DNA of 37,419 nucleotides, from the NCBI GenBank assembly GCA_003246475.1, contig QKAL01000269.1, positions 1 to 37,419 of the forward strand. The letters run 5' to 3'. Positions 1 through 37,419 of this stretch are shown here, piece after piece. The notes beneath the pieces are model-generated. The model worked only from the letters and a program-made list of their open reading frames with translations, had not been told where the DNA came from and did not search any database. A program made the position numbers and the translations under genes. This stretch comes from Lentisphaerota bacterium. Its GTDB lineage: Bacteria > Verrucomicrobiota > Lentisphaeria > Victivallales > SZUA-371. How positions within the stretch are numbered: the stretch's first letter is position 1; every line of letters begins with the position of its first letter.

Positions 1-32
1 ATAATGCAGACAACAGCAATATATATACTTTT

Positions 33-530
33 TTATTCTTTCTCATGGGGCATGCTCTCTTTTATTGATTCCATTTTTTTTATAAATTTATCCAGTAAAG
101 TTGACAACATCATCGCTTCATCCAGAGTAATATCCTTAATAAACTCATCGGTTTTCATGTCCAGAAATCGACCGACCCGATCAAACTTGTTCTCTGCCGA
201 TTCCGACAACTTGATACAGACAGCACGGCGATCCAACGGACTCGGCTCTCGGCTCAATAATCCCTTGTTGACCAGAATATTTACCAGTTCCGACGCAGCT
301 GCCGCACTGATATCCAACTCCTGCGCCAATAGTTTCAAACTAATGCCTTCCGGGACATCCGACGTAAGCTTCCGAACTTTCTTAACCATATGAATCTGCG
401 ACAGCGGCATATCATGAAAGCTTTTAATCTCTTCCGGGGTATGAACACTGCTGCAGGTCTCGTGAAAGTAATCGGAAAGCTGAAATATCTTGTTCCACAA
501 TTTTAAAGAATGATTAACTTTCTCTGCCAT
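33..530 (-). CDS. MarR-family transcriptional regulator
   Basis: A 165-residue protein of normal MarR length. Residues of about 60-125 form the winged helix-turn-helix: a helix with LAQELDISAAAASELVNIL, then NKGLLSREPSPLDRRAVCIKL, which matches the family's recognition helix plus the wing with its conserved D-R-R. The flanking N- and C-terminal helices would form the dimerisation region. The ATG at 530 is the only good start. A perfect palindrome lies at its own promoter, so autorepression is likely. The ligand is unknown. The gene on its 5' side (methyltransferase, same strand) ends about 160 bases away, so this gene is probably its own transcription unit. Family assignment is firm; target genes cannot be told from sequence. 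Confidence 0.9.
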   Translation of the reverse strand: MAEKVNHSLKLWNKIFQLSDYFHETCSSVHTPEEIKSFHDMPLSQIHMVKKVRKLTSDVPEGISLKLLAQELDISAAAASELVNILVNKGLLSREPSPLDRRAVCIKLSESAENKFDRVGRFLDMKTDEFIKDITLDEAMMLSTLLDKFIKKMESIKESMPHEKE

Positions 531-557
531 TATTCAATTACACCTCATATATTTAAA

Positions 558-604
558 AATACTTAAGTATTCCTAAATATAAAGAAAACCTTATAATTTT
601 TCAA
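558..604 (-). promoter_or_regulatory. Promoter of the MarR gene with a palindromic operator
   Basis: On the minus strand TTGAAA (599-604) is followed by a 17-base spacer and TATATT (576-581), a good sigma-70 promoter. A perfect 14-bp palindrome, AATACTTAAGTATT (558-571), begins just downstream of the -10 box and would cover the transcription start. This is a typical place and size for a MarR autorepression site. Binding by this MarR is inference. Confidence 0.65.
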
Positions 605-689
605 GCACTTGCTTAAAAAATGGCAAAAAATGCATGATTTGACGAAGTGGGCAGGGTGAATTACAATCACTTAAAAATAAAAGAGATTA

Positions 690-1508
690 TTACCGTTTGC
701 GGGCAATGCAGATCAGAGAACCTCCGATGGGGAAGGAAATACCGAAGGATATAAATATATTTTCAATTCGACAAATCAGACCCAAAAAACTATTGAGCAC
801 AGGATGGAGCTCCAGTTCAGAAAACACCGACTGGACCGTCGCTTTCCGGTTACGGTTCCAAATTCGGGACAGATACATCAGAGGAATCAGGAAGGTCATG
901 AAAGAACTTGACCACTCCACGTAAAAACCGGCTTTCCGCAATTGGGCTATCAACGCCTTGCGGTTATAACGTCTCCGGTGACACGCGAACACATCATTAT
1001 TACTCCATAGCCATTTGTGCTGCGGCACGGTGAGAATAAGGCCGCCGCCTGGTTTCAGACTCTCAAAAATATTTTTCAGAGCCAAGTCATCATCATCAAT
1101 ATGCTCGATCACATCGAAAGCGCCGACAATATCAAATTCATCCTTACAGGGAAAATTACACAAATCCGCCTGAAAAAAAGAAGCTTCCGGGAATCGTTGT
1201 CCAGCGTCTTTCAAAGGCTGTAAATAGAGCTCAGACCCACTAAGTGACAACGTCGGAATGTCACGATGGATGCCTGACAATACATATGCATTGCCACAAC
1301 CAATCTCGCATAATGATCCATTCCCGGAAAAATATTTTCTTATCAGGCGGATTATAAGTGCGTTGCGGCTTTTAAACCAGAAACTGTATTCTTCGGCAGC
1401 TCGCAGACGGGAGTAAATACTGGATGAAAACGCATCGTTGTCATACATCTTTTCCGGGGCAAAACACTTTATCCCATCCACCTGTACTTCGTGACCGGGC
1501 ATATTCAT
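690..1508 (-). CDS. Class I SAM-dependent methyltransferase
   Basis: A protein of 272 residues. Motif I is seen as LCEIGCGNAYVLSGI. The later motifs are FDIVGAFDVIEHIDDDD and LKPGGGLILTVPQ, the pattern of UbiE/Coq5-like and type 11/23 methyltransferases acting on small molecules or lipids. The C-terminus contains a hydrophobic stretch (FISFGISFPIGGSLICIA) that may touch the membrane. I chose the ATG at 1508 because it overlaps the stop codon of the upstream esterase-like gene as ATGA and has AAGG just before it; the reading frame could extend only to a TTG at 1535. The overlap suggests translational coupling with the esterase-like gene. The acceptor substrate is unknown. Confidence 0.8.
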   Translation of the reverse strand: MNMPGHEVQVDGIKCFAPEKMYDNDAFSSSIYSRLRAAEEYSFWFKSRNALIIRLIRKYFSGNGSLCEIGCGNAYVLSGIHRDIPTLSLSGSELYLQPLKDAGQRFPEASFFQADLCNFPCKDEFDIVGAFDVIEHIDDDDLALKNIFESLKPGGGLILTVPQHKWLWSNNDVFACHRRRYNRKALIAQLRKAGFYVEWSSSFMTFLIPLMYLSRIWNRNRKATVQSVFSELELHPVLNSFLGLICRIENIFISFGISFPIGGSLICIARKR

Positions 1509-3535
1509 CGCGCCTTGAAAGTAGTAAGCTGCCAATCGTCGGTACGGAACGGCACCGCCGGGAGCCCTTCCTTATTGTAGAGGTTACATCCCGCGGGGTT
1601 GTCGCTCCATGCATAACGCACCGCGACCGGATCTTTAACTCCCGGACTGGACACCTCCACAAGATCTTTACCGATGACCTTCGCATCGGCCCAGATAAAT
1701 TTGCGGTCATTTCCAGCAATCTGAAAACGTTTCAAATCTCCGTCTCGCGCCTCCAACCCACTGCCGATGTTGGTAAACCTGACAATCACCTTTCCACCCT
1801 TGGTCTCATGAGAGAGATATTCCGGTCCGGAAAAAACAATATCTTTACCGTATGCCAGTTTTAAAGCGGTCAGCATCAGGCGATGTCCAACCACCTGTTT
1901 ATTTTTCGGATTGATATTACTCGCCTCACCTATATCTATCGTCACTGCCAGAGCGCACACCGGGATCTTTTCCGCGGTCACAGCCTGCGCTTCGCGCAGT
2001 TCCGCCCAGGCGGAATCCACCGGTTCGGCATTGGCACGGTGATAGTTAGCGAGCTGGACAATCAGAAAAGGGAAATCCCCCTGCCGCCAGCTCGTCCGCC
2101 AACTGTCGATCATAGCCGGAAACAGCGTCCGGTATTGCCAAGCTCGGCCGGTGTTGTTTTCCCCCTGATAACAGATCGCTCCTTTTATGCTGAAGGGAAT
2201 CAGAGGATTAATCATGCCGTTATACAGCCCTCCCGCCATATGGGGATGTTTCGGTCCGTAGGGAATACGGCTCGATATAACCTTGGGTTTCAGCCCGACA
2301 ACTGCGCTGTATTTCCACTCGCCCTGGAGCGAAATCCGATTATTGCCGCCATCCACCGGCTGAATATAAATATCTTCAGAATCCCCACTGAATCCACCTG
2401 AACCTACACGGTCAAAAACCCGGACCGCAATCACAGTCTTTCCGGCATTTACCAGTTCTCCTGGAATACGGTAACGGCGTGGAGTCCGCCAGGCATTATG
2501 GTTTTCCCTGCCGATTCCGCCGATCCTCGTTCCATTAAAATAGGTGGTATCGAAATCGTCAATGGGCCCAAGTGAGAGCTCCAGCTCTTTACCTTTCCAG
2601 GCAGCGGGAATATCAATGCTCTTTCGAAACCAGACCACCCCATCAATATCCAAACCGTAATTTTCCCATATTCCAGGCAACGACATAGTCTTCCATTGCC
2701 CGTCATCATAATTAGCCTTTTCCAGATCAACCGCGCCCTTGTCGCCGGGATCGTTATAGTACATCATGTCTTCGATCCGCATATTCTTGCGTTCACGCAT
2801 GAATTTTTCGTACTCCGCCTGTTTTTCGGGATAAACCTTCATCAATCGGTCATGCCTATCCATGATCGGTTTCAATTCCGCATTTTTACGCAGCCACGCC
2901 CGATCAGTCCATGCCTCAACCGGGGTTCCACCCCAAGACACATTAATCAGGCCGATCGGGACACCGATCTGTTTATAGAGGTCTCGCCCAAAATAATAAC
3001 CGGCAGCAGAGAAATCGGCAACGGTCTGCGGCGTACACACCTGCCACTTGCCGGAAACTTCGGTAACTGGAACATCACTGACCACATGGGGAACCTGGAA
3101 GAACCGGATCTGCGGATAGTTGGCTGCGGCGATCTCAGCGGTCGCGTCAGCGGCGGAACTCACACTCCACTGCATGTTGGTCTGCCCGGCACAAAGCCAC
3201 ACATCCCCGCTGAGGATGTTATTGATGGTATCAATACGGTTCTTGCCGCTGATCCGCATCATATAAGGACCGCCGACCGGCAAAGCATCAATCAGAACAC
3301 TCCAATTCCCATCCTGATCCGCAACCGCGGAATATTCCCGGTTGTTGATCTCCACTCCTACCCGTTCTCCCGGCAGAGCAGTCCCCCAAACCCTATTCCG
3401 CATATCACGCTGAATTACCATATTATCAGCAAACAACGGATTAACTTTAAAATCGGTAGCGGTAGGGCCGGGTATAAAATTACTGCAACCAGCACAAAAC
3501 CAGGCAAGCGTCAGGGCGATAACAAGGCGGTTCAT
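1505..3535 (-). CDS. Sialate O-acetylesterase-like lipoprotein with substituted catalytic residues
   Basis: A 676-residue protein of the SASA/sialate O-acetylesterase family. The N-terminus is a lipoprotein signal (hydrophobic run ending in FCAGC, Cys17). Family marks are FADNMVIQRDM-x-VWGTA-PGE, DVWLCAGQTNMQWSV, VSWGGTPVEAW and CYQGENN. A beta-sandwich insert resembling the GH2 sugar-binding domain lies at about residues 275-400. The family usually has GQSNM with the Ser nucleophile and DIHPKNK with the catalytic His. Here these read GQTNM (Thr119) and NINPKNK (Asn542), so normal SGNH esterase chemistry looks lost. AGGAGA lies 5 bases before the ATG at 3535. It overlaps the methyltransferase gene by 4 bases. 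It may be a carbohydrate-binding pseudoenzyme or use altered chemistry. Confidence 0.85.
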   Translation of the reverse strand: MNRLVIALTLAWFCAGCSNFIPGPTATDFKVNPLFADNMVIQRDMRNRVWGTALPGERVGVEINNREYSAVADQDGNWSVLIDALPVGGPYMMRISGKNRIDTINNILSGDVWLCAGQTNMQWSVSSAADATAEIAAANYPQIRFFQVPHVVSDVPVTEVSGKWQVCTPQTVADFSAAGYYFGRDLYKQIGVPIGLINVSWGGTPVEAWTDRAWLRKNAELKPIMDRHDRLMKVYPEKQAEYEKFMRERKNMRIEDMMYYNDPGDKGAVDLEKANYDDGQWKTMSLPGIWENYGLDIDGVVWFRKSIDIPAAWKGKELELSLGPIDDFDTTYFNGTRIGGIGRENHNAWRTPRRYRIPGELVNAGKTVIAVRVFDRVGSGGFSGDSEDIYIQPVDGGNNRISLQGEWKYSAVVGLKPKVISSRIPYGPKHPHMAGGLYNGMINPLIPFSIKGAICYQGENNTGRAWQYRTLFPAMIDSWRTSWRQGDFPFLIVQLANYHRANAEPVDSAWAELREAQAVTAEKIPVCALAVTIDIGEASNINPKNKQVVGHRLMLTALKLAYGKDIVFSGPEYLSHETKGGKVIVRFTNIGSGLEARDGDLKRFQIAGNDRKFIWADAKVIGKDLVEVSSPGVKDPVAVRYAWSDNPAGCNLYNKEGLPAVPFRTDDWQLTTFKAR

Positions 3536-3648
3536 TCATATCTCCTGTCTTTTTGATCTGTAATCAGCATGAAAATAAACTAACCGCATCGGCTGAAAAT
3601 GCAAATCCAAAGCAGAACTCATTGGCAGGAAAGGCCGAAACCACAATG

Positions 3649-4554
3649 CTAAAATCGTTCGACATGCCGATGACAATAAGGTTTGGTACCTTTCTTACCG
3701 TAATAATCACGATGATATTCTTCCGCCGGCCAAAAGCGAGCCGCCGGCAACAGCTCAGTAACCGGAGAAAAACCCTTTTCCCGCAACCGCTGCAGAAGCC
3801 CTTCCGCCGTCCGTCGCTGCTCATCGTTATAATAGAAAATAACCGATCGGTATTGCGCACCGACATCCGGCCCCTGCCGGTTTCTTTGCGTTGGATCATG
3901 AATTTCCAGAAAAACGCGCAGTATCTTCTCGCAGCTGGTCTTTTTCGGGTCAAAAACAACCTCAACAACCTCAGCGTGACCAGTTTTTTCGCCACAAACC
4001 TGCTTATAGTCCGGATATGAAGTCTTTCCGCCGGAATAACCGACCGTGGTATAGAGTACCCCTTCGACCTGTTTCAGATAGTATTCCACGCCCCAGAAAC
4101 AGCCGCCTCCCAGTATCGTTCTTCCAAATTCCGGGTCGGAAGCCCGAACAAAACTCATGGAAAGTGAATTAACGCAATGCCGGGAATTTCTGGGTGTCAG
4201 CGCTTCACCGGTAAAAACATGCCCCAGATGCCCACCGCATTTGGCACAGCTGATCTCAATTCGCATCCCGTCTTCGTCGGGAGTCTGTTTCACCGCCCCG
4301 TCAAAAGCATCGTCAAAAGCGGGCCACCCGCAACCGGCATTGAATTTGTCATCGGAACGATATAGGGGAGCGCCGCACTGACGGCACAAATAGATTCCGG
4401 GTTGAAAAAAAGAATCATAACGTCCGGAAAACGGCGGCTCAGTTGCCTTTTCCAAAATCACACGTTTTTCTGCCGGACTCAATTGACCAGAAACATCCGC
4501 TCCCGATACCATTACACTCAACCCTCCCAGAAATATGAATGTAAACAGCCGCAT
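3649..4554 (-). CDS. msrBA: Bifunctional methionine sulfoxide reductase, MsrB-MsrA fusion
   Basis: Residues of about 25-140 are MsrB, which reduces methionine-R-sulfoxide: zinc-site pairs CRQC (57/60) and CAKC (103/106), GWPAF, HLGHVF, and the catalytic Cys127 in RHCVNSLSMSF. Residues of about 145-300 are MsrA, which acts on the S-form: GGGCFWG with catalytic Cys152, then VGYSGG and HAEVVEVVFDP. A Cys near the C-terminus (KPYCHRH) could be the resolving Cys. The order B-then-A is less common than A-then-B but is known. The first 18 residues look like a signal peptide, so the enzyme probably repairs periplasmic or exported proteins. The start at 4554 follows purine-rich AGGAAA. It lies 52 bases after the carboxypeptidase gene. 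Confidence 0.93.
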   Translation of the reverse strand: MRLFTFIFLGGLSVMVSGADVSGQLSPAEKRVILEKATEPPFSGRYDSFFQPGIYLCRQCGAPLYRSDDKFNAGCGWPAFDDAFDGAVKQTPDEDGMRIEISCAKCGGHLGHVFTGEALTPRNSRHCVNSLSMSFVRASDPEFGRTILGGGCFWGVEYYLKQVEGVLYTTVGYSGGKTSYPDYKQVCGEKTGHAEVVEVVFDPKKTSCEKILRVFLEIHDPTQRNRQGPDVGAQYRSVIFYYNDEQRRTAEGLLQRLREKGFSPVTELLPAARFWPAEEYHRDYYGKKGTKPYCHRHVERF

Positions 4555-4587
4555 TTCCTTTCCCCCTCTTTTAACGCCTCATAGCGC

Positions 4588-4614
4588 AAAAAAACAGCAG
4601 ACGGAATTACTGCC
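4588..4614 (-). terminator. Possible weak intrinsic terminator after the carboxypeptidase gene
   Basis: On the minus strand a short hairpin (arms 4610-4614 and 4596-4600, one G-U pair) overlaps the carboxypeptidase stop codon and is followed by seven T residues. The stem is only 5 bp, so it may attenuate rather than end transcription before the msrBA gene. Confidence 0.3.
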
Positions 4615-5644
4615 CCAGTCGCTTATATCCCCAATTGAAAAGCTTTTTCACCAATTCATCGCGCGAACGCTGCGACGAACATCCCGCCACCACCGCAATC
4701 AAACGCTTTCCGTTTCTCTCACAGCTGGCGGCGATACAAAAGCCGGCACGCTGGGTAAATCCCGTTTTAATCCCATCAACTCCGGGGCATTGCCGGGAAC
4801 GCAGCAACCTATTGTGGTTAAGGAAACGGACAGGACCTTTCGGACCGTCGTTTTTGAAAGTAACTTCCTTCAACCCCACCCATTCCCTGGCTTCCGGATA
4901 TCGCATCAGAGCTATCGACAGGATCGCTATGTCTTCACAACTCCCGCGGTTGTCGTTCCTGGACTTCTTTTCCGGCAAACCGTGGGGATTGGAATAAAAA
5001 GAATGCTTCAACCCCAGCTGGGATGCCGCGGCATTCATCATGGCAATAAATTTGGAAGAATCGCCGCCGCCAAAAAACTCTGCCGTCGTCAAAGCGCAGT
5101 CATTGGCACTTTTCACAATCATACTCTGCAGCAACGTACCCAGCGGAATCTGGTCATTAGGCTTCAAACCGGCAATCGTAGGTTTTACCAGAACTGCTGT
5201 TCGGCTTACCGTCACCATTTCGTTCAAACTGAGACCACGCGCCTTGATCTGTTCCAATGCCACCATAAGCGTCATCATCTTGGTCATGGATGCAATCGGC
5301 ACCGCCTCATACGGACTGAGCGACCACATCACATTACCCGAATCCGCATCGACCAGAATACCGTTCCGGACATCGGACATCTCCGGAATCGACTTCAACT
5401 TGCCATTTATGCTGGACGCGAAGTTAAACCTAGACCCTTGCGGAAAGTAGTTTTTTTTTTGATGAACCGCTACGGGTTCATCATTGATTACTGCACTTAT
5501 TGGCGGCGGAATAACCGTCGGCTCCGGAATCAGCTCCTCGCTTTTATCTCTTCCGGCCCCACGGACAAAGAAGAAATAGATAAAAACAAAATGCAACAGC
5601 GCAATAACCGCAATAATAATCAGGATTGTTGTAACTTTTTTCAT
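4607..5644 (-). CDS. D-alanyl-D-alanine carboxypeptidase (peptidase S11, penicillin-binding protein)
   Basis: A 345-residue serine D,D-carboxypeptidase that trims the terminal D-Ala from peptidoglycan pentapeptides in the periplasm. All three active-site motifs are visible: SMTK (Ser119, Lys122), SAN (179-181) and KTG (293-295). An N-terminal membrane segment (residues 6-27) serves as anchor, followed by a proline-rich linker and the S11 domain. The usual PBP5-type C-terminal beta domain and amphipathic anchor are absent, so the protein ends soon after the catalytic domain. The linker (around residues 62-65) is encoded over a run of ten A bases (plus-strand T10 at 5451-5460). The start at 5644 has no clear Shine-Dalgarno sequence. 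The msrBA gene follows on the same strand, so both may serve the cell envelope. Confidence 0.92.
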   Translation of the reverse strand: MKKVTTILIIIAVIALLHFVFIYFFFVRGAGRDKSEELIPEPTVIPPPISAVINDEPVAVHQKKNYFPQGSRFNFASSINGKLKSIPEMSDVRNGILVDADSGNVMWSLSPYEAVPIASMTKMMTLMVALEQIKARGLSLNEMVTVSRTAVLVKPTIAGLKPNDQIPLGTLLQSMIVKSANDCALTTAEFFGGGDSSKFIAMMNAAASQLGLKHSFYSNPHGLPEKKSRNDNRGSCEDIAILSIALMRYPEAREWVGLKEVTFKNDGPKGPVRFLNHNRLLRSRQCPGVDGIKTGFTQRAGFCIAASCERNGKRLIAVVAGCSSQRSRDELVKKLFNWGYKRLGQ

Positions 5645-5708
5645 ATTTATGTATTTTAGTTGTTTTGCCCACTATTGCAATATACCACCAAACTCTTTTT
5701 GAGCAAGC

Positions 5709-5746
5709 CCGGAAAATAAAAATCCGACGTCAGAATTATTTTCCGG
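5709..5746 (-). terminator. Stem-loop over the leuA stop codon
   Basis: An 11-bp perfect inverted repeat, CCGGAAAATAA (5709-5719) and TTATTTTCCGG (5736-5746), has a 16-base loop. The upstream arm on the minus strand contains the TAA stop codon of leuA. There is no T-tract after the stem, so it could be a weak or factor-aided terminator or a 3' end stabiliser. Confidence 0.4.
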
Positions 5747-7436
5747 CATTGGCGTTGGCAGCTCGGTTGAGAGCAGCAAATAACGCCCGCATAGCAGCCT
5801 GGTCAATATTGGAATGAGTACCGGCACCGTAAAACAGCCGTCCGTCACTCTTGCTTTCAACACCGATAAAAGCCAGCGCCTGCGCATCAGCCCCCTGCCC
5901 CAAAGTCTGCTCGGTAAAATCGTCAAGCTCAAACGGTATTATTTGCGCAACCTGCCGCAGGGCGTTGACCGTTGCTGAAATCGGACCATTACCCTGCCCG
6001 ATCAGCTCGTGATGCCCTCCGCTGATATCCATCTTCAGACTGACACTGATATGATCCGGGAACTCCGACTCCAGCCGCTTGAAAGAGATCAGCCGATACG
6101 GACCGGTCACATCAACAAAAATCTCGAAGAAATATTTATACAGCTGCGCCGCATCGATTTCCGTACCGGTTGAGTCCGCCAGTTCCTGTACGGCCGAACC
6201 GATCTGGGGATGCATCTTCCGCGGCGGGCAGATCCCGAATTCCTGCTCAAGGATATAGACCACGCCACCCTTACCGGACTGGCTGTTGATGCGTATCAGC
6301 TTCTCGTATGTCCGTCCCAGATCATTGGGGTCGATATGCAGGTATGGCACCTTCCAGCCCTGGCGGAAATATTCCGACGACTGTTCTTTGCATTCCATCC
6401 CCTTGCGGATCGCGTCCTGATGCGATCCCGAAAAGGCGGTGAACACCAGCTGCCCGGCATACGGATGCCGCGCATGTACCGGAATACCAGAGGAATCCTC
6501 CACCACGGATACGACCTTTTCCATATTTGAAAAATCGAGATTGATCGCGATTCCGCGCGAAAAAAGATTGAGAGCAAGCGTGGAAATATCCAGATTGCCG
6601 GTTCGCTCACCGTGCCCGAAAATCGTTCCTTCAACACGGTCCGCACCGGCCAGAAGCGCCATTTCCGAAGCCGCAACCGCACACCCCTGGTCATTGTGAG
6701 CATGAATACTGATCGAACTTTCCGCCAGATAAGGATACTTCCGGCAGAAATATTCGATCATATCCGCATACTGATATGGCGGGCGACGTTCAACCGTCGC
6801 CGGCAGATTGAGAATGAAATCCTCTTTGCGTGACGGACCCCAGAGCTCCTTGATCCGCGTACACATATCCACCACAAAATCCAGGTCACTGTCGGTGAAC
6901 TCCTCAGGGGAAAATTCATAGGCGATGCGATCACGCATTCCCTGTTTTTCCAGCTCCGCAATCACCATACGGGTACCTTCCAGAGCCATGTCCATGACCT
7001 CATCACGGTTCTTGCCGAAAACGAAACGCCCGTGGAGATCGGAGGTTGCCACATAACAATGGAGAATGGCATGTTTGACTCCGGCCAGTGATTCGACCGT
7101 CTTTTCTATCAAATGCTGCCTGGCCTGCGTCAGCACGGAAATCCGCACGTCGTCAGGAATAAGCTTTTCCTCAATCAGTTTCCGGATAAAATCGAAGTCG
7201 TCCTGGGATGCCGACGGAAAACCTACCTCGATTTCCTTGAACCCCAATTCCACCAGCAGATTGAAATATGCCAGTTTGCGGACCGGATTCATCGGGATCG
7301 GCAAAGCCTGATTGCCGTCACGCAGATCCACCGAAGTCCATACTGGAGCTTTTTCAATTATCCGATCCGGCCATTGCCGGTCTCGGAGCGGAATCGGTTC
7401 AGGATATTTATACTTCGGAAACTCTTTCATCATCAT
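5736..7436 (-). CDS. leuA: 2-isopropylmalate synthase
   Basis: A 566-residue enzyme that condenses acetyl-CoA with 2-oxoisovalerate in the first committed step of leucine synthesis. The length and N-terminus (KYPEPIPLRDRQWPD) fit the long LeuA form seen in actinobacteria and others. SVDLRDGNQAL (about residues 35-45) holds the substrate and metal-binding Arg-Asp, and SIHAHNDQG holds the metal ligands His245 and His247. Residues of about 430-566 form the C-terminal regulatory domain that binds leucine (VSLKMDISGGHHELIGQGNGPISA). Three ATG codons in a row (7436, 7433, 7430) follow GGGTAG, so the exact start is unsure. It is separated from metH by 188 bases and probably has its own promoter there. 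Confidence 0.95.
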   Translation of the reverse strand: MMMKEFPKYKYPEPIPLRDRQWPDRIIEKAPVWTSVDLRDGNQALPIPMNPVRKLAYFNLLVELGFKEIEVGFPSASQDDFDFIRKLIEEKLIPDDVRISVLTQARQHLIEKTVESLAGVKHAILHCYVATSDLHGRFVFGKNRDEVMDMALEGTRMVIAELEKQGMRDRIAYEFSPEEFTDSDLDFVVDMCTRIKELWGPSRKEDFILNLPATVERRPPYQYADMIEYFCRKYPYLAESSISIHAHNDQGCAVAASEMALLAGADRVEGTIFGHGERTGNLDISTLALNLFSRGIAINLDFSNMEKVVSVVEDSSGIPVHARHPYAGQLVFTAFSGSHQDAIRKGMECKEQSSEYFRQGWKVPYLHIDPNDLGRTYEKLIRINSQSGKGGVVYILEQEFGICPPRKMHPQIGSAVQELADSTGTEIDAAQLYKYFFEIFVDVTGPYRLISFKRLESEFPDHISVSLKMDISGGHHELIGQGNGPISATVNALRQVAQIIPFELDDFTEQTLGQGADAQALAFIGVESKSDGRLFYGAGTHSNIDQAAMRALFAALNRAANANAGK

Positions 7437-7624
7437 CTACCCGAATTATGGCCGAAACAGTTCAGCCTGTTATTCATATGCGTTATCTTGCCCCTCTCTA
7501 CGCTGCAACTTTTCATCACAGCACCTGAAAAGGTGTAATATATAATTCTAAACGGGAAAACTCTAATCATATTGCCGTTTTTTTACAAAAAAAGCATTTC
7601 CCTCCACAGCGCCCGACCAACGGA

Positions 7625-10030
7625 CTATTCAGCTGCCAGCCTGGTGGCAACCCGTACCGCGTCCAACGCGTCGTTGGAATAGTAAGCGCCGATCTCATCG
7701 GCATATGCCTGGTCGACAACCGCTCCGCCAACCATAAAACGTAGGTTGTCCAGCTTGCGTTCTTTCGCCAGAGCTATCACTTCCTTCATCGCAGTCATCG
7801 TTGTGGTCATTAGCGCTGAAAGCCCGATGATATCGACCTGATGCCGTACCGCTTCATCCAGAATGACCTCAGCGGGAACGTCCTTTCCGAGATCGATAAC
7901 CTCAAAACCATAGTTGCGCAGCATCAGCCCGACAATATTTTTGCCGATATCGTGAATATCACCTTTAACAGTGGCCAGAACCATACGTTTACGCACGTCA
8001 CGTTTGCCGCCGCCTTCCTGAAGCAACGGCTCAAGAACCGCAAAGCCTTTGCGCATGGCGTCGGCGCTCATAATCAACTGCGGCAGAAAATACTCCTTCT
8101 TTTCAAACATCTCACCGACACGGTTGATCGCGGGAATCAAAAAGTCATCCACCAGCTGCTTTGCCGTTAACCCTTTGTCCAACGCCGCCCGTAACGCGGC
8201 TTCGATCATGTCTTCTTCTCCCTGAAGGACACAATTATACACCCGCGGTCCGGGTTCGGCCGCCGTTGCAGTTTCCACAGGTTTGCTTTCCACCCCGCTG
8301 TAGCGCCGCACATAATTGGTCATCTTTCGGTCGCGTCCGTTGAGAACATCAGAAGCCAACATCATTGCCATAATCTCCTCCGAAGAGGGGTTGGCTATCG
8401 CCATATTGAGCCCCCGGCCTATCGCCATTCCAAGAAACGCCGTATTAAGCAAAGGCCGCTGCGGCATCCCGAAACTAACGTTGGACAGCCCACAGACCGT
8501 GTTCACGCCAAATTCCCGACTACACCACTCGATCAGATCCAGAGACACCTGAGCCGCTGCCTGATTGGACGAAACGGTCATGATCAATCCATCCACACAG
8601 ATGTCTGACTTTTCATATCCCAACGCTGCCGCTTTTTCATAAATGTATTTGACCACTTCGATCCGCTCCGCCGCTGTTTCCGGAATTCCCTCATCCCTCA
8701 ACGGCAACAGAATCAGCATGGCACCGTATTTCGCCGCCACCGGCAACATTTTCTCGATACGTTCCTTTTCGGCGGAAATCGAATTGAGCAGCGCTCGCCC
8801 GGGGTATAACCGCAATGCCGCTTCCATAACCTCAAGATTGGTCGAATCAAGGCACAAGGGAGTATCACAGGACTGGGCCAGAACCTCCAGCGTCTTAAGC
8901 ATCATCGCCTTTTCATCAATCCCCGAAAGCCCCATATTGACGTCAAGCAACGCCGCACCTTTCGCCGTCTGCTCCGAAGCGAACTGCCGTACCATATTGA
9001 GTTTTCCCTCGCGCAATTCCGCCTGAAGTGCCTTTTTCCCGGTCGGATTGATCCGCTCACCGATAATGGCAAACGGCTGATCCAGGGCAATTACCCGTGT
9101 TTTTCTGGCTGAAGCAACCACGCCTCCAATAACCGCTCGCGGTACTTGCGGGGAAACTTTTCCGGCAGCTTCCGCCTGACAACGGATATGGTCCGGGGTG
9201 GTCCCGCAACAGCCACCAAGAATGTTCGCCCCTGCGACGGCGAACTCGGCTACAAAGGTACCGAACTCTTCCGGTCCCATACCGAAAACTGTTTTACCGT
9301 TCAATAACCGCGGGACACCGGCATTGGGCTTGGCGATAAGTGGTATTTTTGCGTAAGGCTTCAATGCCCGGACAATCTCAATCATGTTCTGCGGTCCTGT
9401 CGAACAGTTACAGCCAAAAGCATCGGCGCCAAGTGCCTGCAACGTTATCAGAGCGGAGAGCGGATCGTTGCCGGTCAAAGTACGACCGTCCTCGCCAAAC
9501 GTCATAGTCACAATAACCGGCAGATCGCAGCTCTCCCGCACCGCCAGCAGTGCGGCGCGCGCCTCCTGCAGATCCATCATCGTCTCAATCGCGAAACCAT
9601 CAACGCCGCCGTCAAGCAGCGCTTTCACCTGTTCCTTGAAAATAGCAACGGCGTCTTCAAACGGCATTTCGCCGAACGGAGCGACAAATTTTCCCGTCGG
9701 AGCAAGGTCACCGAAAGCCAGTTTGTTCCCGGCCGCCTGGCGCGAAAGTTCCGCCAACCCTCGGTTGATCTCATACAATTTATCCGCTAGTCCAAACTCC
9801 TCAAGTTTGCACCGGTTCCCGCCAAAAGATGGCACATAGACAATATCCGAACCGGCCCGGCAATATCCCTGCTGAACATCAACAATCGCCTGCGGGTTTT
9901 CCAGAACCCATTGTTCGGGACACACTCCCTGAGGCATACCGCGCTTGATAAGTTCAGTTCCGGTCGCGCCATCAAGTATAACAATCTTTTTACCGATTAA
10001 TTTCTTAAAATCTTCTTTCGTCATAATCAT
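7625..10030 (-). CDS. metH: Cobalamin-dependent methionine synthase lacking the reactivation domain
   Basis: An 801-residue enzyme that moves the methyl group of methyltetrahydrofolate through cobalamin to homocysteine. Residues of about 10-290 form the homocysteine/zinc module with GCNCSTG (Cys209) and GGCCGTT (Cys274, Cys275). Residues of about 318-575 form the folate module (FAIIGERINPTGKKA). Residues of about 600-690 form the cobalamin cap, and the B12-binding domain follows with DIHDIGKN (His693 as cobalt ligand). Full-length enterobacterial MetH is near 1200 residues; the fourth, SAM-dependent reactivation module is missing here and is supplied by the gene ending 8 bases upstream. Start at 10030, with an in-frame ATG at 10024 as an alternative. 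Confidence 0.95.
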   Translation of the reverse strand: MIMTKEDFKKLIGKKIVILDGATGTELIKRGMPQGVCPEQWVLENPQAIVDVQQGYCRAGSDIVYVPSFGGNRCKLEEFGLADKLYEINRGLAELSRQAAGNKLAFGDLAPTGKFVAPFGEMPFEDAVAIFKEQVKALLDGGVDGFAIETMMDLQEARAALLAVRESCDLPVIVTMTFGEDGRTLTGNDPLSALITLQALGADAFGCNCSTGPQNMIEIVRALKPYAKIPLIAKPNAGVPRLLNGKTVFGMGPEEFGTFVAEFAVAGANILGGCCGTTPDHIRCQAEAAGKVSPQVPRAVIGGVVASARKTRVIALDQPFAIIGERINPTGKKALQAELREGKLNMVRQFASEQTAKGAALLDVNMGLSGIDEKAMMLKTLEVLAQSCDTPLCLDSTNLEVMEAALRLYPGRALLNSISAEKERIEKMLPVAAKYGAMLILLPLRDEGIPETAAERIEVVKYIYEKAAALGYEKSDICVDGLIMTVSSNQAAAQVSLDLIEWCSREFGVNTVCGLSNVSFGMPQRPLLNTAFLGMAIGRGLNMAIANPSSEEIMAMMLASDVLNGRDRKMTNYVRRYSGVESKPVETATAAEPGPRVYNCVLQGEEDMIEAALRAALDKGLTAKQLVDDFLIPAINRVGEMFEKKEYFLPQLIMSADAMRKGFAVLEPLLQEGGGKRDVRKRMVLATVKGDIHDIGKNIVGLMLRNYGFEVIDLGKDVPAEVILDEAVRHQVDIIGLSALMTTTMTAMKEVIALAKERKLDNLRFMVGGAVVDQAYADEIGAYYSNDALDAVRVATRLAAE

Positions 10031-10038
10031 CCATTATG

Positions 10039-10674
10039 TCAAAGGGTTATCGTCTTTTCTATCCCGGCAAAAGCCGTCACCGACTTCTCGGGTTCGATAA
10101 TCAGGCTTTCCGACAGTCGCAAACCAAATTGCTCAAGCCGTAAAATCCTGAATATATCGCGTTGAACCGCTAATGCCAAATCGGAATATCCGGGGGAAAA
10201 GCGTTTCCGGGTAAGTTTTTCCCCGGCACGGCTCAAATGCGATGCCATATAATGCTGAAGCCAGTCCATTGCCGCATCTGCAGATTCGCTGCCCACCGCA
10301 TCATAAATCGCACCGGCAGCGCCATCGCCGGCAGCGAGAGCCTGCGACGACGCCTGTGAAATATCCGGTCCGACACTCGCCGCCGCCAACCACAGCGCAT
10401 GACTGTCACACAGCAGCGCCGCCAACGCCCGGCTTTCTATCACCGTCCCGTCATCAAGCCGCAACGCCATCGAATCGTTCTCGACGATCCCGACCCGGGC
10501 CCAACAGCCACGAGGACGACACAAGGCAAAACCGGATTCAATAATTCCATCAATCCGCGTCGCATGCCCGTGAAACATAACATTCCGATGCCGGTTATAT
10601 CCCAGGCGCGACATTATCTCCCGATCCGGACGCCTTATGGGAACGATGTTTATTATATTGATATCGGCGGACAT
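10039..10674 (-). CDS. Stand-alone methionine synthase reactivation domain protein
   Basis: A protein of 211 residues that matches the C-terminal SAM-binding activation domain of MetH (Met_synt_B12). The key stretch is RFSPGYSDLALAVQRDIF, followed by GLRLSESLIIEPEKSVTAFAGI, the counterpart of the R-x-x-PGY core that binds S-adenosylmethionine. The domain normally supports reductive remethylation of oxidised cobalamin. Here it is encoded separately and lies 8 bases upstream of metH on the same strand, so the two products very likely work together. I chose the ATG at 10674 because AGAGGG lies 6 bases before it; the upstream ATG at 10704 lacks a ribosome site. Similar split systems are known, for example in Thermotoga. 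Confidence 0.85.
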   Translation of the reverse strand: MSADINIINIVPIRRPDREIMSRLGYNRHRNVMFHGHATRIDGIIESGFALCRPRGCWARVGIVENDSMALRLDDGTVIESRALAALLCDSHALWLAAASVGPDISQASSQALAAGDGAAGAIYDAVGSESADAAMDWLQHYMASHLSRAGEKLTRKRFSPGYSDLALAVQRDIFRILRLEQFGLRLSESLIIEPEKSVTAFAGIEKTITL

Positions 10675-10712
10675 ATTATTCCCTCTTGCTGAGGTTGCTT
10701 TCATAAAAACGT

Positions 10713-10741
10713 AATCTATGACGATAAAACTGGTTTGACAA
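10713..10741 (-). promoter_or_regulatory. Promoter of the reactivation protein-metH operon
   Basis: On the minus strand TTGTCA (10736-10741) and TAGATT (10713-10718) are separated by 17 bases. The leader to the ATG at 10674 is only about 35 bases, too short for a cobalamin or SAM riboswitch. Confidence 0.45.
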
Positions 10742-10795
10742 CAAAAAAAATCGGATTTTTTTTATTTAATATGCCGATTACGTTATTTGAAGTAC

Positions 10796-10823
10796 TTGAA
10801 ATGTCTCATGCAGTCAATATATT
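10796..10823 (+). promoter_or_regulatory. Promoter of the triple-repeat protein gene
   Basis: TTGAAA (10796-10801), a 16-base spacer and TATATT (10818-10823) lie about 70 bases before the ATG at 10893, in an AT-rich divergent intergenic region. Confidence 0.5.
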
Positions 10824-10892
10824 ACAGCAAATTATTTACTATAAATCATCAATAAATATTGTTATTTAAAATAATGGAGCTGATAGACGTAA

Positions 10893-11495
10893 ATGTTTAA
10901 AAAAGTCTGGCACCCGCAAATGGTAATTAATCACATTCTGGCCCGCAACGGCAAAGAAGCGTTGAATTCTTACTATTACGCCACAAACTATCCTGATGTA
11001 TATGCGGCGGCGGAAAGAGAGTTCGGATCGTGGAAGGACGCGATCGAAGCATGTGGTCTTGATTACAATCTGATACGTAAATACAAATCCTGGACCAGAC
11101 AGGCAGTTATCGAAGAAATAAAAAAAGCTTACGAGAACGGCGAACCGATCAACTCCCAGCATGTACAGGAAAATAATAAGGCGCTGTACATGGCGGCGGT
11201 CAAACGCTTCCGTGGCTGGGGCCAGGCGGTTAAGCTTGCCGGGATCGACTACAACAGCATACGTATACGCCGTTCCATGTCCAAAAATGAAATCAAGCGT
11301 GAGATTCTGGATCTGTTCCGGCAACGCGTCGATCTGTCTTACACCAACATGCGGGCCAATTACCAGTATCTGCTGGCCGCCGGGATGAAAAAGCTGGGGA
11401 ACGGCAGCTGGGCCAATGCTCGCCGCCACTGCGGTATCCTGACCAATTATCGCATCACCCCGGAGAAACGCAGTTCTGCCGTCAGCTACGTATAA
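10893..11495 (+). CDS. Protein of three homing-endonuclease-associated repeats
   Basis: A 200-residue protein consisting almost only of three copies of a unit of about 55 residues (about 6-60, 67-121 and 129-182). Each begins with W/M-x-x-x-x-V/I, has a middle A-A-x-x-x-F/L-G, and ends with SW/GW-x-x-A, then CG or AG and often L/I-DYN-x-I. This resembles the HNH-associated repeat found beside homing endonucleases, a probable DNA-binding helical module, but no nuclease domain is present. The start is fixed by an in-frame stop (10890-10892) just before the ATG; the nearest GGAG is 13 bases away, so translation may be weak. It converges on and abuts the TrmH gene. The function is unknown; sequence-specific DNA binding is an inference. 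Confidence 0.75.
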   Translation: MFKKVWHPQMVINHILARNGKEALNSYYYATNYPDVYAAAEREFGSWKDAIEACGLDYNLIRKYKSWTRQAVIEEIKKAYENGEPINSQHVQENNKALYMAAVKRFRGWGQAVKLAGIDYNSIRIRRSMSKNEIKREILDLFRQRVDLSYTNMRANYQYLLAAGMKKLGNGSWANARRHCGILTNYRITPEKRSSAVSYV

Positions 11496-12323
11496 TCACA
11501 CGGAAGACGAACGGCGCACATGCTCGAAAAGAATTATTGTCGCCGCCTGCGCCACGTTTAAAGACTCGGCATCGCCGGGCATGGGGATCGTCAGCAATGT
11601 CGATCCCTCAATTTTCCCTGCACCATGCGCCTCGCTTCCCATAACGATTGCCGAACGGGTAAAGAGCCCTTCCTCAGTAAAACAATTTGCTCCGGTTCCC
11701 ACATCGGTACGGTAAATGCGATCATATCCGGCCTGTCGCAATGCGGCGGTCAGCTCCTCCAGCGTGGAAAACTCCCGCAACCCGATCACAAACTGCGAAG
11801 CCATCGCCGAACGGATTACTTTGTCGCTGTAAGGATCGGCAGAACCCGAAGTATACCATAATTCAGTCAAACCTACCGCTCTTGCAGTACGAATAATCGT
11901 ACCAAGATTACCGGGATCGGCAACGCGATCCAGCACCAGAATAAAAGGGTCGGCGGGAAGTCCGGCCGGAGGTTCAGGGCGTCTTACCACCGCCATTATC
12001 CCTTGAGCCTCAATGGTCGCGGTCAGACTTTTAAATTCCTGCCTGGAAATACGGCAGATATCCTTACCGGGAAAGTCGGCCTCAACATCATCGGCACAGA
12101 CCATAAATTCAATCAGTTCGGGATTTGAAAGGAAAAGATCGCGGCAACTGCGTAACCCTTCGCAAATACAAAGTCCATGTTTTTTGCGGCCATGGCGAGT
12201 ATACAGAGTCCGGATAAGCGATTCCCGGCGTCGGGTCAGAGCAGACACCGCGCCGGGAGCTGAATTTATCTCCCGATCCCGTTCCGAAAAGGATTCAGAA
12301 ACGGCGGGAATATTTTTGTTCAT
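11496..12323 (-). CDS. TrmH/SpoU-family RNA 2'-O-methyltransferase
   Basis: A protein of 275 residues of the SPOUT class, which methylates ribose 2'-OH groups in rRNA or tRNA. The three SpoU motifs are clear: VLDRVADPGNLGTIIRTA (motif 1), IVMGSEAHGAG (motif 2) and IPMPGDAESLNVAQAA (motif 3), which together form the SAM-binding knot. The N-terminal part (CICEGLRSCRDLF) matches the RNA-binding substrate domain of RlmB-like enzymes. I chose the ATG at 12323, 7 bases after the stop of the TPR-like gene; a longer frame reaching 12389 would overlap that gene. It is probably co-transcribed with the TPR-like gene. Its stop codon directly abuts that of the convergent triple-repeat gene (11493-11498). 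The exact nucleotide target is unknown. Confidence 0.9.
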   Translation of the reverse strand: MNKNIPAVSESFSERDREINSAPGAVSALTRRRESLIRTLYTRHGRKKHGLCICEGLRSCRDLFLSNPELIEFMVCADDVEADFPGKDICRISRQEFKSLTATIEAQGIMAVVRRPEPPAGLPADPFILVLDRVADPGNLGTIIRTARAVGLTELWYTSGSADPYSDKVIRSAMASQFVIGLREFSTLEELTAALRQAGYDRIYRTDVGTGANCFTEEGLFTRSAIVMGSEAHGAGKIEGSTLLTIPMPGDAESLNVAQAATIILFEHVRRSSSV

Positions 12324-12330
12324 CGACAAT

Positions 12331-13065
12331 TTATTTTTTAGCCGCCGGAACTGCTGCGGCTTTAGTCTTGGCATCATTGGAGCCGGCATCAGCCTTAGCC
12401 ACTGCCGGTTTGTCGAGGTTCATCAGCATGGACAGAGCCAGTTTCTGCCACAGGCCGCCTTCTCCGGCGGAAGCGCCCATCTGATTTTTAACCGCAGCTT
12501 CAAGGTAACTCTTGGCGGCGACCTTATTGCCGCGAGCGGCTTCGAGACGCCCGGCTGAGTAGTTGGCCTCGATCTTATAGTTGGCAGGGAAAGTAGTATC
12601 CTTACTGATGGCTACGAATTTGTTAATCGCATCGTCTTTCCGATTCATGATCTCCAGCAGATAGCCGGAATTCATTTCGAGCGGCCAGCGCATTTCATCG
12701 GGGATATTGAGTTTCAGTAGTTCCTGGGTAAATCCGAGGGCTTTGGCAAATTCCTTTTTGTCGATCTCGATTTTGATCAGTTTCTGGTAAGCCCCCCAGA
12801 CGGCCTTGCGTCCGGCATATTCCTTGATGACTTTCTGGAGTTCATCGGTGGTGTTGGCATTAGCAATGGCATTGTCAGCCTTCTTTTCGGCTGAACTGTG
12901 GATCGAATAACCTGTAACGGCAATGGCAACGATAACGATAATCACGACACAGGCGGCTATAATCTGCTTCAAGTGCGTTACGGTAAAATGCTCAAACTTG
13001 TCGAAATCGTCAAGCAGCATATCGGTAATCTGTTCATCCTTGGTCTTTTTCGCATCCTTAGCCAT
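12331..13065 (-). CDS. Membrane-anchored TPR-like protein
   Basis: A 244-residue protein with a charged cytoplasmic start, one transmembrane helix at about residues 36-53 (AACVVIIVIVAIAVTGY), then a helical region of about 60-215 with TPR-like pairs (for example AYQKLIKIEIDKKEFAKALGFTQ and AGRLEAARGNKVAAKSYLEAAV). The tail is rich in Ala and Lys. The layout resembles YfgM-type envelope proteins that bind translocated proteins, but the sequence does not prove that role. The start at 13065 has AAGGGGATG upstream. It leads a probable operon with the TrmH gene, and its promoter sits between two inverted half-sites (13129-13192). Confidence 0.75.
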   Translation of the reverse strand: MAKDAKKTKDEQITDMLLDDFDKFEHFTVTHLKQIIAACVVIIVIVAIAVTGYSIHSSAEKKADNAIANANTTDELQKVIKEYAGRKAVWGAYQKLIKIEIDKKEFAKALGFTQELLKLNIPDEMRWPLEMNSGYLLEIMNRKDDAINKFVAISKDTTFPANYKIEANYSAGRLEAARGNKVAAKSYLEAAVKNQMGASAGEGGLWQKLALSMLMNLDKPAVAKADAGSNDAKTKAAAVPAAKK

Positions 13066-13128
13066 CTCAACATCCCCTTCGCAATAAGAATTATTTAAAT
13101 TTATATTTCAACAATACAAAAAGTAAAA

Positions 13129-13192
13129 ACGTCTGGTATTTTAACACACATACTTCTTAAATGCAACAAACTTATATTACAATACCAGAAGT
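13129..13192 (-). promoter_or_regulatory. Promoter of the TPR-TrmH operon flanked by inverted operator-like arms
   Basis: On the minus strand TTGCAT (13161-13166), a 17-base spacer and TAAAAT (13138-13143) form a good promoter. Two 16-base arms in opposite orientation, ACGTCTGGTATTTTAA (13129-13144, plus strand) and its near copy ACTTCTGGTATTGTAA (13192-13177, minus strand), differ at two positions. One overlaps the -10 box and the other lies upstream of the -35 box. The spacing of 48 bp centre to centre would suit repression by looping. Confidence 0.5.
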
Positions 13193-13245
13193 TTTTTATG
13201 ATAACAGCGCCTGTTTGCCCAATCAAGACAAAATGGCAATACGGA

Positions 13246-14085
13246 TTACAGGGCAAAACCTGAACGCATCGTCCGCCGGTAGGTCGAAGGAGGCTCGCCG
13301 TAGAACTTCTTGAACTCGCGGCTGAAATGGAACTGGCTGCAGAACCCGGTGGTTTCCGCAATCTCCTCAAGCGACATCACCGTACCTCGCAAAAGGTCAC
13401 AGGCACGGGACAGGCGCAGACGTCGCAGGTGATCGATCGGAGTCTCTCCGAAATACTTTTTGAATTCAACATGAAAACGTGGTACGGAAAGATTGGCACG
13501 GCGGGCAAGATCATCGACCTCCAGCGGCAAAGCCAGGTGGCGTCCGGCATATTCCAACGCCGGAAACAAACGTTCCATGCCCGGATCATACTCCAGATAC
13601 AAGCCCCGACCCGCCAGAAAATCCAGCAACGCCGCCAATACCTCAAACGCCAGAGCATTAATCATGACGCCATTATGCAAGGTTCGTGGAACGGAATCCT
13701 GCAAAGTCACGATCCGGTCGGAAATATCCCCGAATATATCCGCCATATTCGTTTCAATCCGCAACGGCAACTTAACCAGCGACGCCAGCCCGATGGCGTT
13801 GAAAACGTTGAAATTGAAGTGTATCCAGCGCATACGCATGACACCGCTACGCGGATCGCAATGGTGGGTTATCGCCAGGGGCAGACCGGGAGCGGTCAGA
13901 AATGCCTCGCCAGGAGCAAGAGTGATCTTCTCCCTGCCGAGAATCTCCAGATCGTAACTCCCCTCCACTGCCTGGGCGACAATAATATAAGGTACGGTTT
14001 TACGGTGTATCCAGCCATCATCCGTCGTGGCGCCCCCTCCAGCCTGGATAAATGCCAACCGGATACAATCCGGACTCAATTGCAT
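13246..14085 (-). CDS. AraC-family transcriptional regulator (divergent member)
   Basis: A protein of about 279 residues. Residues of about 15-150 are a cupin-type sensor (GEAFLTAPGLPLAITHH, RWIHFNF). The last 100 residues hold two helix-turn-helix motifs: DLARRANLSVPRFHVEFKKYFG, and SLEEIAETTGFCSQFHFSREFKKFYG, the latter being the AraC signature. Unlike the other three AraC proteins in this window it lacks their shared N-terminal features, so it belongs to another branch and may sense a different ligand. ATG at 14085 is chosen; a GTG at 14088 is equally possible because GGGAG lies 6 bases before it. The Shine-Dalgarno sequence is inside the arm of a 10-bp hairpin, which may control translation. 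It follows the GH43-like gene. Confidence 0.88.
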   Translation of the reverse strand: MQLSPDCIRLAFIQAGGGATTDDGWIHRKTVPYIIVAQAVEGSYDLEILGREKITLAPGEAFLTAPGLPLAITHHCDPRSGVMRMRWIHFNFNVFNAIGLASLVKLPLRIETNMADIFGDISDRIVTLQDSVPRTLHNGVMINALAFEVLAALLDFLAGRGLYLEYDPGMERLFPALEYAGRHLALPLEVDDLARRANLSVPRFHVEFKKYFGETPIDHLRRLRLSRACDLLRGTVMSLEEIAETTGFCSQFHFSREFKKFYGEPPSTYRRTMRSGFAL

Positions 14086-14094
14086 CACTAAATA

Positions 14095-14129
14095 CTCCCA
14101 TATAGATTTACATATATTTTATATGGGAG
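14095..14129 (-). promoter_or_regulatory. Hairpin sequestering the ribosome binding site of the AraC gene
   Basis: A perfect 10-bp inverted repeat, CTCCCATATA (14095-14104) and TATATGGGAG (14120-14129), has a 15-base loop. On the minus strand the 3' arm ends in GGGAG, the Shine-Dalgarno sequence of the AraC gene. It could also mark the 3' end of the GH39A-pseudopilin-GH43 unit, although it is followed only by TATTTAG rather than a T-tract. Confidence 0.5.
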
Positions 14130-14160
14130 CATTCAATATTCAAGTGTATAAATCAAACAT

Positions 14161-15063
14161 TCAGCATCCAGCCGGGAACCAGGCGCGGCAGAACTGCGCC
14201 TCACTACCATCATAAACCGCTTCGGCAAGATTGTCCTTGTACCACTGGTTGCCCCAGGAGTAAGTGATGATGACCTGCCCCTGCCATTCACACATATCGA
14301 TATCGGAATTGTTGATGTTGACGGCGTTTTTTAATCGTTCCTCGATCATGGCCGCGGGCAGAGATCCCGGATAACGCTCCTTCATGTCGTCGGCGGAAGG
14401 TGTAAGCACCGGATTGAGAGGGCTTTTCACCCATTCTTTCATGTCGCTGGAACGAGCAACGCACTGTTCATAAATGTTCTTTTCCTTGTTTTCGAAAAGG
14501 TAAAAGAAATAGAAATATCCATCAAAATAACGCAGCAGCGGAGCACCGCAGTAGGCGCCCCGCCCAAATACCGCCTCGGGAATAACTTTCCATTCGCGCA
14601 GGTCGGTCGATTCGGCAAAGAACATCGTAAACGGCTGTCCGACCAACTCTTCCGGCTTGCCAAGCTCAAAGACCATAATAAAACGGTCCCCTGCCCGGCA
14701 GATGGAAGTGTTATAGGTCTCCCAGCCCGGACCGGTAAGAATTTTCCGGGCTGGTGTCCAGTTGGTCAAATCGGTAGATTCCGTCTGATAGAACGCGGTG
14801 TCGCCAAATTTCATGGTATAGGTAACGACGACAGTATCATTCCAGACGAAGGCACTGCCGAGGTGTCCGCCGGGGACAAACCGCGACACCACCTTACGCG
14901 TCTCCGCATCGACGATTCGGAAGTACGATTGTTTCTCGGAATTGCCGTGATAAAAATCATGAATGTACTCGAATCGATACAGTCGATTTTTAAAGACGAA
15001 AGGCGTAGCTTCCATCATATCGAATTCAACTGTTCCCTGCTTAACGACAACTGGAGGTTGCAT
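14161..15063 (-). CDS. GH43-like five-bladed beta-propeller protein
   Basis: A 300-residue protein without a signal peptide. The repeated strand pattern F-V-F-K-NRLYRFEYIH, DTVVVTYTMKFGDTAFYQTESTDLTNW, RFIMVFELG, MFFAESTDLREWKVI, YFYFFYLFENKEK and VARSSDMKEWVKSP is typical of five-bladed propellers of the GH43/GH62/GH117 group, in which the phrase S-x-DL-x-W recurs once per blade. Candidate acidic residues exist (for example in the APLLRYFDGYFYFFY blade), but I cannot assign the catalytic triad. It is the last gene of the unit GH39-like A - pseudopilin - this gene (27-base gap), so it probably acts in the cytoplasm on products of the secreted enzyme. The family assignment is fold-level only. 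Confidence 0.65.
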   Translation of the reverse strand: MQPPVVVKQGTVEFDMMEATPFVFKNRLYRFEYIHDFYHGNSEKQSYFRIVDAETRKVVSRFVPGGHLGSAFVWNDTVVVTYTMKFGDTAFYQTESTDLTNWTPARKILTGPGWETYNTSICRAGDRFIMVFELGKPEELVGQPFTMFFAESTDLREWKVIPEAVFGRGAYCGAPLLRYFDGYFYFFYLFENKEKNIYEQCVARSSDMKEWVKSPLNPVLTPSADDMKERYPGSLPAAMIEERLKNAVNINNSDIDMCEWQGQVIITYSWGNQWYKDNLAEAVYDGSEAQFCRAWFPAGC

Positions 15064-15090
15064 GTAAATATTCTTTCCTTTATATATTGA

Positions 15091-15804
15091 TTAGAGGTCG
15101 AGATTGCAGATTGCTTCTCTCCCATCGACAGCGTTGGCGCAGATATTACCTTCCGGTGTCGCCGCGGCATGGCCGTCGAAAAACACCAGATTAATCGCGT
15201 GCTTATTGTGAATGAAATTAACCGCACCGTTAGTCAATTGATGTGCCACAATGCGGCCATAATTGGTACAACCGTCAGTAATAGCACCGGCATAACCGGC
15301 ATTAGCCTCGTCTGATCCGACCAACCCGTCAGCAGCATAAATCTGGTTGGAAGCTCTCTTAATTTTCACCATAGGAACAGCGCCGCCACTGCCGAGACCA
15401 GCCCACTGCGGATCATATTTGATGCGCAGATAAGTCCAGGTTTCGCCGGTATTGCGGTTAAATCCGGCCAGAGATGCGGAATAATTGTCAGCGGAAGGAC
15501 AGACCCACATGTTGCTTTTGCCGAATCCAACGGGATGCGGCAGATAACCGTTATAGCTGATTTTCTGAACCCACCAGGCAGCGTTTCCGCCGGTATATGC
15601 GGCAGGAACAATACCTTTGAAATCATCTGCATACAAAAGCGTGCCGACACCAATCGACTTCATGTTGTTGGTACATGCAATCCCACGCGCCTTTTCACGG
15701 GCAGAATTCAATGCCGGTAGCAGCATAGCCGCCAGAATTGCGATGATGGCAATTACGACCAGGAGTTCGATGAGTGTGAAAATTGCTCTTTTTTTCATGT
15801 TCAT
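15091..15804 (-). CDS. Pseudopilin-like protein with prepilin N-terminus (GH39A unit)
   Basis: A 237-residue protein. The N-terminus [21 protein letters not shown] is the type IV prepilin/GspG-type segment with Glu at position +5; the helix runs to about residue 30 and is followed by [24 protein letters not shown], as in DUF1559-type and type II secretion pseudopilins. The residue before the cleavage point is Ile rather than the usual Gly. A late motif [15 protein letters not shown] matches the H-x9-DG region of these proteins. AGAGGAA lies 7 bases before the ATG at 15804. It sits 15 bases after the GH39-like A gene, in the same unit. It might help secretion or anchor enzymes at the surface; this is inference. 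Confidence 0.88.
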
Positions 15805-15819
15805 TTTTCAATTCCTCTG

Positions 15820-18663
15820 TTATTTTTTGGTTGAAGATACTGGTTTAAGGACGAACATACTAGCGCTGAAAGCCGGTACTTTCACGGAAAATTTCAGCTT
15901 ACCGCCGGAACCAACTGAAACGTTGCCCAGGTTTTCCGGTTTAAGCTCGCTATCTTTGTTGATCCGGTCGACCACGGGGATATTCTTCTCGCATATGGCC
16001 TGAGTCAGTTTTTTCTGAGTCGCCAGATAACAGGAGTTGGCCTTCGTCGCGGAAAGTTCATACCGGGTAACATCGTACGTGGTTCCCTCGGGCAGGGAAT
16101 TGAGAAGGATGTTTACCACAGTCTGATACTTCTGCGATGGATCAACGTCGAAACTGTAACACAGCAGTTTGATCGTATCACCGTCTTTTACCGCCATGGT
16201 AAAGATCGGTTCGCAATCGGCCTGGACGCTGAGTTCTTTGCCGCCGTTCATCCACGAAAGCATCTGAAAAATCCTCGTCACCGGCTTGAAGATGCCGTGG
16301 AAAGTAATCATCGTCGGTTCGCCGAGAAATTCCGGGGTATTGCTCTGCATCCGGCTCTTTTTGAACCCTGTAGCGTTACGTACCGGAGCAAAATAGAACG
16401 GTGAAGCATAGAAGAACGCCATATGTTCTACGCCCAACCGATGTGAAAAGTTTGCCATATGCAGGGTTGCAACTGCCTGGACATGATTGTCATAATTCGG
16501 TTCTGGCGGATTTTTCGGGGTAACTTCGCGATAAATAGCGGCAAACTCGGTATTGTACAACTCCAGTTTTCTTCCGGTCTTCTTCTCAAAATATTCGCGA
16601 TAACGCAGGTAGCGGAAAATCTGTTCCTCAGACGACCGCCAGCTCAGGTCATTGACCGAACCGCCGAGGTAACCGTGATAGCTGATGGCATCGAGTTTGG
16701 TACCGATTTTGCCGGTGGCGAAGTTCTTGCCTTCGGCACAGTGTTTTAGCATCGGCATAACGAAATTCTCCGGCGGCCCACTCGGCCCGGCGATGAAGAT
16801 CTCCGGTAAAGCGCGCTGGCATCCGGCAATCGTATAATCCTGCATCTCCAGAAAATCTTCCAGTACCCGATTTCTGCCGGGGCTGCCATGGAAAGTCGGT
16901 TCGGTACCTGGCTCGTTGCCGGTCTCGAAAATCCAGGTTTTAACCTCTTCCGCCCCGTAGGTGTCGACCAGGAACTTTATAAAACGGTAGTTGAACTCTT
17001 CCCACAATTTCATGTCATGGGGTTTGTATTTCACGTTATTTTCGATTGCCAGGCATCCGGGAACCGGTTCCAGACCGAAGATAGGTTTGGTTCCGCCTTT
17101 GAGAACCGAGCCGTCCAGATAATACTTGATGGAGGAGAAATCGGTAATCATCTTGCCGTCTTTAATTCGGCATACCGGCGGAAAACTCTTATTGCCGTTG
17201 TTGGGATTGACACGGGTGCCGCCAAAATTCACGCCTTCCTCGCCGTTGTCCCAGCCGAACTTGGTTTTGCCATCCACCTTCAAATGCTCGCAAAGTGAGT
17301 TGCCGTCAAAGCCGTTGTGGACCCGGACATAGTTCACACCCAGCTTACGCCGCATCTTGAACCATCGGCTGTCACCTTCGAGATGCGGTCCGGCCGTGCC
17401 GATGCTGTAAGAGTAGACCCGGTCTGCACAATGGTGGTCATAGGCATCCAGCGGACTGCGGAATACTCTGCCGGTATCTTTGGCGGTATCAATCGTCACA
17501 TTCACCACATTCACATTTTTCTTTCGAGCCGGCATCGGCAGCAACGTCGTTTCAACCATCATCTGCAGATCGTCGAAATATAGCGTGCCTTTGCCGCCGG
17601 GATTAATACCAAACACCCATTGGGCGTAAAGTGTATCCTTGGTCTGCGGCAACTCGATCTTCTTCTCATATGTCTTCCACTCCTGGTCGCCGGAGATATC
17701 AGCCACATCGATTGACTTGAGCAACTTGTGATCGGCATCGAGAAGATCGACCCGAACAAAACCGCCTTTCCCGCTCACACCTTTTGATTTCACGCTGATT
17801 CGCGCAATGGCCTCATTACCATAGACCATGCCGATAACAGACCGTACCGAACAGGGAGCCATAACTTTCAACGATGCCCCGCGGTTGCTCGCCGTCTCGG
17901 TCGTGGCCCGCGCCAGCTTACCGAAATCCTCGCGCTTGCCGGCGGTATCAGACAGCTCATAGCCAAACGGCGTAATGTCACCGTTGTAGATGATCTCACA
18001 GGAGGGGTTTTCGATGGCGTTCACCAGCATCGAACTCTTTTTCTCCGGCAGTTTTTCCTTCCAGATGCGAATATCGTCAAACCAGACGGTGGATTTACCT
18101 TCGCCTTTGACCTTGATGCCGGGACGCAGCCACACCGTAGTGTCTTTGGGAATCCAGGAGAACTCCTCATAAAACCAATCCGTATTGCCTTCCTTGTAGA
18201 TAAGGTAGGCATACATATCATACCAGTTGCCGTTGATCGTACCGTCGTCGCGCAGCTGCTCCAGACCAAAACCGCAGCCGTAAGCCCCGGATTTGATGAA
18301 TTGAAAATCCTTGATCTTGCCCCATGCCGACATATGATAACGGTAGCCGGGTTCAACTTTAATCTTCAGTGAAGATTTCATGTCGGTTCCGAAAACAACC
18401 TTCAAAGACTGCCGACCGGAATGCTTGGTTACGGTATCACGGGAGACATCGCCCCACTCCGCCGTCCATACCGTTGAATTGGCCTGTTCGAAATCGGCGT
18501 CATGTCCCTTCAAGAGATTATCGACCCGGGCGTTCGGGCTCTTCTTGATGCCCAGTTCTTCCGCCCGCAGAATAGTTGAAAACAGCAGAAATAAAACGGA
18601 TAAAAACCCCAGCAATTGCCGAGAAACACCAGCTTTTGATATCATATTGAAATTCGTCGCCAT
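15820..18663 (-). CDS. Secreted GH39-like glycoside hydrolase A with N-terminal binding domains
   Basis: A protein of 947 residues. A signal peptide covers about residues 12-34. Two beta-sandwich domains of carbohydrate-binding type follow: about 45-205 (HSGRQSLKVVFG, VEPGYRYHMSAWGK, WFDDIRIW) and 210-375 (ending LYFDDLQMMV). The catalytic TIM barrel spans about 385-800. In clan GH-A order, the likely acid/base is Glu584 in ETGNEPGTEP and the likely nucleophile is Glu706 in ELYNTEFAAIY. This resembles GH39 beta-xylosidases and related families. A C-terminal beta domain ends the protein. It is closely related to the enzyme at 23187-25991. AAAGGG lies 6 bases before the ATG. It is the first gene after the AraC gene and has the shared operator at its promoter. 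The substrate is unknown. Confidence 0.85.
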   Translation of the reverse strand: MATNFNMISKAGVSRQLLGFLSVLFLLFSTILRAEELGIKKSPNARVDNLLKGHDADFEQANSTVWTAEWGDVSRDTVTKHSGRQSLKVVFGTDMKSSLKIKVEPGYRYHMSAWGKIKDFQFIKSGAYGCGFGLEQLRDDGTINGNWYDMYAYLIYKEGNTDWFYEEFSWIPKDTTVWLRPGIKVKGEGKSTVWFDDIRIWKEKLPEKKSSMLVNAIENPSCEIIYNGDITPFGYELSDTAGKREDFGKLARATTETASNRGASLKVMAPCSVRSVIGMVYGNEAIARISVKSKGVSGKGGFVRVDLLDADHKLLKSIDVADISGDQEWKTYEKKIELPQTKDTLYAQWVFGINPGGKGTLYFDDLQMMVETTLLPMPARKKNVNVVNVTIDTAKDTGRVFRSPLDAYDHHCADRVYSYSIGTAGPHLEGDSRWFKMRRKLGVNYVRVHNGFDGNSLCEHLKVDGKTKFGWDNGEEGVNFGGTRVNPNNGNKSFPPVCRIKDGKMITDFSSIKYYLDGSVLKGGTKPIFGLEPVPGCLAIENNVKYKPHDMKLWEEFNYRFIKFLVDTYGAEEVKTWIFETGNEPGTEPTFHGSPGRNRVLEDFLEMQDYTIAGCQRALPEIFIAGPSGPPENFVMPMLKHCAEGKNFATGKIGTKLDAISYHGYLGGSVNDLSWRSSEEQIFRYLRYREYFEKKTGRKLELYNTEFAAIYREVTPKNPPEPNYDNHVQAVATLHMANFSHRLGVEHMAFFYASPFYFAPVRNATGFKKSRMQSNTPEFLGEPTMITFHGIFKPVTRIFQMLSWMNGGKELSVQADCEPIFTMAVKDGDTIKLLCYSFDVDPSQKYQTVVNILLNSLPEGTTYDVTRYELSATKANSCYLATQKKLTQAICEKNIPVVDRINKDSELKPENLGNVSVGSGGKLKFSVKVPAFSASMFVLKPVSSTKK

Positions 18664-18698
18664 ATTCGCCCTTTCGTCTATAATGTTTTACTGCTAAT

Positions 18699-18754
18699 AT
18701 TATAAACGAAAGAAATAGAATAAAAAATTAACCGAATCGACGTTTTTGTGCACT
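18699..18754 (-). promoter_or_regulatory. AraC-type operator and promoter of the GH39A unit
   Basis: On the minus strand a 27-bp element AGTGCACAAAAA-N9-GGTTAA (18754 to 18728) is followed after exactly 23 bases by TATAAT (18704-18699), extended to TATAATAT. There is no good -35 box. The same arrangement recurs at 22152-22207, 26758-26813 and 34632-34687. It lies just downstream of an AraC gene. Confidence 0.75.
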
Positions 18755-18781
18755 TACGGAAATATTTAACGCCTGAATAAC

Positions 18782-19579
18782 TCAGGGGATGACGCTTCCT
18801 TTACGGAATTTCGCCGGACTGATGTAGCGGAACTTGGTAAAGGCGCGGGTAAAATAATAGCGGTCGCAGAAGCCGGTGTTCTCCGCGATCTCGTCAATGC
18901 TCTGGTCCGAATGCAACAACAACGCCGCTGCCTGACGCAACCGCTCTTCCAGAATATATTGCTGCGGAGTCAAACCGAAAGCAGCGTTGAAACGCCGCAC
19001 GAAGATCGTACTGCTGACGCCAAGCCTTTTAGCCATATCGGCATTTTTATGCTCCAGTTTAAGGTTTTTCCGTATGTCGCGGCGAATATCGAGCAGGCGC
19101 GGATCGATCAGATGTTCATCAACCAGATACTCGTCGGGGATTTTTTCCAGTGCCGCAGCGCACAAGGCCATCGCACTCATCGGCATAGAATAACTGTTTT
19201 CGTTCTCCGGCAAACGCGCGATCAGTTGTTCCGCCAATATCGAAAATACCGGGCTTTCGGGGAAATCGAATATTGCGTCGCTGCAGTTGCAATAGCTGTC
19301 GCTGACCAGAAAATGCATGACGATTTTGTCCAGCACAACATCATTCTTGCGGCAGGAAAACGGTGTCTCCGGAGCAATCAAATAGACATGACCGGGCTCC
19401 AGGGCAATTTCCCGCCCCTGCCAGGTGATATATCCGCTACGGGAAAGAGGATAATAGAGCCGCCAGAACGGCATCTGCAGCCGATCGGCGGAAAAATCCC
19501 AAACCTGACTCAGAGAACGCCCGCAGACCATTATCTCAAGTCGCGTATATGCGATTTGTCCTGTACATTTATCCGGCAT
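18782..19579 (-). CDS. AraC-family regulator 1 of the duplicated set
   Basis: A protein of 265 residues, paralogous to those at 22245-23039 and 26830-27630. The sensor domain starts IAYTRLEIMVCGRS and has MPFWRLYYPLS, PGHVYLIAPETPFSCR, LDKIVMHF, and a conserved YCNC (about residue 105). The C-terminal 100 residues carry two helix-turn-helix motifs, AKRLGVSSTIFVRRFNAAFG and SIDEIAENTGFCDRYYFTRAF, followed by the typical SPAKFRKG end. I chose the ATG at 19579 because its MPDKCTGQIAYTRLEI lines up with the paralogues; a GTG at 19639 would run through the upstream terminator hairpin. It probably activates the GH39A unit directly downstream in response to a sugar. Confidence 0.9.
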   Translation of the reverse strand: MPDKCTGQIAYTRLEIMVCGRSLSQVWDFSADRLQMPFWRLYYPLSRSGYITWQGREIALEPGHVYLIAPETPFSCRKNDVVLDKIVMHFLVSDSYCNCSDAIFDFPESPVFSILAEQLIARLPENENSYSMPMSAMALCAAALEKIPDEYLVDEHLIDPRLLDIRRDIRKNLKLEHKNADMAKRLGVSSTIFVRRFNAAFGLTPQQYILEERLRQAAALLLHSDQSIDEIAENTGFCDRYYFTRAFTKFRYISPAKFRKGSVIP

Positions 19580-19614
19580 ATCCACCCGATCGTATGGCTG
19601 TTTGAGAAAATGAT

Positions 19615-19641
19615 AAGTGACGGCATCTAACGCCGTCACTT
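19615..19641 (-). terminator. Intrinsic terminator after the GH5 gene
   Basis: A perfect 10-bp stem, AAGTGACGGC (19615-19624) with GCCGTCACTT (19632-19641), and a 7-base loop. On the minus strand it is followed by ATCATTTTCTC, so the T-tract is imperfect. It lies between the GH5 stop codon and the next AraC gene. Confidence 0.65.
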
Positions 19642-19683
19642 ACACTCTCAAATACAATAATATAAAAGTCGGCAATTACAAAT

Positions 19684-21408
19684 TTATTTGGCGGCGACCT
19701 CGGATTTCCTGACAGAATCCAACACCTGACGAACGGAATTCCAGAGTGTCGTAGCTATTGCCGTCATATTTTTACAACCGGAAATGTCCACATATTCTGC
19801 GTCATGCTCACGAGCCGTCGCAGCAATCAGCGCGCCTTGAGGAACTTTCCCGCCCAGACAGAATATCCGGGAATGCGGATAGAGCTGCCGCAGGTCGGAC
19901 AACAGTTTACCATAAGGTTTGCCGAAACTGCCGGGATTGACCTCTCCTTTAAAATCGTCACCAATATTTACGATGATGATGTCGGCAATGTCGGGAATGG
20001 GATGGCGCAATCCGCTCAATTTTTCCGGTGTAATCAGCGAAGTATAGGCAATTTCCGGTTTCGATCCGTTATAGCCGACCAGTTGCCGCTGCAAAATACT
20101 TCCATAATTCCCGGCGCTCTTCCGAACACCGCCATTATCCTGCAAATTGTCCTCAACCACGAATACCTTCCGTATCTTTGCGGGCGAAAATGACTTCTGC
20201 TGTTCCAGATTGCGCGACATGAATTTCAGAACCTCGGCGCCGCGTTTGGACAGACCGCTTTTAATTGTCGTAGTCTCCGGCGAATGATTGATCGAGGCAT
20301 ATGCCTGATAGCGTACACCGTTCCTGGTCATACCCTCATTGACGATACTCTGAAACAGTTCCTGCTTACCGTTTTTAGTCTTGTAAACGTCGGCGAGATC
20401 ATTACATTCAATATTCCAGATCTCAGCCTCCTTCATGCCATGCATGTTCCAGTCCCAGCCAAAATCCTCAAATATCTCCATTACCTCACGAAGATATTTA
20501 TCGCCGTTCGGAGCATAACGGGCCACGCCAAATTCACCCACATGCAGACGTACACCGTATTTTTTCTGAAACTCCCGGGCCTGATATAGCTCGGCAATGA
20601 TCCGTTTCTTGTCCCACATGCCACCGGCTCCGTCATTGAATTTGCCGGGCCACGACCGGATTTCATCACCAGAATACCCCTGATGAGTGTAAAGAAACGG
20701 CTGCCACATGTGAAGCGTATAGATTACGTTATCACACGGATCCTTTATCGGCGGAAAATTGCTGAACCCGTACCAGAGCTGTCCGGGACCGCTCGCCACC
20801 AGGATCGGATGAGACTTGTCGATCTTCCGGATCTCATCGGTCAGTTTCTGCGCCCATTGAGGCCATACTTTCGGCCCCTGCGGAAAATCCGCCCAGTTCA
20901 GCGGTTCGTTGAACAATTCCAGCCAGATATCCTGTTCCGGATATTGCGCGGTGATTGCCGCAATCCTTTTCCAGACCTTTTCCATGTCGTCATAATTACT
21001 CTTCTGTTTCCACCACCAGTCGCTGTAGTAGTTTCTTTCCTCGGTCTCGTTGTTGAATTTTTTCGCCGGAGGATTGGGCGAATCGGTGGGCGGCAGATGA
21101 AGATCCACTATCACCGGCAAATCCAGTTTACGGCAGTTCTCCAGCATTTCCGGCAGCGAAGCAAGCAAGCGTTCCATCGCCTCTGCACTGGTACCAACTT
21201 TATACTCCCATTTCTTCCATCCCGGGCACATCATATAGCGCACCTGGTTGGCATGCCATTTCTCCTTGACCTCCTTGAGTTGTTCGAAGTCATAGAAACA
21301 GACTGTGAAACCACGGTAACGCGCCTTCTTCGCCTCGGCAAAGGCAGGTATAGTTATTATTACCGCCAGCAAAAAGAGACAAGCGGTCCGAGTAATCTTT
21401 CCCATCAT
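19684..21408 (-). CDS. Secreted GH5-family glycosidase with a degenerate SGNH-like C-terminal domain
   Basis: A 574-residue protein with a signal peptide (about residues 8-25). Residues of about 28-370 are a GH5-type barrel: IVDLHLPP, WLELFNEPLNW with acid/base Glu168, YTLHMWQPF, and RLHVGEFGV with nucleophile Glu292, as in cellulases and mannanases. Residues of about 413-565 look like an SGNH-hydrolase fold (KVFVVEDN, then ADIIIVNIGDDF, then SRIFCLGG), comparable to the esterase domain fused to GH5 in some clostridial enzymes. However, no GDS motif is seen, the GTND block reads GDDF, and no D-x-x-H is present near the end, so the domain may be a binding module. GAGGA precedes two adjacent ATGs (21408, 21405). 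It follows the pseudopilin gene by 64 bases. Confidence 0.85.
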   Translation of the reverse strand: MMGKITRTACLFLLAVIITIPAFAEAKKARYRGFTVCFYDFEQLKEVKEKWHANQVRYMMCPGWKKWEYKVGTSAEAMERLLASLPEMLENCRKLDLPVIVDLHLPPTDSPNPPAKKFNNETEERNYYSDWWWKQKSNYDDMEKVWKRIAAITAQYPEQDIWLELFNEPLNWADFPQGPKVWPQWAQKLTDEIRKIDKSHPILVASGPGQLWYGFSNFPPIKDPCDNVIYTLHMWQPFLYTHQGYSGDEIRSWPGKFNDGAGGMWDKKRIIAELYQAREFQKKYGVRLHVGEFGVARYAPNGDKYLREVMEIFEDFGWDWNMHGMKEAEIWNIECNDLADVYKTKNGKQELFQSIVNEGMTRNGVRYQAYASINHSPETTTIKSGLSKRGAEVLKFMSRNLEQQKSFSPAKIRKVFVVEDNLQDNGGVRKSAGNYGSILQRQLVGYNGSKPEIAYTSLITPEKLSGLRHPIPDIADIIIVNIGDDFKGEVNPGSFGKPYGKLLSDLRQLYPHSRIFCLGGKVPQGALIAATAREHDAEYVDISGCKNMTAIATTLWNSVRQVLDSVRKSEVAAK

Positions 21409-21472
21409 AATATTCCTCGTAGATGTTAGATCAGCATTATTTTACGATTTTCTGAAACTGGCTCGACAGGCT

Positions 21473-22090
21473 TTACTTGCCCCGCCAGTTGGTGTAGTCA
21501 GAGGGCGGAACCGTCGGCGCAACATGCCCGTCATGAAACAATACGTTTTTACTGAATGAATGTCCGCGATACATGAATATGGCCGTATCCATGATTACCG
21601 CGCCGCTGGCCCAGACATAATACCCGGTCATGCTGGCATACCAGCAGGAGACGTCCGGCTGGAGGCATTCGTTCAAATTGTACGTCATCGTCGGCCGGGT
21701 CAGTTTGGCAACCTTCAATTGCCGCAGAAAACTCTGGTGCACATCAGTACCGGTTGAATTATAGTCGGCAGTCACCGCAGTGTTCATGCCGTAGGAGGTG
21801 ATGTCCGCATTACCAAGATGACTTGGACAACGCAGATGCTTGTTCCCTCTCCCGGTATAGGCCAGAACGCCGCGTTCATACGTCTGCCAGTCGTAACCGG
21901 AGGCATTGTAACCGTCATAATCGTTCTGATAGAGAGTAAAACCATTACCCAGCGTCTTCAGGGTATTGACACAGGAAATTGCCTTCGCCTTGTTTCGTGC
22001 GGAATTCAGCGCCGGCAGCAGCATCGCAGCCAGAATAGCGATAATCGCTATTACCACCAGGAGCTCTATGAGTGTGAATTTTTTACACAT
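21473..22090 (-). CDS. Pseudopilin-like protein (GH5 unit)
   Basis: A 205-residue protein beginning [20 protein letters not shown], the prepilin methylation segment, with Lys instead of Gly before the processed Phe. [25 protein letters not shown] follows, as in the other two copies. The rest is a globular domain rich in Tyr and Trp, with [15 protein letters not shown] near the end corresponding to the H-x9-DG motif of DUF1559-type proteins. GGAAGG lies 6 bases before the ATG. It is the first gene of the unit driven by the operator-promoter at 22152-22207 and is followed by GH5. Pairing with a glycosidase suggests a role in export, surface display or substrate binding of that enzyme; none of these is shown by sequence. 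Confidence 0.87.
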
Positions 22091-22151
22091 TTTTGCCTTC
22101 CTTTTTTATGTTTTCTTCCATCGCGACAGACCTGTTCAAGTACTTGAGAAT

Positions 22152-22207
22152 ATTATAATCTATCACAACGAACAAAAAAATGGACAAAATTGCAAATTCT
22201 GTGTAGT
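22152..22207 (-). promoter_or_regulatory. AraC-type operator and promoter of the pseudopilin-GH5 unit
   Basis: On the minus strand the 27-bp element reads ACTACACAGAAT-N9-TGTCCA (22207 to 22181). It is followed after exactly 23 bases by TATAAT (22157-22152), extended to TATAATAT. It matches the 18728-18754 copy at 15 of 27 positions, the most diverged of the four, but the geometry is identical. Confidence 0.65.
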
Positions 22208-22244
22208 TTGCCCGGTTCAATGCAGCAAAAGTTCCAGCTCAAGA

Positions 22245-23039
22245 CTACCAGGTCTGGCCGCGCCGGAATTTGGCGGGACTGATATAGCGGAACTTACGGA
22301 AGACGCGGGTAAAGTAATACCGGTCACAAAAACCGGTCCTCTCCGCTATCTCATCGATACTGAGGCGGGAATGCAACAGCAACGACGCCGCCGTCTTGAT
22401 CCGCTCTTCAATGATAAAGTGCTGCGGAGCAACGCCAAACGCCGCGGTAAAACGCCGGACAAATACGCTGACATTGACTCCGGCCATTTTTGCAAGGTCG
22501 GAATTCGTATACTCCTCACAAGGAGCTCGCTGGATCATCCGGCGGATCTCCAGTAAATTAGGATCAATAATCTCCAGCGGGACAAACAATTCGGAAGGCA
22601 TACGGGAAACCGCCGCCGAACAAAAAGCCATTGAACTCATTACCGAATCGATACTGCGGACATTGATATCAATAGCACGCCCCAGATGGTCGCCCAGGCC
22701 GGCAAGAACCGGATCCGCCGGAAATACGAATATCCGGTTACGACAGTTACAATATTCCTCCTCCAGAGAGAAATGGATCACCAGCTTGTCCAACACTCCG
22801 TCTCCCTTGTGACTGGAAAACGGCGTTTCAGGAGCGATAACATAGACATTGCCGGGTTTAAGCGGAATCTCCCGCCCCTGATATACCATAATACCGTTAT
22901 TGGATTGTGGATAGTAGATGCGCCAGAACGGCATCCTCAGCATTTCCTCTGGATAATCCCAGAAATCCACCTGCGCCCGGCCGGAGACGATTATCTCCAG
23001 ACGGGTATATCCGATCTTAATGGTATCATGTTCCGGCAT
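22245..23039 (-). CDS. AraC-family regulator 2 of the duplicated set
   Basis: A protein of 264 residues, paralogous to the other two. The sensor domain shows IGYTRLEIIVSGRA, MPFWRIYYPQS, PGNVYVIAPETPFSSH, LDKLVIHF and YCNC. The C-terminal domain has AKMAGVNVSVFVRRFTAAFG and SIDEIAERTGFCDRYYFTRVF. Its first helix-turn-helix is the most diverged of the set, and the operator downstream of it is also the most diverged, which suggests a matched regulator-site pair. Start ATG at 23039 (MPEHDTIKIGYTRLEI) is chosen by alignment with the paralogues, with GGGTGA upstream; a GTG at 23051 is possible. It probably controls the pseudopilin-GH5 unit. Confidence 0.9.
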   Translation of the reverse strand: MPEHDTIKIGYTRLEIIVSGRAQVDFWDYPEEMLRMPFWRIYYPQSNNGIMVYQGREIPLKPGNVYVIAPETPFSSHKGDGVLDKLVIHFSLEEEYCNCRNRIFVFPADPVLAGLGDHLGRAIDINVRSIDSVMSSMAFCSAAVSRMPSELFVPLEIIDPNLLEIRRMIQRAPCEEYTNSDLAKMAGVNVSVFVRRFTAAFGVAPQHFIIEERIKTAASLLLHSRLSIDEIAERTGFCDRYYFTRVFRKFRYISPAKFRRGQTW

Positions 23040-23079
23040 GTGTGATTTCACCCATAAATTTTTCTATGATGTGAACATA

Positions 23080-23107
23080 ACAATAGTTTTTCCACTGGAT
23101 ATTGCAA
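23080..23107 (-). promoter_or_regulatory. Promoter of AraC regulator 2
   Basis: On the minus strand TTGCAA (23102-23107), a 16-base spacer and TATTGT (23080-23085). It lies directly after the terminator of the GH39B unit and about 40 bases before the ATG. Confidence 0.45.
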
Positions 23108-23117
23108 ACCGAAACTT

Positions 23118-23155
23118 AAAAAAAACGGGAACGATGCCTTAAGACATCGTTCCCG
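23118..23155 (-). terminator. Rho-independent terminator of the pseudopilin-GH39B unit
   Basis: A perfect 11-bp stem (23126-23136 with 23145-23155, arms CGGGAACGATG and CATCGTTCCCG) with an 8-base loop, followed on the minus strand by eight T residues (23118-23125). This is a textbook intrinsic terminator 32 bases after the GH39-like B stop codon. Confidence 0.9.
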
Positions 23156-23186
23156 GCAATTCAAACAGCCGGAACAACAATCGGTC

Positions 23187-25991
23187 TTATTGTTTTTCCG
23201 GCGTCAGCACAAACAGACTGGCGCTGAAGGCCGGGACCTTCGCGGAAAAGTTCAACTTGCCACCGGCACCAACCGATACACTGCCCATATCTTCGGGCTT
23301 CAACTCGCTATCCTTGTTGATCCGGTCCACTACGGCGATATTTTTCTCACATTTTTCCTGGGTCAGCTTCTCCTGCGTTGCCAGATAACATGAGTTAGCC
23401 TTGGTCGCGGACATCTCATACCGGGTTATCCGATATTTTTCGCCCGCCTTGCCGACATTATCCAGTGCCACCTTGACATCAGTAACATAGGTTTGCGCAG
23501 TGTCCACATCGAAGCTGTAACACAGCAGCTTGATCGTTTCACCGTCTTTCACCGCCATGGTAAAAATCGGTTCGCAATCGGCCTTAACATCAAGCTCTTT
23601 ACCGCCATTCATCCACGAGAGCATCTGGAAGATCCGCGTAACCGGCTTGAAGATACCATGGAAGGTAATCATCGTGGGTTCGCCGAGAAACTCCGGGGTA
23701 TTGCTCTGCATCGGACTCTTTTTGAACCCGGTGGCATGACGTACCGGAGCCATGTAAAACGGTGCTGCATAAAAGAACGCCATCCGTTCCACGCCAAGAC
23801 GCTTCGAGAAGTTGGTCATATGCAACGTTCCCACGGCTTGAATATGGTTGTCATAATTCGGTTCGGGCGGATTCTTCGGTGTCACCTCGCGATAGATCGC
23901 GGCAAATTCGGTATTGAACAGTTCCAGCTTTTTGCCGGTTTTCTTTTCAAAATATTCGCGATAGCGCAGATAGCGGAAAATCTGTTCTTCCGATGAACGC
24001 CAGCTCAGGTCATTGACCGAACCGCCAAGGTAACCGTGATAGCTGATGGCATCAAGCTTGGTTCCGATCTTGCCGGTGGCATAATTCTTACCTTCAGCGC
24101 AGTGCTTGAGCATCGGCATCATGAACGATTCCGGCGGACCGCTCGGCCCGGCGATGAAAATTTCCGGCAGCGCGCGCTGGCACCCGGCAATCGTGTAGTC
24201 CTGCATCTCCAGGAAATCGCCCAATACGTCGAGGCGACCCGGACTACCATGGAACGTCGGTTCCGTACTCGGCTCGTTGCAGGTTTCAAAAATCCAGGTC
24301 TTGATCTCATCCGCACCATAAGAATCGACCAGAAACTTGATGAAACGATAGTTAAACTCTTCCCACAGTTTCATATCCCTGGGTTTGTAGTGGCAATTAT
24401 TATCCAAGGCCAGACAGTTCGGAACAGCTTCCAGACCGAAAATCGGCTTGACTCCACCCTTGAGTATGGCTTTGTCCAGATAATACTTGATAGAGGAAAA
24501 GTCCGTAATCATTTTGCCGTTTTTATCGATCTGACAAACCGGACCGAACAGTTTGCCGGTATCTTCGTTGATACGCTCATTATTGAACGTTACCCCCTGT
24601 TCACCATTTTCCCAGCCGAAAGCGGTCTTTCCATCCACCTTAAGGTGTTCGCAGAGTCCGGTACCATTGTACCCGTTGTGAACTCGAACATATTTCACGC
24701 CAAGTTTCGGCCGCATTCTGAACCAGCGGTTTTCCCCTTCGAGATGCGGTCCGGCAGTCCCGATGCTGTAGGAGTAGATGCGGTCGGTGCAATGGTGGTC
24801 ATAGGAATCCAGCGGACTTCTGAAGAGTTTACCGTTATCTCTGGCAACGTCAGCCGTCACATTCACTTCTTTTACATTCTTTTTGCGGACGGGCATAGGC
24901 AACAGCGTTGATTCCACCATCACCTGCAGATCGTCGAAATAGAGCGAACCCTTGCCACCGGACTTCATGCCGAACACCCATTGGGCGTAAAGCGTATCTT
25001 TACTCTGCGGCAGTTCGATCTTCTTTTCGTAAGTCTTCCACTTCTGGTCGCCGGTTATTTCCGCCACATTGATCGATTTAAGCACTTTGTGATCGGCATC
25101 CAGCAGGTCCACCCGGGCAAATCCGCCCTTACCGCTCAGATCTCTGGACATCACACTGATCCGCGCAACCGCCTCCTTGCCGCTGACCACACCGATAACG
25201 GATTTTACCGCACACGGAGCCATTACCATCAACGACGCACCGCGATCACTTGATTCGCTGGTTGTGGCCCGGGCAAGCTTACCGAAGTCCTCACGCTTGC
25301 CGGAGGGGTTGGAAAGCTCATAACCAAAAGGCGTTATATCTCCGTTATAGATAATTTCCCCAGACGGATTTTCTATGGCGTTCACCAGCATGGTACTCTT
25401 CTTTTCCGGCAGTTTTTCCTTCCAGACACGGATATCGTCGTACCATACCTGTGATTTAGGATCGGCAACGCATTTGATGGCCGGCCGCAGCCAGACAGTA
25501 GTATCTTTGGGAACCCACCAGGCCTCCACATATTCCCAACCGAAAGTGCCTTCCTTATATTTCAAATACGCATACATGTCGTACCAGTTACCGTTCACCG
25601 TACCGTCTTCCCGCAACTGTTCAAGACCCAGACCACAGCCGTACAGCCCGTTCTTGATAAAGGTAAAATTATCCATTTTACCCCAGGCGGAAAGGTAATA
25701 CTTATAACCGGGCTCAACCTTGATCTTGAAGGTCGACTCCAGTCCGCCGCCGCCGTCGATCCTCAGCGACTGGCGGCCGGAATGTTTGATCTTATTATCA
25801 CGGAACACGCTGCCCCAGGTTTTTTTCCAGGCGCTTTTTCCTTCCGGCATATCAAAGCCGGGATCATAAGAAAGCATCATGTTATTTACTTTGACTTTAC
25901 TGGAATCATCGGCCCCAAGACCGAAGGATAAACCAGCGGTGATTATCCCCGCCGCCAGAATCAGAAGACAGTTCTTCCACTGAGGTACCAT
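23187..25991 (-). CDS. Secreted GH39-like glycoside hydrolase B, paralogue of A
   Basis: A 934-residue protein with the same layout as the enzyme at 15820-18663: signal peptide (about residues 7-26), two beta-sandwich domains (about 35-195 and 200-365), a clan GH-A barrel, and a C-terminal beta domain. The likely acid/base is Glu573 in ETCNEPSTEP and the likely nucleophile is Glu695 in ELFNTEFAAIY. Over about 150 residues around the active site only about ten differences from enzyme A are seen by eye, while the signal peptide and first domain differ much more. AAGGGG lies 6 bases before the ATG. It follows its pseudopilin gene by 51 bases and is closed by a strong terminator. It was probably produced by duplication and may act on a variant of the same substrate. 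Confidence 0.85.
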   Translation of the reverse strand: MVPQWKNCLLILAAGIITAGLSFGLGADDSSKVKVNNMMLSYDPGFDMPEGKSAWKKTWGSVFRDNKIKHSGRQSLRIDGGGGLESTFKIKVEPGYKYYLSAWGKMDNFTFIKNGLYGCGLGLEQLREDGTVNGNWYDMYAYLKYKEGTFGWEYVEAWWVPKDTTVWLRPAIKCVADPKSQVWYDDIRVWKEKLPEKKSTMLVNAIENPSGEIIYNGDITPFGYELSNPSGKREDFGKLARATTSESSDRGASLMVMAPCAVKSVIGVVSGKEAVARISVMSRDLSGKGGFARVDLLDADHKVLKSINVAEITGDQKWKTYEKKIELPQSKDTLYAQWVFGMKSGGKGSLYFDDLQVMVESTLLPMPVRKKNVKEVNVTADVARDNGKLFRSPLDSYDHHCTDRIYSYSIGTAGPHLEGENRWFRMRPKLGVKYVRVHNGYNGTGLCEHLKVDGKTAFGWENGEQGVTFNNERINEDTGKLFGPVCQIDKNGKMITDFSSIKYYLDKAILKGGVKPIFGLEAVPNCLALDNNCHYKPRDMKLWEEFNYRFIKFLVDSYGADEIKTWIFETCNEPSTEPTFHGSPGRLDVLGDFLEMQDYTIAGCQRALPEIFIAGPSGPPESFMMPMLKHCAEGKNYATGKIGTKLDAISYHGYLGGSVNDLSWRSSEEQIFRYLRYREYFEKKTGKKLELFNTEFAAIYREVTPKNPPEPNYDNHIQAVGTLHMTNFSKRLGVERMAFFYAAPFYMAPVRHATGFKKSPMQSNTPEFLGEPTMITFHGIFKPVTRIFQMLSWMNGGKELDVKADCEPIFTMAVKDGETIKLLCYSFDVDTAQTYVTDVKVALDNVGKAGEKYRITRYEMSATKANSCYLATQEKLTQEKCEKNIAVVDRINKDSELKPEDMGSVSVGAGGKLNFSAKVPAFSASLFVLTPEKQ

Positions 25992-26042
25992 TATAAACCC
26001 CTTTACAAATTAGAATGGATGTAGACTAGGATAAACGATGAA

Positions 26043-26702
26043 TTACGGCTCGTAATTACACATTTCAATTGTAATGTCGTTGCGGGTAATGCTGGTCACG
26101 TGCATATCCCACCAGGCAACATTGGCACGCTTGCCATGATGAAATCCCCACATGGTGCCATCATCGTTGGTCGTGGATGGAATACAGTTAAAATTGGTTC
26201 TTCCGCCAGACCACCAGCCGGTGGAAACGTAGGTATTGTTCGGAATATTTCCGTCAACAAAAGAGAGCAACTGCGATGGATTCTTGAGTTTGTGGATTTT
26301 AAAGGTGCCGGCAGTCCCTTCGAACGGCCAGTAGGTCAAACCCATACGCAAGTAGGTATTACGAGCGTCAGGGCTGAGGTTGCGAAGCCCGGGGCAAACC
26401 CATATCTTCATATTTTGTCCGTTACTGTTGCCGGATGCGTTGGCATTCCGTACTTTATCATTCCACCAGACGAATGCGTCGGAAGGCGCGTATGCTGCCG
26501 GAACCATTCCATCATTGTCGTCAATGTACATCTGGAATTGCAGCCCGATGGTTTTCATATTATTTACACAACTGATGGCGTGTCCTTTGTCTCGCGCATT
26601 ACTCAAAGCCGGAAGCAGCATCGCCGCCAGAATGGCTATGATGGCTATGACCACCAGGAGTTCGATGAGAGTGAAATTCAACCTTGATCTTGTACGTTTC
26701 AT
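26043..26702 (-). CDS. Pseudopilin-like protein (GH39B unit)
   Basis: A protein of 219 residues with the prepilin segment [17 protein letters not shown], where Asn replaces Gly before the processed Phe, then [27 protein letters not shown]. The C-terminal part contains [13 protein letters not shown] in the place of the DG-H motif. It is closest in length and pattern to the copy at 15091-15804. I chose the ATG at 26702, with GGAG 9 bases before it; the ATG at 26717 adds five residues but lacks a ribosome site. It is the first gene of the unit driven by the operator-promoter at 26758-26813 and is followed by GH39-like B. Confidence 0.87.
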
Positions 26703-26757
26703 CTTTGACTTCTCCATATTAAGTTTGGTTTATGATACTATTGAAAACCTTACTTAT

Positions 26758-26813
26758 ATTATAGCGCAGAGACATTTGCATTGATATTAACCACAATGGC
26801 CTTTTTGTGCACT
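26758..26813 (-). promoter_or_regulatory. AraC-type operator and promoter of the pseudopilin-GH39B unit
   Basis: On the minus strand AGTGCACAAAAA-N9-GGTTAA (26813 to 26787) is followed after exactly 23 bases by TATAAT (26763-26758), extended to TATAATAT. It matches the 18728-18754 copy at 21 of 27 positions, including the whole first 12 and last 6. No good -35 box is present. Confidence 0.75.
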
Positions 26814-26829
26814 ATTGACCGAAAGCCTA

Positions 26830-27630
26830 TCAGGAAATAGTAACACCTTTGCGGAATTTCGCCGGACTGATGTAACGGAATTTGGTAAAAGCGCGGGTAA
26901 AATAGTAACGGTCACAGAAACCGGTCCTTTCCGCGATCTCGTCAATACTCAGATTGGAGTGCATGAGCAAAGAGGATGCCTGCCGCAACCGCTCCTCCAG
27001 CACATACTGCTGTGGTGCCATCCCGAAGGCGGCGGTAAAACGCCGGACAAAAATCGAGGTACTCACGTTCATGGCTTTTGCCATATCGGTATTTTTGTGT
27101 TCAGAAGAAATATTATAGCGGATTTCGCGGCAGATCGCTCTCAGACGTGGATCTATCTGACGTAAACCAGCCAGATGCTCCGGCGGGAGCAGATCAATTA
27201 CCGCAGCACAGAAGGCCAGAGCGCACATATGCGGAAAAACTCCGCCTTTTTCACCTCTACACTCCTTCGCCATTAAACGCTCAGCGTAGCCGGTAATCAG
27301 AGAATCCGCTTTAAAATCGAAGACCATATCGCGGCAATTACAGAAATCGTCCTGAATAATAAAATGGAATACCAGTTTGTCGAGAACAGAACCAGTCATC
27401 CGACATGAAAAAGGAGTCTCCGGAGCAATCAGATAGACCCGCCCCGGCACCATCTGCAGCTCCGTCCCGTGGTGGGTAAAAAAGCCGCTGTCATTAATCG
27501 GGTAATATAGGCGCCAGAACGGCATCTGGAGCCGCCGCTCGGTGTATTCCCAGAAGTTCACCCGGGTCCTGCCGCAGGTTATGATTTCCAGACGGGTATA
27601 TCCGATCTCTCCGATAATCTGTTCGGGCAT
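26830..27630 (-). CDS. AraC-family regulator 3 of the duplicated set
   Basis: A 266-residue protein whose sensor domain has IGYTRLEIITCGRT, MPFWRLYYPIN, PGRVYLIAPETPFSCR, LDKLVFHF and FCNC. The C-terminal domain has AKAMNVSTSIFVRRFTAAFG and SIDEIAERTGFCDRYYFTRAF, ending in SPAKFRKG. Start ATG at 27630 gives the same N-terminal length as the paralogues. It lies between the GH116-like unit (81 bases upstream) and the pseudopilin-GH39B unit, both of which carry the shared operator, so it may control both. Its own promoter (27673-27700) lacks that element. Confidence 0.9.
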   Translation of the reverse strand: MPEQIIGEIGYTRLEIITCGRTRVNFWEYTERRLQMPFWRLYYPINDSGFFTHHGTELQMVPGRVYLIAPETPFSCRMTGSVLDKLVFHFIIQDDFCNCRDMVFDFKADSLITGYAERLMAKECRGEKGGVFPHMCALAFCAAVIDLLPPEHLAGLRQIDPRLRAICREIRYNISSEHKNTDMAKAMNVSTSIFVRRFTAAFGMAPQQYVLEERLRQASSLLMHSNLSIDEIAERTGFCDRYYFTRAFTKFRYISPAKFRKGVTIS

Positions 27631-27672
27631 ATGTAATCTCGCTTCGCTTGCCTTACGTTACAATAATAATAG

Positions 27673-27700
27673 ATTATAATGCAAAAACAAGCGAATGCAA
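27673..27700 (-). promoter_or_regulatory. Promoter of AraC regulator 3
   Basis: On the minus strand TTGCAT (27695-27700), a 16-base spacer and TATAAT (27673-27678). An inverted repeat TTCGCTTG (27643-27650) / CAAGCGAA (27688-27695) flanks the -10 region and might be an autoregulatory site. Confidence 0.55.
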
Positions 27701-27711
27701 GGAGTTTCCAC

Positions 27712-30309
27712 TTAAAACCCGCGCAAACCAAGTACCGCCAGAAGTCCGCCGGATTTCGGCTCGGCATTCGCCGGATAATCGACCGTTTCCATCGGCCACT
27801 TAAGCATATTTTCCGACTCAGGGGAGAACATCAACCGTTCTCCCGGGACAGTACGCGCCTCCAGAATGGCTTCATTACCGCGAATGATCTGGCGGCCGTC
27901 GCAACTGACACAAGCCACGGTCCATGGGTTGGCAAGCCGGCAAATACCGCCGCGACGTGATTCAACGCTGATCCATAACGGCTGACCGTCGGCTATTTCC
28001 GCCGATACGACGAAGCCGCCCTGAGCATGCAGAGTAAACCTGGCTGAACGTCCTTTAGCCGCTGCCGGAGCCACTCGGATCACACCGTCATGACTCTGCA
28101 GCATGGCCTCGTTCATGGCGGCGGCAAGTACCGACATCGACTCCATACCCATATGGCGGAAAGGCCATGCCGGCATCGGCAGGTTCGCGGGTTGGTCCAG
28201 ATGTTCGAAATCCTTGATCGGCATAACCCGAAACCGCGCCACGGCGTCACGCCACATCGTACTGTGCGGACCATAATGCCCAAAGCCGTTGCAATAATAC
28301 TGCCAGTGATCCGGCCAGTCGGTAATGATCTTCCAAAACTCAACGGAGAGACCAAGCCTCGCCAATACGATCGGCAACGGATCCCAGCCCATGATATCCG
28401 GGGAAAAAGCCTTGACGGTATTTACCGCCACATCGTATTCCGGCATGCCGCGTTTACCCAGACCGATCAAGCCGGAAGGGAATATCGCGGAATATTCAAC
28501 ATTTGGGAAAATACCGTGATAACAGTTGGTTTCGACCGCGTCACAGTCTTTCGGCACCACATTTTCCATCCAATGGATGATCTCATTCGTACCTTCAAAC
28601 CCATTTTTTTCTGACTTGAAGGGAATTATCGATGTCAGCCAACGCTGCTCCTTCAGTCCGTAACCGGCGGCGAGAATCTCCGCCGCGGCAGCAGGATCAC
28701 CCTTAAAACAACCAATGCCATGGCGCTGCTCCGCGTCCATGAACTCCCCGGCTGGAATCGTGGGCAGATTGACCATATCACGGAGAATATTACGCCATGT
28801 CTCCATTTCAGAGACTTCCGCACCGACTATTGCCGCCGCCTCCAGCGCCGCCCCAAAAAGCACTTTACCGCAAACCAGTTCAGAAACAACATCTTCCAAC
28901 TCAATCCACCCTTCATAGCCGGTTCCCATGCGGGTATGATATCGGCCATCGCGCAACTCGAAGCGCGACACGAAAAATATCGCGGCTTCTCGGATGTAAG
29001 GCCATGCCTTGTTTTTCAGAAATTCGGCATCACCGGTGAACTTATACTGCCGCCAGAAATCCATGGCAATCTGTGCCACCGGCGTATGATTACGGTTTTC
29101 GCAGATACTGTTGTTGCCGCGCCGATCGGAAACATCGCTGACAAAAATGCCGTCGCTGTTGAATATCTGCCGTGCCGCCGCCCGCGCCTGTGGAAGCGAA
29201 TCAAAACGGTAATTCAGGTAACTGGTCAACAGGTCATGATGCCCCGCCGCATTCAACGGCCAGTAAATCTGCTGCTGGTTCCAGTGAAAATAGTAGTTCC
29301 ACGGCTGGTAATCGCGGTTCCACCCCCACAAAGCGTTGATAAAACGCCCCGGAGACCGCCCCCGCTGTGAAGCGTTGGCGTAATACATGGTCAGATGCCA
29401 CAGATTATCCAGATAGTCATCGCCACATTCCATCAGCGAACGCAGCCAGAACTCGCGCCATTGCGCCCGGTGGGATTCCCACATGGACGCGGTGTTGGCT
29501 TCCGCCCGATTAAGATTCCGCCGTAACACGCCAGACGGGTCTTCGGACATGGGTGAAGTAACCGAGGCGACAAAATTGATTCTCCCCGCACCACTACCGT
29601 CAAGCGCCAGCCTTGAAGCACGGGTATGCAACACCGTCGAGGAAATTTTACGGTTGTCGGCGACAGCCTGTATCCCGGCGGCAAATGTCCCACCGGTCAG
29701 ACGGTGAGTGATGAATGCAGTCGTTTCCGCCGCAAACGCAGCGGTTCCGGCGGCACCGATGGCCGGGTCTTTTCTTATTTGCGAATACCAATGGGAAAAA
29801 GTCCGCGAACCGAAGTGCTCAACCGTAATATTGATACCAACCGCCTCCTGCATGGCGGTAACGATCTCGCCGCAGACCGCACCGGTATCGTGATCGACGA
29901 AAATCTTCACCTTCAACTCACCAAACAAGCTCGAAGCATCGAAATAGAGACAGGCGTCGGCCAGGCTCAGCCGCCCGTTGAAACTCCGGCGATAGAACAA
30001 ATCAAAAACCGGCTGCTGAAAGTCGATTATTATGCGGCAGGCATGACGCAACGTGTCATCGGTCTCCTCGGTATGCCAGTTTTCAACATTACCATTGCCC
30101 AGATCGTCCCAGAGATCGCATTTGTTCACCGCCATCACCAGTGATGAAGCTTCACACCAGCAAAGCACACCGATGTCCCCATTACCCAGCGGAACCCCCT
30201 GCATAGGATCTTCCGGTGGAGCCTGATAAACCAGATCATGGCGCGCCACGCGCCCGGGCCATGTAATCTGCCACTCGCCCGTCACAGGATCAAATAACCG
30301 CTTTTTCAT
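27712..30309 (-). CDS. DUF5703/GH95-like (alpha/alpha)6 glycoside hydrolase
   Basis: A protein of 865 residues without a signal peptide. The N-terminal beta domain shows PLGNGDIGVLCW and VNKCDLWDD, the signature shared by DUF5703 and GH95-type enzymes. The middle is an (alpha/alpha)6 barrel with WGWNRDYQPWNYYFHWNQQQIYWPLNAAGH, DFWRQYKFTGDAEFLKNKAWPYIREAAIFF and a YEGWIELEDVVSE stretch; a C-terminal beta domain ends the protein. GH95 members are mostly alpha-L-fucosidases or galactosidases, but the match is too distant to name the sugar. I chose the ATG at 30309, preceded by GAGGT; another ATG at 30321 has no ribosome site. It is third in the unit after the GH116-like gene and the TIM-barrel-like gene, with a 30-base gap. 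Confidence 0.7.
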   Translation of the reverse strand: MKKRLFDPVTGEWQITWPGRVARHDLVYQAPPEDPMQGVPLGNGDIGVLCWCEASSLVMAVNKCDLWDDLGNGNVENWHTEETDDTLRHACRIIIDFQQPVFDLFYRRSFNGRLSLADACLYFDASSLFGELKVKIFVDHDTGAVCGEIVTAMQEAVGINITVEHFGSRTFSHWYSQIRKDPAIGAAGTAAFAAETTAFITHRLTGGTFAAGIQAVADNRKISSTVLHTRASRLALDGSGAGRINFVASVTSPMSEDPSGVLRRNLNRAEANTASMWESHRAQWREFWLRSLMECGDDYLDNLWHLTMYYANASQRGRSPGRFINALWGWNRDYQPWNYYFHWNQQQIYWPLNAAGHHDLLTSYLNYRFDSLPQARAAARQIFNSDGIFVSDVSDRRGNNSICENRNHTPVAQIAMDFWRQYKFTGDAEFLKNKAWPYIREAAIFFVSRFELRDGRYHTRMGTGYEGWIELEDVVSELVCGKVLFGAALEAAAIVGAEVSEMETWRNILRDMVNLPTIPAGEFMDAEQRHGIGCFKGDPAAAAEILAAGYGLKEQRWLTSIIPFKSEKNGFEGTNEIIHWMENVVPKDCDAVETNCYHGIFPNVEYSAIFPSGLIGLGKRGMPEYDVAVNTVKAFSPDIMGWDPLPIVLARLGLSVEFWKIITDWPDHWQYYCNGFGHYGPHSTMWRDAVARFRVMPIKDFEHLDQPANLPMPAWPFRHMGMESMSVLAAAMNEAMLQSHDGVIRVAPAAAKGRSARFTLHAQGGFVVSAEIADGQPLWISVESRRGGICRLANPWTVACVSCDGRQIIRGNEAILEARTVPGERLMFSPESENMLKWPMETVDYPANAEPKSGGLLAVLGLRGF

Positions 30310-30339
30310 CACATACCTCATAAAAAACTTTTCTGAACT

Positions 30340-32358
30340 TTAAGCTATAATCAAGCGCATATCCCAACCGGCAAACGAAGGAAGGACAAACCGCTGACAG
30401 GCCCCGTCAGCCCCCTTTGATTCGACCGTAACTTCTTTACAATCCATATCTATCACGGTGATCCGGCTCTTCGCCGTCAATACCATAAGTTCAACGCCCT
30501 CCGCAGGGTCCAGACAGGCATTGAGGACGGTAATCACCAGACGCCCCGGTTCAGGACGTTTGGCCCAGACCGCCATCTTATGCGGAGAAGCGATATATGC
30601 CGGGAGCGTGTCCTTGGACAAATAACGCATCAACTGCCGCAACTGTAATGTCTTGGCGGTACTTTGCAGAAACGTCCACGGATAATATCCGGCAACCGCC
30701 ACCCGACCACCCAGCGCATTGGAGAATATCCCAAGCCCACAGGATGACACCTCATCGCCACTGTAATCAATCAATCGGGCCAGTGAATCCGCACCCTCTT
30801 CTACCGGAACCATCTTCGCCGCCGGAACACCCCAGAACAAAAATGACTGCCTGCCATCGCGCATCCGCCCGGCCAATCCACCGTTAAGCTGATGCGGCAG
30901 GTTTTCTTCAATGCAGTCACTTTTTTCCCAGCCGTCAACCCGGAAACCGGCATAGCGCTCCAGACCTCGCTCACGCAGACGTTCCAGCGCCCCGCCATCC
31001 ATGTAAACTCCACCGGACAAACTGTGTCTAAGTTCGTCATCGGAAAGAGCCATGATCCGATCTCCAGAAAACAGAGACACCAGAGCATTCTCCGGACCAT
31101 ATGCTATTGGCAGCCCGGACTCCCAAAATTCTTTGGCGCAACCTGCCGCAAGACTCCAGGAATTTAACCGCGGCCAATCCCCCCCGGAAATATCACCAGT
31201 AATATAGGTGTCAGCATTCCAACCGGAATGAATGCCTATCGGAAGCGCCCGTTTGCCCTCTCTTACCATCAGGTCATAAAAATCACGATGCCGCGCTATT
31301 TCCGTTATCAGCGGGTCGTATTCCTCCAACCGGTCGGTGGCAAAAAAAGGCAGCACATTATAGGCAGCTCCCGTACATCCGGCGGCTATGTAAGCGGCGG
31401 TTTCCAGCACCACCGCCCGCCGGGATTTGCGTAACTGCTGATACGGAAAATTTTCTATCTCCGATTGGATGTTGACGACGCTTTCCGACATCCTTGATAT
31501 CTGACGGCCAATGTCGTGCGCCTTGTCGATCATGCCGCTCAACTGCGCATCATCATAAAAACCACCACCTGGACGCCAGCGTACCGCTGTACCGTTTTCA
31601 CCCGCCAGCACCCTGGCATGACCGGCAAAATCATAACGAGTGTAGAGCTGCTCTCCCGACATCAGCCCCAGTTCCATTCCGGGTTTTATCGCGTGAACCG
31701 CTTTCTCGATCACCGCCAGCAGCCGGTTAATGGTATCGGCATTGTGTTGCAGCCACTGCCGCCGCAATTCAAGCTTTGCCGCATCGTCGCCGGAGTTGAA
31801 TGCATAACGCAATTCTTTGCGGCCATACGACTGTCCGCATTCTCCGGCAAATATCTTTAGGCAATTATCACAGAAACAGGTTTCACTGATCGGCATGTGG
31901 CCGAATAACCGGATATCATCGTCAATCCAGATATGATCCGGATCTGCCGAAGCAATCAGCGTATAGAGCTCACGCACATATTCCAGTACATGCGGATCAT
32001 TGGGGCAGAAAGACCCGGCACAGGTCTTGCCGTCCATATCCATCAATTGCTGATAGTCGCCGGACAAAGAGTTTGCCAGATTCTCATTGTGGTGACCGAT
32101 GGTGGAGAGTATGTTGATACCCGCCCGGAGCCCGGCTTCCCGCGCCTGGACTATTCTTTTGCGCAATACAGGCACAATTTGGCGAACCGTCTCCAGCGGC
32201 AATGGTGGATGAGTTTCACTGGTAAAAAACGTAATCTCCTCCGCCGTCTTTCGATGCCGCAGCATTAACGCCAGAAGATTGTCAAACTGGCGGTCATTAT
32301 TCCATAGCGGCACCCCGATGCGAAAAGAAATAAATGCCTTTTTCAATGTCGGCGACAT
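30340..32358 (-). CDS. Unclassified TIM-barrel-like protein, possible glycoside hydrolase
   Basis: A protein of 672 residues, no signal peptide, not a family I recognise with certainty. The N-terminal 330 residues read as a (beta/alpha)8 barrel: AEEITFFTSE, GLRAGINILSTIGHH, DPDHIWIDDDIRL, then a cysteine group CFCDNCLKIF, MELGLMSGE, and VNIQSEIENFPY. The acidic clusters IDDD and SEIEN fall where GH-A-type barrels place catalytic residues. The cysteine group recalls the metal site in some GH42-like proteins. The C-terminal part looks like a Rossmann-like and beta domain similar to GH42 trimerisation regions. ATG at 32358 is chosen; a TTG at 32364 is possible. It starts 11 bases after the GH116-like stop codon, so the two are translated from one message. 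Confidence 0.55.
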   Translation of the reverse strand: MSPTLKKAFISFRIGVPLWNNDRQFDNLLALMLRHRKTAEEITFFTSETHPPLPLETVRQIVPVLRKRIVQAREAGLRAGINILSTIGHHNENLANSLSGDYQQLMDMDGKTCAGSFCPNDPHVLEYVRELYTLIASADPDHIWIDDDIRLFGHMPISETCFCDNCLKIFAGECGQSYGRKELRYAFNSGDDAAKLELRRQWLQHNADTINRLLAVIEKAVHAIKPGMELGLMSGEQLYTRYDFAGHARVLAGENGTAVRWRPGGGFYDDAQLSGMIDKAHDIGRQISRMSESVVNIQSEIENFPYQQLRKSRRAVVLETAAYIAAGCTGAAYNVLPFFATDRLEEYDPLITEIARHRDFYDLMVREGKRALPIGIHSGWNADTYITGDISGGDWPRLNSWSLAAGCAKEFWESGLPIAYGPENALVSLFSGDRIMALSDDELRHSLSGGVYMDGGALERLRERGLERYAGFRVDGWEKSDCIEENLPHQLNGGLAGRMRDGRQSFLFWGVPAAKMVPVEEGADSLARLIDYSGDEVSSCGLGIFSNALGGRVAVAGYYPWTFLQSTAKTLQLRQLMRYLSKDTLPAYIASPHKMAVWAKRPEPGRLVITVLNACLDPAEGVELMVLTAKSRITVIDMDCKEVTVESKGADGACQRFVLPSFAGWDMRLIIA

Positions 32359-32369
32359 ATGCAATATAC

Positions 32370-34577
32370 CTATTTTACAAAAGACAATTTATATTTTTTG
32401 ACATCACGGGAAAGCTTGACCACATCTCCGGATACCGGCTTCCCGTTGACCAGACACTTGGTCCATCCTTTTTCGACGCTGATGGAGAAAACCGAACCGC
32501 CCAGCGTAATATCATTAAGCTCAAAATCGATCTTGCGGAATGGCTGAAAATAAAAACTATCGAAATCCAGTTTCATGCCCAGCAACCGAGGCAACCACTC
32601 CCATGCGCTCTTATAACGCGGATATGAGGGAAAACGCGCCGTATCTTTGCCCGGCTCCTCGGGTAATGTCACCGGGCGCTTCTTCGCATCCACCGCCTGA
32701 TTCCATTCGCCCACCGCCAGAATATTTGCCCCAAGACTCATCTCGATCGATGCAAAGACATCCAGTGATTTATCTTCGTCGCCGAACAACCCCAGCAGCG
32801 AGCCGAGATTCAACTGTGAACACATCCAGCAGGTTTTGGCGTGGTAACTGCACATATCCGGTTTGCCGCCGGGCAACATGCCGTTGGACCATCCACGGAA
32901 GCGTCCCTCATCCTCGATCAGATTATTGCTGTGGAGAGTCTGCAACATCCGCTTCATCCTGTCCACGTCAAACAATTCTTTCGTGTCCGCCACTTCCGCC
33001 AGCGCCCAGCGCCCGAACATCTGTTCCAAAAAGATGGATTCTCCCACGTTTTCAGTTTCGATACCCTGCGGATCAAAGCAGTTCCAGCTGCCGTTCTTTT
33101 CGTTCCACAACAGTTTATCCAGCGCTGCAGCGGCCTTGCGGCAGAGTTCGGAGGCGGAACGTCCGAGAATCGTCTCTGGCATGCCGACGATCTTTGCTGC
33201 CTGTTCAAACGCATGCAACGCATAGACCCAGGCAGAATTGACATAGGCGCTGATACCAGGCATCTTCCAGGCATCATAGCTCTGATTGCCGTGCGGCGAA
33301 CAGATCAGGCCTTCAGGTGTACAGTTGCGGAGAACCCGTTCCATGACCATAACCAGCGTCGGCCAGACCGCCTTAACGAAATCGCGATCACGCAACCACA
33401 CCAAGTCTCGCAAAACCCGCAACATGAACGTAGGCTCTTCTTCATAATGCGACGCATCGTCCCACAGCGAATGCCAGACAAACCCGGCCAGCTCGCCACT
33501 GGTGTGAATCGCAGAGTAATACTGTTCCATGTCCTTGCGTTCCAGTTCCGGCCAATTGACCATGACACACCACGAAGTATAGACGGATACGTCCATGGTA
33601 TTGATCCAGTAGTGCGGCGTCTCGATCTCAAAATATTCACCGGTATCAGCCATCATCGTACCGGTGACGATGGAGGACAACGAGGAGAACCACAGCCGGG
33701 AAAAGGCGCCCGGCACGTTATAGGAATCGTGCCAGCGATCGATCGCTGCCGACCATTTGTCCGCATTTCCGGCGGCATATTCCAGCACATCGAGGACATG
33801 GGCAAAACGCAGCGTATAATAGCGCCGGTACATATTGCGGTCACACGGCGAAGGCGTCTTGAAATAAGGGTAATGCCAAGCCAGCAGAGCCCGCGAAGGC
33901 ACATTTTTTCCAGCCGCGACGTCCAGTTTTAAGGCAGCGCCTCGGTTGGTTCCCTCCCCTCCGACGATCTGAAATGCCGCCTGTCCGTGCAGGTCGTTAT
34001 ATATGGACCACGGCCCGGAAGCAACGTTGAATTTCCGATCGGTACCGTTGATCCAGGTTAAAAAACGATGGCGGAGTTGCAACTCGATATTTTTCGCGAT
34101 TTTACCGGTATTTTTCAGTTCGAAATCAAATACCTGAACCGGAATATTCGATTCAGAAATATCACCGGGGATCAGAGGAGAAAACGCGGTCATCTTCACT
34201 TCCACGCCGGGAATACCGCGAAAACGGAAATAACCTTTGGGCATCTCGGCTTCGACCTCGACCTTTTTAACCGGTTTGGCCTGCGGCAGCCATTCCAATT
34301 TCTGTTCCTGCAACACATATTCCTTACCGTCCACCTTTAATATAAAAGCGTAAGGAGCGGCAAACGCCGGGTTGTCATTGTATTGCCAAAATTCTTCGCC
34401 ACAAGCCGGATACAACGCCGGAGCAACATCGGGAGTGGAATTGAAGTTCTCGCGCAGAAACCCGTAGCGTCCAAACACTCCGTAACCCGTTCCCAAGCCG
34501 CCGAAAGGAATTCCGAAACCATTGATCTCAACCTTACGACGCCGGTCATTATTGATTTTCACCGCATTAAATTTCAT
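32370..34577 (-). CDS. GH116-like glycoside hydrolase (DUF608 type)
   Basis: A 735-residue protein without a signal peptide. The N-terminal beta domain carries GIPFGGLGTGYGVFGRYG, the mark of GH116/non-lysosomal glucosylceramidase-type enzymes (GIPxGGIGTG). The C-terminal (alpha/alpha)6 domain has INTMDVSVYTS and WPELERKDMEQYY, which correspond to the NTYDVHFYAS region, and QSYDAWKMPGISAYVNSAWVYAL, whose Asp435 fits the family acid/base. The usual nucleophile Glu just before NTYDV is not cleanly aligned: Glu lies two residues earlier (IETPHYWINT). GH116 members hydrolyse beta-glucosides or beta-xylosides. The first gene of a three-gene unit with the shared AraC-type operator upstream; it is divergent from the LacI gene. 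Confidence 0.78.
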   Translation of the reverse strand: MKFNAVKINNDRRRKVEINGFGIPFGGLGTGYGVFGRYGFLRENFNSTPDVAPALYPACGEEFWQYNDNPAFAAPYAFILKVDGKEYVLQEQKLEWLPQAKPVKKVEVEAEMPKGYFRFRGIPGVEVKMTAFSPLIPGDISESNIPVQVFDFELKNTGKIAKNIELQLRHRFLTWINGTDRKFNVASGPWSIYNDLHGQAAFQIVGGEGTNRGAALKLDVAAGKNVPSRALLAWHYPYFKTPSPCDRNMYRRYYTLRFAHVLDVLEYAAGNADKWSAAIDRWHDSYNVPGAFSRLWFSSLSSIVTGTMMADTGEYFEIETPHYWINTMDVSVYTSWCVMVNWPELERKDMEQYYSAIHTSGELAGFVWHSLWDDASHYEEEPTFMLRVLRDLVWLRDRDFVKAVWPTLVMVMERVLRNCTPEGLICSPHGNQSYDAWKMPGISAYVNSAWVYALHAFEQAAKIVGMPETILGRSASELCRKAAAALDKLLWNEKNGSWNCFDPQGIETENVGESIFLEQMFGRWALAEVADTKELFDVDRMKRMLQTLHSNNLIEDEGRFRGWSNGMLPGGKPDMCSYHAKTCWMCSQLNLGSLLGLFGDEDKSLDVFASIEMSLGANILAVGEWNQAVDAKKRPVTLPEEPGKDTARFPSYPRYKSAWEWLPRLLGMKLDFDSFYFQPFRKIDFELNDITLGGSVFSISVEKGWTKCLVNGKPVSGDVVKLSRDVKKYKLSFVK

Positions 34578-34631
34578 TTATTACCCACATTATCTTTTAA
34601 TATTTGTTAAAGTTTTCTACCGCTGCCAGAT

Positions 34632-34687
34632 ATTATATCCGGCATTTTGTTCAAAAAAAATGAACTGTATTTCCTTTTTTGTGTGCT
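34632..34687 (-). promoter_or_regulatory. AraC-type operator and promoter of the GH116 unit
   Basis: On the minus strand AGCACACAAAAA-N9-AGTTCA (34687 to 34661) is followed after exactly 23 bases by TATAAT (34637-34632), extended to TATAATAT. It matches the 18728-18754 copy at 18 of 27 positions. No AraC gene lies directly upstream; the nearest is at the far end of this unit. Confidence 0.65.
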
Positions 34688-34693
34688 TTTGTG

Positions 34694-34734
34694 TTTTTTT
34701 ATCATTTTTTTATCATTTTTTTTACCTTTTTTTT
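34694..34734. repeat. Phased T-tracts, probable intrinsically curved DNA
   Basis: Four runs of 7, 7, 8 and 8 T residues begin at 34694, 34705, 34716 and 34727, exactly 11 bases apart, separated by ATCA, ATCA and ACC. A/T-tracts in phase with the helix bend DNA. The block lies between the AraC-type operator of the GH116 unit and the LacI promoter. Confidence 0.75.
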
Positions 34735-34757
34735 ATCAAATTTATTATCATCACCTA

Positions 34758-34803
34758 TTGCAATTATACGGATAATCATTTAAAATAATTATACGGATAA
34801 TCA
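34758..34803 (+). promoter_or_regulatory. LacI gene promoter with two tandem LacI-type operators
   Basis: TTGCAA (34758-34763), a 17-base spacer and TAAAAT (34781-34786). The 17-base sequence AATTATACGGATAATCA occurs twice, at 34762-34778 and 34787-34803, 25 bases apart. Each contains the near-palindrome ATTATACGGATAAT with a central CG, the usual shape of LacI-family operators. One copy fills the spacer and the other covers the transcription start, so strong autorepression is likely. Confidence 0.75.
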
Positions 34804-34824
34804 AGCATGCACCAAGAGGACAAA

Positions 34825-35883
34825 ATGACCATTTGCAAGTCAGAAGGTAAAATTACCATGGTGGATATTGCCCGCGCAGCAAACGTCTCGCAGCCGGTAG
34901 TATCCGCGGTACTCAACAATAATTTCAAACATATCAAGGTCTCCCGTGATAATCGTGAAAAGATCCTGCGAATCGCCCGCGAGAATAACTATTACTTCAA
35001 TGCAGCGGCACGCGCGTTGTCATCAAAGCGTACCGGCAACATCGGGTTCATTCTGTCGGACAACATCAGCGATGGCTGGGCAAACGCTACATTCGCCAGA
35101 TGCCTGAACGGGGCGGAAAGTGCCTGCCGGAAGATGGGCTACAATATTAATATCTGCCGCTACAACCTGTCCAACCTCGATTCTTTCGTTTTTCCGGAAA
35201 AAATCGGCCAACGCTCGGTCGACGGTCTGTTGTTCACCGGTTACGTCAACGCCGATGTATTACGCAAATTCAGTGAGTTTGATATACCCGGCGTCTGCAT
35301 CGGGGATAATCTGGGAGTTCGCGACATCATGCCCACCGTTGCCTGCGATTTCGTCGACGGGTTATACCAGGCCGTCAAGACACTGGGAGAGCTGGGACAC
35401 CGCCATATCATCATCTGCGCCCAGCAGACCGAACGCGAAAATGACATCATCGCCCAGCTCATCTTTCTGCTGCGGTATAGGAACTGCCCCGTCGACATTG
35501 ATTATTATCAACCCGAAACCTATCAGGGCAACTATAATGATGCAACAGCGTTATTCGAATATTGGAAATCGTTCCGTATCGACAAACGTCCCAGTGCGAT
35601 CATCTCCACCGACCAGGTACTCATCTCGCTGCTCTCAATATTGCAGAAAGAAAATTATTGTGTCCCCGAAGATTTGAGCCTGATAAGTACCTGTGAGTCG
35701 GCGCTCTGCCACTATGGTTTACTGCCGCTTTCAAGTATCGGCTACGATCTGGAAAAGCATGGGAATATCGCCGCCAGCATGTTGATCGAACATCTTTCCG
35801 ACAGTACCCGCCTTACCCCCGATGATTCCAAAGTCGAACCGTGCTATATGAATATTCGAGAATCCATCTCTAAACATAAATAA
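34825..35883 (+). CDS. LacI-family transcriptional regulator
   Basis: A protein of 352 residues. The N-terminal helix-turn-helix reads ITMVDIARAANVSQPVVSAVLNN, followed by hinge-helix residues NYYFNAAARALSSKRTGNIGFIL, the start of the periplasmic-binding-protein-like sugar domain. Later marks are VDGLLFTGYV, GLYQAVKTLGELGHRHIIICA and PSAIISTDQ, with a typical C-terminal LACI pattern (LPLSSIGYDLEKHGNIAASMLIEHL). I chose the ATG at 34825 because AGAGGA lies 4 bases before it; an in-frame ATG at 34807 has no ribosome site. Two tandem operators in its own promoter suggest autoregulation. The beta-propeller gene follows 19 bases after the stop codon in the same unit. The inducer sugar is unknown. 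Confidence 0.9.
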   Translation: MTICKSEGKITMVDIARAANVSQPVVSAVLNNNFKHIKVSRDNREKILRIARENNYYFNAAARALSSKRTGNIGFILSDNISDGWANATFARCLNGAESACRKMGYNINICRYNLSNLDSFVFPEKIGQRSVDGLLFTGYVNADVLRKFSEFDIPGVCIGDNLGVRDIMPTVACDFVDGLYQAVKTLGELGHRHIIICAQQTERENDIIAQLIFLLRYRNCPVDIDYYQPETYQGNYNDATALFEYWKSFRIDKRPSAIISTDQVLISLLSILQKENYCVPEDLSLISTCESALCHYGLLPLSSIGYDLEKHGNIAASMLIEHLSDSTRLTPDDSKVEPCYMNIRESISKHK

Positions 35884-35902
35884 GGAAATCAGAGGAATAC
35901 AC

Positions 35903-37419
35903 ATGCACATTTTGAAAACAACCGGTTATTCTCTCGCACTCTCTGCCCTTTGTTTTCTTCCGGCATCCGGGAAGACATCGACACTGGCAGAGCTGAAAAA
36001 CCTCGGGCCCGGCGGCGGTGGCACCCTCGGCGCGCTGGCCATGGCACCGGACGACACGAATATCGTCTATGCGGGCCTGGACTGCGGCGGAATGCACCTC
36101 AGCCTCAACAACGGCCGGGTATGGGAGAATATCAATGATGGTATCGTCTACAAGGGCGACATCTCTTTCAACGACCACTACGGCATGCTGGGCCTTGAAA
36201 ATAACGCCGTTCTTGCCACTTCAGACGACGGTGTGATCTACCGTTCGGAAAATAACGGCCGCAAGTGGCAGGAGGTCTTTACCGCCCCGGACCACGCTCC
36301 TATCGGAGCCATCATCCGTGACTCCCACAATCCCAAAGTCATCTACGCCATGAACGGGCGCGGACGCTGGGAATATTTCTCCTCGATCTTGAAGTCAAAT
36401 ACCGGCCGCAACTGGGGTGGGTCCATTTACATCAGCAACAATCTCGGCAAAAAAGGGTCCTGGCGCAAACTCAATACCGATGATAAAAACAACATCCCTG
36501 CCTTTGCCCATATCTCTTCCATGGCAATCGACTCCGGCAACGCCAAAAGGATGTATGCCTCTACGAGTTTCGGCATGTATCGCAGCGACGACGGCGGCGT
36601 CAGCTGGCAATCTATCCAGAAAGGACTGGGCGATATCATCCCGAAGACCGTGGCAGCCGGAACACCAGATACCATATTGGTCAGCGTCATGACCGATCAG
36701 GGACAAAACACGCCCGTGCTCTATAAATCAACCGACGCAGGCAACACCTGGCGTCCGTCATCCAACGGCCTGACCGGATCAGAGTTTCAAACCGTGACCG
36801 TTGATCCTCGCAATCCCAAAGTGTTTTATCTGGGATCACGTACCTGGGGCGGTGCGGTTTTTTATAGTAAAGACAGCGGCGACAGTTGGAAACTTCTTTT
36901 CAACACTGAAATTCTGAAAAAGAAAATCGGCGCAAACACTCAGCCTTACAACAACTGGCATCCCGATGACCGTCTGCATGTCTCCTGTGCTACCAACCTG
37001 ATCATCGGCGGCGAGGATCGCAATAAAAACGGCATATCCGACACCATTTTCTTCTCCGGTGACAACCTCGGCATCATCTGGAAAAGCGACAACGAAGGCC
37101 AGACATGGTCTCAGCTCACCACCACCCAGGTCGGCGAAGGCTGGATCGGCAAAGGCAACATCGATTTGCTATGCGCCCGCCGCATCACCGTAGATCCACG
37201 CAATCCCAAACACCTGCTGGTGGTTGATTGGGACTGGGGTATCTTTGAAAGTTTCGACGGCGGCGCTCACTTCAAGTTAAGCGGCGGGCCATGGTACAAC
37301 GGTCAGCTCCTCGGCGGCTGCGGCTCTATCGCACTAGATCCCGATAATCCCGGTATCGTCTATGTCGGGTCAAAGGGCGGGGTAATCATGCGCTATCCGG
37401 GCAAATACCCGCAGGGTTT
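35903..37419 (+). CDS. Secreted Asp-box beta-propeller protein (sialidase/GH74/VPS10-like), truncated by the window edge
   Basis: The reading frame is open for 505 residues and runs off the right end, so the C-terminus is missing. A probable signal peptide covers the first 24 residues or so. At least six Asp-box-like turns are seen: SENNGRKW, SDDGGVSW, STDAGNTW, SKDSGDSW, SDNEGQTW and SFDGGAHF, spaced as the blades of a propeller; the repeated phrase VDPRNPK belongs to the same blades. The opening LGPGGGGTLGALAMAPDDTNIVYAGLD resembles GH74 xyloglucanases and VPS10/BNR proteins, so a polysaccharide-degrading or binding role is possible. The catalytic Asp pair cannot be assigned. AGAGGA lies 6 bases before the ATG, and the gene follows the LacI regulator by 19 bases. 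Confidence 0.8.
   Translation, partial: MHILKTTGYSLALSALCFLPASGKTSTLAELKNLGPGGGGTLGALAMAPDDTNIVYAGLDCGGMHLSLNNGRVWENINDGIVYKGDISFNDHYGMLGLENNAVLATSDDGVIYRSENNGRKWQEVFTAPDHAPIGAIIRDSHNPKVIYAMNGRGRWEYFSSILKSNTGRNWGGSIYISNNLGKKGSWRKLNTDDKNNIPAFAHISSMAIDSGNAKRMYASTSFGMYRSDDGGVSWQSIQKGLGDIIPKTVAAGTPDTILVSVMTDQGQNTPVLYKSTDAGNTWRPSSNGLTGSEFQTVTVDPRNPKVFYLGSRTWGGAVFYSKDSGDSWKLLFNTEILKKKIGANTQPYNNWHPDDRLHVSCATNLIIGGEDRNKNGISDTIFFSGDNLGIIWKSDNEGQTWSQLTTTQVGEGWIGKGNIDLLCARRITVDPRNPKHLLVVDWDWGIFESFDGGAHFKLSGGPWYNGQLLGGCGSIALDPDNPGIVYVGSKGGVIMRYPGKYPQG

Follow-up and report, generated by a model that had tools for sequence, protein, structure and literature searches.

The gene P0001 of a Lentisphaerota bacterium, which was studied here within a window of 37,419 nucleotides (the whole stretch of DNA analysed), encodes a GH5 enzyme with a C-terminal tail that is supported by its sequence as a dead SGNH domain with lost catalytic residues. 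This tail is rather probably a pseudoesterase that has been retained for a structural or docking role, but not via its old pocket. The preliminary description of a GH5 enzyme fused to an SGNH-like domain without catalytic motifs was borne out by the PF00150 match, the SGNH fold model and the motif columns. It had given no strand; the analysis confirmed a genuine ORF, encoded on the minus strand. The protein begins with a signal-peptide-like stretch, followed by the GH5 domain and then the SGNH-fold domain (Table 1), and has no match in NCBIfam.

Table 1. P0001, its domains and motif sites, and the adjacent genes (positions refer to the window).
Feature	Position	Strand	Basis or remark
GH5 + pseudo-SGNH gene (P0001)	19684..21408, stop included	minus	574 aa; translation; ortholog L004/L032
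Signal-peptide-like N-terminus, residues ~1-26	21331..21408	minus	MMGKITRTACLFLLAVIITIPAFAEA, read directly from sequence
GH5 catalytic domain, residues ~28-404, E168 acid/base and E292 nucleophile	20197..21327	minus	Pfam, phmmer, motifs, Foldseek
Low-confidence loop (probably disordered), residues 352-382	20263..20355	minus	pLDDT <50 in the full-length model
Putative pseudo-SGNH domain, residues 411-573	19690..20178	minus	Predicted fold, SGNH structure matches, profile score
Degenerate block I, E419-D420-N421 replacing GNS/GDS	20146..20154	minus	Alignment; ADN in the ortholog
Site of deleted block II loop, residues ~426-429	20122..20133	minus	GW..WGMAA columns gapped in P0001 and L004 only
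Degenerate block III, G483-D484-D485-F486	19951..19962	minus	Oxyanion Asn replaced by Asp; GEKY in the ortholog
Lys521 at a column with Trp in 98% of catalytic-type rows	19846..19848	minus	Aligned with CtCE2 Trp746
Site of deleted block V loop (WHPxD), residues ~543-544	19777..19782	minus	Family alignment
Upstream gene, 205 aa, prepilin-type N-terminal motif	21473..22090	minus	Ortholog directly preceded by a counterpart (76% identical)
Downstream gene, AraC-family regulator	18782..19639	minus	

The GH5 part of P0001 appears intact. PF00150 (Cellulase/GH5) matches residues 40-321 with an E-value of 5.4e-19 and 69.2 bits at a cut-off of 23.5 (Pfam), and both catalytic glutamates, the acid/base E168 in an NEP motif and the nucleophile E292 in a GEF motif on β7, are present and align with the Glu residues of 8b3y. 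The nearest solved GH5 structures by sequence are 8b3y, 8ag9 and 8anx with E-values of about 1e-30 (phmmer; 2.7e-30 for 8b3y), and the full-length model of P0001 (pLDDT 82.7, pTM 0.82) matches TtEnd5A 8anx among solved structures with an E-value of 6.4e-20 (Foldseek). TtEnd5A of Thermogutta terrifontis (8AG9, 8ANX) is thus the closest solved GH5 by sequence and fold, with 23% identity in the structural alignment, but unlike P0001 its matched chains have no SGNH domain. The low-confidence loop precedes the last GH5 helix, which comprises residues 388-403 in the full-length model. This helix (about 388-404) was read as the end of the GH5 domain, because stand-alone GH5 relatives such as L005 finish in a similar segment. 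According to the model, the SGNH-like domain would start at most about eight residues past this helix and be joined almost directly.

For the tail, structure prediction and fold search point to an SGNH fold and not to another one. Residues 395-574 were modelled by AlphaFold2 from an alignment of SGNH relatives with a pLDDT of 88.9 and a pTM of 0.87, and strands and helices alternate in SGNH order. The SGNH-like order that had been proposed for residues of about 413-565 was therefore recovered, but the limits had to be shifted to about 411-573. The best solved matches of the tail model are the CE2 esterases 4xvh, 2waa and 2wab with E-values of 7e-6 to 3e-5, followed by other SGNH proteins (Foldseek). 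Moreover, all 50 of the 50 entries listed by VIA-align are of the SGNH/GDSL type, with the highest Z-scores for 4m8k (14.0) and for CtCE2, 2wab (13.8, 151 residues, rmsd 3.3). PF13472 (Lipase_GDSL_2) matches residues 429-526 with an E-value of 8e-5, and its 23.6 bits are under the curated cut-off of 32.9; PF25182 (NonGDSL lipase-like) is absent among the Pfam matches of P0001 to an E-value of 0.5. Against a profile of 48 catalytic-type family rows, from which P0001 and its ortholog were excluded, the tail scores 42.6 bits and the ortholog tail 42.1, whereas the best of 2,000 shuffled tails (1,448 of which were reported by the program) reached 8.4. Because of this distance to the shuffle maximum, the homology of the tail to the catalytic-type SGNH family can be regarded as secure at the sequence level.

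The relatives of the tail form an SGNH family of Verrucomicrobiota/Lentisphaerota with GNS, GEN and WHP motifs, which profile A1 (E ≤1e-6) detected in 54 of 387 genomes sampled from the phylum and in 26 of 137 from the order. After removal of six matches that were weak or partial (L091, L093, L094, L095, L096, L129), 76 domain rows were counted, among which the block I Ser is present in 68, the block V His in 67 and the block II Trp in 74; 57 of these rows are included in alignment A2, which served for folding and conservation. Catalytic-type members read GNS..HG, GW..WGMAAS..DY.H, GEN or GEH, and HP.D.GM, often as WHP. In 17 of the 76 rows the block III Asn is replaced by His, with Ser and the block V His kept (e.g., L002, L084, L085, L112), and these GEH rows represent, judged by their motifs, an unusual SGNH subgroup.

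Conservation reaches 94% or more at 18 positions of the 48 catalytic-type rows; of these, P0001 has retained two (M548, A552) and its ortholog one. As described before, there is no GDS, its position being occupied by E419-D420-N421 with Asn421 in place of the catalytic Ser. GDD does stand in place of GTND, with the oxyanion Asn replaced by Asp485 in P0001 and by Lys in the ortholog, and the final D-x-x-H is missing with the block V loop, the column of the catalytic His being deleted in both proteins. Furthermore, the near-invariant Trp of the family is replaced by Lys521. Beyond these substitutions, two loops of the relatives (GW..WGMAAS in block II, WHPxD in block V) are deleted in both orthologs, and the substitutes differ between the two, EDN and ADN in block I, GDD and GEK in block III. 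With the Ser replaced and the His deleted, the intact catalytic triad that was looked for is not available in the tail. It can thus be assumed that the tail is without ester hydrolysis and that the chemistry is done by the GH5 domain.

P0001 is a decayed variant of a known GH5-SGNH architecture. Motif-intact GH5-SGNH fusions are L002 (758 aa), encoded in the same genome as P0001, and L012 in another genome of the order, and L021 carries the two domains in reversed order (SGNH-GH5). All three resemble P0001 in combining the same two families in one ORF with an SGNH domain of the same wider family, but have intact GNS and WHP motifs and PF13472 matches above the cut-off (37-50 bits). A topology in which the dead tail shares one clade with the SGNH domains of both L002 and L012 (the latter as row L084) was rejected by the AU test (p 9e-8). 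Additionally, the six closest GH5 relatives of P0001 (42-44% identical, E ≤6.3e-68) have open frames of 357-432 aa, which are too short for the tail. Due to both observations, the fusion in P0001 probably arose separately from those in L002 and L012. In the tree, the tail clusters with SGNH domains from arabinofuranosidase-like fusions (95/82); long branches give this grouping little weight. A catalytic-type SGNH domain is located before an arabinofuranosidase-like enzyme in the 900-aa protein L035 (G000:C255, 2330-5032), behind a prepilin-type gene.

The same family also comprises seven dead SGNH lipoproteins of related genomes that are encoded in tandem (L033, L034, L041, L042, L043, L044, L045), of which all seven have lost the catalytic His and six the Ser (GDA or GDG). 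A joint origin with the dead tail was neither shown nor rejected by the AU test (p 0.32). However, these proteins are free-standing and keep the pocket frame of W..GMAA, Asp, His and Trp, which the tail does not. Tandem same-strand SGNH pairs were found in seven genomes (L033 at 1233-2576, L034 at 1244-2560, L041, L045, L042/L103, L044/L101, L043), and the partner has GNS and WHP; it is complete in six of them, and G078 holds only a fragment at a contig end. The dead member resembles a conserved pseudoesterase that is paired with a catalytic-type protein, and a binding-only role fits it better than the tail of P0001.

The only known full-length ortholog of P0001, L004/L032, is 71% identical over 572 residues and is encoded by a Victivallales bacterium of another genus of the same family. 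It represents the same locus, because the same 205-aa prepilin-type gene adjoins upstream. Its tail is equally without catalytic residues and pocket loops. Since the loss is common to both genera, it must be old and is not a sequencing error. A scan of genome contigs for further orthologs gave one locus, which was the same ortholog, and among the examined rows from profile searches in 387 genomes of the phylum and 137 of the order, a sampled part of the phylum, no third GH5-dead-tail protein was recognised; as a full match the tail occurs in two of the 137 genomes of the order.

Between the orthologs, the GH5 domains are 84% identical and the dead tails 48%. Raw pN/pS with Fisher's test was used, as dN/dS by NG86, YN00 and LWL85 (Biopython) failed or saturated. 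For the dead tail pN is 0.338 against a saturated pS of 0.809 (p 7e-18), and with a pN of 0.086 for GH5 the tail diverges about four times faster at amino-acid-changing sites, i.e., it is about four times less constrained. Both copies are free of stops and frameshifts, and their reading frames continue to the same C-terminus, with a gap of one residue between them. Judged from this one ortholog pair, the remaining core of the tail appears to be under purifying selection.

This constraint seems to sit away from the old pocket. The former pocket loops (420-434, 482-489, 520-524, 543-547) are identical at 9 of 33 positions (27%) compared to 68 of 128 (53%) in the rest of the tail (p 0.011). Among catalytic-type members, 199 pairs of 38-62% identity, which share sequences and are therefore descriptive rather than a strict test, average 65% identity in the loop columns and 40% in the other columns. 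The loops fall below the rest in only one of these pairs with a difference of -0.02, compared to -0.26 for P0001 and its ortholog. For the tandem dead paralogs, compared in 14 pairs, loops (59%) and rest (57%) are about equally conserved. The best-kept parts of the tail are strand 1 (7/8), residues 461-481 (15/21) and the helix after strand 3 (13/20).

The idea that the domain is kept for binding had been derived from GH5-esterase fusions in which the esterase also binds cellulose, which is correct for a GH5-linked CE2 esterase (PMC2661963). The Clostridium thermocellum endoglucanase E (CtCel5C-CtCE2; 2WAB, 2WAO) likewise combines a GH5 and an SGNH-fold esterase in one secreted protein. In this protein, the esterase cleft is the site of cellulose binding, the linked GH5 is potentiated by CtCE2, and catalysis depends on Ser612 and His791 as a Ser-His dyad without Asp, with Asn705 as oxyanion residue, Trp790 beside the catalytic His and Trp746 as added aromatic (PMC2661963). 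In our alignment, chain position 224 is Asn705, the near-invariant Trp of the family falls on Trp746 and WHP on Trp790-His791. The match to Trp746 is less sure, since the Trp746 loop reportedly varies among CE2 enzymes (PMC2661963). The jelly-roll domain of CtCE2 is also missing in P0001, as the full-length model has no beta-sandwich between the last GH5 helix and the tail.

The tail could thus be a carbohydrate-binding module, a dead SGNH domain that targets the GH5 to polysaccharide as CtCE2 does for its linked cellulase. This would be in line with the cellulose-binding CtCE2 among its nearest fold relatives, with the potentiation of the linked GH5 described there, and with the secreted GH5 of P0001 having no other binding module. 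However, the counterparts of all five CtCE2 residues are replaced or deleted (Asn421 at Ser612, Lys521 at Trp746, a deletion at Trp790), and conservation within the tail is lowest in the former pocket loops. A comparison of the pockets, as had been proposed, left none of these CtCE2 counterparts in the tail, and retention of the domain solely for pocket binding of the CE2 type is not supported by the sequence. The tail may bind glycan on another surface, and altogether we regard the binding module as unlikely. Slightly less likely still is an evolutionary leftover, i.e., a GH5-fused esterase that is decaying and will be lost. The faster divergence of the tail also fits slow decay, and even pocket-forming residues are gone, unlike in the tandem dead paralogs, but pN is far under pS, both copies have stayed open to the same C-terminus, and the core is folded with confidence by AlphaFold2.

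Even for a tail that is still catalytic with a rebuilt or different active site there is a precedent, as the Ser-His dyad of CtCE2 indicates that SGNH-type enzymes can work without Asp (PMC2661963). Here, neither Ser nor His is left, the oxyanion position is occupied by Asp or Lys, and the substitutes differ between the orthologs, which makes this explanation very improbable. A tail that is no SGNH domain, but a different alpha/beta domain with three layers and a similar order of elements, could explain why the Pfam score stays under the cut-off and the best Foldseek TM-scores are only about 0.5-0.6; with a profile score that high above all shuffled tails and exclusively SGNH/GDSL-type entries in VIA-align, it is hardly conceivable.

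We therefore prefer the pseudoesterase that is retained as a structural or docking module. A secreted GH5 beta-glycanase would have gained a C-terminal SGNH esterase from the family widespread in the phylum. The catalytic Ser, the oxyanion Asn, the catalytic His and two pocket-lining loops would have been lost before the divergence of the two known host lineages, and the tail would then have been kept as a compact module via its core and the β3/helix face (461-509). The sequences themselves show the ancestry of the tail, its missing motifs and loops, the intact motifs of GH5 and purifying selection on the core, and the retention through core and face is what we infer from them. More tentatively, it is possible that the new conserved face 461-509 (PIPDxAD, SFGKPYxKLLxxLRQxYP), which like all surface and interface assignments on the tail is based on secondary-structure segments, serves docking to GH5 or a partner protein.

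In the literature on SGNH pseudoenzymes and non-catalytic esterases, searched by titles and abstract openings, which is no proof of absence, no dead SGNH domain on a GH5 was found. P0001 is a modest but clean case of a change from enzyme to pseudoenzyme. In CtCE2 the esterase active site gained a binding role with catalysis kept, whereas in the tail of P0001 catalysis and pocket are gone and the fold remains. Together with its motif-intact relatives in the same genome it offers a natural series on what SGNH domains contribute to GH5 beyond deacetylation. If the docking face is true, the SGNH family of the Victivallales would, with the tandem pairs of dead and catalytic-type members, be a repeated source of pseudoesterases. 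For annotation, the tail of P0001 should not be named esterase.

The surroundings of P0001 show repeated sets of an AraC regulator, a small prepilin-type (N_methyl) protein and a glycoside hydrolase between 13246 and 27630 (26830/26043/23187, 22245/21473/19684 and 18782/15820/15091). The genome of P0001 has 72 N_methyl matches in 3.2 Mb, and a prepilin-like ORF is present in 17 of 30 GH5 loci of about 2.7-4.7 kb each, always on the GH5 strand. A dedicated pseudopilin per hydrolase is a possibility; a search of the literature on Victivallales, glycoside hydrolases and pseudopilins found nothing on such a pairing. Between a GH95-like and a GH116-like gene lies an ORF of 674 aa with a TTG start (30340-32364), which has no match in Pfam to an E-value of 0.01 and in NCBIfam to 0.1. 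Furthermore, the methionine synthase MetH at 7625-10704 looks split into a protein of 801 aa without activation domain and one of 221 aa with a weak match to it (PF02965, E 0.0014).
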